From Phototrophicus methaneseepsis (lineage in GTDB: Bacteria > Chloroflexota > Anaerolineae > Aggregatilineales > Phototrophicaceae): DNA of 64,000 nucleotides. The notes beneath the pieces were generated by a model. The model ran no database searches and was not told where the DNA came from. It worked only from the letters and a program-made list of their open reading frames with translations. Position 1 is the stretch's first letter, and each line of letters opens with the position of its first letter. Below, piece by piece: positions 1-64,000 of this stretch. The DNA lies in the NCBI RefSeq assembly GCF_015500095.1, contig NZ_CP062983.1:4836001-4900000 (forward strand). Reading direction: 5' to 3'. A program made the translations under genes and the position numbers.

Positions 1-1251
1 AATGTGTACGGGTTGACCATCGATAAGCTGGTTAAATCCAGCCGAGTGCCGACGCTGGAAGTCGAAGGCGGCATTGAGAAGCACACGAATGAAGACGGCT
101 CTATCACCAAACGAAAAAGCCCTGAGCAGGAAGCGCTCGATAGGCTGCTTGAAGAAACGGACATCACCGAGCTGGTGCCTAACGCGCTTGAGAGCAGCGC
201 TATCGCAGGCCATTGTTTTTATCGCATTGTTTTGCCGGAAGAAGGCGACGTTACGCTGGATAACCCGCCGCATCTGGAACTTGTCGACCCGCGCTATGTG
301 ACGACTTTCTGGCATATGGCGACGCGTAAGCTGCTGTGGTACCGGCTGAGCTGGACATTTGGCGATGCTGTGATGCGCCAGGATATTGTGCCGGTGAGCA
401 TGGTGGCTGATGACGTCCTGAGCCTGGCTGAGAATACGCCTGATGTGAGCATTGATGGCTGGGTCATCATCGAGCAGCGCAAGAAATCGCGCAGTGCTGT
501 ATTTGAAATTGTCGCTGTGGATACGTGGGATTATCCGTTTCCGCCTATCGTCGATGGCAAGGTGACGCGGCGCGCGCACACTTATTATGGTCGACCACTT
601 ATTAAATCGACCCGACCACAGGACGCTATCAACCTGGTGGCATCTAATACAGGCCGGATCATCACCATTCACGGCCATCCTAAGATGTTTCTCTTCGGCG
701 ATGAACTGGGCAATGAAGTCGATATGCGCATTGATGGCATCATCGACAACCTGGATAAAGAGGCCCGCATCGAACAGATGGAGATGATCAGCGACTTGAG
801 CAGCTCGATTAATTTCTATCGCATGTTGCGTGAAGCCTTCTTCACTGAAGTTGGTGCAACGGATCCAACGACTGTGAAAGATAAGATCGGTGCAGCAACG
901 AATTTCGTCATTCGTATGCTCTACGATGACCAGATCGAAACCGTGACAGAGCTGCGGCGCAAGCAAGGCGCGATGCTGACAGAAGCATTCCGGCGCATGC
1001 TTTACGTCATTGGTATCGAAGCCGATGTCATGGACAAATGGCCGCCTGCTTTGCCGGAAAACCGCGAAGAAACGTTGAAGAATGCTGAGACAGAACAGGG
1101 CCTGAAAATTACCAGTGATCAAACGCTGGCTGATGAGATTGGCCGCGACTATGCCGACGAGCTGGAACGGCGGCGCATTGAACAGCAGAATGCTATTGAT
1201 GAGCAGGTCGAGGTCCGGCGTAGAGTGGCCGAAATGGGGTTGATGATCTGA
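1..1251 (+). CDS. Phage portal protein (5' end outside the window)
   Basis: Forms the dodecameric portal ring at the capsid vertex through which DNA is packaged. The frame is open to the first base; a GTG at position 4 could be read as a start, but 416 residues is short for a portal and the N-terminus is probably cut by the window edge. The sequence has the portal pattern of an alpha/beta wing (residues about 60-180) followed by a helical stem and a charged C-terminal helical tail rich in Glu, Arg and Gln. It is followed directly, with the next ATG touching the stop, by a Mu-F-like morphogenesis gene and a prohead protease, the standard portal neighbourhood. Assigned from overall pattern and order, as no single diagnostic motif exists. 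Confidence 0.8.
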   Translation, partial: NVYGLTIDKLVKSSRVPTLEVEGGIEKHTNEDGSITKRKSPEQEALDRLLEETDITELVPNALESSAIAGHCFYRIVLPEEGDVTLDNPPHLELVDPRYVTTFWHMATRKLLWYRLSWTFGDAVMRQDIVPVSMVADDVLSLAENTPDVSIDGWVIIEQRKKSRSAVFEIVAVDTWDYPFPPIVDGKVTRRAHTYYGRPLIKSTRPQDAINLVASNTGRIITIHGHPKMFLFGDELGNEVDMRIDGIIDNLDKEARIEQMEMISDLSSSINFYRMLREAFFTEVGATDPTTVKDKIGAATNFVIRMLYDDQIETVTELRRKQGAMLTEAFRRMLYVIGIEADVMDKWPPALPENREETLKNAETEQGLKITSDQTLADEIGRDYADELERRRIEQQNAIDEQVEVRRRVAEMGLMI

Positions 1252-2282
1252 TGGCGATCCCTGGCGACTTAACTCATCTCAATCAGGCGGATCGTGTCCT
1301 GCGTGCGCGCGATGGTTGGCGGCGTGAGCTGGCTGACCAGGAACGTGAGACAGCGCAGCGTTTGCTGGCAGCTTATGAGCGCACCGTGCCGGAAATGCAG
1401 CGGCGTATGGATTCCCTGATTGCCGAGATCCAGCGCCTGGAAGCAGCCGGGGATGCGACCACACAGCGCGTGCGGGAACTCAACGCTTACCAAAAAATGA
1501 TGGAACGCGTTGACTATGAAATGACTGAGTTTCAGCGCATCTTAAGCGATGAGATGAGCACAGCCAGTGATAGCGCGATTGAAGCGGGCAGCCGCATTGC
1601 ACAAGATATGGTTGAAATTATGGGCGGCTCGACGACTGGCGTCTTCCTTGGTGGCTGGAATGAGCCAGACCCGGCAGCGATCCGCACATTGGCGGATTAC
1701 CTGAGCCGGGAAGCGATGCAGGACAAGCTGAGCAGCTTCTCTGAAAATGCTGTTCTGAGCCTGGAAGATCTGATTTTGACACACGTTGCCCAGGGTAAAA
1801 ATCCGCGTGAACTGGCGCGGCGGCTTAGCCAGTGGACCAATACACCTTATTACTGGTCCGAGAATATGGCGCGTACCGTTCAGGTGTATAGCTACCGAGG
1901 CGCAACACATGCCAGCTATCTGGCGAATGAACATGTTGTGCAGGGGTGGGTATGGAGCGCGGCTTGTGATCGTCGTACGTGCATTAGCTGCTGGAACATG
2001 CACGGCCAGGAATTCAGCAATCAAGAGATCTTGAATGATCATCACAAGGGACGGTGTACACCACTGCCGATGGTCCGCAATGTGTATCGCTCTATCACCA
2101 GTGGCGAAGAACGATTCCGGCAGTTGAGCGCGGCTGAGCAGCGGCAGATCATGGGGCCGGGCTTATACGACGCATGGCGTAGAGACGATGTGCAGTTCCG
2201 CGATTTTACACGAACATACCGTGATGATGTTTACGGCACGATGCGGCGTGCTGCTACCTTGAATGAGGCGAGAGGCCGATGA
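1251..2282 (+). CDS. Phage head morphogenesis protein (Mu gpF / SPP1 gp7-like)
   Basis: Minor head protein that binds the portal and helps procapsid assembly or DNA ejection. The N-terminal 120 residues form a long amphipathic coiled coil (QRRMDSLIAEIQRLEAAGD and neighbours). The C-terminal part carries the family signature: ACDRRTCISCWNMHGQEF near residues 240-257, followed by a His/Cys pair (DHHKGRCTPLP), probably a structural metal site. At 343 residues it fits the family. It starts at the portal stop codon and its own end overlaps the ATG of the protease by 4 bases, so the three genes are translationally coupled. Confidence 0.9.
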   Translation: MAIPGDLTHLNQADRVLRARDGWRRELADQERETAQRLLAAYERTVPEMQRRMDSLIAEIQRLEAAGDATTQRVRELNAYQKMMERVDYEMTEFQRILSDEMSTASDSAIEAGSRIAQDMVEIMGGSTTGVFLGGWNEPDPAAIRTLADYLSREAMQDKLSSFSENAVLSLEDLILTHVAQGKNPRELARRLSQWTNTPYYWSENMARTVQVYSYRGATHASYLANEHVVQGWVWSAACDRRTCISCWNMHGQEFSNQEILNDHHKGRCTPLPMVRNVYRSITSGEERFRQLSAAEQRQIMGPGLYDAWRRDDVQFRDFTRTYRDDVYGTMRRAATLNEARGR

Positions 2283-2863
2283 ACGACGACGAGAAGAAAC
2301 TGCTCGATGAGAAAAAACTGATTATCTTGCATGACGACATCAGCCACGAGACTTATGAACTGATCGCCTATGCGGTCGTCAACTACCCCGGCGAAGAAAT
2401 CACGCTATGGTGCCGTAGTGATGGCGGGTGCAGCCGGAGCGGCCAGGCTATCGCGGAGCTCATCAAGATGCATGGTCACTTCGTCGGCGTGATGGTTGGT
2501 GACTGTTTTAGCATTGCGGTTACGATCTTCGCCGCGTGCCAGACGCGATATATCGCACAGACCGCCAGCATCGGGCTACACACGATCTCTTTTAGGGGCG
2601 ATGGCGTGCGGTTCGATGCGCTTGCGCTCAAGCATAGTATGGAAGAAATGGGTGAAGCGGATCGCATCCAGGCGCATTGGCTATCGGCGGCCAGCGAATG
2701 GGCACCTGGTACGTGGCTGAAGATTATTGAATCGGCAGCGCACAGCACATGCAAGATGATGAAGGCCGAAGAACTTACCGAGATTGGGTTTGCAAAGCCT
2801 ATGGAGGATTACCACTATGAGCGTGAAAATCATGAAGAAGAAGGGCCAGTTCGCGGCATTTGA
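2279..2863 (+). CDS. ClpP-like prohead protease
   Basis: Serine protease of the ClpP/crotonase fold, used by many phages to process scaffold and capsid during prohead maturation. After a short N-terminal strand (IILHDDISHETYELI) it has the ClpP-type strand and turn LWCRSDGGCSRSGQAIAE. The nucleophile region is GDCFSIAVTIFAACQ, with Ser in the expected helix, and SIGLHTISFRG supplies the His. The third catalytic residue cannot be fixed by eye. It lies between the morphogenesis and scaffold genes as expected. At 194 residues it is close to the size of ClpP itself. The ATG overlaps the upstream stop by 4 bases. Confidence 0.85.
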   Translation: MNDDEKKLLDEKKLIILHDDISHETYELIAYAVVNYPGEEITLWCRSDGGCSRSGQAIAELIKMHGHFVGVMVGDCFSIAVTIFAACQTRYIAQTASIGLHTISFRGDGVRFDALALKHSMEEMGEADRIQAHWLSAASEWAPGTWLKIIESAAHSTCKMMKAEELTEIGFAKPMEDYHYERENHEEEGPVRGI

Positions 2864-3065
2864 GACGGACGAAAAAGGCCGGGTCGTCAAACAGATCAGT
2901 GAATGGGGTAGCAAAGCCGATGCACTGGCGCATAAGAGCGCAAATGTGCAGACGGACCCCACCACACCAGAAGAAACTACGCCACCGGCTGATGAATCAG
3001 ATGCTGGTGACGATAGCGACGAGCCTGACCAGCCGAAGCGGCGCAGCCGCAAGAGCAGCTCATAA
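2817..3065 (+). CDS. Small phage protein of unknown function, charged tail
   Basis: An 82-residue protein with a basic N-terminus (MSVKIMKKKGQFAAFETDEK), a middle resembling a small beta/alpha unit (VVKQISEWGSKADALAH), and a Pro/Thr/Asp/Glu-rich tail ending in a basic patch (KRRSRKSSS). I chose ATG 2817 because a GGAGG sequence sits nine bases upstream; the frame is open further back to 2784 without a better site. It overlaps the end of the protease gene by 47 bases in another frame and is followed by a terminator. Function unknown; possibly a small head accessory protein. Confidence 0.65.
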   Translation: MSVKIMKKKGQFAAFETDEKGRVVKQISEWGSKADALAHKSANVQTDPTTPEETTPPADESDAGDDSDEPDQPKRRSRKSSS

Positions 3066-3106
3066 GGCTGCTTGACACTCTATTTAAGCTAAATATGGAC
3101 ATGGGG

Positions 3107-3130
3107 AACGCGGCTTGAGGCTGCGTTTTT
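3107..3130 (+). terminator. Rho-independent terminator after the protease block
   Basis: An 8-bp stem (AACGCGGC / GCTGCGTT, one G-T pair) with loop TTGAG runs into TTTTT. Its loop and inner stem match the terminator at 7531. Confidence 0.75.
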
Positions 3131-3144
3131 GTTTGGGGTGAGAT

Positions 3145-3513
3145 GTGCCTGATCAACAAAAGCCAACTGGCAAACCTTTAATCTGTACATTCCGCGAACT
3201 GGCATTCAGCCTGAAGGCGCTGCACATGGGCGATAAGGCTGATGTCGACCGGTTACATGATGTATGGAAGCAAGGCGCGCCCACGCCCGACAGCCGGATA
3301 TTGAATCCTAACGGATACGATCCGCGTCTGGCGCAGGCTGGCAATGTTGAGAAGCGCATCATCATCCCGGCAGCCCTTGAGCAATGGGTAGTTGATACAG
3401 CTACCCGGCGCGGCCTGGCGATCAGCCCAGGCGATGCGAACCAACTGGTTGAAGCCGTGCAGCGTGGTCGAGCCAAAGCACGGCTAGAAGCCAAGAGACG
3501 ACACACGAGGTAG
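3145..3513 (+). CDS. Phage protein of unknown function
   Basis: A 122-residue protein between protease and scaffold. The start is GTG 3145, preceded by TTTGGGGTGAGAT as a possible ribosome site. The sequence is mixed alpha/beta in the first 75 residues (ICTFRELAFSLKALHMGDK) and ends in a basic helix (RGRAKARLEAKRRHTR) that could contact DNA or the scaffold. No family recognised. Its place in the head operon suggests a minor head or packaging-associated role, which is inference only. Confidence 0.6.
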   Translation: MPDQQKPTGKPLICTFRELAFSLKALHMGDKADVDRLHDVWKQGAPTPDSRILNPNGYDPRLAQAGNVEKRIIIPAALEQWVVDTATRRGLAISPGDANQLVEAVQRGRAKARLEAKRRHTR

Positions 3514-3520
3514 AGCCGAG

Positions 3521-4231
3521 ATGTGGAAGAACCGACTGCGTTTTTACTATGCAAGTGATGATGCTGGAAACAGCGGCAGTGGTGCCAATGGCAGTGGTGC
3601 CAGCACTGATGATGCAGGTGATGGCGGTGGAGCCGCTAAAGACAACCCGAAAGATAACTCGGGCAAACAGCCGGACGGTGGACCCTCTGACCAACCAGAT
3701 AGCCCACCGGACTGGTTTATGGCGTTGGGTGGCAATGCTGAAACCTGGAAGCGTGTTCAGGATGCGCGGGAAGATGCGAAAAAGTGGCGGCAGAAGTACG
3801 GCGAAGTTGCTGAAAGCCTTGACGGTGGTACGGAGCGCACCAGCAACGAGGACACGCAGCCAGAGCCGAAAAAAGCGGCTGAAAGCGCGAAGAAACCCGG
3901 CACAGATGACGCGACTCCTGGCGAAGTCGAACGCCTACGCCAGGAAAACCAACGGCTGAAAGCGCAGCAGAGGATCGATGCCCTGAAGCTGCAAATTGCC
4001 GAAGAGATGGGTTTACCTGCAAGCCTTGCAGCACGTTTACAAGGTGAGTCTGCCGACGAGATCCGGCAGGATGCCGAAGAGCTGGCAAGGGTGGTCACGC
4101 CACAAGTTAACCAGCGACGCAGGACGACGCAGACGCCGGGCGGTTCGCCAGCAACAGAGACTGACGAACAGAAGCGCGCGCGCTTATTCGGAGGGAACCG
4201 AGGGCGGCGCATCTTCACGACTAAGGACTAA
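3521..4231 (+). CDS. Phage scaffolding protein
   Basis: Scaffolds direct capsid assembly and are then removed. This 236-residue protein has the usual composition: a Gly/Asp/Ser-rich disordered N-terminus, then a charged helical region, a clear coiled coil at about residues 130-160 (GEVERLRQENQRLKAQQRI), the motif LQGESADEIRQDAEELARVV that recurs in scaffold families, and a basic C-terminus (GGNRGRRIFTTKD). It ends three bases before the major capsid ATG, the standard scaffold-capsid order. Starts at ATG 3521 after GGTAGAGCCGAG. Confidence 0.82.
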   Translation: MWKNRLRFYYASDDAGNSGSGANGSGASTDDAGDGGGAAKDNPKDNSGKQPDGGPSDQPDSPPDWFMALGGNAETWKRVQDAREDAKKWRQKYGEVAESLDGGTERTSNEDTQPEPKKAAESAKKPGTDDATPGEVERLRQENQRLKAQQRIDALKLQIAEEMGLPASLAARLQGESADEIRQDAEELARVVTPQVNQRRRTTQTPGGSPATETDEQKRARLFGGNRGRRIFTTKD

Positions 4232-4233
4232 AG

Positions 4234-5088
4234 ATGGTTCAGACCCTACTCATCGACTTAAACAGTCTGTACAACAAAATCTATGATGATTCTCTCTTCG
4301 TGGCGCGTGAACAAACGTTGATGGCCGAGCTGGTGACGGTGAAAAACGGCATCGGTTATACGCAGCGCGTCGTTCCGATTCGCCCGCAGGCTACCGCATC
4401 TGTGGTTGCTGATGGCACAAGCTTCGTCCCCGAGGCTTTTGGTAAGAATAGCAAAGCCACGCTGACCCCGGCTGAAGTGATGGCAAGCCATGACCTCACC
4501 TGGCAAACGCTGACAACGGATACCGAAGATGACATCGCCGCTGATAGCTCGATGGAACTCGGTATGGCTGTGGCTGAAAAGGTTGATGTCGACCTGCTGG
4601 CACTACTCGCTGGCTTCAGCAATGGTGTTGGTGCAGCGGCTGCTTCTGCCACGATTGCCATGCTCGGTGCTGCCGTCAGCATTTTGACGGCCAATAAAGC
4701 GCGCGGCCAGTATTATGGCGTGCTGCATCCCTTCCAGTGGCATGACATCTGGCTGGAACTGGGGCAGCCTGCTGCAACCCAGGCATTCCTGGGCGACACA
4801 GCCAATGAGGCTATGCGCCAGTACGCGGTGCAGATGATGATCAACACGATGTGGTTCGTCAGCAGCAATATCGGTGTCGATGCGAACGATGATGCTGTTG
4901 GTGGCGTTTTCATTCGTGAGGCCCTGATGCTGGATGTCCGCGACGACTACGACCTGTTCGTAGAAGATCGAATTCGCACGAATGATCGTAAGCTCATCCT
5001 CAGCGGCCACATGGGTTATGCTGTCGGTGAGGTCCGCGACGAATTTGGCGTCAGCATCACCACAGACGCGACACAACCGACCTCATAG
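4234..5088 (+). CDS. Major capsid protein
   Basis: The main shell subunit, 284 residues. It has the layout of HK97-fold coat proteins: an N-terminal arm, an early beta segment (IGYTQRVVPIRPQA), a Thr/Ser-rich segment (AEVMASHDLTWQTLTTDTED), a helical spine, the pattern YYGVLHPFQWHDIWLELGQ, and a C-terminal beta hairpin (EALMLDVRDDYDLFVEDRIR) ending GYAVGEVRDEFGVSITTDA. Lies right after the scaffold gene and before a strong terminator, so it can be transcribed at high level without the genes behind it. Confidence 0.88.
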   Translation: MVQTLLIDLNSLYNKIYDDSLFVAREQTLMAELVTVKNGIGYTQRVVPIRPQATASVVADGTSFVPEAFGKNSKATLTPAEVMASHDLTWQTLTTDTEDDIAADSSMELGMAVAEKVDVDLLALLAGFSNGVGAAAASATIAMLGAAVSILTANKARGQYYGVLHPFQWHDIWLELGQPAATQAFLGDTANEAMRQYAVQMMINTMWFVSSNIGVDANDDAVGGVFIREALMLDVRDDYDLFVEDRIRTNDRKLILSGHMGYAVGEVRDEFGVSITTDATQPTS

Positions 5089-5112
5089 GCCAATTTATAC
5101 AGAACACGACAG

Positions 5113-5136
5113 GGGCACGCATAGCGTGCCCTTTTT
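5113..5136 (+). terminator. Strong terminator after the major capsid gene
   Basis: Perfect 8-bp stem GGGCACGC / GCGTGCCC with loop ATA, then TTTTT. Confidence 0.88.
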
Positions 5137-5183
5137 GCGCTTAAGGCAGACTATTTAAGGCAGGCTGCTTGAAGGAGGGCGAT

Positions 5184-5792
5184 ATGGCGAGAGATGGCAT
5201 GGCCGCACTCATCGCGGATGTGCGCGGTAAGTGCAATGCCGGGACTGCTGATTACACCATCGGCAGCGAAACCTATTTTAGTGATGATCAGATCCAGAAG
5301 CTGCTGGATGATACGCGCGAAGTGATCATCGAAGAAGCGCTACGCCCTGAGCTGGAATGGAAGAGCGCTACAGAACGCACCTATGGCCTGTATTGGCAGT
5401 GGAGCGATACAGAACGAGCTGAGACGGATGGCGCTTTTGTGGTCAGCGATCCTCAGCAACATGCCATCGATGCTGCGTTGTACAGCGTCGATTATGACCG
5501 GCAGCGCATCCAATTCGATGATGACAGCAGCGGCCCTTATTATCTCAGTTATGTGATTTACGATGTGAACCTGGTCGCGGCCAACCTATGGGCGCAGATC
5601 GCCAGTTTTGAGGCGCTGGCCTTCGACGTTGAGAGCGATAACCATTCCCTGAAGCGCAGCCAAAAAGGTACAAAAGCGCTCTCGATGGAAGCCTATTATC
5701 GCAGCAAGGCGCGCGGCAAGGTCACCGGCCGGACACGCGGTGGTACCAAGCGGATTGTGCGCAGTGACCTACGAGGCCGCTATGTTGACTGA
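5184..5792 (+). CDS. Head-tail connector (adaptor) protein
   Basis: Connector proteins sit under the portal and link head and tail. This 202-residue protein is predicted mostly helical. Its opening, IADVRGKCNAGTADYTIG then YFSDDQIQKLLDDTREVI, is the pattern seen in gp6-like and Gp15-like adaptors (a DTRE-type helix after a short helix). The C-terminal 40 residues are basic. The true start is ATG 5184, since GAAGGAGGG lies five bases upstream; an in-frame TTG at 5169 has no such site. The end overlaps the next gene by 11 bases. Confidence 0.7.
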   Translation: MARDGMAALIADVRGKCNAGTADYTIGSETYFSDDQIQKLLDDTREVIIEEALRPELEWKSATERTYGLYWQWSDTERAETDGAFVVSDPQQHAIDAALYSVDYDRQRIQFDDDSSGPYYLSYVIYDVNLVAANLWAQIASFEALAFDVESDNHSLKRSQKGTKALSMEAYYRSKARGKVTGRTRGGTKRIVRSDLRGRYVD

Positions 5793-6162
5793 TAAAGAAC
5801 TGGCTGACATCCGCAGGGATATGGGGGAAATGCTACCTGTGAGTTGTGACATCCTGGCCGTGACCTACACACAAGATAGCAGCGGATGGGATAACACGCC
5901 ATCGACGAATATCCGGGCAGCGGTCCCGGCGCGGCTGGATCATCTTGAGCCGGACAGCAGCGCGCAGGATATGATCGCAACGGCGGAAAGTGGCCGGATT
6001 TTGTATCGGCTGACTGTGCCCTGGGATGCCGATTTGCGAGACAGTGACCAGGTGCGCATCCATGGCGTGGTGTATGAAGTGCTGGCCGTCACGCTGGAGC
6101 AGACAGAGCGATTTTGCCGCCGTGCCCTGGTGAGTAAGTTAAGTGATGAGGCTGGCGACTGA
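5782..6162 (+). CDS. Head closure / head completion protein
   Basis: A 126-residue protein in the position of the head-closure or stopper protein. It is predicted beta-rich, with the typical mid-section (GRILYRLTVPWDADLRDSDQ) and VRIHGVVYEVLAVTLEQTER, like the SPP1 gp16/HK97 gp7 group, where a strand pair reads 'rdgD.v.i.G..yeV'. Start ATG 5782 overlaps the connector's last codons and is preceded by ACGAGG. The stop overlaps the next ATG. Confidence 0.72.
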   Translation: MLTDKELADIRRDMGEMLPVSCDILAVTYTQDSSGWDNTPSTNIRAAVPARLDHLEPDSSAQDMIATAESGRILYRLTVPWDADLRDSDQVRIHGVVYEVLAVTLEQTERFCRRALVSKLSDEAGD

Positions 6163-6578
6163 TGGCTGAAGAATCCTTTGTTGAGATTGAAAGCAACCGG
6201 ATCGGCGAGGTCAAGCGCCTGCTGCTCTCGCAGATGGATGATGCCGTGCAGGCTGTGACACGCGAAGGCGAGCGATTCGTCAAAGAAGGTATCCGTGATA
6301 CGCCTAAAACGGGCAATGTTTACGTTAAGGGCGGCGTCATCCATATCGCATCATCCGAGGGCGAATTCCCGGCCATTGATACCGCCACCTTGATTAACAG
6401 CATCAACGTTCAGCAGGTGCGACCGGCTGTGTGGAAGCTGCGATTTGGTACTTATTACGCCATTTTGCTTGAATATGGCACGCCGACGATGGCACCCCGT
6501 CCATTGAGTGAGCCGACCGAGCTGCACCTGCTGGCCGAAGGTATCCACATTGCGCGCCAATATCTGGACGTTGTTTAG
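6162..6578 (+). CDS. HK97 gp10-like tail completion / minor protein
   Basis: A 138-residue protein of the HK97-gp10 family, which joins the tail to the head connector. The family hallmark is clear at residues 100-116: YYAILLEYGTPTMAPRPL, matching the 'Y..yLEyGT..maPrPf' motif. The upstream region (DTPKTGNVYVKGG) corresponds to the 'tPv.TG.L..s' segment. Coupled to the gene before it by an overlapping stop/start. Confidence 0.88.
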   Translation: MAEESFVEIESNRIGEVKRLLLSQMDDAVQAVTREGERFVKEGIRDTPKTGNVYVKGGVIHIASSEGEFPAIDTATLINSINVQQVRPAVWKLRFGTYYAILLEYGTPTMAPRPLSEPTELHLLAEGIHIARQYLDVV

Positions 6579-6624
6579 AGACGTTATTTAGCTGCGCATA
6601 AAAAGGCTTGTGTAGGGAGTTACG

Positions 6625-7020
6625 ATGTTAGAAACAGATACGGCCCTTGTCGAGATGTTGCGAGCTGATGCAACCCTGATGGCCCTCGTCGATGACCAGA
6701 TTTACTGGTATGTCGCTGACGAGCACGCTGTATCGCCGTATCTGGTCCTGACGGCCACTGCGTCGACATCGAATGATTATCACGGTGTAGATTTGCAGGT
6801 GGGCCGTTATATGGTCAAGGCCGAAGGTAAAGTCGGGTATGTCGTCATGCAGATCGCGGATCGAGTCCGCCAGGTGCTGCACAAAGCCACGTTGAGCGCG
6901 GCGGGTGATACGGCGGTGTACCGATGCCAACACGTGCGAACTGATCGCAATGTGTTGGTTGAGGACGGCCAAAGGTATACACAAGGCATCGAAGTTTTTG
7001 ACGTTCGCTGGACACAGTGA
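6625..7020 (+). CDS. DUF3168-like tail terminator/completion protein
   Basis: A 131-residue protein with the DUF3168 pattern: helix TALVEMLRADATLMALVDDQIYW, then a strand (PYLVLTATAST), YHGVDLQVGRYMVKAEGK, then the helix IADRVRQVLHKA and a closing strand (YTQGIEVFDVRWT). Members such as gp17 of SPP1 cap the tail tube and stop its growth. It sits between the gp10-like gene and the tail tube gene, the usual place. A GTAGGGAG ribosome site precedes ATG 6625. Confidence 0.82.
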   Translation: MLETDTALVEMLRADATLMALVDDQIYWYVADEHAVSPYLVLTATASTSNDYHGVDLQVGRYMVKAEGKVGYVVMQIADRVRQVLHKATLSAAGDTAVYRCQHVRTDRNVLVEDGQRYTQGIEVFDVRWTQ

Positions 7021-7040
7021 CCGAGTACAAAGGATGAATC

Positions 7041-7487
7041 ATGGCAGATAAAAGCGTGCTGACTGGCGAGGATTTTTACCTTGCTTACAGCGATGATGGC
7101 GGTACAACCAAAACCCCAGTACCTGGCTGGCGGCGCTTTAATCCAGGTATGACGTACAACGAAATTAACACCGAGGCAGCCGGGGACGCGATTGGTACCG
7201 GGAAGCCGGGGCGGCTGATGACAAACCCGGACCTGATGATTTTGCATGATACCAGCAACGCAACGGCGATTGGTGCTTTTCGGGATGCCTGGCTTGGTAA
7301 AACCTCACTCCAAATTTATTGGGCTGAGAAGAATGAAGTCGGGCAACCGCTCTTCGGCCTGAGTATGTATGTGATGGACTTCAACATCAGTTACGAAGAC
7401 CAGAAAGAGCAGGAAATCAACATCAAGCTGAAACCGGCTGATCCTAATTGGGTTGCTGACCCGAGTTCGGCCACGCTCACGGCGTAA
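7041..7487 (+). CDS. Major tail (tube) protein
   Basis: Polymerises into the tail tube. The 148-residue beta-rich sequence has the tail-tube pattern: a short N-terminus, LAYSDDGGTTKTPVPGW, the middle loop, WLGKTSLQIYW, then a C-terminal strand set (MDFNISYEDQKEQEINIKLK) typical of tube subunits. It precedes the tail-assembly chaperone and tape measure genes and is followed by its own terminator. AAAGGATGA lies before the ATG. Confidence 0.82.
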   Translation: MADKSVLTGEDFYLAYSDDGGTTKTPVPGWRRFNPGMTYNEINTEAAGDAIGTGKPGRLMTNPDLMILHDTSNATAIGAFRDAWLGKTSLQIYWAEKNEVGQPLFGLSMYVMDFNISYEDQKEQEINIKLKPADPNWVADPSSATLTA

Positions 7488-7530
7488 GTCGTAACAGTGT
7501 AGAGACAACGGCGCAGTGATTGTTGATGCG

Positions 7531-7555
7531 CGGGCGGCTTGAGGCTGCCCGTTTT
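7531..7555 (+). terminator. Terminator after the tail tube gene
   Basis: An 8-bp stem CGGGCGGC / GCTGCCCG (one G-T pair) with loop TTGAG, then TTTT. Near-copy of the terminator at 3107. Confidence 0.78.
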
Positions 7556-7606
7556 GCATTCTGCTGATTGTGAATGATTGTATTCAATAGTTCAGAGGTA
7601 GAGCCA

Positions 7607-8179
7607 ATGAGCGACGAAAACGGCCAGGTTGAGCCAGCCGAGCGTGTGGTGAAGACAGGCATCGAAGCACAGATGGAACATGTCGAATTCGATTATAAGC
7701 AGCTTACAGCGCGCGAATTCGCAGAGATCGACAAAGTGAAGAGCCAAACAGGTTTGTTCATCACAAGCCTGCTGGCGCATGTGGTGAAGATCTGCCCTAA
7801 ATCCTGGGGTGATCCGGCTGACGTCAAGACATGGCGCAAGCTGCCTATGTTCGGCGTGTGTGTGCCGCTGTTCGCCAAGTTCAGCAGCGTGATCGGCGCG
7901 CTGCCGGATGAAATCGAGGGGATTGTGTATAACCTCGATGAGGTCACAGCAGATGAATATGAATCTGCTGCGGCGAAGTTTCGCTCATCGGCGAGCATCC
8001 ACGAGAAGGCGCTCGGCCTGACGCGTGTTGTGAAAAGCTGCCCTGGCATCGATGACCCGGCCAGCCTTGATTGCTGGCTGGACGCGCCATTTTATACGGT
8101 CTTCATCCCGGCGCATAAAGGGTATGGTGCCGAGGCGATGCGGCAGCTCACAAATTTTCTAAAGCAGTTCGGCAGCTAA
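7607..8179 (+). CDS. Tail assembly chaperone, short form (gpG-like)
   Basis: Cytoplasmic chaperone that coats the tape measure during tail assembly. The 190-residue protein lies between tail tube and tape measure, the fixed position of this gene in long-tailed phages. It is mainly helical, with LTAREFAEIDKVKSQTGLF near the N-terminus. The start is ATG 7607 after TTCAGAGGTAGAG; the frame is open back to 7574 but without a ribosome site. The last codons contain a slippery heptamer that would produce a longer form. Confidence 0.8.
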   Translation: MSDENGQVEPAERVVKTGIEAQMEHVEFDYKQLTAREFAEIDKVKSQTGLFITSLLAHVVKICPKSWGDPADVKTWRKLPMFGVCVPLFAKFSSVIGALPDEIEGIVYNLDEVTADEYESAAAKFRSSASIHEKALGLTRVVKSCPGIDDPASLDCWLDAPFYTVFIPAHKGYGAEAMRQLTNFLKQFGS

Positions 8180-8361
8180 TCATCTACGACAAACCGATGC
8201 CGCCAGAATTGCGCTGGCGGTTTACGCGTCAGCACATTGCCGAGCTGCGACCAGGCTGGACGCTGGATTATATCGACCGACTGAGCCAAGCTGATATTCT
8301 CGATGTGCTGGCATTTAAGAAGGGGCAGGCTAAGGCTCAGGCCCAGATACGTCAGAAGTAG
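7607..8361 (+). CDS. Tail assembly chaperone, -1 frameshifted long form (gpGT-like)
   Basis: Reading 7607-8158, slipping back one base, then reading 8158-8361 gives about 251 residues. The added 67 residues run from SKAVRQLIIYDKPMPPEL to AQAQIRQK and include a helical part (RLSQADILDVLAFKKGQ). The -1 frame is open only from 8119 onward and carries no good start of its own: the first in-frame ATG, 8197, has no ribosome site. The slip must therefore fall in 8119-8176, where AAATTTT lies. This matches the conserved G/GT arrangement of siphoviruses and myoviruses. Confidence 0.78.
8152..8158 (+). other. Programmed -1 frameshift slippery site
   Basis: The heptamer A AAT TTT fits X XXY YYZ in the reading frame of the chaperone gene (Asn-Phe codons) and lies within the window where both frames are open. 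Both tRNAs can re-pair after a -1 slip (AAA, TTT). Confidence 0.75.
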
Positions 8362-8413
8362 TCAAACACAGAAGTCTCAAACATAGAGACAAAAACTTAG
8401 ATTCAAACAATCA

Positions 8414-8444
8414 AGCGCTCCCTCACCCAACGGGGGCGCTTTTT
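8414..8444 (+). terminator. Terminator between chaperone and tape measure
   Basis: A 9-bp stem AGCGCTCCC / GGGGGCGCT (one T-G pair), 9-nt loop and TTTTT. Confidence 0.82.
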
Positions 8445-8497
8445 GGTTCCCCGTTACCGAAGCAACCACATCGGATCATCCACCCAACGGGGGACGT

Positions 8498-11020
8498 ATG
8501 GCTGAAACCACGCTGGCTGAGTTGGTGTTGCGCGTGCGCGGCGATGTCGACTCGGCAGAGAATGACCTCACGAGCTTAGACAATAAAATTGACGGCTTCA
8601 CGCGGCGAGCCAGGCAAAAGCTGCGTGAGTTTGGCACGGAAACGGCCAAGCTTGCAGCCGGTGCTGTGACCGCGACTGCTGTCGCCAGCGTGAAAGCTGC
8701 TGCTGATTGGGAAAGCGCTTTTGCGGATGTGCGCAAGACCGTCGATGGCACGGATGAACAGTTGTCTGTGCTTGAAGATTCGCTGCGTGATATGGCGAGC
8801 GAAGGCGTCCTTTCCGCATTGGAAAACAGCCATGACGAGCTGGCCGGAATCGCGGCGATTGCTGGACAGCTCGGCGTGAAGACGGACGATATTTCCGACT
8901 TCACGCGGGTGATGGGCGCTATGGCGGTTGCGACCAACCTATCATCAGAAGAAGCGGCGACATTTGCGGCGCGCTTTGCCAACATCACCGGCATGGACAT
9001 CAGCAATGTTGAGAACCTGGGCGATGCTATCGTCACCCTGGGTAACAACATGGCGGCGCAAGAATCCGACATCACCAATATGGCGAACCGCCTTGCGACG
9101 CTCTCGACATTCAATTTTGATGTTGATGAAATCCTGGGGTATAGCGCTGCTATGGCCTCGCTCGGTTTATCTGCTGAGTTGGGCGGCTCCAACTTCGTCA
9201 AGACAGTCTCTCAGATTACATCCGCAGTGGCTGAGGGTGGCCCAGCACTCCGCACCTTCGCGGAAACAGCGGGTATGACGGCTGATGAATTCGCTGAGCT
9301 CAACAAGAATGATCCCAGTGCGGCCTTTAATGCGTTCATCGAGGGACTTGGAAAACTCGATGCGGACGAGCAGCTTCAGACGCTTCAGGCGCTCAATATC
9401 ACCAGTACCGAACAGCAGCGCGTCCTGCTTACCCTGGCGAGCGGCTACGCTACCGTAGAGCAGGGCCTGTCACTGGCAAATGACGCCTTCGAGGGCAACA
9501 ACGCCCTGATGGATGAAGCCGCTGCAAAAGCTGATACAACGGCAGGCAACTTTAATTCGCTGAAAAACAAGGTCAATGATCTGGCGGTTGATATTGGCGA
9601 GGCGCTGCTGCCTGCGTTCAACGATATTATCACCGGCGCTGGCAACGTTGTTGATGGCCTGAAAGAGCAAGATTGGGAAACGGTAGCCAGCGGACTCGAA
9701 CGTATCGTCCAGCCTTTTGGTGATTTGATCGGGGATATATTGGGCTTCGATATGCCTGATCTTTCCGGCGGGCTGGTGGCGTTTGTGGATGGCATGGAAA
9801 ACGCTATGGCGGCCATACAGATCGTGCTGGACCGCGCAGCAAGAGGCATCGATTTATGGATGTTGAACGTTAAATTAGACATCCTTGAATTCGTCTATGA
9901 CTTGCGCAACCGAATCTACAACTTAACAAAGGATTCGATGTTTGGGCCTATTGATATTGCGCCTGGCATCGTTGTTGATACTGGTGATATTCGTTTAGAC
10001 ATCAGCAACCGCGAATTTGCAGACGATTTAACGCGAGCGCTCTACGGTCAGCTTAACAGCGAGGACTTTGACTTGGCGAGCGTGTTATTTGGCCCAGAGG
10101 GATTTGAAAAAGCCCTGACGCCGGAGCAGCTCCAGGGCATGATCGACTTCGGCGGGTTTGCTGATGCCATCGGCTGGGAAGGCAAGCGCGCTATCCAGGA
10201 TGGTATGAAGCGCGCTTTGGAAGAGAACGACGTTACCAATATTGAGCTCTTGGCACCGCTGGCGCTAGGACTGGACATCGACCAGGACAGCCTGAAAGAA
10301 CAGGTCGCCACAGCGCTACAGACCGCCGTCGACGCGGGGGACGCGGACACGATCGAAGCATTGAAGCCGCTGGTTGTTGCGCTGGATATTGAGTTTGCTG
10401 ATTATGATGCGACGACAACCACCGGCAGCGAAGCGTATCAGCAGTTGGTTGATGATGCGATGTATGAAGCTCGAGAGGCGGCGGCACGCGACCAGCACGA
10501 ATTGCAAATGCAAATTATGTTGGACCCGGACCTGGACGAAGCCAGCGCGCAGGATGAGGTGACGACTGTCGTCGAGGCTGTGGCTTACAGCGCTGCACCG
10601 ACTGTGGACCTGGCGATTCAGCCGGGGGCGATTGATACATCGAAGGTAGCTGATGCGATTCAGCGCGCGCTTAGGGCACAGGGTTGGATGGATCCGGGGG
10701 CCGGGCAGAATATCCCCGTACCGCTTTCAGACAGCCCAACGGGCGGCGGTGGTGGCAGTGGCGCGGCACTGGCGAACCAGGAATATCACAGCGGCGGTGT
10801 GGTGGGCTTCCAGAATGGTGCTGATGAAGGTTGGGCCTGGGTGCAGGCAGGCGAGACTGTGCGCACGAAAGCACAGGAAGCGAGTATTCAGCAGCAGTTG
10901 GCCGGGCAGGCAGCCGCTATGCAGACTGTGCAAATCCTTGTGAACAGCTACGGGCAGAGCTTCCGCGATGTGGGCGAGATGGTCCGGCGTGATTGGGACA
11001 CGCGCGGGTATATGAATTAG
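8498..11020 (+). CDS. Tail tape measure protein
   Basis: Sets tail length and helps DNA entry. The 840-residue protein opens with the TP901-type sequence (LRVRGDVDSAENDLTSLDNK), followed by the conserved core (ADWESAFADVRKTVDGT; GQLGVKTDDISDFTRVMGAM; NNMAAQESDITNMANRL). The central region contains hydrophobic helices and the C-terminal 250 residues are Ala/Asp/Gln-rich. If the usual rough ratio of tail length to tape length holds, the tail is of medium length, about 0.12 micrometre. The start ATG 8498 follows ACGGGGGACGT, and a repeated ACCCAACGGGGG flanks the upstream terminator. Confidence 0.92.
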   Translation: MAETTLAELVLRVRGDVDSAENDLTSLDNKIDGFTRRARQKLREFGTETAKLAAGAVTATAVASVKAAADWESAFADVRKTVDGTDEQLSVLEDSLRDMASEGVLSALENSHDELAGIAAIAGQLGVKTDDISDFTRVMGAMAVATNLSSEEAATFAARFANITGMDISNVENLGDAIVTLGNNMAAQESDITNMANRLATLSTFNFDVDEILGYSAAMASLGLSAELGGSNFVKTVSQITSAVAEGGPALRTFAETAGMTADEFAELNKNDPSAAFNAFIEGLGKLDADEQLQTLQALNITSTEQQRVLLTLASGYATVEQGLSLANDAFEGNNALMDEAAAKADTTAGNFNSLKNKVNDLAVDIGEALLPAFNDIITGAGNVVDGLKEQDWETVASGLERIVQPFGDLIGDILGFDMPDLSGGLVAFVDGMENAMAAIQIVLDRAARGIDLWMLNVKLDILEFVYDLRNRIYNLTKDSMFGPIDIAPGIVVDTGDIRLDISNREFADDLTRALYGQLNSEDFDLASVLFGPEGFEKALTPEQLQGMIDFGGFADAIGWEGKRAIQDGMKRALEENDVTNIELLAPLALGLDIDQDSLKEQVATALQTAVDAGDADTIEALKPLVVALDIEFADYDATTTTGSEAYQQLVDDAMYEAREAAARDQHELQMQIMLDPDLDEASAQDEVTTVVEAVAYSAAPTVDLAIQPGAIDTSKVADAIQRALRAQGWMDPGAGQNIPVPLSDSPTGGGGGSGAALANQEYHSGGVVGFQNGADEGWAWVQAGETVRTKAQEASIQQQLAGQAAAMQTVQILVNSYGQSFRDVGEMVRRDWDTRGYMN

Positions 11021-11093
11021 GCATTGTGATGAAGTGCCTATATTGACAAGCAGCCTATTCTGAGGGTGCAACAGAGAACGAGAGGCAATCAGG

Positions 11094-12671
11094 ATGACGT
11101 ATCGCTTCCGGCTGGCGATTCACTTTGGCGGCGGCTACCCGCCCTTCATACCCGATTATGACGAGGTGACAGATTATGTGAAGTCGTGGAGCTGGAGCAT
11201 CGGCATGGGCACGCCTTACCAAACTTATGCTGATGATTCACAGGCGACTTTCATCGTCAACAACGAAGATGGCCGGTTCAGCCCAGAAAACCTATATGGC
11301 GCTTATGCTGGCGATTTGATACCGCAGCTCTACGTCGGCATTTACGCGACGAAGGGCACCACAACAAGCCAAATCTGGCTGGGGTATCTCGATTATGTGG
11401 AGCCGATTGCGGGCACGTATGGCAGCAACGAGGCGATGCTGCATTGTGTGGGCATCGACCAGATTTTGAAAGAAAAAGACGTGCGGATTCCACTGATGCA
11501 AAACGTCCGCGCGGGTTTCATCATCAGCACCATATTGGGCCAGATCCAGCCGCCAGGGTTGGGTTATCTGGGGTGGCATCTGGGCGTTGCTGGTGAGGGC
11601 GAGCTCGGCATCCATACCACCCTACTGGATACAAATTTCAGCTTTTACACGCCACAGCCGGGGCAAGTTGTCTTCCCGTTTGTTGGGGACAACTGGGAAG
11701 ATGGCGTGAGCGCCGCACGGGCGATTGCGGATGTCGTCAGCGCTGAGCGGGGCCGCTTCTTCATCAACCGATATGGCCTTGCTGAATTTTGGGCAAGAAC
11801 TTATTTACAGATGCGCGTGACAGTGGCCGCCGAGTATACCGAGCTGGATTACAAAGACATCGTGTACAGCTATGGCGATGACATTGTGAATGAGGTGACG
11901 GTCACTTGTTACCCGCGCCAGATCACAGCGAGTGATGTCATTTTGTGGGAACTGGCCGAGGAAACCACCCTCCGGCCCGGCGCTGAGAAAACGATCAGCG
12001 CGCGATACAGCGAGCAGGACAGCGACACGAAAGTGAGCGCCCTGACGCTGACGCGGCCATCCATCGCTGCGGGAACGCTTGTCTATGCATTCAAGAATGG
12101 ATCTGGCGGCCTGACGACGGCTGACATTAACGATGGTTATCTGACGATGATCATCGAAGAAGAGGCACGCGGGGCTAAATTGCGGCTGACGAATACACAC
12201 AGCCAGGAGCTGGTGCTGCAAACGTTGGTATTGAGGGGCCGCAAAATCACGGCCTATAACAAGGTTGAGGTTGTCGAAGTGGATGGCTTGAGCCGGAGCC
12301 GATACGGCACGCAGGCGCTGGATTTGAATTTGCGGCTGCTGGCAAGCGAAAGCGATGCGCGCGACATCGGTATTTATGAGCGCGTCCGGCGCAGCAAGCC
12401 ACGTGGCATGGTTAAGGCGCTGGCTCTCTCCAACCATCCGAACCTTGATGATGAGAAGGTCGAGCGCGGGATGGGGACACGGATCCGTGTGATTGATGAA
12501 AAGACGCAGCACACAGGCGACTATTTCATCATCGGTGAGCAGCATCGCATTGGGCGCGACGGCCAGCATGAAGTGACATGGACGCTCGAACCTGCGTCCA
12601 GCAGTACGGCCTGGCTGCTAGGCGTCACAGGATACAGCCACCTGGGCATCAATACATTCCTGGGATTTTAG
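11094..12671 (+). CDS. Tail tip / baseplate hub-like protein
   Basis: A 525-residue protein directly after the tape measure, the position of distal-tail and hub proteins. It starts with a beta-rich domain (YRFRLAIHFGGGYPPF; DDSQATFIVNNEDGRFSPEN; LYVGIYATKGTTTSQIWLGY) resembling the opening strands of phage hub proteins. Residues 200-330 (ISARYSEQDSDTKVSALTL) and 380-510 (RVRRSKPRGMVKALALSN; TGDYFIIGEQHRIGRDGQ; HEVTWTLEPA) follow, the last like the closing strands of hub proteins. The family is not certain from motif alone. Confidence 0.68.
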   Translation: MTYRFRLAIHFGGGYPPFIPDYDEVTDYVKSWSWSIGMGTPYQTYADDSQATFIVNNEDGRFSPENLYGAYAGDLIPQLYVGIYATKGTTTSQIWLGYLDYVEPIAGTYGSNEAMLHCVGIDQILKEKDVRIPLMQNVRAGFIISTILGQIQPPGLGYLGWHLGVAGEGELGIHTTLLDTNFSFYTPQPGQVVFPFVGDNWEDGVSAARAIADVVSAERGRFFINRYGLAEFWARTYLQMRVTVAAEYTELDYKDIVYSYGDDIVNEVTVTCYPRQITASDVILWELAEETTLRPGAEKTISARYSEQDSDTKVSALTLTRPSIAAGTLVYAFKNGSGGLTTADINDGYLTMIIEEEARGAKLRLTNTHSQELVLQTLVLRGRKITAYNKVEVVEVDGLSRSRYGTQALDLNLRLLASESDARDIGIYERVRRSKPRGMVKALALSNHPNLDDEKVERGMGTRIRVIDEKTQHTGDYFIIGEQHRIGRDGQHEVTWTLEPASSSTAWLLGVTGYSHLGINTFLGF

Positions 12672-12707
12672 GATGCGTTTTCTAGGGCAAGTTTTCAGGG
12701 GGATTTC

Positions 12708-13151
12708 GTGAAGATTTTGACGGCAAGTGAGACAAGCTCGCTGCGGCACAAATTCGGCGGGGATTACCGCTTGTATATTGAGGCTGGTTTCCAGGCTGAA
12801 TGGCCGGGCCAGGGGCTGATCAATTGGGCGCCTAAAGGGCCTAGCGCGCCTGCTGAGATCATTCGTGGCTGTTGGGTCGTGCGGTGCCCCTACTGCCCCA
12901 ATGTGGTGTATATCGAGCCGGGAGAGCCGTTCTTCTGCCCACATTGTGCCTGTAGTGGAAATGACTTCCAGGCGATGCCGGTTGCGTGGCCTGCGGCAAA
13001 GGAACGTGTGCAGATTGAATGGCTGCTCATGCAGCGGCCTAACCCAGAGACGCGTAACTGGCTGCCGCGTGATGGCGAGACGCTGGCGACGTTGCAGCTC
13101 GAAAATCTGGATCATGGTCATGCTTATGAGCTGCCAGAATCGCTGACTTAG
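12708..13151 (+). CDS. Zinc-ribbon phage protein of unknown function
   Basis: A 147-residue protein with two CxxC pairs at about residues 63-85 (RCPYCPNVVYIEP and FFCPHCAC), which should bind one zinc ion. The rest is not recognised. It starts at GTG 12708, eight bases after AGGGGGA. It lies in the tail tip block, so it may be a small tail or assembly factor; a DNA- or RNA-binding role is equally possible. Zinc binding is inferred from the cysteines. Confidence 0.65.
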   Translation: MKILTASETSSLRHKFGGDYRLYIEAGFQAEWPGQGLINWAPKGPSAPAEIIRGCWVVRCPYCPNVVYIEPGEPFFCPHCACSGNDFQAMPVAWPAAKERVQIEWLLMQRPNPETRNWLPRDGETLATLQLENLDHGHAYELPESLT

Positions 13152-13174
13152 GGCGGCTAACTTAGGAGGGCATT

Positions 13175-13657
13175 ATGGCATATTCAGCACCGAGTGTACG
13201 CGTTTATGGCGAATTGATTAACCCGGCTGCGTGGAACCAGTTGGTGAATAATCAACTGCACTTTGCAAGCCCACCCTTGGCGCGCACGGTTTTTCTGAAT
13301 ACGACCAATATCGACACGAATAGTACGGCTTTTGTGGATGCGAGCACGACGAACTTAAGCTTGAGCCTCAATACTGAGCGCGGGAATCGCGTTTATGCGG
13401 AGGCGGCGTTCGTCGGGCTCACGACGGCGGTAGCGCCCGTTCATTTTGATCTGGCGTTAGATGGCACACGTGCATCCCCGTGGCCTAATGGTTTGGCGCA
13501 AGTCGATGGTAGTACAGATGGGCACCTCACGATTTTTGGCGTATGGACGGGTGTCCCTGTTGGCGCGCATGTGGTGCGGTTGCAGTTCAAAACATCTGAT
13601 ATATCGGCGAATGCGCGGATTACGTTGGGACCCGTCAGCATGAAAGCGTGGGAGTAG
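13175..13657 (+). CDS. Beta-rich tail-tip or fibre-like protein
   Basis: A 160-residue protein of alternating polar/hydrophobic strands with many Thr and Asn residues and a hydrophobic tail. It looks like a receptor-binding or fibre-type beta-sandwich (VHFDLALDGTRASPWP; HVVRLQFKTSDISANARITL). A TTAGGAGGG site precedes ATG 13175, so it should be well translated. It ends four bases before the next gene. No family recognised; tail decoration is inference from position. Confidence 0.62.
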   Translation: MAYSAPSVRVYGELINPAAWNQLVNNQLHFASPPLARTVFLNTTNIDTNSTAFVDASTTNLSLSLNTERGNRVYAEAAFVGLTTAVAPVHFDLALDGTRASPWPNGLAQVDGSTDGHLTIFGVWTGVPVGAHVVRLQFKTSDISANARITLGPVSMKAWE

Positions 13658-13660
13658 CGC

Positions 13661-14095
13661 ATGAAAGAATATCACTACAGCCGCCGTGTGGTTAAGACGG
13701 ATCTGGATGCTGCCCTGATGGCGGCTTTTGGCCCTAACTACATGGGCAGCCGAGTTAACGAATCGGGCTTCACTGTCTTCCTGGGGGAAGATGTTGATGC
13801 TATTGACGTGAATGCTATTGTGGAAGCGCAGGACCTCGCCATTGTGAGCTGTGGGCAGACGAGCGTCGCGGCGGGTGGCGAGGTTGAAGTGACTGTCTGG
13901 CTGCCGTATACCGCTCAGCCGCAGGTAAGAATCAGCATTGAGGGCTTGCCGACTGAGCCGAAAGCCCTGAGCGAAGATAAGCGGGCGAGCTGGACGATTG
14001 CAGCCGATGCCAGCCTGGATGGCGCGCTGAGTATCGGCGTGCCGGATCATCCACATGAGCCGCTAGAAATTGAGGTGCGCAATGACATTGCCTAG
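13661..14095 (+). CDS. Phage protein of unknown function, tail region
   Basis: A 144-residue protein. The N-terminal half is alpha/beta (TDLDAALMAAFGPNYMG; GFTVFLGEDVDAIDVNAIVE) and the C-terminal half a beta-sandwich-like segment (GGEVEVTVWLPYTAQPQVRI). The last 14 bases overlap the next gene. The layout, a small mixed domain followed by an Ig-like strand set, would suit a tail appendage. No family recognised. Confidence 0.58.
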   Translation: MKEYHYSRRVVKTDLDAALMAAFGPNYMGSRVNESGFTVFLGEDVDAIDVNAIVEAQDLAIVSCGQTSVAAGGEVEVTVWLPYTAQPQVRISIEGLPTEPKALSEDKRASWTIAADASLDGALSIGVPDHPHEPLEIEVRNDIA

Positions 14096-14426
14096 TGTGA
14101 TAGAGGGGCGTTCCATTCAGGCTCAGCCACAGGTTTTATCGACGCGCCATGTGGTGATTGAGGAACGCGGCGGCAAGGTGTATGTGCGTGCGGCTGATGA
14201 TTCGCTCGTGAAGATCGACGAGCTGGTGGCGCAGATCAGTACGCTGAAGGATACGCGCGACAGCTTACAGACTATCCTCAATGCGGCGCGCAATGATTGG
14301 GATGATGCGACAGCGGCAGGTCGCCAGACGATGACGAAGAATGGTTTCGTGGTGCTGGCAAAGGCCGTGATCGGCTTATTGCAGGTGGTGGCGTGGCTGG
14401 TGCAGCGCGAACTGAAGCGAGGCTAG
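14082..14426 (+). CDS. Small tail-anchored membrane protein, possible lysis accessory
   Basis: A 114-residue protein. A heptad-like region (LVAQISTLKDTRDSLQTILN) precedes a C-terminal hydrophobic segment (VVLAKAVIGLLQVVAWLV) and a basic end (QRELKRG). This is the layout of XhlA-type haemolysin/holin partners, where a coiled coil is followed by one membrane helix, but the sequence match is not conclusive. Start ATG 14082 rather than TTG 14070, because GAGGTG lies just upstream. It stands at the head of the lysis-like block. Confidence 0.6.
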   Translation: MTLPSVIEGRSIQAQPQVLSTRHVVIEERGGKVYVRAADDSLVKIDELVAQISTLKDTRDSLQTILNAARNDWDDATAAGRQTMTKNGFVVLAKAVIGLLQVVAWLVQRELKRG

Positions 14427-14457
14427 ATTAGCGATGCCAAGGGAGCGAGGCTAAGCT

Positions 14458-15150
14458 GTGGATGACCAATTAATCTATATCCTCACGAATATTGGAATAG
14501 GCGGTGCTGTCATTTTCTTCATGAGGCAGGTTATTGGCTACCTCAAGCAGCGGGACGCGGATTTAGCGAAGACTGAGCAGACGCAGACATCGACATACGA
14601 CCGCATTATTAATAATCAGGCTGGCCTTATTAACGAGATGCGCGCCAGCAGCGAACGCCGAGAGACCGAATATCAACGGCATAACCAGACTATGGCCTCT
14701 GCTTTGGCCCGGCTGGATGAAACGCAGGTCAGCCAGATTAGCGTGCTGGAAGATATTCACAAGGCGAATGCGGAGATCTCCGCGGCGGCAGTGCTGACAA
14801 ATGAGGGTGTGGCAGAGACGAAGGCGAATGTGATGGAAGTGCGCGCGGCGGTTGACCGGGTGCTGCAACAATTGGATGCTTCTATTCAAACGTTCACCAG
14901 CGCGCTATCGAACCATGATGACAACGCCAAAGAACGAAACGAGCTGCTGCTTGCCAGCATCACCAGCAGCAATGACCTTATGGAAACGTTCCAGGAAAGT
15001 ATGGTGCGGATGGAAGCTACCATGCAGCAGTTGCGTGACCTGGTGAAGCCGCCTGTTATTGTCGCTGATGAACAGATTGATTCATCGGGCGGCGGGCCTG
15101 TTAAAAATGGCGTGGGCGCTTCTGAAACTGTGAATCAGGCCGCAGAATAG
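14458..15150 (+). CDS. Membrane-anchored coiled-coil protein, possible holin/spanin-like
   Basis: A 230-residue protein with one N-terminal membrane helix (LTNIGIGGAVIFFMRQVIGY) and a long, almost unbroken coiled coil (residues 30-200: ADLAKTEQTQTSTYDRI ... NAEISAAAVLTNEG). The N-out or N-in orientation is not clear. The stop codon lies within the stem-loop of a terminator. Position between tail-tip genes and the putative lysin suggests a part in lysis or superinfection exclusion; neither is shown by a motif. Confidence 0.6.
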   Translation: MDDQLIYILTNIGIGGAVIFFMRQVIGYLKQRDADLAKTEQTQTSTYDRIINNQAGLINEMRASSERRETEYQRHNQTMASALARLDETQVSQISVLEDIHKANAEISAAAVLTNEGVAETKANVMEVRAAVDRVLQQLDASIQTFTSALSNHDDNAKERNELLLASITSSNDLMETFQESMVRMEATMQQLRDLVKPPVIVADEQIDSSGGGPVKNGVGASETVNQAAE

Positions 15151-15160
15151 CGGCTTTTTT
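15137..15160 (+). terminator. Terminator overlapping the stop codon of the coiled-coil gene
   Basis: A 7-bp stem around GCCGC / GCGGC with a 6-nt loop containing the TAG stop, followed by TTTTTT. Confidence 0.72.
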
Positions 15161-15220
15161 CTTCCAAATTTTTCCAAGCAAGTTTTCTTCCAATCAAGTT
15201 GAGGATATGGGGATAGGAAC

Positions 15221-15886
15221 ATGCACAAGATCAATCGTATCGGGTTGTTCGTTCTGTTGGTGTTGATGCTGCTGGCTGTGATGCCGGTGATGGCGCAGGA
15301 ATCCGGGGGCGATGAGGCGGTGATCGTCATCAGTCAATCGGCTGCTGTGGTCTTCTTCATTGGTGTGGTGATTGTGTTGGGCGCGACTTTTGCCGGCATG
15401 ATCTACTTCGCACGCATGGCCGGGATTGCGATCAGCCCGGGTGTTGTGGGCATTTTCGCTGAGCAGATTAAGGACCTGGCGAAGACGTCTATCGAGAATG
15501 CGAAATCTGATGCTGCTGAAACGTCGCAGCCCTGGGATGATTTGCTGGCCGGGTTTGGTGACGCGATTATCAAAGCTTTGACGCCGCTATTTGACGAGGT
15601 TGTGGGGCTTCAGGCGGAGACGGCGCGGCTGGTTGCTGCGCAGGGCGTTCGTTATGTCGGTGAGCTGGATACGACAAATACGGGCGCTGAGATCAATGGC
15701 GATACCAAGCGTTTTACGGTGGAAGAACTGACGGGGCAAAGCGTCGGTGAGCCAAGTTTTAGTGAACCAATTTTTGGTGCCCAGGGCGTTGTTGAAGATA
15801 CGAAGGTTCACCCACCGCTGGCTGATGAAGATTCTCATTGGTACAGCAAGGCCCGCGATGAGTTTGAGAATACGCCGAAAGGCTAG
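15221..15886 (+). CDS. Secreted/membrane phage protein of unknown function
   Basis: A 221-residue protein with a signal-type N-terminus (RIGLFVLLVLMLLAVMP, then VMAQESGG, a likely cleavage site) and a second hydrophobic helix (VVFFIGVVIVLGATFAGMI). The remainder is a polar, mostly helical domain. Having a cleaved or uncleaved first helix plus a second one resembles a pinholin or an envelope protein acting with the downstream glycosidase. GGATAGGAAC precedes the ATG; the next gene begins 2 bases after the stop. Confidence 0.62.
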   Translation: MHKINRIGLFVLLVLMLLAVMPVMAQESGGDEAVIVISQSAAVVFFIGVVIVLGATFAGMIYFARMAGIAISPGVVGIFAEQIKDLAKTSIENAKSDAAETSQPWDDLLAGFGDAIIKALTPLFDEVVGLQAETARLVAAQGVRYVGELDTTNTGAEINGDTKRFTVEELTGQSVGEPSFSEPIFGAQGVVEDTKVHPPLADEDSHWYSKARDEFENTPKG

Positions 15887-15888
15887 GC

Positions 15889-17526
15889 GTGAATCCGCTC
15901 CAAAGTGCTTTGCAATTTGTGGCTCAGCTCGTCGACTTTGAGATTGAAGGTCGGCGGGTTGGGCTGAATATCAATGCGGCGGCGGTGGATGACTGGACCG
16001 AGCTGGATCGTACGCTGCTGAGCGTGCAACCGCGCGGAAACCTGGTCATGGACAATGCGAATCAGGCGATCCGCATTGCGAATATGCTGCCAAAGAGCAT
16101 TGTTGTGGGGCGCTTTTATCATCCGAGGGATGGGCGCTTCTGGCTGAATTTTCTGCCGCATGAGGCGGTTGAATACGCCAAGAATAAGGGCGCGCGGCCT
16201 CATGACCGGGTGTGGTGGGAAGTTAATAATGAGCCGCACACCGGCGATGAAGAGACGATCAGAGCCTGGATCGACTGGGAGATCCAAACTGCGCGGGCCT
16301 TCGCGGCGGAGGGGCTGCATTATGTTACGGCGCTGGTCCCGTCTAAGAGCATCCATAAGGACCTTGTCGAGCGCGGCATTTATGACCCACTGCTGCAAGA
16401 GCTGCATGATAATCCCTTCTTCCATCTGGGGATTCATGAGTATGGCTATCTCTTCCCGATGGCGCAGTGGATGGCAAATTATCCCCGGAATATGTTCAGC
16501 ACCGCGGCGATGCAGCCGGAGAATTGGCCGGGAGAAATTCCCTGGTCGCGGCGGGCTGATGGCGTGCTGCCGGATAACTGGCATCTGGGGCGCGTGGCCT
16601 GGTTGCAGATCCGGGCCGAAGAGATGGACCTGGGCCGGATTCCGTACATCATCACCGAAGCCATGCATGACAATATGGATGATGTGAGTCGCCTGGTGCT
16701 GCCAGACATCACCGGCACGCTCCCCATCAAAGAATGGGTCAAGCAGTTCAACGGCGGCCACGATGTGAATGGAATGCGCAGCCTGGAAGGGCTTTATCAG
16801 CGGGTGCTGCCGGGCTGGCCTTTTGAGGATTTGTTGTATCTGATGATGCGCTGGGGCGACCTGATTTATTCGCCGGAATGCATCGCTATTTGTCTGTTCA
16901 CCTATTCGACCAACCTGGATTGGTATTGGTTCTGGGTGCAGCCGTTGAAGACGTTATTAAGCAAGCTGGCACTGCTGCCGATCCGGCGCGGGCTGATGGA
17001 GGGTATTCCTGTGGTTGAGTATCCTGTGATTGACGCGCCGACTGCGTTGCAGCCGTATACCGTGCAGAGCGTTTTTGCCAGCGGCATCCGCATTCGTGAG
17101 CAGCCTCGGACCAGCTCCGCACAGGTGGGACTGGTGCCCGCAGAGGCGCTGAGCGGACGCGTCTATAACCCGGCTGAGCCGATCATTGGCGGCGATTATC
17201 AATGGGTCTTCGTTGAGCTGGTGCTCGACGGGCAGACAGTGCGCGGCTGGGTGGCGAGGCATCGAATCAGCACAGGTGAGGATTACCTGGTATTGAATCC
17301 GCAAACGCCGCCAGCCGGTCAGGGCGAGATCTGCGTGCGGCTGGATGATTATGAGTATGACGACCTGGAGACGACCATCCACGTGAATCTGGGGCTTGTG
17401 TTGAGCATGATGAAGGTGCGCTATGAGGTGTTCAACGTGACGCAGGCGTATACAGTGCTGCGAGCGGCAGCCGATACGGCACAGGCAGAAGCGGATGCTG
17501 AAGTCGCGGCGCTGGCACAAAGCTAG
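15889..17526 (+). CDS. Clan GH-A glycoside hydrolase with SH3 domain, candidate endolysin
   Basis: A 545-residue protein. Residues 20-330 form a TIM-barrel-like glycosidase: WWEVNNEPH at about 111-119 supplies the acid/base Glu of the clan GH-A 'NEP' motif, and YIITEAMHD near 252 supplies the candidate nucleophile Glu. Residues 385-460 are an SH3_3 domain (GIRIREQPRTSSAQVGLVP; VRGWVARHRI), a wall-binding module. No signal peptide is present, so export would need the preceding membrane proteins. It is the last late gene, before a bidirectional terminator. Best guess is a lysin that cuts host wall or surface glycan; a virion-associated depolymerase is the alternative. Starts at GTG 15889 after GAAAGG. 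Confidence 0.78.
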   Translation: MNPLQSALQFVAQLVDFEIEGRRVGLNINAAAVDDWTELDRTLLSVQPRGNLVMDNANQAIRIANMLPKSIVVGRFYHPRDGRFWLNFLPHEAVEYAKNKGARPHDRVWWEVNNEPHTGDEETIRAWIDWEIQTARAFAAEGLHYVTALVPSKSIHKDLVERGIYDPLLQELHDNPFFHLGIHEYGYLFPMAQWMANYPRNMFSTAAMQPENWPGEIPWSRRADGVLPDNWHLGRVAWLQIRAEEMDLGRIPYIITEAMHDNMDDVSRLVLPDITGTLPIKEWVKQFNGGHDVNGMRSLEGLYQRVLPGWPFEDLLYLMMRWGDLIYSPECIAICLFTYSTNLDWYWFWVQPLKTLLSKLALLPIRRGLMEGIPVVEYPVIDAPTALQPYTVQSVFASGIRIREQPRTSSAQVGLVPAEALSGRVYNPAEPIIGGDYQWVFVELVLDGQTVRGWVARHRISTGEDYLVLNPQTPPAGQGEICVRLDDYEYDDLETTIHVNLGLVLSMMKVRYEVFNVTQAYTVLRAAADTAQAEADAEVAALAQS

Positions 17527-17569
17527 GTTTCCCCGCTGCTAACGCGGCGTGAGACAATTCCCCCACGCG

Positions 17570-17593
17570 AAAGCCCCCAGTGATGGGGGCTTT
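17570..17593. terminator. Bidirectional terminator between late genes and the cargo gene
   Basis: A 10-bp perfect stem AAAGCCCCCA / TGGGGGCTTT with loop GTGA. Convergent genes end on both sides; the stop of the minus-strand gene overlaps its right edge. Confidence 0.88.
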
Positions 17594-19220
17594 ATGGTAT
17601 TCTTTTAAGCTCATCCTCTAAAAAATCTGGGAAAAACACTTCTGATTTGCTTTGGTCAAATTTAAAAGCTATGAGGATTGTTTCCGCATCTGTGCTGAGA
17701 CTAGATTCTATTTCATCCATATTCACAATTTCAGTAGGATAAACAAGAAGTCCAGCTTGTACAGTGATCTCTTGATCAAAAATTTTAACAATAATTGATT
17801 GTGGTGGTATTAAACTGTATCCATGAGCTTCTATATGTTTAATAAAGTCTTTGTATGTGTTTCGATCTTTATCTACAATAAGTACATGGTCAGTGTCCGT
17901 AAATGGAAGAGGCCAAAGTAGGTTAGTGTGACCTTCTCGGAGGGCGTCGGAAAATACATTAATTATGTTTTCTTCGTCAGCGGAAATGGTGCGCTCAGGA
18001 ATTTTAATATCTAAGTCAAAAGCAGTGTTTATTTCATCTAAGTTAACTACAAGTTGTCGCATTCTATCGTCAGTAAACAGGGGTTTCGGAGTGACAGTAA
18101 ACTCTTCTATAACATAAATTTCTTCGGAATCTTTGTTAGTAATGCGAAGCTTTCCGATTGTAATTAGTTTTGAGAGAATCTCATCATATTCGAGGAGTTC
18201 AGCAGGTCTGTAGCCATTTGGATGAGAATATTCTATATTGATATTAGACTCAGGTTTCTGTTGATCAATTGTTATATTAATTTTGATTGGGTATTTTTTC
18301 GATAAACCCTCCATTTCCATAAAATGAGTGCCTTTATGCTTGTACTTAAAGATCGCAAACGTTGAAAATATACATTGATCATCTTTATTTAAATATTCAA
18401 GCTCTAGCGGAATTGTGTCGCCTGGTACTGCGAAGAATGCCTTAATCTCTATCGTATTTAAGTTATTTAAGGTGCTAGTGAACCATTCAGGTAAACCGGT
18501 TAGATTTAGATTACCAAGAAATGTAACACTTTCGCCTCGTTCAAATCCTCGCTTTAGTATTGCTTCTGCTTCGCTTGTTAACTTCAATTCACCTTGAACT
18601 GGCGAATCTTGAATAGCTCCTGGATATTTTTCAAAAACATCAATTGAATAACCTGTTCCAGAAGTTGAATAACGAAAATTGAAATGATCGTTTGTGTCAT
18701 TTGCTAAACTTACTCTTTTCAACATGAGGCTACGCTTATGATAGTTCATCACATGTTGAATAATTTTCGCTGCGGCCTTGGAGTCTAATTCGTGTCCTTG
18801 TTTAATAATTGATACTTTTTTTGTTTTTTGTTTTTCCCAGATCGGAGCATAGTTCTTTTCATACCACTCATCAAGCCACATCCAATAACTTTTATCGTTG
18901 ACGTGATCATGGTAGTGAAGCATGACCGGTACTGAAAGCTCAGCAAGATAAGTTAATGTGTTTATTTTGATGTTCTGTGATAGGCGTCTACCTTCAACTT
19001 TTTTAGTGGATGTAAACACTTTGCTCTGGATTCGAAACTCTGCACTTTGCACATCTGTACCTATGACAATTTCGACCCGCCAATCCTGTCCATATTCATA
19101 TTTGCTGAAAACATCATCCAGTGTGCTTATGTTACATTCTTTAAAGAATTTCTTGAGTGCCATGAGAGCTCGTTCGGAATTGTTATGTGCGTCAGTTTTT
19201 TGAGGACGATTTTTCCCCAT
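17592..19220 (-). CDS. DUF4365-like protein, prophage cargo
   Basis: A 542-residue protein, visibly AT-richer than the flanking phage genes. Residues 40-140 match the DUF4365 pattern: YGQDWRVEIVIG, then AEFRIQSKVF (an E-x-Q-x-K arrangement like a PD-(D/E)xK nuclease core), then LSVPVMLHYHDHVNDKSYWMWLDEW. The C-terminal 400 residues are not recognised and look like repeated beta-rich modules. DUF4365 proteins turn up with mobile elements and defence loci, but their activity is not established. Expressed opposite to the late genes, so likely active in the lysogen. An AT-rich leader with ATTATA (TATAAT on this strand) lies 36-41 bases upstream of ATG 19220. Confidence 0.72.
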   Translation of the reverse strand: MGKNRPQKTDAHNNSERALMALKKFFKECNISTLDDVFSKYEYGQDWRVEIVIGTDVQSAEFRIQSKVFTSTKKVEGRRLSQNIKINTLTYLAELSVPVMLHYHDHVNDKSYWMWLDEWYEKNYAPIWEKQKTKKVSIIKQGHELDSKAAAKIIQHVMNYHKRSLMLKRVSLANDTNDHFNFRYSTSGTGYSIDVFEKYPGAIQDSPVQGELKLTSEAEAILKRGFERGESVTFLGNLNLTGLPEWFTSTLNNLNTIEIKAFFAVPGDTIPLELEYLNKDDQCIFSTFAIFKYKHKGTHFMEMEGLSKKYPIKINITIDQQKPESNINIEYSHPNGYRPAELLEYDEILSKLITIGKLRITNKDSEEIYVIEEFTVTPKPLFTDDRMRQLVVNLDEINTAFDLDIKIPERTISADEENIINVFSDALREGHTNLLWPLPFTDTDHVLIVDKDRNTYKDFIKHIEAHGYSLIPPQSIIVKIFDQEITVQAGLLVYPTEIVNMDEIESSLSTDAETILIAFKFDQSKSEVFFPDFLEDELKRIP

Positions 19221-19409
19221 TTTATCTATCCCATCTACTGGCTGCTTTGTTAACCATTATATGGTGAGATATACCGTAAATGCGTTACATTTGGTTTTCC
19301 ATCTATTAGAACAATTGTAAGCCCGATGATTTTAAACGTGCCATGGCAGTGATTACATAGCTGATGGGCGTAAACCCCATTGACTTAATTATTGAATAGG
19401 ATGTGTGTT

Positions 19410-19437
19410 TGAAATCCCATCAATGGATGGGATTTCA
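19410..19437. other. Perfect 12-bp hairpin between the two cargo genes
   Basis: TGAAATCCCATC / GATGGGATTTCA with loop AATG. It lies downstream of the DUF3800-like gene and could end its transcript, but neither side has a T-run, so a protein-binding site is possible. The rest of 19221-19509 is AT-rich and shows nothing else. Confidence 0.5.
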
Positions 19438-19509
19438 GAATAAATGCACAAGTTAAAGTGCAGTAATGGGAGTATACGGTTACTTATGTTGCTAACCATG
19501 TGACCACAG

Positions 19510-20337
19510 CTATGCGCTGTCACTTAAGACTTGATTTCCATTCTGCCCTGATGCCAAAAGGAAGTTGTACGATCCGACAGGAGACTTGGTTAAACTTTGG
19601 TCGGGGTATAACTTCAAACCATACGAGAATATCTTCCCATACTTGGTATAAAGTTGGTGTGCAACACGTTTTAGATAACGTCCTTCACAAAAACCGAAGT
19701 TATCTGGTTCAATAGCATTGGATGCAATACCAGCGTATATATCTGCTATTTGAAGCATTTTAAGTTGATCGTTGGATACTAAGCGAAACGCATTCTTTTC
19801 AAATACGGGCTTGATACTTTCAGGACCCCTGTGCATTAAATCAGGAATGCGATTCTGTAAGTACTGATTGTATTTGTTTTTGCGTGTTGAAAATGTGACT
19901 GTGCCCGAAGCATTTTCTGCATAAATATGCCAACTAATGCGCTCCATAAGAAACAGTGTGACATAGTGCCAGAGTTTTTCATGGTTCCAACTAGATTGTC
20001 CCCAGAGCTTTGGCTTCCAGATACCTACTGTTATAAATGTGAATGGTTGCTGTGCTAGCTCGTCAGCAATCATCAGTTTGTGACTATGTTCAAATTGGAG
20101 CCAATGCAACCTAGTCGGTGGTGTATTTTTACAGTCAATCCAACCACGTTTAATAATCCTATCAACTACACTCATGCACTTGTCTTCATCAATTTCTTTC
20201 ACACATACGGCTGTAAAAGTGAGCCATTCCGTACTATGCATACATTTGGGTATTCCGAAGTTGAAACCTTCGTCGCCTGATTCGTCTATGTAAGCGTTGA
20301 TTTTCAATTTTGGAGCGAGGTTGATAAATGAGCTCAT
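19510..20337 (-). CDS. DUF3800-like protein, prophage cargo
   Basis: A 275-residue protein of the DUF3800 type. It has the N-terminal motif NAYIDESGDEGF and the C-terminal motif LKMLQIADIYAGIASNA, the two acidic clusters shared by the family and thought to form an RNase-H-like active site. Family members occur next to restriction and defence genes, but no reaction is established. Like its neighbour it is AT-rich and on the minus strand. Start ATG 20337 follows GGATAATACGGT. Confidence 0.82.
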   Translation of the reverse strand: MSSFINLAPKLKINAYIDESGDEGFNFGIPKCMHSTEWLTFTAVCVKEIDEDKCMSVVDRIIKRGWIDCKNTPPTRLHWLQFEHSHKLMIADELAQQPFTFITVGIWKPKLWGQSSWNHEKLWHYVTLFLMERISWHIYAENASGTVTFSTRKNKYNQYLQNRIPDLMHRGPESIKPVFEKNAFRLVSNDQLKMLQIADIYAGIASNAIEPDNFGFCEGRYLKRVAHQLYTKYGKIFSYGLKLYPDQSLTKSPVGSYNFLLASGQNGNQVLSDSA

Positions 20338-20515
20338 ACCGTATTATCCTAAAGTATAAGAGACACAAGAAATCAATTGACTATGCCTGACAAAAATCAG
20401 ACGACGAAGTATCAGAAGCTTATTCACAATCTGATGGAATTTGAAAATACGTTAGAAGTACTTTTCCTTGTGACACCCCCTGGCAAAGTTGAAACGTTTT
20501 AGTCCTAATAGAAAA

Positions 20516-20559
20516 CACGCCCAAACAGGTTATTAAGTAGACTTTCCTGCTTGGACGTG
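20516..20559. promoter_or_regulatory. Imperfect inverted repeat overlapping an RNA promoter (candidate operator)
   Basis: Arms CACGCCCAAACAGG (20516-20529) and CCTGCTTGGACGTG (20546-20559) pair at 12 of 14 positions. The right arm fills the spacer of the promoter at 20538-20566, so a dimeric repressor here would block it. Confidence 0.5.
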
Positions 20560-20566
20560 CTATAAT
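20538..20566 (+). promoter_or_regulatory. Sigma-70-type promoter of a candidate small RNA
   Basis: TAGACT at 20538-20543, a 17-bp spacer, and a perfect TATAAT at 20561-20566. No coding frame with a ribosome site follows. Confidence 0.58.
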
Positions 20567-20572
20567 GTAAAA

Positions 20573-20665
20573 TGCAAAGCGAATTTAGATAACAGCCATA
20601 CATGGTTGTTAAGCTCCTGTAATCACGAACTTCTGAGCAGCTAACTGAGACAGTTCGTGATTTTT
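20573..20665 (+). ncRNA. Candidate prophage small RNA (about 93 nt)
   Basis: A promoter lies at 20538-20566 and an intrinsic terminator at 20621-20665: an 11-bp perfect stem AATCACGAACT / AGTTCGTGATT ending in TTTTT. Between them is a second hairpin (20591-20610, 8 bp, AACAGCCA / TGGTTGTT with loop TACA). The 10-nt single-stranded linker AAGCTCCTGT contains an anti-Shine-Dalgarno CTCCT. No open frame of note is present. The 5' end is estimated from the -10 box. Confidence 0.6.
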
Positions 20666-20765
20666 CGTCTAAAGGATTGATAATAGTCTGTCCGTTAGTT
20701 GTGATAATACCTCATAGAACATAAGACCTTCATTAACACAATTGCCTCAATGTTGTACCTTAAAA

Positions 20766-21037
20766 GTTCAGAACTGAAGCAGATAGCCCAACCTTAAAAA
20801 CCGAACTAATACGACCTAGAGCACGCTTAGGTTAATGGCAACGCCATTTACGGCGACAACGTGGACACGTTACGAGCGTGCCACGATTAACGTTGCGGTA
20901 AAACGCATAGCCGCAAGCACAGCGTATATGCAACTTTATCGTCATGGTTTGTCCTTTCTAAATAACTAGGAATGCTAGCTGCAACTAGCACTCAGGCTTC
21001 TGGGACGTGGGCTGGGCTATCCGCCTCATTTCTGAAC
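20766..21037. repeat. 272-bp element with 28-bp inverted ends around a tiny zinc-ribbon gene
   Basis: The left end 20766-20793 and the right end 21010-21037 are reverse complements at 24 of 28 positions (shared core GATAGCCCA / TGGGCTATC). They enclose 216 bp that carry a 37-codon gene. No transposase is inside, and no clear target duplication is seen, though TAAAA occurs next to the left end and 2 bases beyond the right end. A non-autonomous mobile cassette or a large protein-binding dyad are both possible. Confidence 0.6.
20832..20945 (-). CDS. 37-residue Com-like zinc-ribbon protein
   Basis: Too short for routine gene calling, but ATG 20943-20945 is preceded on its strand by AGAAAGGACAAACC, a good ribosome site, and the product has a zinc-ribbon pattern: IRCACGYAFYRN then TCPRCRRKWRCH. 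The spacing and the CPRC-basic motif resemble the Mu Com protein, a small zinc-finger translational activator; the first pair here is CxC rather than CxxC. The fold is inferred from the four cysteines. An RNA-binding role is plausible but not shown. Confidence 0.65.
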   Translation of the reverse strand: MTIKLHIRCACGYAFYRNVNRGTLVTCPRCRRKWRCH

Positions 21038-21077
21038 AACTAAAACAATCCACCCATTAAGAGATTAATAGTGGCTT

Positions 21078-21189
21078 TTGGAATATTCATAGAAACAAGT
21101 ATAATAAAAATATAAAGATGACAATTAGCCGCCTTGCTGTTGTCACTTGCTTGCTCGCTTAAGCACTGGTTGGCACTACCAGTGCTTTT
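21078..21189 (+). ncRNA. Second candidate small transcript (promoter plus terminator)
   Basis: TTGGAA (21078-21083), a 16-bp spacer and a perfect TATAAT (21100-21105) are followed at 21161-21187 by a 10-bp perfect stem AAGCACTGGT / ACCAGTGCTT, loop TGGCACT, and a run of four T. The product, about 78 nt, also has a 6-bp hairpin (TGACAA / TTGTCA) and a 14-codon open frame (ATG 21118, MTISRLAVVTCLLA) without a ribosome site. The rest of 21038-21324 shows nothing else. Confidence 0.5.
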
Positions 21190-21324
21190 GCATTTATAGT
21201 GCAAGAAGGACGTTGCTAACCTTCTTCAAACTATACAATACTTTTTTTAGTGTGACAAACGTTCTAGATGTCTTTTCAATCAAATTAGCTTAGAAAATTC
21301 TAACCAATGATGTTGTATGAAGAT

Positions 21325-21356
21325 AAAGAGGCTGAGCGCACATGCCCAGCCTCTTT
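21325..21356 (-). terminator. Terminator of the partition/replication operon
   Basis: A 10-bp perfect stem AAAGAGGCTG / CAGCCTCTTT with a 12-nt loop, directly behind the minus-strand ParB-position gene. Confidence 0.75.
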
Positions 21357-21359
21357 GAT

Positions 21360-22151
21360 TTAGCTATCTTTGGTGAGTTGCTCGAGGTGGTCGGCGGCGC
21401 GGCGGTGCAGCTCTGCGAGGTGCTTAATCTGGTTGGCGTCCAGGTCTGTCTTCGCCAATTGCAGGTCTTTATCAATGTCGCGTTCCAGAGATGAAACGCG
21501 TTTCTGGAATGGCGAGGGCTGAAGCATGGGCGGCTTGTCGGTGGCCGCGCGGATTGCTTCGCGCATGCGGATGGCATCGCGCATCTGGCGATAGTTCCAG
21601 CCGTGTTTGATTTTCTGGGTGAGCCAGTAATATTGATCGGCTTCATCCATGGCCGCGACCAGCTCATAATGAGACTTCTGCGGGTGATCTGCAACAGAAA
21701 TGCCCGGAAATTGGTCTAAAACATCACTACGTAGTGATGTTTTGACGCGACGCATGATACTAGCTCGGTTCCGAGCGGTGGCCGGATCAATGCCAAAATG
21801 CAGGGCGATAGCCGTAATATCCCCGTATTTGAGGTCCTCGCAGGCGACCAATAAATCACCCATCCAGATGGCAAGTTGATTCTCCGAGAAGACAAGAAAT
21901 TGCATGGCTTCATTCATCTGCTCGGGCGTGATGGTCTCTGGCACGGTGAGGCCAGCGCCTGTCATGTGGCAGCCGCCAATGGTCACGGTGCCATCTTCGT
22001 TGAGGATGCCCTTCCCCTGTTTGACAGCTAAATCGCGGACGCGGCGCGGGACCGGCACGGAGCCATAAATTTGATCTGGCGTGGGGAGGCGTGGCGTGCT
22101 GGATGTCTGGCTTTGGATGCCATCTTCTAAACGCTTCTTCAAATTGCTCAT
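21360..22151 (-). CDS. ParB-position DNA-binding protein
   Basis: A 263-residue protein overlapping the end of parA by 4 bases (ATGA), the usual arrangement for the DNA-binding partner of ParA. A helix-turn-helix-like segment is visible (YGDITAIALHFGIDPATARN), followed by a helical region (YWLTQKIKHGWNYRQMRDAI) and a heptad-rich C-terminus (KRVSSLERDIDKDLQLAKTD). No classical ParB nuclease-fold motif is seen, so it may be an unrelated centromere-binding protein or a replication regulator. Its ribosome site CAGGAGCT is complementary to the linker of the small RNA at 20573-20665. Confidence 0.65.
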   Translation of the reverse strand: MSNLKKRLEDGIQSQTSSTPRLPTPDQIYGSVPVPRRVRDLAVKQGKGILNEDGTVTIGGCHMTGAGLTVPETITPEQMNEAMQFLVFSENQLAIWMGDLLVACEDLKYGDITAIALHFGIDPATARNRASIMRRVKTSLRSDVLDQFPGISVADHPQKSHYELVAAMDEADQYYWLTQKIKHGWNYRQMRDAIRMREAIRAATDKPPMLQPSPFQKRVSSLERDIDKDLQLAKTDLDANQIKHLAELHRRAADHLEQLTKDS

Positions 22152-22969
22152 GAGACGAGCTCCTGGGCGTGGGTGAGCAGGCTGCTGACCAGGCGCGTCA
22201 CCGGTTCAAATTCTCCACGCGCAGCGGCCACGCCGGGCACTTCTGCGGTCCAGATGGATTGTGTGAGGGTGCGGGCGCTGCGCCAGGCTGCCCTGCGCAT
22301 GACAGGGGGCAAGACCTGGTAGTGTGCGCCATAGAACTGCTGAAGGTGCTTATACATGAGGCGATCTGCTAGAAATCGCAGGGAGATTTTTTGCGGGACG
22401 ATGCCCAGGATTTGCGCCACTGCCGGTGGATCTGCCTGCTGGTTGGCTTGCGCGATGGCTGCGCTGATGTAAGCGATTGATTTTGCCAGCGAGCCGATGC
22501 TGTCGTCTTCGTTGAGGGTTGGCAGCAGGATGTAATCGGCGGTGAAGTAGAACGCGGTATGGATGGCGGTAATTGAGGGCGAGGTATCGACGATGATGAC
22601 ATCGTAGATGCTATCCAGTTCGTGGAAGCGCTCATAAATGACCTGCGTCACCAGGTTGTAATCGGCATGTTCGACTTCGCTTTGCAGCTCGGCAGCGCTG
22701 AGTAAATCGAAACGCAAGCCGGGGCCAGCAAATGCTTCTGGCACGGGCACAAGCACATCGGCCCATTCAGAATCTTCAAGGATGAGGGATGCAAAAGCGT
22801 CATGGGGTTCGATCCCCACTGAGCTGCTGGCATTGCCCTGCCCATCGGCATCGACGAGCAGGGTATGCAGGCCCTGGCGGGCCAGGCCGCTCGCCAGGGT
22901 AATCGCGCCGGTTGTCTTGCCAATGCCACCCTTGCGGCCCATCCAGGCGATGATTTTTGCTTTGGACAT
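22148..22969 (-). CDS. parA: ParA-family partition ATPase
   Basis: Walker-type ATPase that positions plasmids or phage-plasmids before division. It has the deviant Walker A box KGGIGKTTGAITLASGL, the switch sequence LLVDADGQGNAS, and the Walker B strand VIIVDTSPSITAIH. The 273-residue length is normal. ATG 22969 is taken as the start because GAAAGGTACCTC precedes it; the frame continues to 23014 without a site. Part of a minus-strand operon Rep, exonuclease, ParA, ParB-position. Confidence 0.92.
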   Translation of the reverse strand: MSKAKIIAWMGRKGGIGKTTGAITLASGLARQGLHTLLVDADGQGNASSSVGIEPHDAFASLILEDSEWADVLVPVPEAFAGPGLRFDLLSAAELQSEVEHADYNLVTQVIYERFHELDSIYDVIIVDTSPSITAIHTAFYFTADYILLPTLNEDDSIGSLAKSIAYISAAIAQANQQADPPAVAQILGIVPQKISLRFLADRLMYKHLQQFYGAHYQVLPPVMRRAAWRSARTLTQSIWTAEVPGVAAARGEFEPVTRLVSSLLTHAQELVS

Positions 22970-23050
22970 GAGGTACCTTTCAGTTACAAATTGTGTGTAC
23001 AAATTTTGTGTCAACGGGGAGCGGAAAGCTCCCCGGTGTGTGATCGCTTG

Positions 23051-24265
23051 TTAGCTGCTGGCAGCTTCTTGGGCGGGCTGATCAGCGGCGGCGATGGCCT
23101 TGACGAGAGCCAGCGTTGTGCGGCAGTCTGTCAGCGCGTTGTGCTGATTGCCGTCGCCCAGGTCGATGTCAAATTGCTGAATGGCGTAGGCTAGTTTGGG
23201 CCAGCGCCAATTGCCGAAGTAATCGTTCCATTCACCGCGATAAGCCGCGTACTGAAGCATGGCGCATTCTTCGTTCAGGCGATCGATGCGATTTAAACCA
23301 TGCATTTTGCAGACCTGATCAATGACGCCAGCATCGAACTGGGCATTGAAAATGACCCAGGTCTGGCCCCAGATATGTTTTCTCAGGTCCGCGTAAATAT
23401 CGGCAAAACCAGGGGCATCCGCGACCATGTCATCGGTGATGCCATGAACCTTACTCGCCGCAGCGGGGATGGGCTTTGTTGGCTTGACAAGTGTGTTCAT
23501 GAGCGCTGCGCCAGTGGATGACAGCACGCCGATCTGCACAATCTCAGCATCCCGATCTAAGCCGGTGGTTTCCAGGTCGATGACGACGAAACCGGCATCG
23601 CGGGCAAGCAACTTTTTTGCCCAGGCGATGGCCCCTGCCCGTGCTTGCTGCGCGTGCTCAAAGCTGCCTTCTTCTGGCTCGTCGTCTTCTAGAGCGTCGA
23701 TGTCATCCTGTTTTTCGCGCTGCCAGAGATCTGCCTCAAAGGGCACCTCTTCACCGCTTGGCTGTGGCGTGCGCTGGTAACGCCATTCAGCGCGCAGGTC
23801 ATCCAGCAGGCGATCGACAGCGACCAGGTCATCTTCGGTGATGCCATCTCGGTTAAGCTGAAAGTCTGACATGATAAATCGATAGGCTTCTGTGACTTCC
23901 ACGAGCCAGAAACGGATTTTGCCTGTATTCCAGGATGGCAGGTCCGGCTGAGCGTGAGCGAGCTGGATCACGGCAATTTCTCGTGCCCAATGGCGGGCCA
24001 TGTACTGGACCTCATCCTGGAACGCGAGATAAAAATTATTCAGCGTGACCCAGGCGTCGACCTGTTTGCCTTCGGCGATGACTTCGCCAATGTCGGACAG
24101 CAGATCACTATCCGGTGCGATGATTTCGACATCTGGGGCGATGGGGTAGCCGTGCTCATCCCATTGCAGCCCGGTGGTTTGAAGCGTCCAGGTGCCATCG
24201 CCGTAGTAGGGATAGCCTGCCGTTATTGTCTTGCGGAACACGATTTTGGTTTCTGGTTGTTGCAT
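23051..24265 (-). CDS. DnaQ-like DEDDh 3'-5' exonuclease with an unknown N-terminal half
   Basis: About residues 225-400 are a DEDDh exonuclease with all motifs: FVVIDLETTGLDRDAEIVQIG (Exo I), VIFNAQFDAG (Exo II), and HNALTDCRTTLALV (Exo III, His and Asp). This would proofread or process DNA ends during phage replication. The N-terminal 220 residues are not recognised and probably bind DNA or the replisome. ATG 24265 is preferred over GTG 24277, which overlaps the ribosome site GGGAGTG; the choice is not certain. Confidence 0.85.
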   Translation of the reverse strand: MQQPETKIVFRKTITAGYPYYGDGTWTLQTTGLQWDEHGYPIAPDVEIIAPDSDLLSDIGEVIAEGKQVDAWVTLNNFYLAFQDEVQYMARHWAREIAVIQLAHAQPDLPSWNTGKIRFWLVEVTEAYRFIMSDFQLNRDGITEDDLVAVDRLLDDLRAEWRYQRTPQPSGEEVPFEADLWQREKQDDIDALEDDEPEEGSFEHAQQARAGAIAWAKKLLARDAGFVVIDLETTGLDRDAEIVQIGVLSSTGAALMNTLVKPTKPIPAAASKVHGITDDMVADAPGFADIYADLRKHIWGQTWVIFNAQFDAGVIDQVCKMHGLNRIDRLNEECAMLQYAAYRGEWNDYFGNWRWPKLAYAIQQFDIDLGDGNQHNALTDCRTTLALVKAIAAADQPAQEAASS

Positions 24266-24290
24266 GATTTTATTCACTCCCGGAACTTAA

Positions 24291-25532
24291 TTAACCTGTT
24301 TGGATAGCAGCTTGCTGGCGTTCTAGAGAGCGCCGGAAAAAGCGTAAGCGCTCGCCTGGATATGACTGTTGTCTCACTGCCTGGATTGTGTCTTTCATCG
24401 CCCGATGAACGACGCGCGGGTCGAGATCTGAATCATCGATTTTTTTGATTTCGCTGAGTTCAGCTTCTGTCATGTCGTCGTGGAATTCGGCAGCCCACCA
24501 CATGGCGTTGGGATGCTTGGGCCCGCGACGAGCTGGTTTTTGATTTCCAGATTTTTTCGGGGAATTTTGAATCAATTTATTCTTGAAACTGTCTGCTATG
24601 GCAGGCAGCAGCGGGATTGCCTCGTACGCGCGCGCATGCGCGTCTTGTTTTTTATATACATCTGGTAGTTGTTTAAACGTCTGAATAGGTGGTTCAATTT
24701 GACCTACTTTATCAGGGCTTGCTGGTTCAAATTGACCTACTTTATGTGTGTTTGCTGGTTCAATCTGACCCACTTTATCGCTTTGCTGGTTCAAATTGAC
24801 CTGTTTTTCTCCGCTTGCTGGTTCAAATTGACCCACTTTATCGGGCACATTAGCGGGCGGCTGCGGCGGCTCTGGTTCTGGAACAGGCTGTTGAATGGGT
24901 GCTTGTTTGGTTGTTTGGGCGGCCACTTCTGCACCGCAGACTACGATGGCGAGCTGCCCGGCAAGGTGATAGGTGTTGGCATTGCCGCGACCGCGACCGG
25001 CTATCACAACCAGATGCCCGGCTTTAACGAGCTCTTTTGTGTGGCGCTTGAAGGTGCTCTCAGGGACGTCGAATTTCGCTGAGAGATCTTCAATACTGCC
25101 GAGGAGCGTATTGGTTTTGCGGCTGGTGTGACGAATAAATTTCGCCAGCAGGCCGAGCTGTGCCGGTGCCAGTTCATCGATGACGGCTTCTGGCAGGCGT
25201 GCGAAATAATGCCAGGCTGATTGCTCTGGCTCTGTCGTTGGTGCTGGTTCTGGCTCGGCTACGTCTTCCGGCAGATTAAACAGGCTGATGCGCTCATCTG
25301 CATGGAAGCAAAGTTCGGCAGGCTCGCCTGCGACATCGCTCAGAATGCGCCGAATGTTGCGATAGAGACGATGTTGGCACATGTCGCGGGCGTAGCTGTT
25401 GCGCACTTTAATATGGTAGATGCCAGCTTCGTAGGACTGGAACATCGCATCCATCAGCCACGTGAAGCTGGCTTCATCCAGTTGTAGTTCTAACTGATGG
25501 TATGCTGCGTTCCAGGCGTCTTGTGGTTGCAT
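24291..25532 (-). CDS. Replication initiator (DnaA-N-like domain plus winged-helix HTH)
   Basis: A 413-residue protein. Residues 5-75 resemble DnaA domain I (WNAAYHQLELQLDEASFTWL, then VRNSYARDMCQHRLYRNIRR), which recruits helicase. Residues 110-175 hold a winged helix-turn-helix (SIEDLSAKFDVPESTFKRHT, then GRGRGNANTYHLAG), as in phage and plasmid initiators. Residues 220-290 contain tandem DKVGQxEPA units, caused by DNA repeats described separately. The C-terminal third is basic. Start ATG 25532 follows CAAGGGAATTCA. Origin within the initiator gene is a familiar arrangement. Confidence 0.78.
   Translation of the reverse strand: MQPQDAWNAAYHQLELQLDEASFTWLMDAMFQSYEAGIYHIKVRNSYARDMCQHRLYRNIRRILSDVAGEPAELCFHADERISLFNLPEDVAEPEPAPTTEPEQSAWHYFARLPEAVIDELAPAQLGLLAKFIRHTSRKTNTLLGSIEDLSAKFDVPESTFKRHTKELVKAGHLVVIAGRGRGNANTYHLAGQLAIVVCGAEVAAQTTKQAPIQQPVPEPEPPQPPANVPDKVGQFEPASGEKQVNLNQQSDKVGQIEPANTHKVGQFEPASPDKVGQIEPPIQTFKQLPDVYKKQDAHARAYEAIPLLPAIADSFKNKLIQNSPKKSGNQKPARRGPKHPNAMWWAAEFHDDMTEAELSEIKKIDDSDLDPRVVHRAMKDTIQAVRQQSYPGERLRFFRRSLERQQAAIQTG
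24691..24842. repeat. Five iteron-like direct repeats inside rep (candidate origin)
   Basis: Copies of GGTTCAAATTGACCTACTTT start at 24691, 24724, 24757, 24788 and 24820, spaced 33, 33, 31 and 32 bp. The core TGCTGGTTCAAATTGACC is conserved, with one or two changes in the first and third copies. The fourth copy has the same core but lies in a different reading frame, so its protein reading differs. Conservation is thus at DNA level, which suits Rep-binding iterons set about three helical turns apart. Confidence 0.78.
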
Positions 25533-25597
25533 TGAATTCCCTTGCTGCGAATCAATTTATTGAATCAATTCATTCACTGCGCTCAGATGAGCGGTTT

Positions 25598-25714
25598 TTA
25601 TTCTGGTCTGGTGGCTGCGATGATTTCGGCACGACGTGGTATGCCAGCCAGCTCGATGAGTTTCTGAGCGTGGGCGACGCCTTCTTCTGTGGGTATTCGG
25701 CATTTTGTGTGCAT
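25598..25714 (-). CDS. Small phage protein (38 residues), unknown
   Basis: ATG 25714 is preceded on its strand by GGGAGGAAAC, a near-ideal ribosome site, and the frame runs 38 codons to TAA at 25598. The product starts MHTKCRIPTEEGVAHAQKLI and ends IAATRPE, looking like one helical hairpin. It lies 65 bases upstream of rep on the same strand, so it may be the first gene of the operon, perhaps a regulator. A longer overlapping frame (25557-25778) is arginine-rich and lacks a ribosome site. Confidence 0.6.
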   Translation of the reverse strand: MHTKCRIPTEEGVAHAQKLIELAGIPRRAEIIAATRPE

Positions 25715-25844
25715 GTTTCCTCCCGATCTTTGTTTTTGTAATAGCCTTAGCATTTTCTTTGGACTTATCCGTTGCCATAAACTTCGGGCATAATTGTTTG
25801 CACCTTACATCCTCTTATTGGTGACCAAATTTCCGAGGTTTCTC

Positions 25845-26795
25845 ATGTCCAAAGCTATTTCATTGGCTGAAGCTGCCGATTTGTTTTTGATGGCAGCTCC
25901 ATACAGTCAGACAAGTAAACAGAACTACGAGATCTTCCTGACTAAAACTCTGGCTTCTTACATCGCGGCTGCGCGGCCAGTTGATGAAATTACTCACGGC
26001 GATCTGATACGGTTTGTAGCCTACTGCGAGCATGATCGTGGCGTGAGCTGCCGGAGTCTGAAGCAATATACTTATTTCCTGCGGAGTTTTTTCCGGTGGT
26101 GTTTGCGGGCCGGGTACATCGAGAACGATCCGGCAGCGGCACTGCTCACACCTAAGTGTGTGAAGGATGGATCGCGTGTGCGAGGGATACCGCCAGCGCA
26201 TCTGAGAAAGATGCTGGATTACACAGAGCAGACGAGCAAACGAAACTATGCGCTCATTCTGTTCATGGCGGTGACGGGCTGTCGGGTCCGGGCAGCGAGT
26301 GAATTGCGGTGCTCTAATCTTGATTTACAGTTGGGGTATGCCAGGCTGCTAGAGAAGGGCCGTCGCTGGGTGGTGTATGAGTTCGACCAATTGACGGCGG
26401 CGGCTCTTTCAGACTGGTTGATGAAGCGGCCAAATGTTGATCATGATTACGTATGGACCGGGCGCGGCCCGCACTACGAACCGCTGAAACACCAGGGGAT
26501 ACGGTCCATGCTGACCTATCTCTGCCAGAAGCTTGAACTGCCCCATTACACACCGCACCAGATTCGGCACAGCGCAGGCGAGATCCTGGCAAATCATGAT
26601 CATAGTGAATTGGCGGTTGCGAGTGCGCTGAATCATCAGAGTTTACAGAGTGCCCGTATTTATATGCCACAGCGCATGGCGGAAACGCGACACTTGAGGC
26701 ATGATATTGAAGCGACACTCTATCCCGATCGCGTTGATAGCCAACTTGAAAAGCCGCGAGCGGTAGGGCGGCCAATCCTCAAAATCGTGAAGTGA
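25845..26795 (+). CDS. Tyrosine recombinase / integrase
   Basis: Catalyses site-specific strand exchange for prophage integration and excision, or multimer resolution. The 316-residue protein has an N-terminal SAM-like domain (QTSKQNYEIFLTKTLASYI) and the full catalytic set: VTGCRVRAASEL (Arg I), LEKGRRWVVYEF (Lys), TPHQIRHSAGE (His-x-x-Arg), and ALNHQSLQSARIYM (His and the nucleophile Tyr). Start ATG 25845 follows CCGAGGTTTCTC; an in-frame upstream start at 25794 lacks a site. Placed at the right edge of the prophage with a core-like inverted repeat just behind it. Confidence 0.92.
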   Translation: MSKAISLAEAADLFLMAAPYSQTSKQNYEIFLTKTLASYIAAARPVDEITHGDLIRFVAYCEHDRGVSCRSLKQYTYFLRSFFRWCLRAGYIENDPAAALLTPKCVKDGSRVRGIPPAHLRKMLDYTEQTSKRNYALILFMAVTGCRVRAASELRCSNLDLQLGYARLLEKGRRWVVYEFDQLTAAALSDWLMKRPNVDHDYVWTGRGPHYEPLKHQGIRSMLTYLCQKLELPHYTPHQIRHSAGEILANHDHSELAVASALNHQSLQSARIYMPQRMAETRHLRHDIEATLYPDRVDSQLEKPRAVGRPILKIVK

Positions 26796-26816
26796 GCCGT
26801 TACCGGCTCACATTTT
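26792..26816 (+). terminator. Terminator of the integrase gene
   Basis: An 8-bp perfect stem GTGAGCCG / CGGCTCAC with loop TTAC, overlapping the stop codon, then ATTTTG. Confidence 0.7.
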
Positions 26817-26830
26817 GAGATTCACTAAGG

Positions 26831-26861
26831 ATAGTGACATTTTGTCATCAAATGTCACTAT
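26831..26861. other. Candidate recombinase core site (12-bp arms, 7-bp spacer)
   Basis: ATAGTGACATTT (26831-26842) and AAATGTCACTAT (26850-26861) are perfect inverted arms around the asymmetric spacer TGTCATC. This is the geometry of tyrosine-recombinase core sites (arms of 11-13 bp, spacer 6-8 bp) and it lies 36 bp beyond the recombinase stop. It lacks a T-run and so is not a good terminator. Assignment as attR or a resolution site is inference. Confidence 0.55.
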
Positions 26862-26907
26862 ATATGGCTATAAAGAGACATCAGTCACTTTCGATGTGTT
26901 TAGAATT

Positions 26908-26916
26908 TGCTATAAT
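26908..26916 (+). promoter_or_regulatory. Extended -10 promoter of ccmC
   Basis: TGCTATAAT, an extended -10 element with a perfect TATAAT, 41 bases before the ATG. No convincing -35 is seen. It separates host transcription from the prophage. Confidence 0.6.
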
Positions 26917-26957
26917 TTTGGCCGTTCTCTATAGTTTTTAGTAGATTTGAGGAACCT

Positions 26958-27704
26958 ATGAGCGCTGTTATCAACAAAAGCAAAACGGCGGCGCCGCCTA
27001 CTCCCACACCCAATTTACTCCGCATTCTAACAGTCGCCACCCTGATCGGGTTGGTACTGGTGAGTGTACTGGCTTTCTATGTAGCTGGTACGGATATTGA
27101 GCAGGGTGAAGTCCAGCGTCTGTTTTACTTCCACATGCCATCCTTCTTCGGTGCGTTTGTGGCCTTCTCCGCGACTGTCGTCGGGGGCATCATGTACCTT
27201 TGGAAGCGCGAACCCAAGTGGGATCGCCTCGCTGTTGCCGGTGTCGAAGTCGGCTTTGCACTGTCCGTGATTACCCTGGCAACAGGTTCAATCTGGGCAC
27301 GCCCGATCTGGAATACTTGGTGGACCTGGGACCCGCGCCTGACGTCCGCCGCTATTATGGTCCTGACCTATGCCGCTTACCTGATGCTACGTGCAGGCAT
27401 CGATAACCCGGATACACGTCGTCGCTTCGCCAGCGTATATGGCATCTTGGCATTTGCCACTGTGCTGTTGACACTGTTCATTATTCGCTTCCGCGAAGAT
27501 ACGATTCACCCGGTGGTGATTGGCACCAGCCCACAAAATGCCCAGGGCACCTTCGAAGCAACCCCTGGCGTTGTTGGCGCACTTCTCCCGAACTTACTCT
27601 TCTGGTCGACCCTGCTACCCATCACGCTGATGTGGTACCGCATCCGCTTAGAAAACATGCTCGACTGGGTCAACCGTCAGAAAATGGAAGCGCTAGACGC
27701 ATGA
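26958..27704 (+). CDS. ccmC: Cytochrome c maturation protein CcmC (haem handling)
   Basis: Six-helix membrane protein that presents haem at the outer face for cytochrome c assembly. The hallmark tryptophan-rich loop is present: WNTWWTWDPRLTSAAIMVL at about residues 117-135, with the usual histidines FYFHMPSFFGAF (residue 54 region) and DTIHPVVIG. At 248 residues it matches CcmC rather than the longer CcmF or CcsA. The next gene starts within its last codon (ATGA). Its promoter lies between it and the prophage. Confidence 0.9.
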   Translation: MSAVINKSKTAAPPTPTPNLLRILTVATLIGLVLVSVLAFYVAGTDIEQGEVQRLFYFHMPSFFGAFVAFSATVVGGIMYLWKREPKWDRLAVAGVEVGFALSVITLATGSIWARPIWNTWWTWDPRLTSAAIMVLTYAAYLMLRAGIDNPDTRRRFASVYGILAFATVLLTLFIIRFREDTIHPVVIGTSPQNAQGTFEATPGVVGALLPNLLFWSTLLPITLMWYRIRLENMLDWVNRQKMEALDA

Positions 27705-28618
27705 TCACGTTCAAAAAATCGTTCACTTATCTTTTGCTCCTGGGGTTACTCTTGCTGATGGCCCTACCCAGCGTCATCGCCCAGGAAGACACCAACACAG
27801 ATACCGTCCCGGAAGCTGTGGAAGAACAAGAACTGCCGGAAATCCCCTTCTTCCATTCCGCTTCCGGCTTCAATGTGCCGATCCTGACAACCTGGGAAGA
27901 CCAGAGCGACGACGTTACAGCACTGTTCGTCAATGATGATCTGCAAGCGCGTATCCTGGTCACAGCCACGTCAGAAGGCAGCAACGCTGCTGTTATCACC
28001 ACAGAAAAACTCGGCATCACCCTGAGTGATCCCATTTATAGCAATCGCATCAGCACCGCGGATGGCACATGGGAACAGACCTATTATGATGAAGGCGCGA
28101 CCAACGCGTCTCTGTTGAGCAAGGTGGATGCAGGTCAGCAGTTCATCATCGCCTTCGTAGAAGAAAACCCGGATGCGGCTATCTACATGCCGCTGGTGGA
28201 CCATACCTGGGAAGGGACATCTGCCCTGCCCGCAATTGATGCCGCGATTGAGTCGCTCGGCCTCGCAGATGCGGACCTGGAACCGACCAGCACGGACACA
28301 GTCGAATTGAATACGGGCACCTGGGAAACAGCAACTTACGAAGTAGACGACACCACGATTACGGCTTATGGCTTCGACTTCGGCGTGACGGATTACGTCG
28401 CGCTGGCTGTTGGCGATGCCAGCACGCTGCCAGAATTGGCTGACGCCTACAATACGACGCTGTTGGGTGGTTTCTTCATCACACAGACCAATGTCGAATA
28501 CCTATACCTGGGCATCGCCGCGACCTTCGGCGTCTTACTGCTCATGATCGGCTCACTCGTCTGGCGCTGGCGCAATGCTCGCAGCGACCTTAAAACAGTG
28601 CAACAGCTCCAGGGCTAA
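27701..28618 (+). CDS. Secreted, membrane-anchored protein of unknown function
   Basis: A 305-residue protein with a signal peptide (FTYLLLLGLLLLMALPSVIA, then QEDTN), an extracytoplasmic part of beta-strand character, and one C-terminal membrane helix (YLYLGIAATFGVLLLMIGSL) with a basic cytoplasmic end. It starts within the ccmC stop and probably shares its transcript, ending in a strong terminator. The coupling to ccmC hints at a role in cytochrome maturation or electron transport on the outer face, but no haem motif (CxxCH) is present. Confidence 0.72.
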   Translation: MITFKKSFTYLLLLGLLLLMALPSVIAQEDTNTDTVPEAVEEQELPEIPFFHSASGFNVPILTTWEDQSDDVTALFVNDDLQARILVTATSEGSNAAVITTEKLGITLSDPIYSNRISTADGTWEQTYYDEGATNASLLSKVDAGQQFIIAFVEENPDAAIYMPLVDHTWEGTSALPAIDAAIESLGLADADLEPTSTDTVELNTGTWETATYEVDDTTITAYGFDFGVTDYVALAVGDASTLPELADAYNTTLLGGFFITQTNVEYLYLGIAATFGVLLLMIGSLVWRWRNARSDLKTVQQLQG

Positions 28619-28657
28619 GCCACTTCAGTCCAACTACAACGCAATAGAACATCATCG

Positions 28658-28682
28658 GGGCACAGCACGCTGTGCCCTTTTT
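28658..28682 (+). terminator. Terminator of the ccmC operon
   Basis: An 8-bp perfect stem GGGCACAG / CTGTGCCC with loop CACG, then TTTTT. Confidence 0.88.
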
Positions 28683-28699
28683 CTTTGGATTGTGTTGGC

Positions 28700-29149
28700 T
28701 CATATTTTGCGCATGATATAGACGCGCACCCCAACCAGGCGCGCCAGCATCACAGGCGACATCTTCAACTTGAGGAACCAGGGAGCCTGCCACCAGAGAA
28801 TCGTTTCATAGCCATGCTGCTGGTAAAATGGCACCATCTTCTCCATGCATAACAAGTATAAGGGCCGCCCTGCCCGCGCTTCCAACGCGTTCATGACGCG
28901 TGTTGCGATACCTAGCCCCTGATAGCGGGGCCGAGTGTATAAACTACCTAATTCCTGACAACCTGGATACTGCTTCACCTGGCCGATAGCGATAATCTCG
29001 CCTGCATATTCCGCAACCAAAAAATGCTCCCAATGCATCGACGTCGGATCCAGGCGGGCCTGACGCACCATTTGCTTGATCGGGCCATCTTCTTCAGCCT
29101 TCGCAGGCCGTATTTCCAGCGTATCCAGATCAATGACTGGTCTTGACAT
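28700..29149 (-). CDS. GNAT-family N-acetyltransferase
   Basis: Transfers an acetyl group from acetyl-CoA to an amine; the substrate is unknown. The 149-residue protein shows the GNAT order: N-terminal strand LEIRPAKAEEDGPIKQMV, the beta strand IIAIGQVKQYPGCQELGSLY, the acetyl-CoA loop RPRYQGLGIATRVMNALEAR, and VPFYQQHGYE. It resembles the GNAT domain of ArgA-type and related enzymes. The C-terminal 30 residues (WFLKLKMSPVMLARLVGVRV) are hydrophobic and may reach a membrane or partner. Confidence 0.86.
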   Translation of the reverse strand: MSRPVIDLDTLEIRPAKAEEDGPIKQMVRQARLDPTSMHWEHFLVAEYAGEIIAIGQVKQYPGCQELGSLYTRPRYQGLGIATRVMNALEARAGRPLYLLCMEKMVPFYQQHGYETILWWQAPWFLKLKMSPVMLARLVGVRVYIMRKI

Positions 29150-29189
29150 GGCTTTCCTCTCTCGTGGCGGTGATGTATACTTCCGAGCT

Positions 29190-30524
29190 ATGGAAGCAAA
29201 TGAAACGCATCTCTTGAAGCGCCTCTTACGGGGTGCAATAGCCGTTATTGTGCTGGCGCTCGCTGCGGCCTGTCAACCTGCACCCACGTCAGCGCTGCCG
29301 ACGGATGTGCCCTTTCCGACGATGACACCGGGTCAGGTGCTCGTGGGTCAGCTATCGGCATCTGGTGCGGGCGGCTCCAGCCCTGCGGAAGCTGTCGCAC
29401 AGGCCAGCCGCGCAACCCCGACGCCCAATTACGAAGCCTGCCCTGCACAGACAGGTACAGGTAACCTGCCAGATGAACCCGACACACCGGAAGAAGCCGC
29501 CGCAGTGCTCAGCGATTACCTGGGCGCCGGGGGGACCCTTAGCGGCGTGCGTGATGGGCTGATCGATTGGGATGCCCTTGGAGAAACAGGCTATGTCCGC
29601 GATGCCGACCTGACTGGCGAAGGCCAGCCAGAAGTCATTATTGGCTATACAGCCCCGGATGGCGCTGGTACGCTGCTCGTCCTGGGATGCGAAAATGGCC
29701 GCTATGCAACCCGCTATGAATCCACATCGGATGGCAGCGCACCGCCTGTAATGGTCTGGATTGGTGACGTCAACCAGGATATGCGCTCAGAGATGGTCGC
29801 CAGCCGCCGACTGTGCGAAACAGCAGATCTATGCCTCTACGATACGCAAATCCTGCGCTGGGATACAGCCCGTGGGCGTTTCTTTAACTTACTGAATGAA
29901 CCTGTTCACAGCCTGGAAGTGCCCGCCGTCCGCGATACAGACAGCGATAACGTGACCGAGTTGGTCATCCAGCTGACGACGCGCGGCACGACTGCTACAG
30001 GCCCCCTGCGCACAGGCGTGAACATCTATGACTGGAACGGCACAGGCTATACGTTGAGCATCATCCAACTGGACCCGCCCGAATATTATATCCAGTATAT
30101 TCACCAGGCGGATCGTCTCTTTGCAGAGCGCAATATCGCCGGGGCGGCAACACTTTACCAACGCACCCTGGACCGCGACGATCTGCGCTACTGGTTCAAT
30201 GATGGACCCGTCACAATCACGACCTATACACTCTACAGGTTGTTACTGGCCTATGCCTATTTAGAAGACCCACGCCTGCAAGAGATTATCACGCGCATCA
30301 ACGCCGATTATGCCGTTGAAGAAGGCCAGACGGCTGACGACCAGCCTGTTTACATCGCGCTGGCCTATACATTCATCAATACCATGCAAGCGCGTGCCGA
30401 TTTACACACCGCCTGTGAATCCGTGCAGCGCATCATCGAAATACGTCCGCAAGCCATGGAGCTACTCAATCGTTATGGGCGTTACAACCCCGCCTACGAA
30501 GCCCTGGACCTGTGCCCCTATTAA
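29190..30524 (+). CDS. Lipoprotein with FG-GAP/VCBS-like repeats
   Basis: A 444-residue lipoprotein: a basic N-terminus, hydrophobic segment and lipobox VLALAAAC at about residues 20-27, then a Thr/Pro-rich spacer and a beta-propeller-like part (GYVRDADLTGEGQPEVIIGY; VWIGDVNQDMRSEMVAS; VRDTDSDNVTELVIQL). These Asp/Gly/Asn loops resemble calcium-binding FG-GAP blades. The C-terminal part is helical, perhaps TPR-like (AGAATLYQRTLDRDDLRYW). ATG 29190 is the start that puts the lipobox in place; the frame continues upstream to 29076 over a divergent gene. Confidence 0.75.
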   Translation: MEANETHLLKRLLRGAIAVIVLALAAACQPAPTSALPTDVPFPTMTPGQVLVGQLSASGAGGSSPAEAVAQASRATPTPNYEACPAQTGTGNLPDEPDTPEEAAAVLSDYLGAGGTLSGVRDGLIDWDALGETGYVRDADLTGEGQPEVIIGYTAPDGAGTLLVLGCENGRYATRYESTSDGSAPPVMVWIGDVNQDMRSEMVASRRLCETADLCLYDTQILRWDTARGRFFNLLNEPVHSLEVPAVRDTDSDNVTELVIQLTTRGTTATGPLRTGVNIYDWNGTGYTLSIIQLDPPEYYIQYIHQADRLFAERNIAGAATLYQRTLDRDDLRYWFNDGPVTITTYTLYRLLLAYAYLEDPRLQEIITRINADYAVEEGQTADDQPVYIALAYTFINTMQARADLHTACESVQRIIEIRPQAMELLNRYGRYNPAYEALDLCPY

Positions 30525-30555
30525 TTCAGTTCATCGTACCCTAAAGGACATCGCA

Positions 30556-31689
30556 ATGACGGAACTCCGTACCTATTTTAACGAGCAGCAAGATGCCATG
30601 GTCGCGCTGCTAACGAAGATGATCGAACATGAGACATTCTCCATCGATAAACCCAATGTCGACCGCTTCATGGATTTTATGGTTGGTGAGTTTGAAAAAG
30701 CAGGCGCGCAGGTGACGCGCCATGAGCGCGAAGAAGTCGGCGATATTGTGCAGGCTACGTGGCAGGCAGATGCCCCTGGTCAGCCGATTTTGCTGCTCGG
30801 CCATGCGGATACGGTCTGGCCTGAGGGTACCCTTGCAGAGCGCCCTGTGCGCATTGACGAAGATGGGCGTTTATACGGCCCCGGCGCGCTCGACATGAAG
30901 GGCGGCCTCGCCATTGCCCTATTCGCGATCAAAGGCCTGCTCGACCGTGGCGAACTGCCCAACCGCCCCATTCATTACCTGCTCACCACCGACGAAGAAA
31001 TCGGCAGCAAGCACTCTCAACAAATCATCGAAGATATGGCCCGCGAGAGCGGCCTCGTCCTCGTATTGGAGCCGCCCACAGCAGATGGCTCCCTCAAAGG
31101 ATGGCGCAAAGGGACGGCCTCCTACACTTTAACCGTGACGGGTAAAGCCGCCCACGCAGGCAATGAACCCGAAAAAGGCATCAACGCCATTATCGAATTC
31201 GCCCAGCAAGCCCTGGTCATCAATGAATTAAACGACCTCAAAATGGGGACTTCTGTTTGTGTGAACGTGGTCCATGGCGGTATGGCAACCAATGTCATCC
31301 CGGATCATCTCACAGCTTCCATTGATGTGCGCGTCATGTCCCAACAGGCCAAAAATAAGATTGACGCTGCCTTCGATGACCTGCATCCATTTATCCCCGG
31401 CGCGCAGGTCAAAGTAGAAGGCGGGCATTATCGCCCACCGATGGAACGTAATGACGCCGCACTCAAGCAGGTGAAAAACATCGCCAGTGGTGTTGGCATG
31501 AGCGTACACGATGATGGTGCGGGTGGTGGCAGTGATGGCAACTTCACAGCTGCGATAGGTATCCCCACAGTAGATGGCTTAGGGCCAGAGGGGTTAGGTT
31601 TACACGCCCTGCATGAGCACGTCATCATAAACAGTATGCCCCGCAAGGCCACGCTTATCGCGGCTATCCTGCGCGATTGGGAAGATTAG
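30556..31689 (+). CDS. M20-family metallopeptidase (carboxypeptidase G2-like)
   Basis: A di-zinc peptidase or amidohydrolase; cytosolic, since no signal peptide is seen. The metal and catalytic residues are visible: LLLGHADTVWPEG (HxD), PGALDMKGGLAIAL (bridging Asp), LTTDEEIGSKHS (catalytic and metal Glu), and a C-terminal HALHEHVII (His). The dimerisation domain (GKAAHAGNEPEKGINAIIEF) is complete. The 377-residue length is normal. ATG 30556 is chosen over the long upstream frame from 30310, because AAAGGA lies before it and the upstream part overlaps the lipoprotein gene. Confidence 0.9.
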   Translation: MTELRTYFNEQQDAMVALLTKMIEHETFSIDKPNVDRFMDFMVGEFEKAGAQVTRHEREEVGDIVQATWQADAPGQPILLLGHADTVWPEGTLAERPVRIDEDGRLYGPGALDMKGGLAIALFAIKGLLDRGELPNRPIHYLLTTDEEIGSKHSQQIIEDMARESGLVLVLEPPTADGSLKGWRKGTASYTLTVTGKAAHAGNEPEKGINAIIEFAQQALVINELNDLKMGTSVCVNVVHGGMATNVIPDHLTASIDVRVMSQQAKNKIDAAFDDLHPFIPGAQVKVEGGHYRPPMERNDAALKQVKNIASGVGMSVHDDGAGGGSDGNFTAAIGIPTVDGLGPEGLGLHALHEHVIINSMPRKATLIAAILRDWED

Positions 31690-31725
31690 TCGATATAGCC
31701 TGGAAAACCAGAGCGTAAAATGACG

Positions 31726-31750
31726 AGGGACGACAAGCTGTGTCGTCCCT
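31726..31750. terminator. Terminator between convergent genes
   Basis: A 9-bp perfect stem AGGGACGAC / GTCGTCCCT with loop AAGCTGT, then TATTTATT. Confidence 0.72.
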
Positions 31751-31753
31751 TAT

Positions 31754-32182
31754 TTATTCACCCTGCTCGTATTGAGTCCGCAGATTGGTCTTTACATCAG
31801 CAAGCAGCCATTGCAGCGCTTCTGGCTCCGGGGTGGATTCGAAGAAGCGACGATCATTATCCTGCCCCAACAGGTTGAAGAATCGCCGGAGAATCGTCAA
31901 CAGCATGCTCTTTTCATAAAGATAAGCCGCCTTAAAAGCGGGCGCTATCTCTACGCGCGCGAAGGCACTTCGCACCTGCTTCAGCGTGTATTGAAATGGC
32001 GGGATGCCCTGTGGTCTTACGTCAACCAGCAGCAAGATTGGCCCTGGCCCCTGGTGTTCGCGCATAATCCGTTCAAAGTCAGCAATAAACTCATCCACAG
32101 CCTGTTCATCAGGTTGTTGGAAGATGAATTTATGCACATCATTATTGAGGTAATGCTGGTACACACAATGCCGCGATGTCAT
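31754..32182 (-). CDS. Small cytosolic protein, STAS/SpoIIAA-like fold suspected
   Basis: A 142-residue protein with alternating strands and helices: FIFQQPDEQAVDEFIADFER, ILLLVDVRPQGIPPFQYTLK, then VEIAPAFKAAYLYEK and a last strand/helix pair. The spacing of 'VDvr..G..p...' followed by a helix and 'kaA.lye' recalls SpoIIAA-like (STAS) proteins, but the match is weak. ATG 32182 is used because GGAAGGAC precedes it; the frame also opens 21 bases earlier. No operon partner is evident. Confidence 0.55.
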   Translation of the reverse strand: MTSRHCVYQHYLNNDVHKFIFQQPDEQAVDEFIADFERIMREHQGPGPILLLVDVRPQGIPPFQYTLKQVRSAFARVEIAPAFKAAYLYEKSMLLTILRRFFNLLGQDNDRRFFESTPEPEALQWLLADVKTNLRTQYEQGE

Positions 32183-32242
32183 GATGTACGTCCTTCCCTT
32201 CACGTCACCCTATATTAACTAAAATAACGTTCCGAGACAATA

Positions 32243-33568
32243 TTACGGTACCCCAGGGTATTGAGCCGCTAGGGTCAGCAACTGTTCCCGTGTCGTCAGC
32301 TCCCGCATCGTCACGACGAAGTCGTGTAATGATGGGCTGCTATCGCGGATAGTGCGTATTGCGGGGCCAACCGGGTCCTGACCACCTACGCCCGGAATCG
32401 CACCTGCCTGATACCCCCCATAGAAGGCAAAATAAGCCTGGTTTAGCTTGCGCATCCCATAGCCATGTTCATAGAAGAATTGACGACGCGCTTCCATATA
32501 GCGCTCAGCTTCTTCCACATCGCCAGCAGCCAGCAACTCATCTACTGTGACGCGCGTTTCGTTCATCTCAGCCGCGAAATCAAATGCATTCGGGTCCGGT
32601 TGCGGCGATGGCGTGGGCGTCGCATCCGGGGGAACAGGCTCCGGCTCTGGTGGCACCAATTCAGGATAATACCGTTTGATGACCAGCGCGCCCACTTCCC
32701 GGCCAAATAGATCCGCTGTTGTCTCGTTGATCGTCCGTGCGTCCCCTGCAAAGCCGCTCACATCCGTGATGTAATGAAGCCCCAATGGGAAGGCCATCAG
32801 GTAATGATGCAGCCATTCATGGGCAAATGTCTCAACAGACCAAGTGATCGAAGTTGTCTCCAGGATCAAGGCTGGATATAGGGCAATGCCACCCAGCGGC
32901 ACAATCAACGACGACACCTCATAACGATCATCAATACGCGCTTCCAATGCGTCAATTTCATCAATGGGCAGCGCATACAGATTAATCGACGTCTCCATAC
33001 GGATCGCATCACGCGGCGAGGTCACAAGCAGCATAGGCACCTGTGTAAAGCGCATCGCCATCGGCGGCAGCAATTGGCCCAACAAGCCAAAGCCCTCATC
33101 AACCAGGACAGCAGCCACCTGCCCTTCCAAAATGGCCTCTGCTGTAGATTGCCGTCCTGCAAGATCTGCTCTGAGAGCATCGCGCTCAGCGACAAAAGAC
33201 ACACTAGCGAGAGCGGCATCACCGATATTCGGGTCTGTATAGATCGCGGCAATTTGGCCCTCAAGCTGATTCGCGCGGCTCAGATCGCTCATATAATCGC
33301 GCACAAATTGGCTGCGGGTCGCTTCATCCATAAACGCATGCTGACCAAATAAAACCTGGTCCGCTTTGGCAGCAATGGCATTCGCTTCCCAACCGATGTA
33401 ATCAAATTGATAGGGGCTGACTTCCCAGGCTATAGCCTGCCACTTGTCATTGATGAGGATTGTTGAGCGCGGCACCAGCACCAGGAACAACAGCGCAAAG
33501 AACGCCAGCGCCAGGCCATATCGCCATGACCAGCGCAGTAAGGCATACACACGAGATAAAAAGCGCAT
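32243..33568 (-). CDS. Membrane-anchored HExxH metalloprotease-like protein
   Basis: A 441-residue protein with one N-terminal membrane helix (YGLALAFFALLFLVLVP), then an extracytoplasmic domain. It contains TFAHEWLHHYLMAFPLGLHY, in which HEWLH fits the HExxH zinc site, followed later by TINETTADLFGREVGALV, where a Glu could be the third ligand. A Pro/Thr-rich spacer (PPDATPTPSPQPDPN) precedes the helical C-terminus. The family is not recognised. The frame extends to a TTG at 33664 after GAGGG, so the N-terminus could be 32 residues longer; ATG 33568 fits the anchor better. Confidence 0.68.
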   Translation of the reverse strand: MRFLSRVYALLRWSWRYGLALAFFALLFLVLVPRSTILINDKWQAIAWEVSPYQFDYIGWEANAIAAKADQVLFGQHAFMDEATRSQFVRDYMSDLSRANQLEGQIAAIYTDPNIGDAALASVSFVAERDALRADLAGRQSTAEAILEGQVAAVLVDEGFGLLGQLLPPMAMRFTQVPMLLVTSPRDAIRMETSINLYALPIDEIDALEARIDDRYEVSSLIVPLGGIALYPALILETTSITWSVETFAHEWLHHYLMAFPLGLHYITDVSGFAGDARTINETTADLFGREVGALVIKRYYPELVPPEPEPVPPDATPTPSPQPDPNAFDFAAEMNETRVTVDELLAAGDVEEAERYMEARRQFFYEHGYGMRKLNQAYFAFYGGYQAGAIPGVGGQDPVGPAIRTIRDSSPSLHDFVVTMRELTTREQLLTLAAQYPGVP

Positions 33569-33669
33569 CCAGCACAACCCATCCAGACAATCTGGCGAAC
33601 TATTCGTATCGTACAGCGAATATCCCTGTATGGATACCTCTGTATGAATACCGAATTTCTTCAAAATGC

Positions 33670-33700
33670 TTGACCCTCACGTTACGTCATAGTGTACGAT
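33670..33700 (+). promoter_or_regulatory. MerR-type promoter with 19-bp spacer ahead of the TipA-like gene
   Basis: TTGACC (33670-33675), a 19-bp spacer and TACGAT (33695-33700). The long spacer is the hallmark of promoters activated by MerR-family proteins. The spacer holds a short dyad, CAC...GTG around ACGTTACGT. Confidence 0.6.
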
Positions 33701-33726
33701 GAACCACGTAAGCGAAGGAGGGAGCC

Positions 33727-34530
33727 ATGTATACCGTCAAGCAATTGTCTAATCTGGCTAACGTCAGCGTGCGCACACTGCACTACTATCACGAAATTGA
33801 ACTACTGACTCCATCCCAGATCGGTGATAACAGCTATCGCTATTATGATGAGGCCGCTTTGCTGCGGCTGCAACAAATTCTCTTTTACAGGGAATTGGGC
33901 ATGGAGCTGCTGCAAATCAAAGAGGTGCTTGATAGCCCGGATTTTGACTTGCTGGCGGCGCTAAAATCTCATCGAACAGAATTAGAGGAAAGAATCACCC
34001 GGCTGAACAATCTCGTCAGCACGGTAGATAGTACCATCAGGCATCTAGCAGGAGAAATTAAAATGAGCGATAAGAAGCTCTTCGCAGCTTTTAGCGAAGA
34101 AGAAGAAAAGCAGTATACGCGAGAAGCGCGCCTCACCTACGGGCCAAACCTCGTGAATGAATCTATGCAACGCTGGAACAGCTATTCTGCAGAGGAAAAG
34201 CAGGCGGTGATGGACGAAGGCAATGCTATCTATGCCGATATTGCCAAAGCCATTGACGCAGGCAAGATGCCCCATGATAGCGAGGTACAGGATATTCTCG
34301 TGCGCTGGCATGATCACCTGCGCTACTTCTATGAGCCGTCGATTGACTTGCTCGCAGGGCTGGGCCAACTCTATAACAGCAACCCGGATTTCATCGCGAA
34401 CTTCCAGAAGGTGCACCCGGATTTGCCCCAATTCATGGAAGACGCCGTGACGAAATATGCTGATGACTTAGAAACAGCCGCCATTGAACGCCTGCTGGCC
34501 GAAGATGAAGAACTTGCTTCCAGGTTGTAA
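33727..34530 (+). CDS. MerR-family regulator with TipAS effector domain
   Basis: Residues 1-70 are a MerR winged helix-turn-helix (YTVKQLSNLANVSVRTLHYY, then NSYRYYDEAALLRLQQIL), followed by a dimerisation helix. Residues 125-267 match the TipAS domain of TipA-type regulators, which binds thiopeptide-like ligands (WNSYSAEEKQAVMDEGNAIY, PHDSEVQDILVRWHDHLRYF). TipA-type proteins turn on their own promoter when they bind a drug, and the 19-bp-spacer promoter upstream fits this. GAAGGAGGGAGCC precedes the ATG. No obvious co-regulated gene follows; 34531-34680 holds nothing recognisable. Confidence 0.9.
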   Translation: MYTVKQLSNLANVSVRTLHYYHEIELLTPSQIGDNSYRYYDEAALLRLQQILFYRELGMELLQIKEVLDSPDFDLLAALKSHRTELEERITRLNNLVSTVDSTIRHLAGEIKMSDKKLFAAFSEEEEKQYTREARLTYGPNLVNESMQRWNSYSAEEKQAVMDEGNAIYADIAKAIDAGKMPHDSEVQDILVRWHDHLRYFYEPSIDLLAGLGQLYNSNPDFIANFQKVHPDLPQFMEDAVTKYADDLETAAIERLLAEDEELASRL

Positions 34531-34680
34531 GGCTACACCGAAGCTACATCAAGCTATATCGAACTTGAAATGAGAGCGTTCAAGATAAATCAGTGTTGTA
34601 AAGGGGACATAACGTAATAATCTCACAGAAGCCCAGATAATCTTGCGCTTCTGGCGGAGATATTCAGTTGTCGGGAGCCA

Positions 34681-35232
34681 CTACGACATCTCGATGTAGC
34701 GTTTCCAGACTGAAGGGCCGCTGCCAAGCGCGATCACCAGGTAGCTGGTGCGTGGGATTTTGGGCTCCCATTGCATCCTCATACCTGCCTCATGCGGCGT
34801 CCGGTCCCCCTTTCGATGATTACACTTAGCACAGGCACAAGCGGTATTCGACCACGTATCTTTGCCACCCCGTGAGCGTGGCATAACGTGATCAATAGTA
34901 AAATCATTCTTCGCCAGGACCTTGCCCCCTTGGAGCGAACCAGGGACGACACCACAGTAGATACAAGTATATTCATCGCGGATGAGCACGCCTTTACGGC
35001 TCCAGGTGGCACGGCGACGCGGCACATTGATATACGCACGCAGCGCGATAACAGAGGGGACCATAAATTTGTCACGGACAGTGCGCAAAAACTTCCCACT
35101 ATCTTCGATGACGATGGCCTTGCCTGACAACAGGAGGTTCATGGCACGCTGCACCGTAATCACGGAAAGGGGTTCCCAGGTACTGCCGTTCAGCAGCAAA
35201 ACCCGCTGGCTGGTGACAGAACTGTTAGACAC
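34681..35232 (-). CDS. HNH endonuclease
   Basis: A 183-residue protein with an HNH domain: YTCIYCGVVP (CxxC), FTIDHVMPRSRGGKDTWSN (the DH of the active site plus Asn), and CACAKCNHRKGDRTPHEAG (second CxxC and Asn/His). It belongs to the family that stands alone in many genomes. No intein or intron is nearby. The start is GTG 35232 with GAAAGGA nine bases upstream. Substrate unknown. Confidence 0.88.
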   Translation of the reverse strand: MSNSSVTSQRVLLLNGSTWEPLSVITVQRAMNLLLSGKAIVIEDSGKFLRTVRDKFMVPSVIALRAYINVPRRRATWSRKGVLIRDEYTCIYCGVVPGSLQGGKVLAKNDFTIDHVMPRSRGGKDTWSNTACACAKCNHRKGDRTPHEAGMRMQWEPKIPRTSYLVIALGSGPSVWKRYIEMS

Positions 35233-35337
35233 AGACCAATTTCCTTTCGTTCAAGTTGATCGGTCACTGCCGATGTCAAACAGACTTTCTCCTAAATTAT
35301 ACCCCGTTTCTATTAAGGGTACCTTATGAGACGGTAT

Positions 35338-35359
35338 ATTTGTGCGAATTCGCACAAAT
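35338..35359. promoter_or_regulatory. Perfect 22-bp palindrome (candidate operator)
   Basis: Centred on GAATTC; each half is ATTTGTGCGAA or its complement. It lies 106 bp upstream of the HNH gene start in an AT-rich gap, and could bind a symmetric repressor. Nothing else is recognisable in 35233-35444. Confidence 0.55.
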
Positions 35360-35444
35360 TAAGAATAGTTTCTTTTAGGAATTTTGTATTTTTATTTTTC
35401 TGCTTCAAAACGAGGGAAATGGCTAAGAGGTTCTATTGCTTAGA

Positions 35445-35522
35445 GATGGCAGCACAGCGGATCTTCAGATACGTCATTCTGACATCCATGCGTATCGAAA
35501 TCGATTATGCTGTGCTGCCATC
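35445..35522. repeat. Long stem-loop with 13-bp perfect arms
   Basis: GATGGCAGCACAG (35445-35457) and CTGTGCTGCCATC (35510-35522) enclose a second stem, GATACG / CGTATC (35468-35473 / 35491-35496). It lies downstream of the small minus-strand gene, and could be its RNA end or a binding site. No T-run follows on either strand. Confidence 0.5.
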
Positions 35523-35538
35523 GCCGTTACGGAAGCTC

Positions 35539-35673
35539 TTAGGCAAGCTTGCGTCTTCCATCATGACGGTCTTTCGACTCATTTATACATATGCTTGGGC
35601 GCCAACCCTCTAATCGTATCTGTTCAGACGAATAGGGAGCATGGGCCATATGCTGACGTTTTACATTGTTCAT
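35539..35673 (-). CDS. Small protein (44 residues), unknown
   Basis: ATG 35673 lies five bases after GGAAGAGG on its strand and the frame runs 44 codons. The product starts MNNVKRQHMAHAPYSSEQIR and ends RHDGRRKLA; it is polar and basic and matches nothing I know. It is third in a row of minus-strand small genes. The reading extends upstream to 35724, but without a ribosome site. Confidence 0.45.
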   Translation of the reverse strand: MNNVKRQHMAHAPYSSEQIRLEGWRPSICINESKDRHDGRRKLA

Positions 35674-35739
35674 AGTGCCTCTTCCAGTAAAACGACTACC
35701 GTTACAATTGCCGAATGAGTGCATGAGATTATTTGTGAG

Positions 35740-35895
35740 TCATGGCGGCATGTCACCGATTAACCAACCGGGACACCTATCTATGGCATGGTACTTTGAG
35801 AAGGACGTCTCACCGGGACTTTGTTCGCCCGATGAGAGGTCGCTCTTCTCTGTACTGGTGCCGGAACCCTGGCGTTTATGCCGTCTAGGTCGCAT
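35740..35895 (-). CDS. Small protein (51 residues), unknown
   Basis: ATG 35895 follows TACTGGAGAGACCATC, a good ribosome site, 16 bases after the stop of the 95-residue gene, so it is probably in the same operon. The product has a basic N-terminus (MRPRRHKRQGSGTSTEK), a Ser/Glu-rich middle and the end HAIDRCPGWLIGDMPP. One cysteine. Unrecognised. Confidence 0.5.
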   Translation of the reverse strand: MRPRRHKRQGSGTSTEKSDLSSGEQSPGETSFSKYHAIDRCPGWLIGDMPP

Positions 35896-35911
35896 GATGG
35901 TCTCTCCAGTA

Positions 35912-36199
35912 CTAACCGATCTTTTCGTGTTTTTCGACGAGATGCAGGATCGGTTTCTGCGTTGTGGCTCGCCGAGCCTCGATTTCATTGATAGTCTCTT
36001 GCGCAGTATAAATCACATCGCGTAGAAGGCTGATGGTTTCACCCTCGCTCAGGTCGGTGAAGTCGGCTTCCCCGTCCTCACTGGCGACATTGTGAATTTG
36101 ATCCAACAAATCAAGAATATCCGCCAGGTTCAGGGCCGGGTTGAGGCTGGCCGCGTTGACGAAGGTCAGATGCGATTCCTCAAGCTGCTTGTTTATCAT
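35912..36199 (-). CDS. Small acidic helical protein, unknown
   Basis: A 95-residue protein, helical and acidic (NLADILDLLDQIHNVASED, then LLRDVIYTAQETINEIEARR). ATG 36199 lies eight bases after CGAGGTG. It stands first in a minus-strand set of three small genes, behind the strong terminator at 36235-36280. Predicted cytosolic. No family recognised. Confidence 0.6.
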   Translation of the reverse strand: MINKQLEESHLTFVNAASLNPALNLADILDLLDQIHNVASEDGEADFTDLSEGETISLLRDVIYTAQETINEIEARRATTQKPILHLVEKHEKIG

Positions 36200-36234
36200 A
36201 ATGCTTCACCTCGATCGGTATCAGCGTATAAAAC

Positions 36235-36280
36235 AAATAAAAAAGGGTATGAGACCGGTGTGTCAGTCTCATACCCTTTT
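36235..36280 (-). terminator. Strong terminator of the 36323-36754 gene
   Basis: A 15-bp perfect stem AAAAGGGTATGAGAC / GTCTCATACCCTTTT with a 10-nt loop, followed on the minus strand by a run of six T. Confidence 0.88.
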
Positions 36281-36322
36281 AAATCCCCATTCAGAGATCG
36301 GGTGTTGGCGTTCCGTGCGCCT

Positions 36323-36754
36323 TTACGTTACACGGTTTCGCCATCGATGAGACCAACACCTTCTATTGCCTTTGCCGCCCGGATTGCCATCCGTGCCCAT
36401 GAATGGCACGAAATCGACCAGGTTCAGGCCATCACTCAGTGCATCGGCATCAACAAAGTTCGCTTCAATAATGTTCGCTTCATGCAGAGTTGCTTCACGC
36501 GAATCATCTATACGCAAATTGCTGACACGCAAATCACGACGCAGAGCGCTGATGCTGAGTGATTGATAGCCATAGGCGGCGGCGCTGTGCCCATTGCGCC
36601 CACCGAGAGCGCTAAGGCCTAAGCTGCCAGAGTGCACAATGCTATGCCACATACGCAGCACAATCCCCAGGCCGAACTGGCCAGTGGACAGCAAGCGCTC
36701 GTGCTGCGCGATGCAGCCGAGTGTGCTGGGTGCTTGTGTACGGGTCATAATCAT
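36323..36754 (-). CDS. Protein of unknown function in the small-gene island
   Basis: A 143-residue frame. The product opens MIMTRTQAPSTLGCIAQHER, has a hydrophobic middle (QFGLGIVLRMWHSIVHSGSL), a stretch that looks like a short pentapeptide-type or beta section (LRVSNLRIDDSREATLHEAN), and a basic Gly-rich end (NPGGKGNRRCWSHRWRNRVT). GAGGAG lies 13 bases before the ATG, so the start is not certain. A strong terminator follows 43 bases downstream, which supports transcription. Function unknown. Confidence 0.45.
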   Translation of the reverse strand: MIMTRTQAPSTLGCIAQHERLLSTGQFGLGIVLRMWHSIVHSGSLGLSALGGRNGHSAAAYGYQSLSISALRRDLRVSNLRIDDSREATLHEANIIEANFVDADALSDGLNLVDFVPFMGTDGNPGGKGNRRCWSHRWRNRVT

Positions 36755-37013
36755 CGTAGGGTTACACTCCTCTTCATCCACGACATGCTAAAATGCATGG
36801 GTGGCTTCTGACAGTCTCATGTTCTTTTTGCTGATCATACTGTTTTTACGCAGTATGTCTTACCTGAGCTTTGCTCATCTGTGACAGTGTACAACACTTT
36901 TTCATTTTGTGCATCAAATTGGTACAATCTCTTTACATGTTCATAAACTTTGATGATCAGTGCATGTAAAGGTATGAGCTTTGATGCCTCTCAGTCCGCT
37001 GTATTGCGCCGGA

Positions 37014-37229
37014 CTATGCGCCTTTTTCAACAGTTGTTGAGTTCAGCATGCCGAGGATACTTTCGCCCGTGATGAAAACACGACGCATCCCGGCGGGCTT
37101 GCTGACTTGCAGATGCCCCTTCTTAATCAATCGTTTGAGAGTGCTCAGGCTAATGCCTAGCGCTTCTGCCGCTTCCTGTCGGGAATACACGGCACCAGGT
37201 TCAATCCGCAGTTTTTGCTCGTTTGCCAT
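37014..37229 (-). CDS. Excisionase-type helix-turn-helix DNA-binding protein
   Basis: A 71-residue protein that is mostly one winged helix: GAVYSRQEAAEALGISLSTL (turn and recognition helices) and KRLIKKGHLQVSKPAGMRRV (wing). This is the MerR-like excisionase family, used as an excisionase or a small regulator. ATG 37229 is preceded by CAGGAGGTAAAAA. A promoter with TTGACG and TAACTT lies just upstream. It is the only regulator in the small-gene island. The gap 36755-37013 has a 7-bp hairpin (36836-36857) and nothing else. Confidence 0.82.
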   Translation of the reverse strand: MANEQKLRIEPGAVYSRQEAAEALGISLSTLKRLIKKGHLQVSKPAGMRRVFITGESILGMLNSTTVEKGA

Positions 37230-37246
37230 TTTTTACCTCCTGTTGA

Positions 37247-37275
37247 AAGTTAACACGGTCAGATAAGGCCGTCAA
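37247..37275 (-). promoter_or_regulatory. Promoter of the excisionase-type gene
   Basis: On the minus strand TTGACG (37275-37270), a 17-bp spacer and TAACTT (37252-37247), giving a very short leader. Confidence 0.45.
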
Positions 37276-37351
37276 GGGCTTACATTTATTTTATAGAGAA
37301 CTTAACGTAGCGCAAGGGTTCATATAAGTCCAACTGGCTTATTTTGATGGC

Positions 37352-37380
37352 TTGACACAGCCCCAAGCTAGCTGCATAAT
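37352..37380 (+). promoter_or_regulatory. Promoter of the pheS T-box leader
   Basis: Consensus TTGACA (37352-37357), a 17-bp spacer and CATAAT (37375-37380). Confidence 0.8.
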
Positions 37381-37386
37381 ACGCGC

Positions 37387-37714
37387 ACAAGAATGCAACG
37401 TACACAACCAAGACACAACTGAACACATAAAAGCGAAGACGAAGACAGTCCGCATCTGCACAGTAGATGTGCCGGATGTAACAGGGAGCCACAGGCCATA
37501 GACTGCGAGCCTGGGTAGCAACCGAATGCGGAATTCCCTTCCGAGCTGAGAGGTGAACGCGAAGCAACAGCTTCGGCAAGTAGTCGACTCCGCCGCCCAG
37601 CGTCATTGGGCAAACGAGGTGCAGCCGTGCCAGTGCATGGCTGAACCAGGGTGGTACCGCGAGACGCGATTCTAAAACGCACTCGTCCCTGGCTGGGATG
37701 TGTGCGTTTTTTAT
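37387..37714 (+). promoter_or_regulatory. T-box riboswitch controlling pheS-pheT
   Basis: The canonical T-box AGGGTGGTACCGCG is at 37648-37661, 172 bases before pheS. Behind it is a terminator stem (AAAACGCAC, 37674-37682, with GTGCGTTTT, 37702-37710, plus an inner stem) and a T-run. Uncharged tRNA binding would favour the antiterminator between the T-box and CGTCCCT (37685-37691). TTC triplets at 37534 and 37539 are candidates for the Phe specifier, but the specifier loop was not folded. The leader starts at about 37387 from the -10 box. Confidence 0.88.
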
Positions 37715-37832
37715 TTCAGTTACCGGTACGTCGTTATCGGCATGTCATCCAGGCATAGGGCCCGGCCCTATCAAACGCAACAACATACAATTAGAGCACG
37801 ATCCAAGATGAGCGATCCTACGAGGAGGATGT

Positions 37833-38867
37833 ATGTCAGACCAGATCGCACAAGTAGAGCAGGAAGCACTGGCGGCGCTGGAAGGCGCTAAAGATGCAGA
37901 TGCACTGCAACAGTGGAAATCACAATTTTTAGGGAATCGCGGGGCCGTGCGTGCCCTGCTCAGCCAGATTGGCGGACTGCCGCCAGAAGAACGGGCCGGA
38001 TTCGGCCAGGGTGTCAATGCGCTTAAAGAGAAGCTCACAGCCGCATTTGACGAGCGCGAAAATGCCCTGCGTGCGCATGCCATCGCCCAGGACCTGGAAG
38101 AAGGCCAGATTGACATCAGCCTGCCAGGGCGTACGCGCCAGGTTGGGGGCTTGCACCCGGTGACGATGATGCACCGTCAATTCCAGAAAATCTGGGCTGA
38201 TATGGGCTTCCAGGTTTTCCGCAGTCGTGAGGTCGAAGAAGACGATATCAACTTCACGGCATTGAATATGCCGCCTCACCATCCTGCGCGCGATATGCAG
38301 GATACCTTCTATACAGACGAAGAAGGCGTCATCTTGCGCACCCACACCTCACCTGGGCAGATTCACGCGATGCGCACCCTGGGCGAGAATGGGACGAAAG
38401 CGATCCGCGTCATCCTGCCGGGTATGGTCTATCGCAATGAGCAGATCACGGCCCGCAGCGAAGCGCAGTTCACCCAGGTGGAAGGCCTCGCTATTGGCCG
38501 CAACATCCGTATGAGCGACCTCAAAGGCACCATTACGGAATTTGCGCACCGTATCTATGGTGAAGATGTACAGGTACGCTATCGTGCCTCTTACTTCCCC
38601 TTCACCGAGCCGAGTATGGAAGTCGATGCAGAGTGCTTCTTATGTGGCGGCGCGGGCTGCCGTGTGTGCAAATACACCGGCTGGCTGGAGATCGCTGGCA
38701 GCGGTATGGTCCATCCTAACGTGCTGCGCAACGGCGGTTACGATCCATCCGAGTGGAGCGGCTTTGCCTTTGGCATGGGCCCAGAGCGTATGACCATGCT
38801 GCGTCACAATATCCAGGATATTCGATATTTCTGGTCGAATGATCTGCGTTTCCTGGAGCAGTTCTAA
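37833..38867 (+). CDS. pheS: Phenylalanyl-tRNA synthetase alpha subunit
   Basis: Class II synthetase subunit with the catalytic site of the alpha2-beta2 enzyme that charges tRNA-Phe. It has an N-terminal coiled coil, then the class II motifs: HPVTMMHRQFQKIWADMGF (motif 1), GMVYRNEQITARSEAQFTQV (motif 2), FAFGMGPERMTMLRHNIQD (motif 3), and DAECFLCGGAGCRVCKYTGW, a cysteine-rich insertion seen in several bacterial PheS. At 344 residues it is complete. GAGGAGGATGT precedes the ATG, behind the T-box. Confidence 0.97.
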   Translation: MSDQIAQVEQEALAALEGAKDADALQQWKSQFLGNRGAVRALLSQIGGLPPEERAGFGQGVNALKEKLTAAFDERENALRAHAIAQDLEEGQIDISLPGRTRQVGGLHPVTMMHRQFQKIWADMGFQVFRSREVEEDDINFTALNMPPHHPARDMQDTFYTDEEGVILRTHTSPGQIHAMRTLGENGTKAIRVILPGMVYRNEQITARSEAQFTQVEGLAIGRNIRMSDLKGTITEFAHRIYGEDVQVRYRASYFPFTEPSMEVDAECFLCGGAGCRVCKYTGWLEIAGSGMVHPNVLRNGGYDPSEWSGFAFGMGPERMTMLRHNIQDIRYFWSNDLRFLEQF

Positions 38868-38982
38868 GGCCCTCATCCATGAGCACCTTCTCTTTACATG
38901 TCATGACATGGAGAAGGCTTGCTTTCAGAAGTGACGCAAGGAGATGCCTTTCCTGAGGAGAGGCAGTGAATGTGAGGGCCGT

Positions 38983-39462
38983 ATGCCGTTACCGATTCTA
39001 TTTGCGATAGGCAACCTGGTTGGTCAGTTTTTGGGGGCACTGCGGCGCGCCTGGGGTGATCCAGCATCGCGCGGGCTCATCTACAGCGTGGGGCTCCTGA
39101 TTGCACTTGGCACATTTATCTTCCATACCCTTGAGGGCTGGGATTGGGTCGATTCGCTGTATTTCACGGTCATTACGCTGACGACAGTGGGTTATGGCGA
39201 CTTCGCCCCACAGACGCAGCTCGGCAAGCTGTTCACGGTCTTATATATCATCCTGGGGCTGGGCTTGTTGGGCAGTTTCATCACCCTGATTGGCACACAC
39301 AGCCGTGCCAACCTGGAAGAAAGAAGGAACCACCCAAGAGGACGGCGCCAAAGACGTAAGCGTCGATCACGTCACAATGCCCTGAGCGAAGAATCAACGG
39401 AAGCAAGCGAAGAAGCGATAGAAAAAGCAACAAGCGAAGAAGAGACAGAGGAGACAGAATAA
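38983..39462 (+). CDS. Two-helix potassium channel subunit
   Basis: A 159-residue protein with two membrane helices (LIYSVGLLIALGTFIFHTLE and LGKLFTVLYIILGLGLLGSF) around a pore loop with the selectivity filter TTVGYGDF. It forms a tetrameric K+ channel. The C-terminus is a charged, basic-then-acidic tail (RRQRRKRRSRHNALS, then acidic repeats) with no RCK domain. ATG 38983 is taken because GAGGG precedes it; ATG 38944 has no properly spaced site. It lies between pheS and pheT, its stop three bases before pheT, so it is on the T-box-controlled transcript. Confidence 0.85.
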   Translation: MPLPILFAIGNLVGQFLGALRRAWGDPASRGLIYSVGLLIALGTFIFHTLEGWDWVDSLYFTVITLTTVGYGDFAPQTQLGKLFTVLYIILGLGLLGSFITLIGTHSRANLEERRNHPRGRRQRRKRRSRHNALSEESTEASEEAIEKATSEEETEETE

Positions 39463-39465
39463 CCC

Positions 39466-42018
39466 ATGCTTGTACCCATAAGCTGGTTGAAAGACTACGT
39501 AGACATTGATATCCCCGTAGAGCTATTGGCAGAGCGCCTGACGCTCGCCGGGTTAGAAGTGGCACATATCCGTTATATTGGCGTGCCGCAGCAGCAGGTA
39601 GAAGGCGTGCGCTGGCCGCCATCCGAGCATCTCGTTTGGGACCGCGATAAGCTGCTGCTGGGGGCCATTAAAGAGGTAAAGAGCCACCCAGACGCCGATA
39701 AGTTGGTGCTGGCGATGGTCGATTATGGTGACAGCGAATTAGAGCAGTGCGTCACTGGCGCGCCTAACTTATTCGCTTATAGAGACGCAGGCCCGCTAGA
39801 AAAACCGCTCTGGACTGCCTTCGCCAAAGAGGGTGCAGTCGTGTGGGACGGCCACAGCGATGAACCCAAGCTGATGACGCTTAAAGGTAAGAAGCTGCGC
39901 GGCGTCTATAACAAGAGCATGGTCTGCAGCGAGAAAGAACTGGGCATCACCGATGAACACGAAGGCATTATCTTACTAGATCACAACGACGCGTACGTCC
40001 CCGGCACACCGTTACAGGATGTGCTCGGCGATGTCGTGATGGATATCGAACTGACGCCGAACCTGGGGCACTGCTTCAGCATTATGGGGGTCGCGCGCGA
40101 AGTCGCTGCCCTGCTGGATGTCGAAATCCGCAACCCAAGCTATGAAATGGACGCCGAAGGCCCTGCTATCGAAGGCCAGGTCGCCGTTGAAATCCAGGAG
40201 CCTTCGCTAAATCCACGCTTCACGCTCACCCTGCTGAAAGGGACCGAAGTCAAAGCATCGCCAAGCTGGCTAAAGCATCGCCTGCGCCTTGTGGGGCAGC
40301 GCCCTATCAATAACATCGTTGATGTGACCAACTACATCACCTTTGAACTGGGCCAGCCGCTGCACGCCTTCGACTATGATAAGCTCGTCGAGCGCGCCGG
40401 GGGCAAGACGCCAACCATCATCACGCGCACGCCGAAAGAAGGCGAAGTGCTTGAAACGCTAGATGGGGCCAAGCGTAAGCTGAGCGATGAACAAATCCTT
40501 GTGACAGATACAGCCGGGGTCCTCAGCCTGGGTGGCATCATGGGGGGTGCAGAGACGGAAATCAGCGCTGAAACGACCAACGTCCTGCTAGAAGCCGCGA
40601 ATTGGGATTTCATCAGCATCCGCCGCACGCAGCAAGCCCATAAGCTGTTCACAGAAGCAGGAACGCGCTTCAGCCGCAATGTCCATCCTTCGCGGTCAAT
40701 CCTGGGTGTGACGCGCGGCATCGAACTCATGCGCCAGACGGGCGGCGGGACAATCGCAGAAGGCGTCATTGATGAATATCCGCAAAAAGCAGCCCCTGTT
40801 GAAGTAACCCTGCCTATTGCTGATGTACAGCGCTTACTGGGTGTAGAAATCAGCGTGCATCAGGCTGCCGACGTGCTCAGCCGCCTGCAATTTGAAGTCA
40901 CTATTGACGGGGATCAGATCCAGGCTATCGCGCCAGATTACCGTACCGACATTGGCACGGGTGATGTTGGCGTGGCCGATCTTGTAGAAGAAATCGCTCG
41001 TATCATCGGTTATGATCATATCCCCGATACGATCATGGCTGACGAGATGCCGCCTCAATTGCGTAATATCAAGCTCAATGGCGAAGACCTCATTCGTGAT
41101 TTGTTGGTAGCGCTTGGCCTGCGAGAGAACATCAGCTATCGCCTGACCACGCCAGAAGCAGAAGCGGTACTCGTCCCAGCTGGCTCTAAATCCAGCCTGC
41201 CACAGGCGGATTATGTGCGCATCATCAACCCGATTGCCGCAGATAAGACACACCTGCGCCATACACTGCTGACCAATATGCTCTATAACGCAGCCAACAA
41301 CGGTCGCTACAATGAGCGCCAACAAGTCTTCGAAATTGGCGCAGTTTATCTAAAGCAAAAGGGCAAAAAGCTACCAGATGAACCGATGCATCTGGGCCTG
41401 CTGATGACAGGTCCGCGTGGCATCAACGGTTGGATGGGCAATAACAGCGCCGAGATGGTCGATTTCTTCGATATAAAGGGCGTCGTTGAAGGGCTGGTCA
41501 ACGGCCTGCACATTGATGATGTCAGTTATGAACGCAGCCAGCACACCACATTCCATCCTGGGCGCTCCGCCAAGTTGATGGTCAATGGCAAGGATGCAGG
41601 GACCTTCGGCCAGTTACACCCCATTGTGGCGGAACAACTGCGCCTTTCCGGCCCAGAGATTTACATTGCGGAATTTGACCTGGATGTGCTCATTGATGCC
41701 ATCCCGGCCCGTCACGAAATTGTGTCGCTGGCCGTGACGCCTGCGATCAAAGAAGACATCGCCCTCGTTGTACCGCTGGATACACCCGCTGCTGACGTCG
41801 CTGCGGTCATCCAGAAAGCAGGCGGCGATGTGCTCAAAGCTGTGGAATTGTTCGATGTCTACGTGGGGGATTCCATCGAAGCGGGCCATAAAAGCCTGGC
41901 CTATGCCCTGACGTATCAGACAAATGACAAGACGCTCAAGGATAAGGATGTTGCCAAGCTGCGCCAGCGCATCATCAAATCAGCCGAGCACCAACTAGGG
42001 GCCAAGCTGCGGACGTAA
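39466..42018 (+). CDS. pheT: Phenylalanyl-tRNA synthetase beta subunit
   Basis: The large subunit of PheRS, 850 residues. Domain order is complete: N-terminal LVPISWLKDYVDIDIPVELL, a tRNA-binding OB fold (residues 60-180, GAIKEVKSHPDADKLVLAMV), B3/B4 (residues 215-400), the B5 domain, the class II-like fold (residues 500-720), and the C-terminal anticodon-binding FDX-ACB domain (VSLAVTPAIKEDIALVVPLD and VAKLRQRIIKSAEHQLGAKL). It also carries the beta editing function. Followed by a strong terminator, so the operon is pheS, channel, pheT. Confidence 0.97.
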   Translation: MLVPISWLKDYVDIDIPVELLAERLTLAGLEVAHIRYIGVPQQQVEGVRWPPSEHLVWDRDKLLLGAIKEVKSHPDADKLVLAMVDYGDSELEQCVTGAPNLFAYRDAGPLEKPLWTAFAKEGAVVWDGHSDEPKLMTLKGKKLRGVYNKSMVCSEKELGITDEHEGIILLDHNDAYVPGTPLQDVLGDVVMDIELTPNLGHCFSIMGVAREVAALLDVEIRNPSYEMDAEGPAIEGQVAVEIQEPSLNPRFTLTLLKGTEVKASPSWLKHRLRLVGQRPINNIVDVTNYITFELGQPLHAFDYDKLVERAGGKTPTIITRTPKEGEVLETLDGAKRKLSDEQILVTDTAGVLSLGGIMGGAETEISAETTNVLLEAANWDFISIRRTQQAHKLFTEAGTRFSRNVHPSRSILGVTRGIELMRQTGGGTIAEGVIDEYPQKAAPVEVTLPIADVQRLLGVEISVHQAADVLSRLQFEVTIDGDQIQAIAPDYRTDIGTGDVGVADLVEEIARIIGYDHIPDTIMADEMPPQLRNIKLNGEDLIRDLLVALGLRENISYRLTTPEAEAVLVPAGSKSSLPQADYVRIINPIAADKTHLRHTLLTNMLYNAANNGRYNERQQVFEIGAVYLKQKGKKLPDEPMHLGLLMTGPRGINGWMGNNSAEMVDFFDIKGVVEGLVNGLHIDDVSYERSQHTTFHPGRSAKLMVNGKDAGTFGQLHPIVAEQLRLSGPEIYIAEFDLDVLIDAIPARHEIVSLAVTPAIKEDIALVVPLDTPAADVAAVIQKAGGDVLKAVELFDVYVGDSIEAGHKSLAYALTYQTNDKTLKDKDVAKLRQRIIKSAEHQLGAKLRT

Positions 42019-42054
42019 ACAAAGCCAAATACAAATAACTAAAGCTAAACATAA

Positions 42055-42098
42055 AAAGGCCCTCTCGCCATATTCACTGCATTGGCGAGAGGGCCTTT
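42055..42098. terminator. Strong terminator after pheT
   Basis: A 16-bp perfect stem (AAAGGCCCTCTCGCCA and its complement) with a 12-nt loop, positioned between pheT and a convergent gene. Confidence 0.9.
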
Positions 42099-42140
42099 GA
42101 TTCTAACGAGAGTGCCACTTATGACATCATAACCTGAGCG

Positions 42141-43010
42141 CTAACCCGCCAGTGCTTCGCTCAACCAATTGGCGATTTCGTCATTCAACCCCTCATTACT
42201 GAGCAAACCCGTGCCTTCACCTGCTGCAATCTCGCGGAATGTCGCATTTGTCAGTGCTGTGCTGAGCGACAAAGCCACCGGGTAGGCAGCCGCATCTGTG
42301 TTAGCAGCCACCAGGAAAAATGGACGCGGATTCAACGCCGTGACATCACTTGCCACCACATCAGCCGGACTTAGGAGCACGAGCGCATCGCACATTTCAG
42401 ACGCCGCACAAGCGGTCAGTATGGGGGCGATGGTGTTCCCGGCAGCGATCACGCCCAAGCGACCGGGGTCAACTCCTGGGGCTTCGCTCAGAGAAGTTAA
42501 TATCGTCGTTAAATCCTCATGCGTTGCAGGGACATCAACGACAAGGGCCGTTAACCCGGCTACTTGTAACTGGGCGGGCAGCAAACCCCACCCCACACGA
42601 TCCGGCGCGATCAAGAGCACGCCGGGCCGATTTGTAACCTGGTCTACGGCGGTCACATTTTCAGGGACGTAAAGATCAGCCTGCAAGAGCGTCCCATCAT
42701 CAAGCGTGATCACAACCTGGGCTTCTTCATTCGCGCTATCGGGTGTTGAGACGACATCCGGGGGTAAAACACCACGCGATGGCAGCGACGCCGCTGTAAG
42801 GTCGCTCTGGCCCAGGCCCCCGCTAAACTGCTCCGTGCCACCATACAATTCTTCCGAAGTAAATACGGGGATGGTTGCGCTTGGCACGATGCCGGGGGCG
42901 CTTAAAGTACGGGTTGCATAAGGGGTTGGGACGTTTTGCGGCGGTGTACAGGCCGCTAAAAGCAGCCCTATTAGACAATATGTACAAAAAACCAAGCGTA
43001 TGCGCTGCAT
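42141..43010 (-). CDS. Lipoprotein with a degenerate alpha/beta-hydrolase domain
   Basis: A 289-residue lipoprotein (lipobox LLLAACTPP at residues 17-25). The mature part resembles an alpha/beta hydrolase: DGTLLQADLYVPENV, PGVLLIAPDRVGWG, LQVAGLTALVVDVPATHEDL. The nucleophile elbow (usually GxSxG) reads LGVIAAGNTIAP, without Ser, Asp or Cys in the central position. It may thus bind rather than cleave its ligand. Located on the outer membrane face, next to a divergent acylphosphatase gene. Confidence 0.68.
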   Translation of the reverse strand: MQRIRLVFCTYCLIGLLLAACTPPQNVPTPYATRTLSAPGIVPSATIPVFTSEELYGGTEQFSGGLGQSDLTAASLPSRGVLPPDVVSTPDSANEEAQVVITLDDGTLLQADLYVPENVTAVDQVTNRPGVLLIAPDRVGWGLLPAQLQVAGLTALVVDVPATHEDLTTILTSLSEAPGVDPGRLGVIAAGNTIAPILTACAASEMCDALVLLSPADVVASDVTALNPRPFFLVAANTDAAAYPVALSLSTALTNATFREIAAGEGTGLLSNEGLNDEIANWLSEALAG

Positions 43011-43109
43011 AAAAGCATCCTATGCTTAGTGTGCTGCACTGGTATACGATTGAAGTGTTACAATGTCAATATCGACATAACATGCCGCAAATCCAAACGA
43101 GGCTTACCC

Positions 43110-43472
43110 ATGAGCACGCTAGATAGCAGTTTCCCCGGTAGTATCGAGAATCCTCTGCAAAGCGATCCCCTGCCCGCCGCCATCACAAAACAACGATTAC
43201 ATGCCATCGTTCACGGGCGCGTACAGGGCGTGAGCTATCGCTTCTTCACCAAACAGATGGCCGATACATTAGATGTTACGGGCTATATCTACAATCAACC
43301 CGATGGCACCGTTGAAGTCGTCGCGGAAGGGGTACCCCAGGAGCTAGAGCGGTTACTCACCTTTTTATACGAAGGCTCACCTGCGGCCCAGGTCGAGCGT
43401 GTAGATTTTGAATACACGCAGCCAACAGGTGAGTACCTCGCATTTACAATTCGCTTTATTCTGCTCGATTAG
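43110..43472 (+). CDS. Acylphosphatase
   Basis: Hydrolyses carboxyl-phosphate bonds in small metabolites. The 120-residue protein has the family core: HAIVHGRVQGVSYRFFTKQM with the catalytic Arg, then VTGYIYNQPDGTVEVVAEG with the catalytic Asn, and LLTFLYEGSPAAQVERV. It has an N-terminal extension of about 28 residues. ATG 43110 is the start; the open frame back to 43029 lacks a ribosome site. A TACAAT box (43059-43064) is upstream. Confidence 0.93.
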   Translation: MSTLDSSFPGSIENPLQSDPLPAAITKQRLHAIVHGRVQGVSYRFFTKQMADTLDVTGYIYNQPDGTVEVVAEGVPQELERLLTFLYEGSPAAQVERVDFEYTQPTGEYLAFTIRFILLD

Positions 43473-43512
43473 ATCGACACAGCGTGATGGCTTTGGCGGC
43501 TGAATGAGGGGA

Positions 43513-44286
43513 TTAGTCGCCTGCGGGTGTCGCGTAAATCACCATACGCTCACAGCCATCATCAAAAGGACTTTCCAGCGTATCGCCATAGACTGCTTCG
43601 ACTTCAAAGCCCGTGCGTTCCAGGAGCAGCTTCATCTCCGGGAAAAAGTAATAACGCAGCACATGCGGTGCAAATAAGCGCTTGACGGTGCCATCTTCCG
43701 TGATCTCATCATAAATCCACTCCACATGGAGTAACTGTGTGGTGCGGTCGAGCTGGCTGAGCGTTTGCAACATGATCATATGACCCGTCTCAGGGTCTAA
43801 AAAGGTGCGATCCACAATCAGATGATCGTTATCTTCTGTTGCGAAGGTTTCCCCGGCGTTCGGCAGGTCGATCACCAGCAGGCCATCGGGCGTCATCAAG
43901 CTGTGGAGCTTCTCCAAAAGCGCAATCTGCACATCCTGATCATGGAAGTGCATCAAAGCGTTATAGGTCAACAGCATGAGCGGATAACGCATCTCATCCT
44001 CATAGGCCAGGATGTCACCTTCATGATAAGTGATATTTTTAGCCAGCCGTGGGAATGCCTTCAACTTGCGATCCAGGCGATCCAGCATGGCGCGGTTGGC
44101 ATCGACACCATGGACTTTGTAGCCTTCCTGTGCCAGATGCAGCATCACGCGCCCGGTGCCACAGCCCACATCGAAGATAGGCCCACCGTATTGTTCCGCG
44201 AGCTGGCTGTATAACGCCAGATCATCAGTACGGGTATTGGTTTCAGCATCATAGAAGCGGGCAATTTGAGTATAGTACGCTGACAT
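43513..44286 (-). CDS. SAM-dependent methyltransferase (class I)
   Basis: A 257-residue class I methyltransferase, substrate unknown. Motif I is GGPIFDVGCGTGRVMLHLAQ, followed by an acidic residue at the end of strand 2 (VHGVDANRAML), then motif II-like YHEGDILAYED and the motif after it (LLVIDLPNAGETF). The last 60 residues, LFAPHVLRYYFFPEMKLLLE, match the C-terminal cap of this subfamily. It begins nine bases after the enoyl-CoA hydratase gene, and the two probably share a transcript. Confidence 0.88.
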   Translation of the reverse strand: MSAYYTQIARFYDAETNTRTDDLALYSQLAEQYGGPIFDVGCGTGRVMLHLAQEGYKVHGVDANRAMLDRLDRKLKAFPRLAKNITYHEGDILAYEDEMRYPLMLLTYNALMHFHDQDVQIALLEKLHSLMTPDGLLVIDLPNAGETFATEDNDHLIVDRTFLDPETGHMIMLQTLSQLDRTTQLLHVEWIYDEITEDGTVKRLFAPHVLRYYFFPEMKLLLERTGFEVEAVYGDTLESPFDDGCERMVIYATPAGD

Positions 44287-44295
44287 ACATCGTCC

Positions 44296-45174
44296 TCATT
44301 CATCATCAGGGGCGCTGTCGGCATCATCAGGCCCATTGTACAGGTCCTGACTGGGTTGGCCGTTGCGCCGCTCGTTTTGTTTATCAAAAGATTTGCTAAA
44401 AAATGCTTCGACAGCCTTATCATGAGCAGGTGACGCCCACAAAGCCGTAAACAGTTCTCGCTCAAAGGTGAGCGCCTCTTCATAAGATTGCTGCAAGCCT
44501 ATTTGCAGCATCGCCTTCATACCGCGTACAGTATCCGCTGGTTTAGCGGCAATCTGGCGCGCATAATGCATGGCATAATCCAGCGCTTTGTGGCGCTCCG
44601 TCACGGCATTCACCAGATGGAGCTGCGCTAAGTCTTGCGCCCGCATGGTCTGGGATTCCAGGAAAATTTGCAGCGCTTGGGCGTATCCAACGAGCCGCTG
44701 CAGCCGCTGCCCTGCCCCCCAACTGGGTGTGACGGCCATGTTCATATGGACGAAGCCCATCTTAACGCGCTCATCTGCGAAACGCAGATCACACGCCAGT
44801 GCCACTTCGCTGCCGCCACCCAGGGCAAAGCCATTAATCGCCGCGATCACAGGCACAGGCAGCCGCTCCAGACGCAGTAAAGCATCGCCCATGACTGCGC
44901 TCATCTCACGCGCGTCAGCTTCTGTATTGCGATAGCGCATCTCATCCAGATCAGCACCGCTGCAAAAAGCCCTGTCGCCTGCGCCCGTCACGATGACGGC
45001 ACGTAAATCCTCCAAATGCATATAAAGCTGTTCCACAGCGTTCGCAAAGGCGTGCATCGTCACCAGGTCCAACGCATTGTGCGCCTCTGGCCGGTTGAAT
45101 GTGAGCAATGCGATGCCATCAGAATCAATATGCATCTGCAAAGATGGGGTTGAGTTGGGGTTAGCTTCCGTCAT
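44296..45174 (-). CDS. Enoyl-CoA hydratase/isomerase family protein
   Basis: A crotonase-fold enzyme acting on acyl-CoA. It has LTFNRPEAHNALDLVTMH, the oxyanion-hole sequences AFCSGADLDEMR and INGFALGGGSEVALACDLRF with the first catalytic Glu (GGGSE), and MAVTPSWGAGQRLQRLVGYA in place of the usual second glutamate region, where the position of that Glu is not acidic. This suggests an isomerase or other crotonase activity rather than a classic hydratase. The C-terminal 25 residues are an acidic tail. Start ATG 45174. Confidence 0.85.
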   Translation of the reverse strand: MTEANPNSTPSLQMHIDSDGIALLTFNRPEAHNALDLVTMHAFANAVEQLYMHLEDLRAVIVTGAGDRAFCSGADLDEMRYRNTEADAREMSAVMGDALLRLERLPVPVIAAINGFALGGGSEVALACDLRFADERVKMGFVHMNMAVTPSWGAGQRLQRLVGYAQALQIFLESQTMRAQDLAQLHLVNAVTERHKALDYAMHYARQIAAKPADTVRGMKAMLQIGLQQSYEEALTFERELFTALWASPAHDKAVEAFFSKSFDKQNERRNGQPSQDLYNGPDDADSAPDDE

Positions 45175-45292
45175 GTGCCAGAGTTTACCGCAATTCGTAA
45201 GGGTCTGGAACGTGCAGTTTAAGCAAGCAGATCACGTCATTAGCTGGCACATCCGGCGCGGATACCGTCAGCTAAGCGTCAGGCGACACCGA

Positions 45293-45321
45293 TTGATAAA
45301 GGCTACACCCTCTGTTACAAT
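45293..45321 (+). promoter_or_regulatory. Promoter upstream of the glycosidase cluster
   Basis: TTGATA (45293-45298), a 17-bp spacer and TACAAT (45316-45321), about 89 bases before the first gene of the cluster. Confidence 0.7.
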
Positions 45322-45409
45322 GCCGCCCGCATGAGAAAGACAAACCTATCAATAATCAGCCTAAAATTTTTGAAGTGAATCTATTTGCTGAACTTGTGGA
45401 GGCCAATTG

Positions 45410-47116
45410 GTGAGACAACGCAATCGGTGGATCGCCACCCTGATGACGCTGGTAACAATGACACTGACAGTTGGGATTGTGAGCGCACAGGGACTTGTCG
45501 CCACAGCACAGAGCAATCTTTCTTTGCGTGTTTGTGCCGGGACGGAATGGCGCCGAGTCGAGACGCTCTCGGCAGGCATGAATATCGCACTAGATGGGCG
45601 TATTACAGATGGCACCTGGGTACGCGGCATCAGCCAGAGTGGACAGGTTGGCTGGCTTTATACCCCCGGCAACCTGAATGTAAGCGACGACCAGATTAAC
45701 AACCTTCCCGTCGTCAACTGCGATGATCCCGTTACAGTCGGTGCCCCACCGCCAGGGACAGTCGTACAGGAAAGTGCCCCCCAGCAAGAGCAAGCCTCCC
45801 AGGAAGAAGCACCTGCTGCACCCGCCGCCAATAACGCACCGAGCAGCGGCGGCGTCAGTGTGACGGCAAACCTCAACGTCAATATGCGCGGCGAACCAGA
45901 TGCTGGTAGTCAGCGAGTCGGCGGCCTGAATGCCGGAGATACCTTCCTCGTTGACGGGCACGATGGCGAGTTAAATTGGATACGCGGCATCAACAATCGC
46001 GGCGAAGTCGGTTGGGTCGCCGCTAACCTGACCAGCATCACGCTGGACCAGATTTTGTCGATACCTGCTGTTAGCCCTGGCACGCCCTTTACCCTGGCTG
46101 CGCCGGGTGGTGGTGCAGTGGCTGGCCCACAGCCCCAACAAGAAGAAGCGGCAGCCCAGGAACAAGCGGCCTTACCACCAGCGGTTGCCAGCAATGGCCC
46201 GGTGCGTGGCTTCTCCTATGGTGGGCACATCCAATCATTGAACACCAACACCGCCAATTATATGTGGCGTGCCGGTATGACCTGGGTCAAAATTCAGGTG
46301 CGCTATAACCAGGGCGATGATCCCAGTGGTTGGGCAGGCTTCATCAATGAAGCACACAGCCTGGGCTTCCGTGTGCTGCTCGGCGTCGTCGGGCATCCGG
46401 GCCAAGTGCTCAACAGCGGCTATTACGATGCTTACGCGGGCTATGTCGCCGGGTTGGCGTCCTTAGGCGTGGATGCGGTCGAAGTCTGGAACGAACCCAA
46501 TATCGACCGTGAATGGCCCAGCGGCCACATCAGCGGCAGCAACTACACACAATTACTCGCCCGCTCTTACAACGCTATCAAATCCGTTAATGGCAATACG
46601 ATGGTTATCAGTGCAGCCCCGGCCCCAACAGGCTATTACGGTGGATGCAGCGGCGCTGGCTGCGATGATCGGCCTTTTATCCAGCAGATGGCCGCCGCTG
46701 GTGCTGCCAATTATATGGACTGCGCAGGCGCACACTATAACGAAGGCATCGTGCCGCCGAACTGGACCTCTGGCGATCCGCGTGGGGAATACTACACACG
46801 CTACTATGGCAGCATGGTGAACCTGTATTACAGCACCTTCGGTAAATCCGTCTGCTTTACAGAACTGGGCTATCTGACGCCAGAGGGCTATGGCCCGCTG
46901 CCGGGTGGCTTTGCCTGGGCAGGCGATACCAGCGTTGCGGAGCAAGCAGCGTGGCTTGATGGCGCGATGAGCCGTGCCGCTAGCAGCGGTCGTGTGCGGC
47001 TTGTTATCGTCTGGAATGTCGATTTCACAGGCGTTTATGGCGATGACCCGATGGGCGGCTATTCCATCATCCGGCCAGATGGCTCTTGCCCGGCATGTGA
47101 CGCGCTCGGCAACTAA
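45410..47116 (+). CDS. Secreted protein: two SH3 domains plus GH-A glycosidase
   Basis: A 568-residue secreted protein. A signal peptide (WIATLMTLVTMTLTVGIVSA) is followed by two SH3_3 domains: residues 32-92 (QSNLSLRVCAGTEWRRVETL) and 150-210 (NVNMRGEPDAGSQRVGGLNA). A Gly/Pro/Gln linker leads to a clan GH-A barrel (270-568) with VEVWNEPNIDREWP (acid/base Glu near 361) and CFTELGYLTPEG (candidate nucleophile near 485). The C-terminus holds SCPACDALG, a possible disulfide. The glycan target is unknown; the SH3 domains suggest wall association. The GTG at 45410 follows TGGAGG; a TTG at 45407 is adjacent. Confidence 0.8.
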   Translation: MRQRNRWIATLMTLVTMTLTVGIVSAQGLVATAQSNLSLRVCAGTEWRRVETLSAGMNIALDGRITDGTWVRGISQSGQVGWLYTPGNLNVSDDQINNLPVVNCDDPVTVGAPPPGTVVQESAPQQEQASQEEAPAAPAANNAPSSGGVSVTANLNVNMRGEPDAGSQRVGGLNAGDTFLVDGHDGELNWIRGINNRGEVGWVAANLTSITLDQILSIPAVSPGTPFTLAAPGGGAVAGPQPQQEEAAAQEQAALPPAVASNGPVRGFSYGGHIQSLNTNTANYMWRAGMTWVKIQVRYNQGDDPSGWAGFINEAHSLGFRVLLGVVGHPGQVLNSGYYDAYAGYVAGLASLGVDAVEVWNEPNIDREWPSGHISGSNYTQLLARSYNAIKSVNGNTMVISAAPAPTGYYGGCSGAGCDDRPFIQQMAAAGAANYMDCAGAHYNEGIVPPNWTSGDPRGEYYTRYYGSMVNLYYSTFGKSVCFTELGYLTPEGYGPLPGGFAWAGDTSVAEQAAWLDGAMSRAASSGRVRLVIVWNVDFTGVYGDDPMGGYSIIRPDGSCPACDALGN

Positions 47117-47202
47117 CGTCAACAATTCAATGATGTGTGCAGGCGCATAAGCGCCTGCAAGACGCTATTTGTAGGCATCTGAGTTACAACTTGAGGTAAA
47201 GT

Positions 47203-50103
47203 ATGGAAGTGACGCCAACCCCTGCCGCAGGCACGAACACAGTACCACCCCAAGGACCTAGCCGCCGTGAAGGCAGCGGCGCAGGCTGCTGGATCGTTGG
47301 AACGTTGACGGCCTTTGTCGTCTTCGTCCTGGTGATTGTTGGCCTGTTTTTGCCACCAATCAGCTTATACGAACGCCTCTTTGGGGCACAATACGTGCCT
47401 CTGACCGCGGCTGGTGACAGCATCACCACGACAGATCAAAGCTTCAGGCTGGTAGCAGCAGCACCGAGCAATGATTTCGCAGCCAATCTTAACAGCGTTA
47501 GCCTGCGCGACTTCGTCTCTGACGATGGCACCAGCGTTGAATGGATCCCGGAAGCACGCAATGCAGTACCTTTTTATCTTGCATTGCAAAGCCCGGTGTA
47601 TACGGTTGATGCGCGCGGTCATGTGCCCGACGCGCTCAATTACAGCGTACAGATCCCGGCCAACGCCCCAGATCGAGACTTGATCGACCTATATGGTTGG
47701 CGAGCTGATACCCAGGCGTGGGAGTTCGTCCCGGCACAAGCCGTAGAGAATCATCTGGAAGCGACGACAGATACACTCTACGAGCATATTGCCATTTTCC
47801 AGGCTGCACCGGATACACCCCGCGTGGTCATCAGCTATGATGTGACGCAGGTACTCAGCCAGGAAGCGGCCCAATTGGCGACGGTCATTGCACCAGCGGG
47901 TTTGCAGCCCACGACGGACGGCAACGTCACAGGCAGCCTCGCCCCCGGCTTTGACCTCAACAACGGCTACCTGGTTATGCCCGTTATCCGCGACTTCGCG
48001 GACCCACGCGCATTGGATACCCAAACGGCCAACACCATCATGGGCAACCGGACCCTACGCACCCAACACGCGAACGTGATCGCACAGATCGCCAGTGGCG
48101 GCGGCTTCGATGGCGTCTTCATTGACTATCGCGGCCTTAGCCAGGACCAGCGCGAAAACTTCAGTGCCTTCATCACGGATTTGGGCCAGCGGATGGATAA
48201 CGTTGGGCTGATGCTTGGTGTCGTCGTCCCGGCTGCGGAAAATGTCGAAGGTGTATGGCAGACGGGCGTCTATGACTGGCGTGCGCTCGGTCAAAGTGCC
48301 GATTTCGTCCAGATTGATATGGGCCTGGACCCAGAGACTTATACAACAGGGCAGACACAACTTGTAGAAGCCATGCTGCGCTGGGGTGTCAGCGAAGTCA
48401 GCCGTTATAAGCTGTTGATGGGCCTTTCTGCGCGCTCTGTGCGTGAATTCGAAGGCACCTTTACAACCGTTGGCTATGACGAAGCGCTTTCCGGCCTGGG
48501 TGATGTCGATTTAGAAGCCCTGGACAGAAGCGAAACAGGCTCTATCGAACCCGGTAGCGAGATTCGCGCTTCTCTAGATGGCATGCCAGCTACCGCTGGC
48601 GTTGATACCACCATCAACACGCCTTACATCGATTACCTGAATGATGATCAATCCCAACGTGCACGTCTCTGGCTAACAACAGGTGATGCGCTGCGTTATC
48701 GCATGGACCTAACTGTGCCTTTTGCGCTGGGCGGCATCGCTTTCGAAGACCTGCTGACGAATGATCTGGCACAGGATGTCTATGAAACAGTGGCGGATTA
48801 CCGCACACAGATACCCAGTGCCCCATCCCCCACGGACCTAGCCCTGCGCTGGAGCATCGAGAGCAGCGATGGCTTGGTCGATGAAATCATCACGAACCTG
48901 AACGAGGACCTCGTCATCACGCTGGAAGCACCCGATGGCAATTATGCCGTCAATGTGGCGGTCGTTGGCATTGGTCAGGAGGCGAATGAGAGCGTCCGTA
49001 GTGGTGCCGCCGTTGCGCTCTTCCAGCCAACAGCGACCCCAACGCCTCTGCCGACATCCACACCAACGCCGATGCCAACGGTAACGCCGACGCCTGCACC
49101 TATTGTGGCAACACAAGCTGCCGCCCCTAGCGGCGGCGGGTTCGGCGCTGTGGCCCCTGCTTCAGGCAGCATCGGCAGCTTTGAAATTGGCGGCCATGTG
49201 AATAACGTCAGTGGGCAGGCTATCGGCGCGATGCAGCGCTCCGGCATGGTCTGGATGAAGAAGCAGATTCGCTTCTATCCAGGGTATGGCGCGGAATCCG
49301 CCATCGAATTCATCAATCAAGCCCACGCAGCCGGGTTTAAAGCCCTGGTCGGCACAGTCGGCAACCCGGTAGATCTGGCTGGCGGCGGCGAAGCTTACTT
49401 GCGTGAATTTGCGAATTGGGTCGGGGCAATGGCCGCCGCAGGTGCAGACGCCATTGAAGTCTGGAATGAGCCGAATATTGACCGCGAATGGCCGGAAGGC
49501 CAGATCAGCGGCGGCAATTACGTTGTGATGCTGCGGCTCGCCTATCAATCTATTAAGAGCGCCAATGGCAGCACAATCGTCATCAGCGCGGCCCCCTCTC
49601 CAACAGGTGCTGAGGCCGCTTATCCTGGCCGCGTCGTCAATGACAATAATTGGCTGCGGCAGGTCGTTGATGCAGGTGGCCTGAATTATATGGACTGCCT
49701 GGGCATGCACTATAATGAGGGTATCGTCCCGCCAAATGCCACTGGTGGCGATCCACGCGGCGATAACTATTACACGCGCTTCCTGACGACGTTCCTCAAT
49801 GAACATTGGAGCATCATCGGCGGGCAGCGGCCTATCTGTGTGACGGAGCTCGGCTATCTAACGCCAGAAGGCTACCCGGCCCTGTCCTCATATTGGGCCT
49901 GGGGCCAGAATACGACCGTCGCACAGCAGGCTGCGTGGCTGGCACAAGCCGCCTCGATCCTATCAAACAGCGGTAAAGCGCGTATGATGGTGGTCTGGAA
50001 TGTTGACTTTACACAATACGCATCTGATCCACAGGGTGGCTATGCCATCATTCGACCGGATGGCTCTTGCCCAGCCTGTGATGCACTGGCAGCGGCCCGC
50101 TAG
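47203..50103 (+). CDS. Membrane-anchored protein: GH18-like domain plus GH-A glycosidase
   Basis: A 966-residue protein with an N-terminal membrane anchor (residues 27-52, WIVGTLTAFVVFVLVIVGLF). Next comes an Ig/strand-rich region and, at about 240-480, a chitinase-like barrel in which the usual DGxDxDxE motif reads GFDGVFIDYRGL, so the catalytic Glu is Arg. A Thr/Pro linker (610-640) leads to a clan GH-A domain (about 650-966) with VEVWNEPNIDREWP (Glu near 755) and CVTELGYLTPEG (Glu near 880), closely similar to the neighbouring protein, ending SCPACDAL. The first barrel probably binds glycan, the second may cut it. Confidence 0.76.
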   Translation: MEVTPTPAAGTNTVPPQGPSRREGSGAGCWIVGTLTAFVVFVLVIVGLFLPPISLYERLFGAQYVPLTAAGDSITTTDQSFRLVAAAPSNDFAANLNSVSLRDFVSDDGTSVEWIPEARNAVPFYLALQSPVYTVDARGHVPDALNYSVQIPANAPDRDLIDLYGWRADTQAWEFVPAQAVENHLEATTDTLYEHIAIFQAAPDTPRVVISYDVTQVLSQEAAQLATVIAPAGLQPTTDGNVTGSLAPGFDLNNGYLVMPVIRDFADPRALDTQTANTIMGNRTLRTQHANVIAQIASGGGFDGVFIDYRGLSQDQRENFSAFITDLGQRMDNVGLMLGVVVPAAENVEGVWQTGVYDWRALGQSADFVQIDMGLDPETYTTGQTQLVEAMLRWGVSEVSRYKLLMGLSARSVREFEGTFTTVGYDEALSGLGDVDLEALDRSETGSIEPGSEIRASLDGMPATAGVDTTINTPYIDYLNDDQSQRARLWLTTGDALRYRMDLTVPFALGGIAFEDLLTNDLAQDVYETVADYRTQIPSAPSPTDLALRWSIESSDGLVDEIITNLNEDLVITLEAPDGNYAVNVAVVGIGQEANESVRSGAAVALFQPTATPTPLPTSTPTPMPTVTPTPAPIVATQAAAPSGGGFGAVAPASGSIGSFEIGGHVNNVSGQAIGAMQRSGMVWMKKQIRFYPGYGAESAIEFINQAHAAGFKALVGTVGNPVDLAGGGEAYLREFANWVGAMAAAGADAIEVWNEPNIDREWPEGQISGGNYVVMLRLAYQSIKSANGSTIVISAAPSPTGAEAAYPGRVVNDNNWLRQVVDAGGLNYMDCLGMHYNEGIVPPNATGGDPRGDNYYTRFLTTFLNEHWSIIGGQRPICVTELGYLTPEGYPALSSYWAWGQNTTVAQQAAWLAQAASILSNSGKARMMVVWNVDFTQYASDPQGGYAIIRPDGSCPACDALAAAR

Positions 50104-50148
50104 CAGAGGGGCCAACACAACACGCTCACGACTATAGGAGGCAGCATA

Positions 50149-51597
50149 ATGACCATTTCTCCACAAGCAAGGACGCGCAAACGACTGCGCGGGTTCATCC
50201 TGGTATGGACGTTCGTGACCCTGGTGATGGGCTTCGCGACTTTCATCGCAATCTATTTTGCCTACCGTCCGGCTGTAGCACTCGGCGCTTCTGAGAGTGT
50301 CGCGCTGCCGCCGCAGGATGTCGGCGAAGTTGTATTGGTCCAGCCGAGCATCACACCGGCAGATACAGCCACACCCACCGCGACGACAGAAGCAAGCAGC
50401 ACGCCGGAAGAAGCCAACGAGGAAGAATCTCAAGCAACGCTGGTGGCACAATCCTTACCAGAAAGCACCCCGACGCCGGAGCCAACCATCCCACCTGCGG
50501 AATACACCGAGTTCGAAGCAGGTATTCAGGTGCAGTACAGCCTGGACTTCAACCCGGAAAATCAGGATGGGTTCTATCGCTCCGTCGCAGAAGACTTGGG
50601 CCTTCCCTGGGTTAAGCAGCAGGTCCGTTGGGAAGACTTCGAACGTGAACAAGATCAGGTCGATTATGCTGTGCTGGATTTCGTCATGCCCTCAGCGGAA
50701 AAATTCGGCCTGAAGATGGCGCTCAGCATTGTGACAGCACCAGATTGGGCGCGTCAGCCGGGTGTGAATACCGACCGCGAAGGCCCACCAGCAGATTATG
50801 AGGAATACGTCGAATTCGTCACGGGTATCGTCAACCGTTATCCCGGCCAGATTGGCGCGATTGAAGTCTGGAATGAGCAGAACCTGGACCGTGAATGGAC
50901 CTCAACCAATGGTCTGAGCGCCAGCGACTACGTGGAACTGCTGCGCCAGACGTATACAGCCGTCAAAGCAATTGACCCAGGCATCTTGATTATCAGCGGC
51001 GCGCTCTCCCAAACAGGTATTGATGATGGCGTTATGGCTATTGATGACTATCGCTACCTGGAACAGATGATTAGTGCAGGCGTGCTCGATGTGGCTGATT
51101 GCATTGGCTCCCATACCAATGGCTTTAACGTTGCGCCGAGCTATACCTATAACGAAATCCCCAATGACCCGACAGCGCGATTCCGTGGGCCGTATGATAA
51201 CCCGCATCACAGTTGGAGCTTCCGCAGCACCATTGAGGGTTATCGTAACCGCATTGTCGCGGCCAACTACGATACGCCTATCTGTGTGACGGAATTTGGC
51301 TGGCCTGTGGGTGAAGACCTGGAAGGCGTGCCGGAAGGCTTCGACTTCGCGCTGGATAACACGCTGGAAGAACAAGCCCAATGGATCCCTGAAGCGCTCT
51401 CCATGATGGATGAGTATGGTTGGGTCCGCCTGGGCATTATCTGGAACTTTAACTATGCGCCACAAGCAGGTTGGAGCCCGGATAACGACAATGTGCCGTA
51501 TTCATTGATCGGGCCGAATTTCAGCTTCCGTCCGGCTTACGACGCCGTTCGCTCATGGCAATCGGCTTATAATCAGCGGATGCAGGGCAGCGAATAA
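50149..51597 (+). CDS. Membrane-anchored GH39-like glycosidase
   Basis: A 482-residue protein. It has an N-terminal membrane helix (FILVWTFVTLVMGFATFIAI), a Thr/Glu/Pro linker, then a clan GH-A barrel with AIEVWNEQNLDREW (acid/base Glu near 242; the usual Pro is Gln) and CVTEFGWPVGE (nucleophile Glu near 381). PslG-type proteins in this clan trim exopolysaccharide; the same role is a guess. AGGAGGCAGCATA before the ATG is a strong ribosome site. Third of four such proteins in a row. Confidence 0.8.
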   Translation: MTISPQARTRKRLRGFILVWTFVTLVMGFATFIAIYFAYRPAVALGASESVALPPQDVGEVVLVQPSITPADTATPTATTEASSTPEEANEEESQATLVAQSLPESTPTPEPTIPPAEYTEFEAGIQVQYSLDFNPENQDGFYRSVAEDLGLPWVKQQVRWEDFEREQDQVDYAVLDFVMPSAEKFGLKMALSIVTAPDWARQPGVNTDREGPPADYEEYVEFVTGIVNRYPGQIGAIEVWNEQNLDREWTSTNGLSASDYVELLRQTYTAVKAIDPGILIISGALSQTGIDDGVMAIDDYRYLEQMISAGVLDVADCIGSHTNGFNVAPSYTYNEIPNDPTARFRGPYDNPHHSWSFRSTIEGYRNRIVAANYDTPICVTEFGWPVGEDLEGVPEGFDFALDNTLEEQAQWIPEALSMMDEYGWVRLGIIWNFNYAPQAGWSPDNDNVPYSLIGPNFSFRPAYDAVRSWQSAYNQRMQGSE

Positions 51598-51629
51598 GCG
51601 CTTCGCCTGATCAAACGTGATTGTGTAGG

Positions 51630-51656
51630 GGGCACACCGCGCGTGTGCCCTCTTCT
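51630..51656 (+). terminator. Terminator after the third glycosidase gene
   Basis: An 8-bp stem GGGCACAC / GTGTGCCC with loop CGCGC, followed by TCTTCT, a weak T-run. Confidence 0.6.
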
Positions 51657-51725
51657 ATTCATAAAGTTCAAGCCATACATATCGAGAAACGGCCAGCAAC
51701 AGAGAAACACCACCAAAGACACCCT

Positions 51726-52943
51726 ATGACTCAAACTCGACGCATTCTCATCATCAGCCTTGTGCTCCTTGTGGCCGCACTCGCCATTGCTGCCGGGGTC
51801 TTCATCAGCCAACGCAATGCGGACCCTTTCAAAGGGGATGCGGTTACAGATGCCCCCTTCCCTTCGCTGACTTATGCCCTGCAAGCATTTTTGTGGTGGG
51901 ATGAGGGCCAGGTCGGCACCCATCTGGATTGGGTACGGCTCGTCGGGTTTAATACCGTGAAGCAGAACTTCCCCTGGCGGGACCTGGAACCTGAACCCGG
52001 CCAATGGGATTTTTCTCGCAGCGATCTGGTCGTTGAGCGCGTCGAGCGACGCGACCTGTACCTGGTGGCGCGGTTAGGCCAAACGCCAGATTGGGCACAT
52101 AGCAGCGCGTCGACTTCCGATATTCACGTTGATTCACCGCCGGATGACCTCGCTGATTGGGCCAACTACTGCGGCACGGTGGCAGCACACTATAAAGGCC
52201 GTATCCGTGCTTATCAGGTATGGAATGAACCGAACCTCAGCCGGGAATGGGGCGACCAGCCGCCAGACCCCGCCGCTTATGTCGAAATGTTGAGCGTGTG
52301 CAGCAAAGCGATCCGTATTGCAGACCCGGACGCCATTGTGATTTCTGCGGGGCTTTCGCCAACGGGGAATAATGATGCGATCGCAATGCGCGACGACCTG
52401 TATTTACAGGCGCTGTATGATGCGAACTTCCAGCAATTTGTTGACGTGGTCGGCGTCCATGCCCCTGGCTATAACGAACCCGAATATGGTCCGGATGATG
52501 CCGAACAAAATGGCGAAGGCCGCTGGTTCAGCTTCCGGCGTGTTGAAGATTTGCGCAAGATCATGGTGGCGAATGATGACGCCGCCCGCCAGATGGCTAT
52601 TCTCGAATTTGGCTGGACGACCGATACCACAAACCCAGACTACAGTTGGTTCAGTGTGACGGAAGAACAACAGGCGGACTACATCGTGCGCGCCTATACC
52701 TACGCATTAGAAAATTGGTCCCCCTGGGTGGGCCTGATGACGCTCATCTATTTGCCAGACCCACACTGGACGGATGCCGATGAAGAAAGCTGGTGGGCTA
52801 TCGTCGCGCCTGATGGCCGTGTAAGAGAGGCTTTTAGCGCGATTGCGAGTATGCCAAAGACGTGTGGTACGGTAACATTGCCCTATCGTCGACGTGGACA
52901 CCCGGAGTTTAACGGCAGTGAGCCGCCCAGAACTTGCCCTTAG
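51726..52943 (+). CDS. Membrane-anchored GH39-like glycosidase
   Basis: A 405-residue protein with a membrane anchor (ILIISLVLLVAALAIAAGVF) and a GH-A barrel: AYQVWNEPNLSREWG (acid/base Glu near 167), VVGVHAPGYNEPEYG, and MAILEFGWTTDT (nucleophile Glu near 293). ATG 51726 is the start; the frame runs back to 51621 through a terminator. A distinct subfamily from the first two, and closer to the third. Its end overlaps the CopD-like gene. Confidence 0.8.
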   Translation: MTQTRRILIISLVLLVAALAIAAGVFISQRNADPFKGDAVTDAPFPSLTYALQAFLWWDEGQVGTHLDWVRLVGFNTVKQNFPWRDLEPEPGQWDFSRSDLVVERVERRDLYLVARLGQTPDWAHSSASTSDIHVDSPPDDLADWANYCGTVAAHYKGRIRAYQVWNEPNLSREWGDQPPDPAAYVEMLSVCSKAIRIADPDAIVISAGLSPTGNNDAIAMRDDLYLQALYDANFQQFVDVVGVHAPGYNEPEYGPDDAEQNGEGRWFSFRRVEDLRKIMVANDDAARQMAILEFGWTTDTTNPDYSWFSVTEEQQADYIVRAYTYALENWSPWVGLMTLIYLPDPHWTDADEESWWAIVAPDGRVREAFSAIASMPKTCGTVTLPYRRRGHPEFNGSEPPRTCP

Positions 52944-53424
52944 CCTATTCTTCCATCTGACAGCAACCGCTATCTGGATTGGTGGTTTGCTTGTGACGTC
53001 TATCCTGGTTTGGCCGGAAATGCGCCGCGTGCTGGAAAACAGCCCCGCGCTCTACAGCCTGCTCACTCGCTTGCGAAAGCGCTTCTACCCTATCAGCAAT
53101 ATTTGTCTGGCTGTGTTAATCGTAACAGGGCTCTTCCAGATGACTGCTGACACGAATTACGATGGTTTGATGACCTTCAATAATGAGTGGAGCCGGGTCA
53201 TGCTGATAAAGCATATCACGATCGCGCTGATGGCACTCACGGGGTGGTTGCTGCAGTATGGCATCGTCCCTTCTTTGGAGCGCACGACCCTCCTTTTGGA
53301 GCGCAACAAGGGCGACCAAGCAGAGTGGGCTAAATTGCGCCATCGGGAAATCCGCCTGACATGGATTAACGTCTTGCTTGGGCTGGTGATCTTGGGCCTG
53401 AGCGCATGGGCCGGGGCCATTTAA
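52918..53424 (+). CDS. CopD-like membrane protein
   Basis: A four-helix membrane protein of about 168 residues: LSLFFHLTATAIWIGGLLVT (helix 1 with a His), SNICLAVLIVTGLFQMTA, MLIKHITIALMALTGWLLQY (with His), INVLLGLVILGLSAWAGAI. Two conserved histidines in helices 1 and 3 recall CopD/DUF4149-type proteins that bind haem or copper. GTG 52918 with upstream GGAG is preferred to GTG 52894; both overlap the preceding gene. Role unknown. Confidence 0.62.
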   Translation: MSRPELALSLFFHLTATAIWIGGLLVTSILVWPEMRRVLENSPALYSLLTRLRKRFYPISNICLAVLIVTGLFQMTADTNYDGLMTFNNEWSRVMLIKHITIALMALTGWLLQYGIVPSLERTTLLLERNKGDQAEWAKLRHREIRLTWINVLLGLVILGLSAWAGAI

Positions 53425-53516
53425 AGGCAGTGACACCGCAACCTTAGAGCGTGCGGCTTCAGGGTGCCATTTATGAGCCAGGATGGTAACATAGCCCCCA
53501 TGAAGATGATGATGAC

Positions 53517-53544
53517 AACGCGCAACTTAGAATGCGCGTTTTTT
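53517..53544 (+). terminator. Terminator immediately before the GT39-like gene
   Basis: An 8-bp perfect stem AACGCGCA / TGCGCGTT with an 8-nt loop and TTTTTT. Only 17 bases separate it from the next start, so it ends the glycosidase operon or acts as an attenuator for that gene. Confidence 0.85.
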
Positions 53545-53560
53545 GAGGAAGGGTAACAGC

Positions 53561-55612
53561 TTGTCAAGCCGGATAAGCTATGCATTAGCAGTGCTGATTT
53601 TGCTGCTGGCAACCGGATTGCGCCTGTGGGACCTGACAACCGTACCCATTGGTCTGCATGCAGAAGAAGTCCTCTCGCTGCGGCTGAGCGATACGGTTCG
53701 TTCCGGCGACATCCGCGTCTTTTATCCCCTTGGTGAAAGTGATGCCCGCGAAAATCTCTACTATACGGCCCTGGCTTTCACACGGTTAGGGACGGGTACA
53801 GGCTCTATTGGCTACCGCATCATTTCCGTCTTCGCCAATATCATCATGCTAGCCCTAGTCTATACGACGGGCGTGCGGCTGTTTGGCTATCTGGCGGGGC
53901 TTGCCTCTATGGCGCTGCTCGCTGTGATGATGTGGGCCTCTTTGCTGGCACGGCTCGCCATGCCCCAGGCTTTCTTGCCGCTTATGGTCATCGCTGTGAT
54001 GCTTGCTCTGGCGCGCGCCCTCCCTGTTTATCGTCAATATCGCTCAGAAGTGACAAGCGTCACAGCGTTTGCGGCTGTCGGCGCGGCGATTGGCACAGCT
54101 TTTTATGTGCATCCTGCGAGCCTGCTCATTGCGCTGGGGGCTATGGCCTTCATCACATATACAGTCTTTACCCAGCGGCCCCTATCGACCCAACGTCTGA
54201 GCTATATCGGCTTCGCCATTTTGTTGATCTTCATCTTGGCAACGCCTTATTTTCTCTCCAGCATCAACCTGCCGGAGCTTTCAGGCGGGTCCCGGTTATT
54301 TTACACAGATACCAGTTTTTTCCGGTCGATTGCGCCCACGCTGAGCGGGATTCTCTTCGTCGGAGATCGAAACCCGGCCTTTAACTTGCCTGGCCGCCCG
54401 CTCATTGATCTGGTCAGTGGGCTGATTGCGCTGCTTGGGCTGGTCACCTGCATTCGCTACTGGCGCTATCCGCGTTATGCACTCGTGCTGATTATGCTGA
54501 TCTTCCTGGCTCCAGCTGCAATCTGGGCACCGAATGCCCCTAACTTCCCGGCGATGAGCGTCTTATTACCGCCGCTGGCTTTGTGCTTTGGTCTGGGTAT
54601 TTCCTTGATCGTCAACAGCTTACAGTCGCGGTTGGGCATCTTTGCCATCGTAGCCGTGGTCGTTGGTATGGCATTCAATGTGATCTGGACGGTAAACGAT
54701 CTGTTCATCCGATGGCCACAGCTATCTGATGTTGAAGCAGCTTATGAAGGCGATATAGGGCATCTGGCGCGATTCATTGACCAGACCGCGGGCGAGACGC
54801 CCACCGTCGTCTGTCACCGCCGCTACAATGATTTTACCCCTCATGAGGAGCTGAATAATACGCAGCTCACGCTCTTGATGATGAACCGCCCCACTGAGCA
54901 GGTCCGCTTTGTGGATTGCCGCCAGAGTCTTGTCTTCGCTAATGGTGGCGGTCATGAACATATCATCGTCGCAGGGCCAGATGAACTGGAAGGCGTGCAT
55001 CCACGCATTGAAGAATGGCTCTCGCTTGGTGCGCCTCTCAGCGCGGAAAACGACCCCTCCATTGATGAGCGCGTTATTGCAGATTTGCCAGAAGGCGCTG
55101 TGTTGGCGATGGAAGACATCACGGAAATTGTCGCCAGTGAGATGGGGAAGTTTACGACAATTGCGCCTGCTAACTATAACGTACCGGATGCGGAAGGCCA
55201 GCCGGTGGCACCACCGATACGATTTGGCGGCAATGTGACGTGGTTAGGCTACGAAGCCCAGGGTATACCGGTTTATCGCCCTGGCGATATCGTGACGACG
55301 ATTAATTACTGGCGTATTGAAGGCCTGACGCCGCCAGACCTGGTTTTCTTCAACCACGTCCTCAGCGACCCGGTGACGATTGTCGCCCAGCGTGACCAGC
55401 TCAGCGTAGACGCCAGCCGATTAAGAGAACGGGATATTCTGGCTCAGGTGACGTATATCCGGCTGCCGCGTGCACTTTCGCCAGGCAGCTACGGTCTATC
55501 TACAGGGGCTTATCAATGGACGTCACGCCTGCGCCTGGATGTGCTCGATGATGACCAACCGCGTGGTAACAGCCTGATTCTTTATGGAATTGAAGTGGTG
55601 CCGCGTCGCTAA
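53561..55612 (+). CDS. Membrane glycosyltransferase (GT39/PMT-like)
   Basis: A 683-residue integral membrane protein with about ten hydrophobic helices in the first 400 residues (ISYALAVLILLLATGLRLWD, then PIGLHAEEVLSLRLSD, the loop with acidic residues of the GT-C clan) and a soluble extracytoplasmic C-terminal domain. GT-C enzymes transfer a sugar from a lipid carrier to a protein or glycan outside the membrane. A TTG at 53561 follows GAGGAAGGG, which is the best start; TTG 53543 lies inside the terminator. It stands next to the glycosidase cluster, consistent with surface glycan work. Confidence 0.78.
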   Translation: MSSRISYALAVLILLLATGLRLWDLTTVPIGLHAEEVLSLRLSDTVRSGDIRVFYPLGESDARENLYYTALAFTRLGTGTGSIGYRIISVFANIIMLALVYTTGVRLFGYLAGLASMALLAVMMWASLLARLAMPQAFLPLMVIAVMLALARALPVYRQYRSEVTSVTAFAAVGAAIGTAFYVHPASLLIALGAMAFITYTVFTQRPLSTQRLSYIGFAILLIFILATPYFLSSINLPELSGGSRLFYTDTSFFRSIAPTLSGILFVGDRNPAFNLPGRPLIDLVSGLIALLGLVTCIRYWRYPRYALVLIMLIFLAPAAIWAPNAPNFPAMSVLLPPLALCFGLGISLIVNSLQSRLGIFAIVAVVVGMAFNVIWTVNDLFIRWPQLSDVEAAYEGDIGHLARFIDQTAGETPTVVCHRRYNDFTPHEELNNTQLTLLMMNRPTEQVRFVDCRQSLVFANGGGHEHIIVAGPDELEGVHPRIEEWLSLGAPLSAENDPSIDERVIADLPEGAVLAMEDITEIVASEMGKFTTIAPANYNVPDAEGQPVAPPIRFGGNVTWLGYEAQGIPVYRPGDIVTTINYWRIEGLTPPDLVFFNHVLSDPVTIVAQRDQLSVDASRLRERDILAQVTYIRLPRALSPGSYGLSTGAYQWTSRLRLDVLDDDQPRGNSLILYGIEVVPRR

Positions 55613-55656
55613 ACCAAGCGCTAAAATCAATAGTAACAACGCACACAGGATACAAC

Positions 55657-56628
55657 ATGTTTGATATTGTTTTTCTAGGCACCTCGGCTTCTGCACCGTC
55701 GATTCATCGCGGCTTATCGTCTGCGGCTGTGATGGCGGGCGAAGATCGCTTCTTGATTGACTGCGGCGAGGGCACGCAGCGCCAAATTCTGCGCAGCGGT
55801 ATTGGCTTCAAAAAATTAAACCATATTCTGCTCACCCACAGTCACCTGGATCATATCCTGGGACTGGGCGGACTCGTCTCGACCTTCACACGATGGGAAG
55901 CGATTGACGACTTCCAAATATGGGGCGGCACGGCAACACTGCAACGCGTGGAAGATTTGCTATTTAATGTGGTCTTCGCACGCCATCAGCCCCCCGTACC
56001 CGTTCACTTAACGCCTGTTGGTGATGGCGTATTCTATGAACAAAAGAAATTTACGCTGAGCGCCTTCCCGGTACAGCATCGCGGGCCAGATTGCTACGGT
56101 TATGTCTTCCAGGAACATACGCATATGCCCTTCCTGGCTGAAAAAGCCAATGCCCTGGGTATTCCCTTTGGCCCGGAACGCAGCGCACTGGTCCAGGGTC
56201 ACGCCGTCACCCTGGCAGATGGCCGGACAATCCTGCCATCTGATGTCCTGGGCGAACCAGTCCCCGGTGTCAAAATCGCCTTCACTGGCGATGTCGGCAA
56301 TGCAGAGGCGATGCTGCCTTATATCCAGGATGCAGACGCGCTGGTCATCGAGGGCACCTTTATGCAAGAAGAAGCGGATATGGCGCGCCGCTTTGGTCAT
56401 TTGACAATCCATCAAGCCGGGTTGATCGCCCAGGAAGCGAACGTCAAAAATCTGCTCATTACGCATGTCTCACGCCGCTACCGCGAGCGCGATATGGCAG
56501 AAGAAGCGCAAAACGTCTTCCCGAATGCTTACATTGTCCGTGACTTCGATCATTTTGTGATTCGGCGGGATAAACCGATCGTCAAGCAAAAAGCATCATA
56601 TCGTAACAATCCGGAGGATGCATTGTGA
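55657..56628 (+). CDS. rnz: Ribonuclease Z (tRNA 3' processing)
   Basis: Metallo-beta-lactamase-fold endonuclease that removes the 3' trailer of pre-tRNA. The zinc motif HSHLDHILGLGG is at residues 61-72; KIAFTGDVGNAE and NLLITHVSRRY (His) complete the metal ligands. The opening MFDIVFLGTSASAPSIHRGL is typical. At 323 residues it is normal for RNase Z. The stop overlaps the ATG of the methyltransferase gene by 4 bases, so the two are co-translated. Confidence 0.92.
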   Translation: MFDIVFLGTSASAPSIHRGLSSAAVMAGEDRFLIDCGEGTQRQILRSGIGFKKLNHILLTHSHLDHILGLGGLVSTFTRWEAIDDFQIWGGTATLQRVEDLLFNVVFARHQPPVPVHLTPVGDGVFYEQKKFTLSAFPVQHRGPDCYGYVFQEHTHMPFLAEKANALGIPFGPERSALVQGHAVTLADGRTILPSDVLGEPVPGVKIAFTGDVGNAEAMLPYIQDADALVIEGTFMQEEADMARRFGHLTIHQAGLIAQEANVKNLLITHVSRRYRERDMAEEAQNVFPNAYIVRDFDHFVIRRDKPIVKQKASYRNNPEDAL

Positions 56629-57254
56629 CCGATATTGAAACCTACATAACGCAGCTATTCGCGCAGGAAGATGAGGCACTATCCTGGGCACGCTCGGCCC
56701 CGGAGCGTGAACAAATGCCACGCATCAGCGTCGAGCCATTCGAAGGCAAGCTGTTAAACCTGCTTGCACAATTAGTTGGTGCCCGCAAGATCGTAGAAAT
56801 CGGCACATTAGCGGGCTACAGCGGCATCTGGCTGGCCCGCGCCTTGCCAGAAGACGGGCAACTCTACACGCTGGAAATTTCCAGCAAACATGTTGAAGTC
56901 GCACAGGCGAATTTTGAGCGTGCAGGCGTCAGCGACCGCGTGACGATCCAACATGGCGACGCCATAGATCATCTCAATAAGCTGACAGCCAAGGGCCCCT
57001 TTGATATGGTCTTTCTGGATGCCAAACGCGATCAATATCTTGACTATCTGAAATGGGCTGTCGTGAACTTGCGCATAGGCGGCCTTTTAGTTTCCCACAA
57101 TGCGCATCGAGGAGCATTGGCGGCCCAACAGCCCGACAATGAAGATGCTGCCATGATGAATCAATTCCTGCATGCCGTGGCAGAACATCCTCAATTGACG
57201 GCAACGATCATCAGCATGGGGGATGGCATGCTCGTTGCGCGCAAAACGAGCTAA
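56625..57254 (+). CDS. O-methyltransferase (class I SAM-dependent)
   Basis: A 209-residue enzyme of the CCoAOMT/YrrM type: GKLLNLLAQLVGARKIVEIG, then TLAGYSGIWLARALPEDGQL (motif I), YTLEISSKHVEVAQANFERA, and PFDMVFLDAKRDQYLDYLKW (metal-binding Asp), ending GGLLVSHNAHRGAL. It uses Mg2+ and SAM on a hydroxyl group. In most members the last sequence has a conserved Asp-Asn pair; here it reads HNAHRG. Translationally coupled to rnz. Confidence 0.88.
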   Translation: MTDIETYITQLFAQEDEALSWARSAPEREQMPRISVEPFEGKLLNLLAQLVGARKIVEIGTLAGYSGIWLARALPEDGQLYTLEISSKHVEVAQANFERAGVSDRVTIQHGDAIDHLNKLTAKGPFDMVFLDAKRDQYLDYLKWAVVNLRIGGLLVSHNAHRGALAAQQPDNEDAAMMNQFLHAVAEHPQLTATIISMGDGMLVARKTS

Positions 57255-57412
57255 TGTAACCATGTCTTTTGCGCTTGTACCCTTTCCCTATTACAATGAG
57301 ATTACGATCGTGTAACGTCCTTTTTGCAACCTTCTGGTTCAAAATGGGGTCTCTGTAGATATACGGCACTGACACACGTCATTTGGTCATCAATCGACAT
57401 AGGGAAAGTGAT

Positions 57413-58216
57413 ATGAAACGTTTAACTCCTAAGACTTTACTTTTGCTTCTTGTCTTACTCATGATGTTTACAGGCGTGAGTGCCGTTTTTGCCGATGGAA
57501 CAGTCTCCACAACCTGCCCAGGCTCCCTCGCAACCCGCCTGAGCGTGGGCGACATGGGCCGCGTCGCACGCTCCTTCAGCACCCTGCGCACAGCACCCGC
57601 TGGCGAAGCCATCGCCGTGTATCCATATGGTACGACGTTTACAGTCGTCGGCGCAGCAACCTGCGCGGGCAATTTGCTGTATGTGCAGATTGATTATGGC
57701 AGTGGGATCGTCGGATGGGCGAATGAAAGCCAGGTCGTCAGTGATTATGGTAGCCAGTACTGGCTGGAACCTTACACTGGCCCGACAGTCACCCCGCCCA
57801 CGCCAACCGTCACACCCACCACACCCACCGTGACACCTGTCACACCGACAGTCACACCCGTCACTGTAACGCCAACACCTGCGACACCCACACCCGTTAC
57901 AGTAACGCCGCTGCCCACCTCCATGCCGCCCTGCGCCGCTTCCTTACCGCCGCGCCTCGAAGTTGGTGACATGGGTATGGTCGCAGGTGCCTTCAGCACG
58001 CTGCGCAATGCACCTGCTGGCACGCCGATCCAGGTTTACCCGCATGGGACGCGCTTCGAAGTCCTGGAAGGACCTATTTGCGCCGGGTTCGGTCCGCTGA
58101 CGTGGTACAAGATCCACTATCTGGAAAGCGGTGCAGAAGGTTGGGCGTCCGAAAGCCAGCGTTATAGCATCTATGGCTCCGATATGTACTGGCTGGAAGA
58201 AGCCGCAGAAGGCTAA
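57413..58216 (+). CDS. Secreted protein with two SH3-like domains
   Basis: A 267-residue secreted protein. A signal peptide (TLLLLLVLLMMFTGVSAVFA) is followed by two homologous domains: residues 30-120 (TRLSVGDMGRVARSFSTLRT ... GIVGWANESQVV) and 180-265 (PRLEVGDMGMVAGAFSTLRN ... GAEGWASESQRY). They share YPYGTTF/YPHGTRF and have paired cysteines, and are joined by a Thr-Pro-Val repeat linker. They look like SH3b domains that bind wall material. AGGGAAAG precedes ATG 57413. Confidence 0.78.
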   Translation: MKRLTPKTLLLLLVLLMMFTGVSAVFADGTVSTTCPGSLATRLSVGDMGRVARSFSTLRTAPAGEAIAVYPYGTTFTVVGAATCAGNLLYVQIDYGSGIVGWANESQVVSDYGSQYWLEPYTGPTVTPPTPTVTPTTPTVTPVTPTVTPVTVTPTPATPTPVTVTPLPTSMPPCAASLPPRLEVGDMGMVAGAFSTLRNAPAGTPIQVYPHGTRFEVLEGPICAGFGPLTWYKIHYLESGAEGWASESQRYSIYGSDMYWLEEAAEG

Positions 58217-58259
58217 GCGGGCAAACAAGCCAACTGCCTTGTCAGCATATAGGCAAATA

Positions 58260-58292
58260 AAAAGGGGATGTGATATTGACACATCCCCTTTT
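58260..58292. terminator. Bidirectional terminator between SH3 gene and rimO
   Basis: A 13-bp perfect stem AAAAGGGGATGTG / CACATCCCCTTTT with loop ATATTGA. Confidence 0.9.
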
Positions 58293-58312
58293 GTATGAAA
58301 TGTTAGGCCCAG

Positions 58313-59764
58313 CTAGTTGATGTTGTTGAGATCAATCATGCCTTCGCTAATGACCTGCCCCGGCTGGATCACGAGAGGCTCTTGTACATCCACGGTAGCA
58401 ATGAGGTCATAGGTCGTCGCGCCCGTGATGCGCACCGGGACGATTTCCCCTGGAGGCAGTTCGCCCTCGACCAATACATAACCATCAATCTCAGGTGCGT
58501 CGCGGTAGCTGCGGCCCAGGCTGATCGTCTGCCCGGTATCATTGCCGTCTTCATCTTCTGCCGCACCGTGCCCTTCTACGAGAATATCGAGCGTCTTACC
58601 CACTAAAGCCTGGTTCTTCGCAAGGCTGATGCCCTGCTGCAAGCCCATCAACTGCTCATAACGGGCCTGCTTGACTTCATCATGAACCTGATCAGGTAAT
58701 GTGGCGCTGGGCGTCCCCAATTCGTAGCTGTATGTGAAGGCCCCCACGCGGTCGAATTGTAAATCTTTGACAAACTGCATCAAACCCGCGAATTCTTCGT
58801 CTGTTTCGCCAGGGTAGCCCACGATAAATGTGGTCCGCACAGCCAGGTTGGGGATAATCGAGCGCATCTTACCAATCGTGTTATAAACCCAATCCACATT
58901 GGCCGGGCGCTTCATCCGCTTGAGCACTTCCCGGTTGCCATGCTGCAAAGGAATATCGAGATACGGCAGCACCTGCTCATGGCGGGCCATCGTCTCCATT
59001 AAACGCTCCGTCACGTAACCTGGATACGCGTACATGATGCGAAGCCAGGGAATGTTAGGCGCGGCTTCGCAAATAGCATCCAGCAGATGCGCGAGGCCGT
59101 CTTTAAGGCCCAGATCATAGCCGTAATCGGTAGAATCCTGGGCGATGAGCATAATCTCTTTAACGCCAATTTCCTGCAAACGCACAGCTTCCGCGACGAT
59201 GCTCTCCATCGGGCGGCTAACAGCCGTGCCCTTAATCTTAGGAATCGCGCAGAAGGCACACGGACGACGACAGCCATCAGCGATTTTCAGGTAAGCACTG
59301 GCACCCTGTACGCTGGCACGCAGCACACCGCGCTCATCCAAACCCACTACCTTGGCATCTGTCGGCAGATGATAGAGCGGCTGTGGGTGCTTACGTTGGC
59401 GCAGGCGCGTCACCAGGTCAAAGATATCCATCCAGCGGCGCGTGCCAATAACGCCATCCAGGCCGGGCACATCCTGCACAAGCGTTTCCCCATAGCGCTG
59501 GGAAAGGCACCCGGCAGCGATGACCACCTGATTACCGCGTTTGAGCTCAACCAGTTGGCGCAGCATATCGACGCTTTCTTGCTTGGCACTGTTGATAAAG
59601 CCGCAGGTATTCACGATGAGCACCTCGGCTTCTTCCGGCACGCTCACGCCAATCATGCCCTGCTGATTGAGCACCTGGGCGATACTTTCGCTATCAACCG
59701 TGTTTTTAGAGCAGCCGAGACTGAGCAAAAAATACTTGTCCCGGCGTTGGGTTGCAGTCGTCAT
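58313..59764 (-). CDS. rimO: Ribosomal protein S12 methylthiotransferase RimO
   Basis: Radical-SAM enzyme that adds a methylthio group to Asp88 of ribosomal protein S12, using two [4Fe-4S] clusters. The N-terminal UPF0004 domain opens KYFLLSLGCSKNTVDSESIA, with later cysteines NTCGFINSAK and AAGCLSQRYG. The radical-SAM motif is DGCRRPCAFCAIPKIKG (CxxxCxxC). A TRAM domain with an inserted acidic loop (VEGHGAAEDEDGNDTG) closes the protein. The GCSKNTVD pattern distinguishes it from MiaB. 483 residues. Confidence 0.94.
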   Translation of the reverse strand: MTTATQRRDKYFLLSLGCSKNTVDSESIAQVLNQQGMIGVSVPEEAEVLIVNTCGFINSAKQESVDMLRQLVELKRGNQVVIAAGCLSQRYGETLVQDVPGLDGVIGTRRWMDIFDLVTRLRQRKHPQPLYHLPTDAKVVGLDERGVLRASVQGASAYLKIADGCRRPCAFCAIPKIKGTAVSRPMESIVAEAVRLQEIGVKEIMLIAQDSTDYGYDLGLKDGLAHLLDAICEAAPNIPWLRIMYAYPGYVTERLMETMARHEQVLPYLDIPLQHGNREVLKRMKRPANVDWVYNTIGKMRSIIPNLAVRTTFIVGYPGETDEEFAGLMQFVKDLQFDRVGAFTYSYELGTPSATLPDQVHDEVKQARYEQLMGLQQGISLAKNQALVGKTLDILVEGHGAAEDEDGNDTGQTISLGRSYRDAPEIDGYVLVEGELPPGEIVPVRITGATTYDLIATVDVQEPLVIQPGQVISEGMIDLNNIN

Positions 59765-59906
59765 AGAGTTTTATCGTTCCGTATTGACCAAATTTGACGG
59801 TATTTGACTGATGATATTGCCGATAGCTGTACTTAAAGACATCGGCATTGCAAGTTGTGTCTACTATTATACAGGTTTCGAGGCATGGCCCCAGGCTGAG
59901 CCTGCC

Positions 59907-61241
59907 TTAAGGTTTCTGCGTTGGCAGGTTCGATGGCGTCACACGCGGCGGCAAAATTGCTGTTGCCGTAGGTTCAACGGTATGGGTCGGGACCACGGTC
60001 GCGCTCGGTGCCAGGGTTGGCGTCAATGTCGGCGTGGCAGTATCGACCAACACATCCGTTGGTTGCGGGCCAACTTCGCCACTGCCAGTATTATCTGCCC
60101 CATTATCGACATCCGTTCCAGGTGTCGCCGTTGCCTCAGATGAGAACAGCGGCGTCGGCGATGGTGCATTATTCTGGGCTGAAGAAGCGGCATCGACGGT
60201 GCTGGTTGGTGAGATAGCCGAACTATCAGAGAACAGCGGCGTCGGCGTTGGCGCATTGGATTGCACCCCGCCTGAGCCAATCGGCGTCTGCGATTCTTCA
60301 ACCTCGGCCGGGAGTGTTGGCTGTGTTGACGCTTGCGTCACTGCGGAAGTCGGCTGCAGGCCTTCATTTGCCTGTTCCATATCCACGCCCGATGGTGAAA
60401 AGACCACGTTCACTTGTTGGCCGCGCACGCCAAGAGGCTCCAACTCGCGCCCATTGAAGTTAATCATCACGGCGGCGGCATTGGCGACGGATAATTCAAT
60501 TTGCTGGCTGGCCTCACTGCGAAATGTCTCGCCTGCCGTCGCAATGCCGGAAAACTGCTCAACGCCATCCGCAATGACGCGCATCCAGGAGCGCTGGAGC
60601 AGCTCAATTTCTATAGAGACACCGCTAGCGAAGAAGTCATTATTCGTCGTGGTATCCACAATCTGGCTGTCTTCGACAGCGGGCATAGGCGTCCATGTAG
60701 GGGTATATGTCTCTGTCGGAGGGCCAGCTACAGCAGCAACTTCTGTCGGCGCTTCTGGCGTGGCATCAACAGGTTGAAGGTTCAGCAACTGCACAGAGAT
60801 GTAAACCACAACGAGCAGCGCCGCTAACCCGACCAATCCCTGAACCAGGGTCGTCAGGAAGGTGCGACGACGAGCATCCCGTGCCGCGTTAACTTCCACA
60901 ATCGGCAGCGCCGGGGGCGTATCGGTAATTTTGCGCGGCGCACGCGGCACCACATCATTTGCCTCTTTACGCCGCCCGAAAAGGCCACTTTTCTTGCCAT
61001 TATCCTGGCGAGCTGCTTCGTAATAGCTGAGGACGGTGCCTTCATTCAACTGCAAATAGCGCGCATAGTTACGCAGCAAGCCGCGCACCTGAACTTCTGT
61101 TTCTGCGACATCGAATTCCCCCGCTTCGAAGCGCTCCAGAACGTTACGCCGGATGCGCAGCGCGCTAACAGCATCATCTAATGTAATTTCTCGGGTTTCT
61201 CGACTTTCGCGGAGATAGCGCCCTAAAGCCGTTGGATCCAT
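59907..61241 (-). CDS. RodZ-like cytoskeleton/wall protein
   Basis: A 444-residue protein: an Xre-type helix-turn-helix (residues 1-75, LGRYLRESRETREITLDDAV and VRGLLRNYARYLQLNEGTVL), a linker, one membrane helix (TTLVQGLVGLAALLVVVYIS), then an extracytoplasmic domain of the RodZ C-terminal type (IELLQRSWMRVIADGVEQF) and a Ser/Thr/Pro-rich tail. RodZ connects MreB with wall synthesis. Here the tail is long, ending PPRVTPSNLPTQKP, and unusual. ATG 61241 starts the HTH; the frame extends 30 codons upstream. Next to rplI and murJ. Confidence 0.82.
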   Translation of the reverse strand: MDPTALGRYLRESRETREITLDDAVSALRIRRNVLERFEAGEFDVAETEVQVRGLLRNYARYLQLNEGTVLSYYEAARQDNGKKSGLFGRRKEANDVVPRAPRKITDTPPALPIVEVNAARDARRRTFLTTLVQGLVGLAALLVVVYISVQLLNLQPVDATPEAPTEVAAVAGPPTETYTPTWTPMPAVEDSQIVDTTTNNDFFASGVSIEIELLQRSWMRVIADGVEQFSGIATAGETFRSEASQQIELSVANAAAVMINFNGRELEPLGVRGQQVNVVFSPSGVDMEQANEGLQPTSAVTQASTQPTLPAEVEESQTPIGSGGVQSNAPTPTPLFSDSSAISPTSTVDAASSAQNNAPSPTPLFSSEATATPGTDVDNGADNTGSGEVGPQPTDVLVDTATPTLTPTLAPSATVVPTHTVEPTATAILPPRVTPSNLPTQKP

Positions 61242-61422
61242 TCTCGTCAACTCATCTATACCTACAGGTATACCGATATAGCAGCGCCCCCACATCGGCA
61301 CCCCAGATAAATAAGCCCCACAGGACATCATGACCAGCGGGGCTAGTATACCGTATCGTTTTGTTCGTTGCTCTTAAATATACCGCAACGTAACGAATGC
61401 CGTACTTAAGGCGTGTCGTTTC

Positions 61423-62013
61423 TTACTCTTCGCCTTCGGCTTCGCCAGCAGCTTCTGCAACTGGCTCTTCAACGACTTCTTCAACTTCCACAGTTTCTTC
61501 AGCTTCAACCACCTGATCATACTCAGTGGCTTCACCAGCTTCACGTGCTGCGAGGAATTCTTGCAGTTCACCTTCGCGCACGATGACCACTGTAATCACG
61601 GGTGTTTCTTCTGTGCCGATGCGAACGGGCACTTCATGCGTCCCCAGTTCGCGCAGATTCTGCTGGCTGATACGGCGACGGTTGATGTCGATGCCGGTCA
61701 CATTCAGCAGTTCATCGGCCATTTCCTGGTTGGTTACGGAACCAAACAGCTTACCAGTGGATGCAGCACGGCGCTCAAAGATCAGTTCCGCACCATTGAT
61801 TTGCTGCGCAACTTCATTGAGCATGTTCTCATACTGGGCACGGCGGGCTTCGACACGCTCAGTCAATTTCTTATGAGCGCGCAGGGCATTTTTCGTTGCC
61901 TGGACGGCCATCTTACGCGGAATGAGGAAATTTCTGGCGAAGCCGTTAGCGACATCCACCACTTCACCCGCGACACCATGCTTGTAGATGTCCTGTAGCA
62001 GGATAACTTTCAT
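61423..62013 (-). CDS. rplI: Ribosomal protein L9 with acidic C-terminal tail
   Basis: A 196-residue L9. The N-terminal domain is textbook (MKVILLQDIYKHGVAGEVVD, then VANGFARNFLIPRKMAVQAT), as are the connecting helix and the C-terminal domain (GSVTNQEMADELLNVTGIDI). It carries an extra tail of about 45 residues rich in Glu, Val and Ala, ending AEAAGEAEGEE, not present in most L9. ATG 62013 is preceded by AAGGGAAGTG. Its own promoter lies at 62094-62122. Confidence 0.95.
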   Translation of the reverse strand: MKVILLQDIYKHGVAGEVVDVANGFARNFLIPRKMAVQATKNALRAHKKLTERVEARRAQYENMLNEVAQQINGAELIFERRAASTGKLFGSVTNQEMADELLNVTGIDINRRRISQQNLRELGTHEVPVRIGTEETPVITVVIVREGELQEFLAAREAGEATEYDQVVEAEETVEVEEVVEEPVAEAAGEAEGEE

Positions 62014-62093
62014 GTGGGCACTTCCCTTACAAAATATCAGCGCCCAGGTCATGGGCGGCTATGCATTCGTTCATCAGGTATCGAAACTCCTGC

Positions 62094-62122
62094 ATTATAA
62101 ACAGCCAGCCAAAACGTGCCAA
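62094..62122 (-). promoter_or_regulatory. Promoter of rplI
   Basis: On the minus strand TTGGCA (62122-62117), a 17-bp spacer and TATAAT (62099-62094). 62123-62410, between rplI and murJ, has a TATAAT on + at 62159 and nothing else recognisable. Confidence 0.75.
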
Positions 62123-62410
62123 GTGTTAATCTAACACGTCCTACATCGAATACCATCTTATAATGCTACTCTATAACAGCAAAACCCCCGCTGGTTCGCC
62201 TGCATATGGCAGCATGTACTTTGAACATATTAGCTGTATTTAGGCGGCATGCAAGGCAGCGTCGGTCAAACGTCAGGCATCGCACACGTAGACCCACACG
62301 TATACCCAGGCGACAAATTGCCTGAGAATGCGCTCTGGTCGAATAGCATCTTGTCACTACAATGGTGCCATTCACGTCCCTCCAGCAGGGCTATCGTCAG
62401 AAAGTACGCT

Positions 62411-64000
62411 ATGACTGAACCACAACCCCAGGCCACACCACCCGGCCCGCCCGATAACGAACGCAGTGGGGCGCTTTCAAACGCGCAGATTGCTCGTGCA
62501 GCCCTCTTGATGTTGATGGGGTTCCTCGCAAGCGGCGTCCTTGGCTTCGTCAGGACGGCGGTGCTTTCCGCACAATTTGGCACCTCCCCGGCACACGATG
62601 CCTTTATCGCTGCACAACGCATCCCGGAACTGATCTTCGTGTTGGTGGCAGGTGGTGCATTAGGGTCTTCGTTTATCCCCATTTATGCACGTGTGCGAGA
62701 ACGTGACGACCAAGAAGCGTGGCGCTTTGCCAGTGCCGTGATGACCCTTTCCGCCATTGCCGCTGCAATCCTGGGTGTGGTCGTCATTGTCTTGGCAGAC
62801 CCTATCGTACAGATTGTGCTATACCCGGGCCGCAGCATCGCGGAACAGGCCCTGGCCGCCCATCTCATGCGCCTGATGATGGTTACACCGTTTATCTTCA
62901 GCATCAGCGGGCTGGTTATGGGCATTTTGCAATCGCATGGGCTGTTTTTCTTGCCTAGCCTCGCCATCAGCATGAACAGCCTGGGGATCATCTTCGGCGC
63001 GTTGGTATTGGCCCCGCTGACTGCAACAATGCCCGCTATCTTCGGCTTTCTACCAATGGGTGCCTATTTACCGTTGGATCAGGTCCAGAATGCGAGCGTC
63101 TACGGTCTCACGTACGGCGCGATCTCAAGTGCGGTGCTGCATCTCGTCGTGCAGTTACCGGGATTATGGCAGATCCGCGCACGGCTCAGGCCGCTGCCAA
63201 ATTGGCGTATCCCTGGGGTGCTGGATGTGCTGCGCCTGATGGGGCCGCGTATATTAGGCCAGGGCGTCGTTCAGATTAACTTTGTCGTGAACGTCAATCT
63301 CAGCAGCAATATGGCAGAAGGCAGTGTCGTCGCCTTACAAACGGCCTTTAACTTGATGTTCTTCGCACTGGGGATTATCGGGCAAAGCGTCGGCTCTGCG
63401 ATCTTCCCCACCTTGAGCGCGCTCCATGCCCGTCAAGACTGGGATGGCTATAAAACGCGGCTCAGCAGCGCCATGCGCAATGTGCTATTCCTGGCGATCC
63501 CGGCGACAGCCGCGTTTATTGTGTTGGGCGTGCCTATCGTCAGCGTGTTTGAAAATGGAGCATGGACCCGTACCGACACAGAAGCCACCGCTTGGGCGCT
63601 GGCTTTCTATGCGATTGGCATTGCCGGGTTCGCGCTGTTGGAAATCCTATCGCGGGCGTTTTACGCCTTAGAAGACACCTGGACGCCTGTCCTCATCGGC
63701 ACCCTATCCATGGTGAGCAATATCGTCCTCAGTATCCTGTTTGCGGCGCTGTTTGAAGCAGTCAGCGAAGCTGTTGGCGACCCACAACCATTCATACGAG
63801 GGCCTTTTGGCGGCCTGGCATTAGCGAACGCCCTCACCACATTGGTGGAATCCATCGTGCTATATGTGCTGCTGCGGCGCCGGATTGGCACACTCGGCAG
63901 CATCCCCGGCCTGGATGATCGCCCAACACAGCGAACAATCACCCGCACGAGTATCGCCACCCTGGTCATGGGCATCGTACTATGGCTCTTGCAGGTCATT
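62411..64000 (+). CDS. murJ: Lipid II flippase MurJ (3' end outside the window)
   Basis: MOP-superfamily membrane protein that flips lipid II for peptidoglycan synthesis. From ATG 62411 the frame is open to the window end (530 codons). The start is a Pro-rich cytosolic tail, then GFLASGVLGFVRTAVLSAQF and GTSPAHDAFIAAQRIPELIF, which match the MurJ N-terminal helices with the conserved Arg-rich face; SSFIPIYARVRERDDQEAW and GQSVGSAIFPTLSALHARQD follow. Because it has no stop in the window it is easily missed. Confidence 0.94.
   Translation, partial: MTEPQPQATPPGPPDNERSGALSNAQIARAALLMLMGFLASGVLGFVRTAVLSAQFGTSPAHDAFIAAQRIPELIFVLVAGGALGSSFIPIYARVRERDDQEAWRFASAVMTLSAIAAAILGVVVIVLADPIVQIVLYPGRSIAEQALAAHLMRLMMVTPFIFSISGLVMGILQSHGLFFLPSLAISMNSLGIIFGALVLAPLTATMPAIFGFLPMGAYLPLDQVQNASVYGLTYGAISSAVLHLVVQLPGLWQIRARLRPLPNWRIPGVLDVLRLMGPRILGQGVVQINFVVNVNLSSNMAEGSVVALQTAFNLMFFALGIIGQSVGSAIFPTLSALHARQDWDGYKTRLSSAMRNVLFLAIPATAAFIVLGVPIVSVFENGAWTRTDTEATAWALAFYAIGIAGFALLEILSRAFYALEDTWTPVLIGTLSMVSNIVLSILFAALFEAVSEAVGDPQPFIRGPFGGLALANALTTLVESIVLYVLLRRRIGTLGSIPGLDDRPTQRTITRTSIATLVMGIVLWLLQVI

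Follow-up and report, generated by a model that had tools for sequence, protein, structure and literature searches.

In bacteriophage lambda (record J02459), four annotated iterons start at positions 39034, 39054, 39078 and 39101 within a 900-base coding sequence that starts at 38686 and that we take to be gene O, the product label in the record being a different one. Counted from the start of this coding sequence, the four iterons hence fall by simple arithmetic into three reading frames. Lambda O is given as 299 aa, which fits the 900-base coding sequence (PMC6022878). An AT-rich tract adjoins the iterons within the initiator gene (PMC6022878, PMC7466680), and O still complements with two small in-frame deletions in this tract (PMC6022878). 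In RepA_N plasmids such as pSK41, the Rep boxes lie centrally within rep, and the protein stretch that these boxes encode is a dispensable linker (PMC5703833).

Here we analyze rep, an initiator gene in a 64,000-nucleotide stretch of contig NZ_CP062983.1 of the deep-sea bacterium Phototrophicus methaneseepsis (the window), and propose that a segment of this gene is very probably a lambda-O-type replication origin with iterons, embedded in the gene of its own initiator. As in lambda, the iterons lie in more than one frame with an AT-rich tract adjoining them; they are spaced 31-33 bp apart in rep as against 20-24 bp in lambda. The position of the repeats in the middle of the gene recalls the RepA_N plasmids, from which the locus differs in that Rep lacks a RepA_N domain (Pfam scan, E 0.1).

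Searches turned up no more than three members of the rep family, of which this genome holds two, a circumstance that counts against the reading advanced here. The paralog (L006:4563-5960, genome 1214562-1215959) lies in a second prophage-like element, whose gene order is that of the first except for one extra 194-aa ORF after rep; its near-identical exonuclease and its ParA-like gene were recognized by eye from their translations, and no end repeat of at least 13 bases was present in the flank examined. The homolog, 33% identical to rep overall, belongs to a third element in a genome of the same genus. A whole-protein search returned mainly DnaA genes, so later searches used Rep without its DnaA-like region. 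In collections that may omit the window's own genome, IMG/VR gave no relatives with the first alignment, rep or the paralog as query and a single match with the three-row alignment, namely a rep gene identical to the same-genus homolog; GTDB contigs gave no match in a first scan and one in a second, and GenBank phages none at E 0.01. Whole genomes gave matches in 2 of 154 (order), 3 of 396 (class) and 4 of 400 (phylum), the own genome counted each time, and those outside the own and same-genus genomes were partial, within positions 14-131 of 327.

The iteron array and adjoining tracts of rep

The gene and the elements of the candidate origin are the following:

24291..25532, minus strand: rep, initiator gene, 413 aa, with a DnaA-domain-I-like N-terminus, a winged helix, a repeat-encoded linker and a C-terminal region
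24819..24839, plus strand: iteron 1 in gene order, in frame, GQFEPA
24787..24807, plus strand: iteron 2 in gene order, out of frame, QVNLNQQ (KQVNLNQQ with the flanking residue)
24756..24776, plus strand: iteron 3 in gene order, in frame, GQIEPA
24723..24743, plus strand: iteron 4 in gene order, in frame, GQFEPA
24690..24710, plus strand: iteron 5 in gene order, in frame, GQIEPP
24644..24666, minus strand: AT-rich tract ACCAGATGTATATAAAAAACAAG, a candidate DNA unwinding element with similar counterparts in the paralog and the homolog
24623..24643, minus strand: GC tract of alternating purines and pyrimidines, containing a palindrome (ACGCGCATGCGCGCGCGTACG), with similar counterparts in the paralog and the homolog

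All five iterons (consensus TGGTTCAA[A/T][T/C]TGACC, n = 5 in the window) are contained in this one minus-strand gene. On the plus strand they start at 24690, 24723, 24756, 24787 and 24819, with spacings of 33, 33, 31 and 32 bp. With up to three mismatches the 21-base pattern matches exactly five times in the window against 0.04 expected, and the 15-base core, with at most one mismatch, occurs at the five rep sites and nowhere else in the whole genome (5,631,885 bp). These searches of window and genome recover the five copies, 31-33 bp apart inside rep, that the initial annotation had described. Four iterons share a frame and the second in gene order, at 24787, is shifted out of it. The peptide GQ(F/I)EPA, previously ascribed to all four in-frame copies, is encoded by three of them, the last in the gene reading GQIEPP. 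The copy earlier noted at 24788 (24787 here) as shifted in frame with its core kept does indeed match an in-frame copy exactly over 20 nt.

In rep, paralog and homolog the array is followed in the same order by the AT-rich tract (ACCAGATRTADATA...) and the alternating GC tract. Within the 150 nt past the array, the 20-nt window richest in AT lies inside the named tract in the homolog only; in rep and the paralog it lies outside it, 106 nt and 121 nt off, respectively, which counts against the named tract as the site of melting in these two genes. Read on the plus strand, the GC palindrome at 24626-24643 and the T run beyond it resemble an intrinsic terminator directed against rep; 12 such sites occur in a 6.2-kb stretch where 6.5 are expected. 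An AT-rich 16-nt motif (TTGAATCAATTTATTC-like) is found at 24567-24582, in the 3' part of rep, and at 25547-25562 and 25560-25575, just upstream of the rep start, and is a possible operator.

From this layout we infer a phage replication origin inside its initiator gene that would work as the lambda origin does in gene O. The winged helix of Rep would bind the five iterons, whose spacing of about three helical turns places them on approximately the same side of the double helix. The Rep-iteron complex would then melt the AT-rich tract at 24644-24666, and the DnaA domain I-like N-terminus of Rep would directly recruit the host replicative helicase, so that a phage loader would not be needed.

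The same iterons could instead bind Rep mainly as copy-number control or autoregulatory sites, with replication starting elsewhere in the phage. Plasmid iterons are known to serve control, and the displacement of the best AT window to 106 nt past the array, together with the recurrence of the 16-nt motif at 24567, 25547 and 25560, would suit such a role. The absence of the core from the rest of the genome and the common order of array, AT-rich tract and GC tract in three genes speak against it, and we regard it as very improbable beside an origin within rep.

Reading frames and selection on the array

The longest exact out-of-frame repeat in the rep array is 20 nt, at an offset of 64, and none of 1000 synonymous codon reshuffles reaches it (maximum 13). 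In the same-genus homolog, the core of which differs from that of rep and the second copy of which is out of frame as well, the longest such repeat is 18 nt, again at an offset of 64 and again reached by 0 of 1000 reshuffles; in both genes this offset corresponds to spacings of 31 and 33. Mean pairwise identity among cores is 0.93 in rep and 0.84 in the homolog, and 10-nt samples of the linkers give 0.38 and 0.35, respectively, a contrast biased in favor of the cores by their having been located with the consensus pattern. The cores have diverged between the two lineages, and within each lineage the copies agree, the out-of-frame one included. On the strength of the out-of-frame repeats in two lineages, the reshuffles and the contrast between cores and linkers, we claim with high confidence that selection appears to act on the DNA of the rep array, possibly with a peptide constraint beside it.

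A protein-level account of the array would have the linker motif K-V-x-Q-x-E-P selected as protein, the DNA similarity a by-product of recent tandem duplication and the out-of-frame copy a neutral slip. The paralog provides its best argument: its array of at least six copies is in frame in every one, most encoding KVAQTEP, and its longest out-of-frame repeat, 6 nt, does not exceed that of reshuffled genes, which counts against selection at the DNA level. The residues K..Q.E are moreover common to most in-frame copies of rep, paralog and homolog, and some third-base variation (GTA/GTG, CAA/CAG) occurs inside the rep array. The wholly in-frame array of the paralog and the shared K..Q.E are the reasons why a peptide constraint may coexist with selection on DNA. 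As the sole explanation, however, the peptide is highly improbable: an out-of-frame copy is found in two lineages with different cores, the linkers have diverged and the cores have not, and mixed frames are common in related initiators that carry arrays and found in 0 of 83 control ORFs. Conservation of the repeats in relatives, on which the initial annotation had laid weight, gives a divided answer, in that the paralog keeps the peptide in frame throughout and the same-genus homolog does not. In an alternative protein alignment, copy 3 of rep pairs with copy 4 of the homolog (ANTHK in both); if this pairing is right, the out-of-frame copies of the two genes arose or moved separately and were not inherited in common.

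The array was placed among related initiators by a survey of 37 genes, comprising the three reps, lambda O and 33 genes matched by either HTH_36 or the three-row alignment. The 33, from genomes of the class and phylum, stem from 30 loci out of a listing with many more matches and from three loci of the phylum search; some survey genes are near-relatives of each other and some are probably not initiators. An array was defined as an 11-mer repeated at least four times, each copy having no more than one mismatch, three-copy arrays being dropped because reshuffled genes often give them. With this threshold lambda O, for which the script found three of the four annotated copies, was not counted. 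Arrays occur in 11 of the 37 genes and have mixed frames in eight, namely rep, the homolog from the same genus and six genes among the 33; the remaining three, in the paralog, L061 and L071, keep a single frame. Synonymous reshuffles reproduce the same copy number in 0 or 1 of 200 cases for ten array genes and in 11 of 200 for L070, and give some mixed-frame four-copy array in 38 of 200 for L055, 11 for L070, 9 for L088 and at most 2 for the others. The control set of 83 other ORFs of at least 200 aa, from the window and four 20-kb loci, contains two arrays, both single-frame. Selection on DNA inside rep, as initially annotated, is supported by the recurrence of an out-of-frame copy in a diverged homolog and by the frequency of mixed-frame arrays among related array-bearing initiators. 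The description of the rep segment as a strong candidate origin likewise stands, as does that of DNA-level iterons within an initiator gene.

Among the eight other array-bearing genes of the survey, five (L055, L059, L070, L072 and L088) have a second motif, AACCGTC, past their last iteron. This motif is absent from the array genes L056, L061 and L071 and from rep, paralog and homolog; L084, which has no four-copy array, holds one copy. A scan of IMG/VR for three AACCGTC copies with gaps of 2-8 bases gave at least 120 stretches (loci L090-L209). Among the 120 listed, 109 lie in an ORF of at least 100 aa, 86 of these in sense; an array of four copies lies no more than 350 bp upstream in 43, with mixed frames in 36. 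The reversed motif, used as a control, also gave at least 120 stretches, among which those listed include 102 in an ORF, 64 in sense, eight arrays and no mixed-frame array. Among the matches listed, 31 of the 36 mixed-frame ORFs match HTH_36 at E 0.001, and AACCGTC itself stands in more than one frame in 29 of the 36 when all copies in the ORF are counted and in 27 when the close cluster alone is read. The motif often forms three copies 11-12 bp apart, in frames that read EPS, NRQ or TV; among the matches listed its spacing is mostly 10-13 bp (76 of 79 gaps of up to 20 bp), and the motif lies 0-72 nt past the last iteron, with a median of 13 over the 36. Two of these 36 have seeds that overlap the motif (L157, L185), and two are ORFs that share an N-terminus with others (L194, L197). 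AACCGTC is a candidate second origin element in many phage initiator genes. The tract ACCAGATRTADATAWAAA was also considered as a general mark of origins and rejected: 118 IMG/VR stretches contain it and an array accompanies it in one, from the same phage.

The Rep protein and proposed helicase recruitment

Two segments of Rep could be assigned to domains:

25293..25532, minus strand: DnaA domain I-like segment, residues 1-80, 78% identical to host DnaA over 74 aligned residues, with one residue missing after F23
24963..25190, minus strand: winged helix, residues 115-190, predicted DNA-binding domain, from Pfam and PHROG searches, the structural model and the fold search

The N-terminus of Rep is identical to domain I of the host's DnaA at 58 of 74 aligned residues, and that of the paralog at 55 of 78 (71%). 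Pfam scores for Rep, 14.0 bits for DnaA_N and 14.0 bits for HTH_36, are both under the Pfam cut-offs; the DnaA-like N-terminus of the paralog scores above its cut-off. Through the direct identity to host DnaA, the DnaA_N assignment of the Rep N-terminus is firm. The missing residue and the sub-cut-off score suggest that this N-terminus may be degenerate. The resemblance to DnaA ends there, as Rep matches neither the AAA+ domain nor domain IV of the host protein. An exact DnaA box is absent from rep, which counts against the origin reading.

The AlphaFold model contains a winged helix, with pLDDT of 61-68 by blocks over residues 111-140 and 70-84 over residues 141-190; as a whole the model is poor (mean pLDDT 45.7, two-row alignment). 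A fold search with the model gave no match at E < 0.001, the best being winged-helix regulators, and a profile search of solved structures nothing credible. PHROG matches comprise an O-like initiator (E 1.4e-4) and other replication initiators (E about 1e-4). The protein had initially been annotated as a DnaA-N/HTH initiator, a designation with which the identity to host DnaA and the modeled winged helix agree. To our knowledge, lambda O has no DnaA-like domain.

The family offers three cases in which the N-terminus can be compared with the presence of a helicase loader. No loader gene adjoins rep or was found among the prophage ORFs scanned, which are part of all its ORFs; lambda differs in having P, which binds DnaB (PMC6022878). 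The same-genus homolog lacks nearly all of the DnaA-like region and has a DnaC-like loader gene adjoining it (PHROG E 3.7e-28), reminiscent of Bacillus phage SPP1, where gp38 and oriL are served by a separate loader, gp39; SPP1 differs in that another origin, oriR, lies some 13 kb from the first (PMC6316719). When this DnaC-like loader was used as a tblastn query, no match better than E 3 was obtained in the stretches available from the two elements whose initiators carry the DnaA-like N-terminus. In E. coli, domain I of DnaA takes part in helicase loading (PMC4980987). Since the DnaA-like N-terminus is present where a loader was not found, and a loader where the N-terminus is missing, and in view of the role of domain I in E. 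coli, we propose direct recruitment of helicase by Rep. Granted the origin, we put the chances at about even that the N-terminus would act in this way.

More tentatively, and with odds somewhat short of even, a phage initiator may have captured domain I of its host's DnaA and may employ it in bringing the host helicase to an origin within its own gene, making a phage loader unnecessary; phages of a single lineage would then have either the captured domain or a DnaC-like loader gene. Literature searches, mostly aimed at other subjects and judged by titles and the openings of abstracts, brought up no report of a phage initiator fused to DnaA domain I, and the search directed at such a fusion returned no paper.

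Prophage context and implications

The element that carries rep is a 38,847-bp prophage bounded by two 29-bp direct repeats, of which the genome holds just two copies at up to two mismatches. Its features around rep are as follows:

26838..26866, plus strand: 29-bp direct repeat that bounds the prophage on the right; its partner, genome 4824020-4824048, is outside the window
25794..26795, plus strand: tyrosine integrase, divergent from rep (Pfam/PHROG)
23051..24277, minus strand: exonuclease gene (RNase_T / DNA polymerase exonuclease subunit), downstream of rep (Pfam/PHROG)
22148..23014, minus strand: parA-like gene (Pfam/PHROG)
21360..22151, minus strand: gene following parA, where a parB would lie; Pfam and PHROG searches at E 0.1 gave no match

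The prophage also carries terminase, portal, head and tail genes, and its replication genes are on the opposite strand. A low-GC stretch at 17592-20337, between the structural and replication modules, has genes matching DUF4365 and DUF3800, with no PADLOC match for either. Beyond the window, toward its left end, the prophage encodes a 1140-aa protein with TIR, NB-ARC and TPR domains (L008:9282-12704, genome 4829282-4832704), possibly the product of a defense gene.

The term phage-plasmid, used in the initial annotation, is not supported as it stands: in the sequenced state the element is an integrated prophage between its 29-bp repeats beside a tyrosine integrase. It carries a ParA gene, so an episomal phase is possible. 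The origin in rep might on that account be plasmid-like and serve to maintain the element episomally in lysogens, a reading that is compatible with a lambda-type origin and that draws on parA and the next gene lying downstream of rep in the same direction. It is unlikely, however, given integration between the direct repeats with the integrase adjoining and a gene in the place of parB without a family match.

The lambda-O-type reading gives a candidate replication origin an exact location, in a phage whose host is a cultured strain of Chloroflexota. The rep array would be a clean case of DNA-level selection within a coding sequence, its out-of-frame copy recurring even though the core of the homolog has changed. 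Beyond this family, AACCGTC may mark many phage origins of the kind in which iterons lie inside the initiator gene, a proposal that is directly testable. Finally, the N-terminus of Rep suggests how phages may borrow the helicase-recruiting domain of their hosts.
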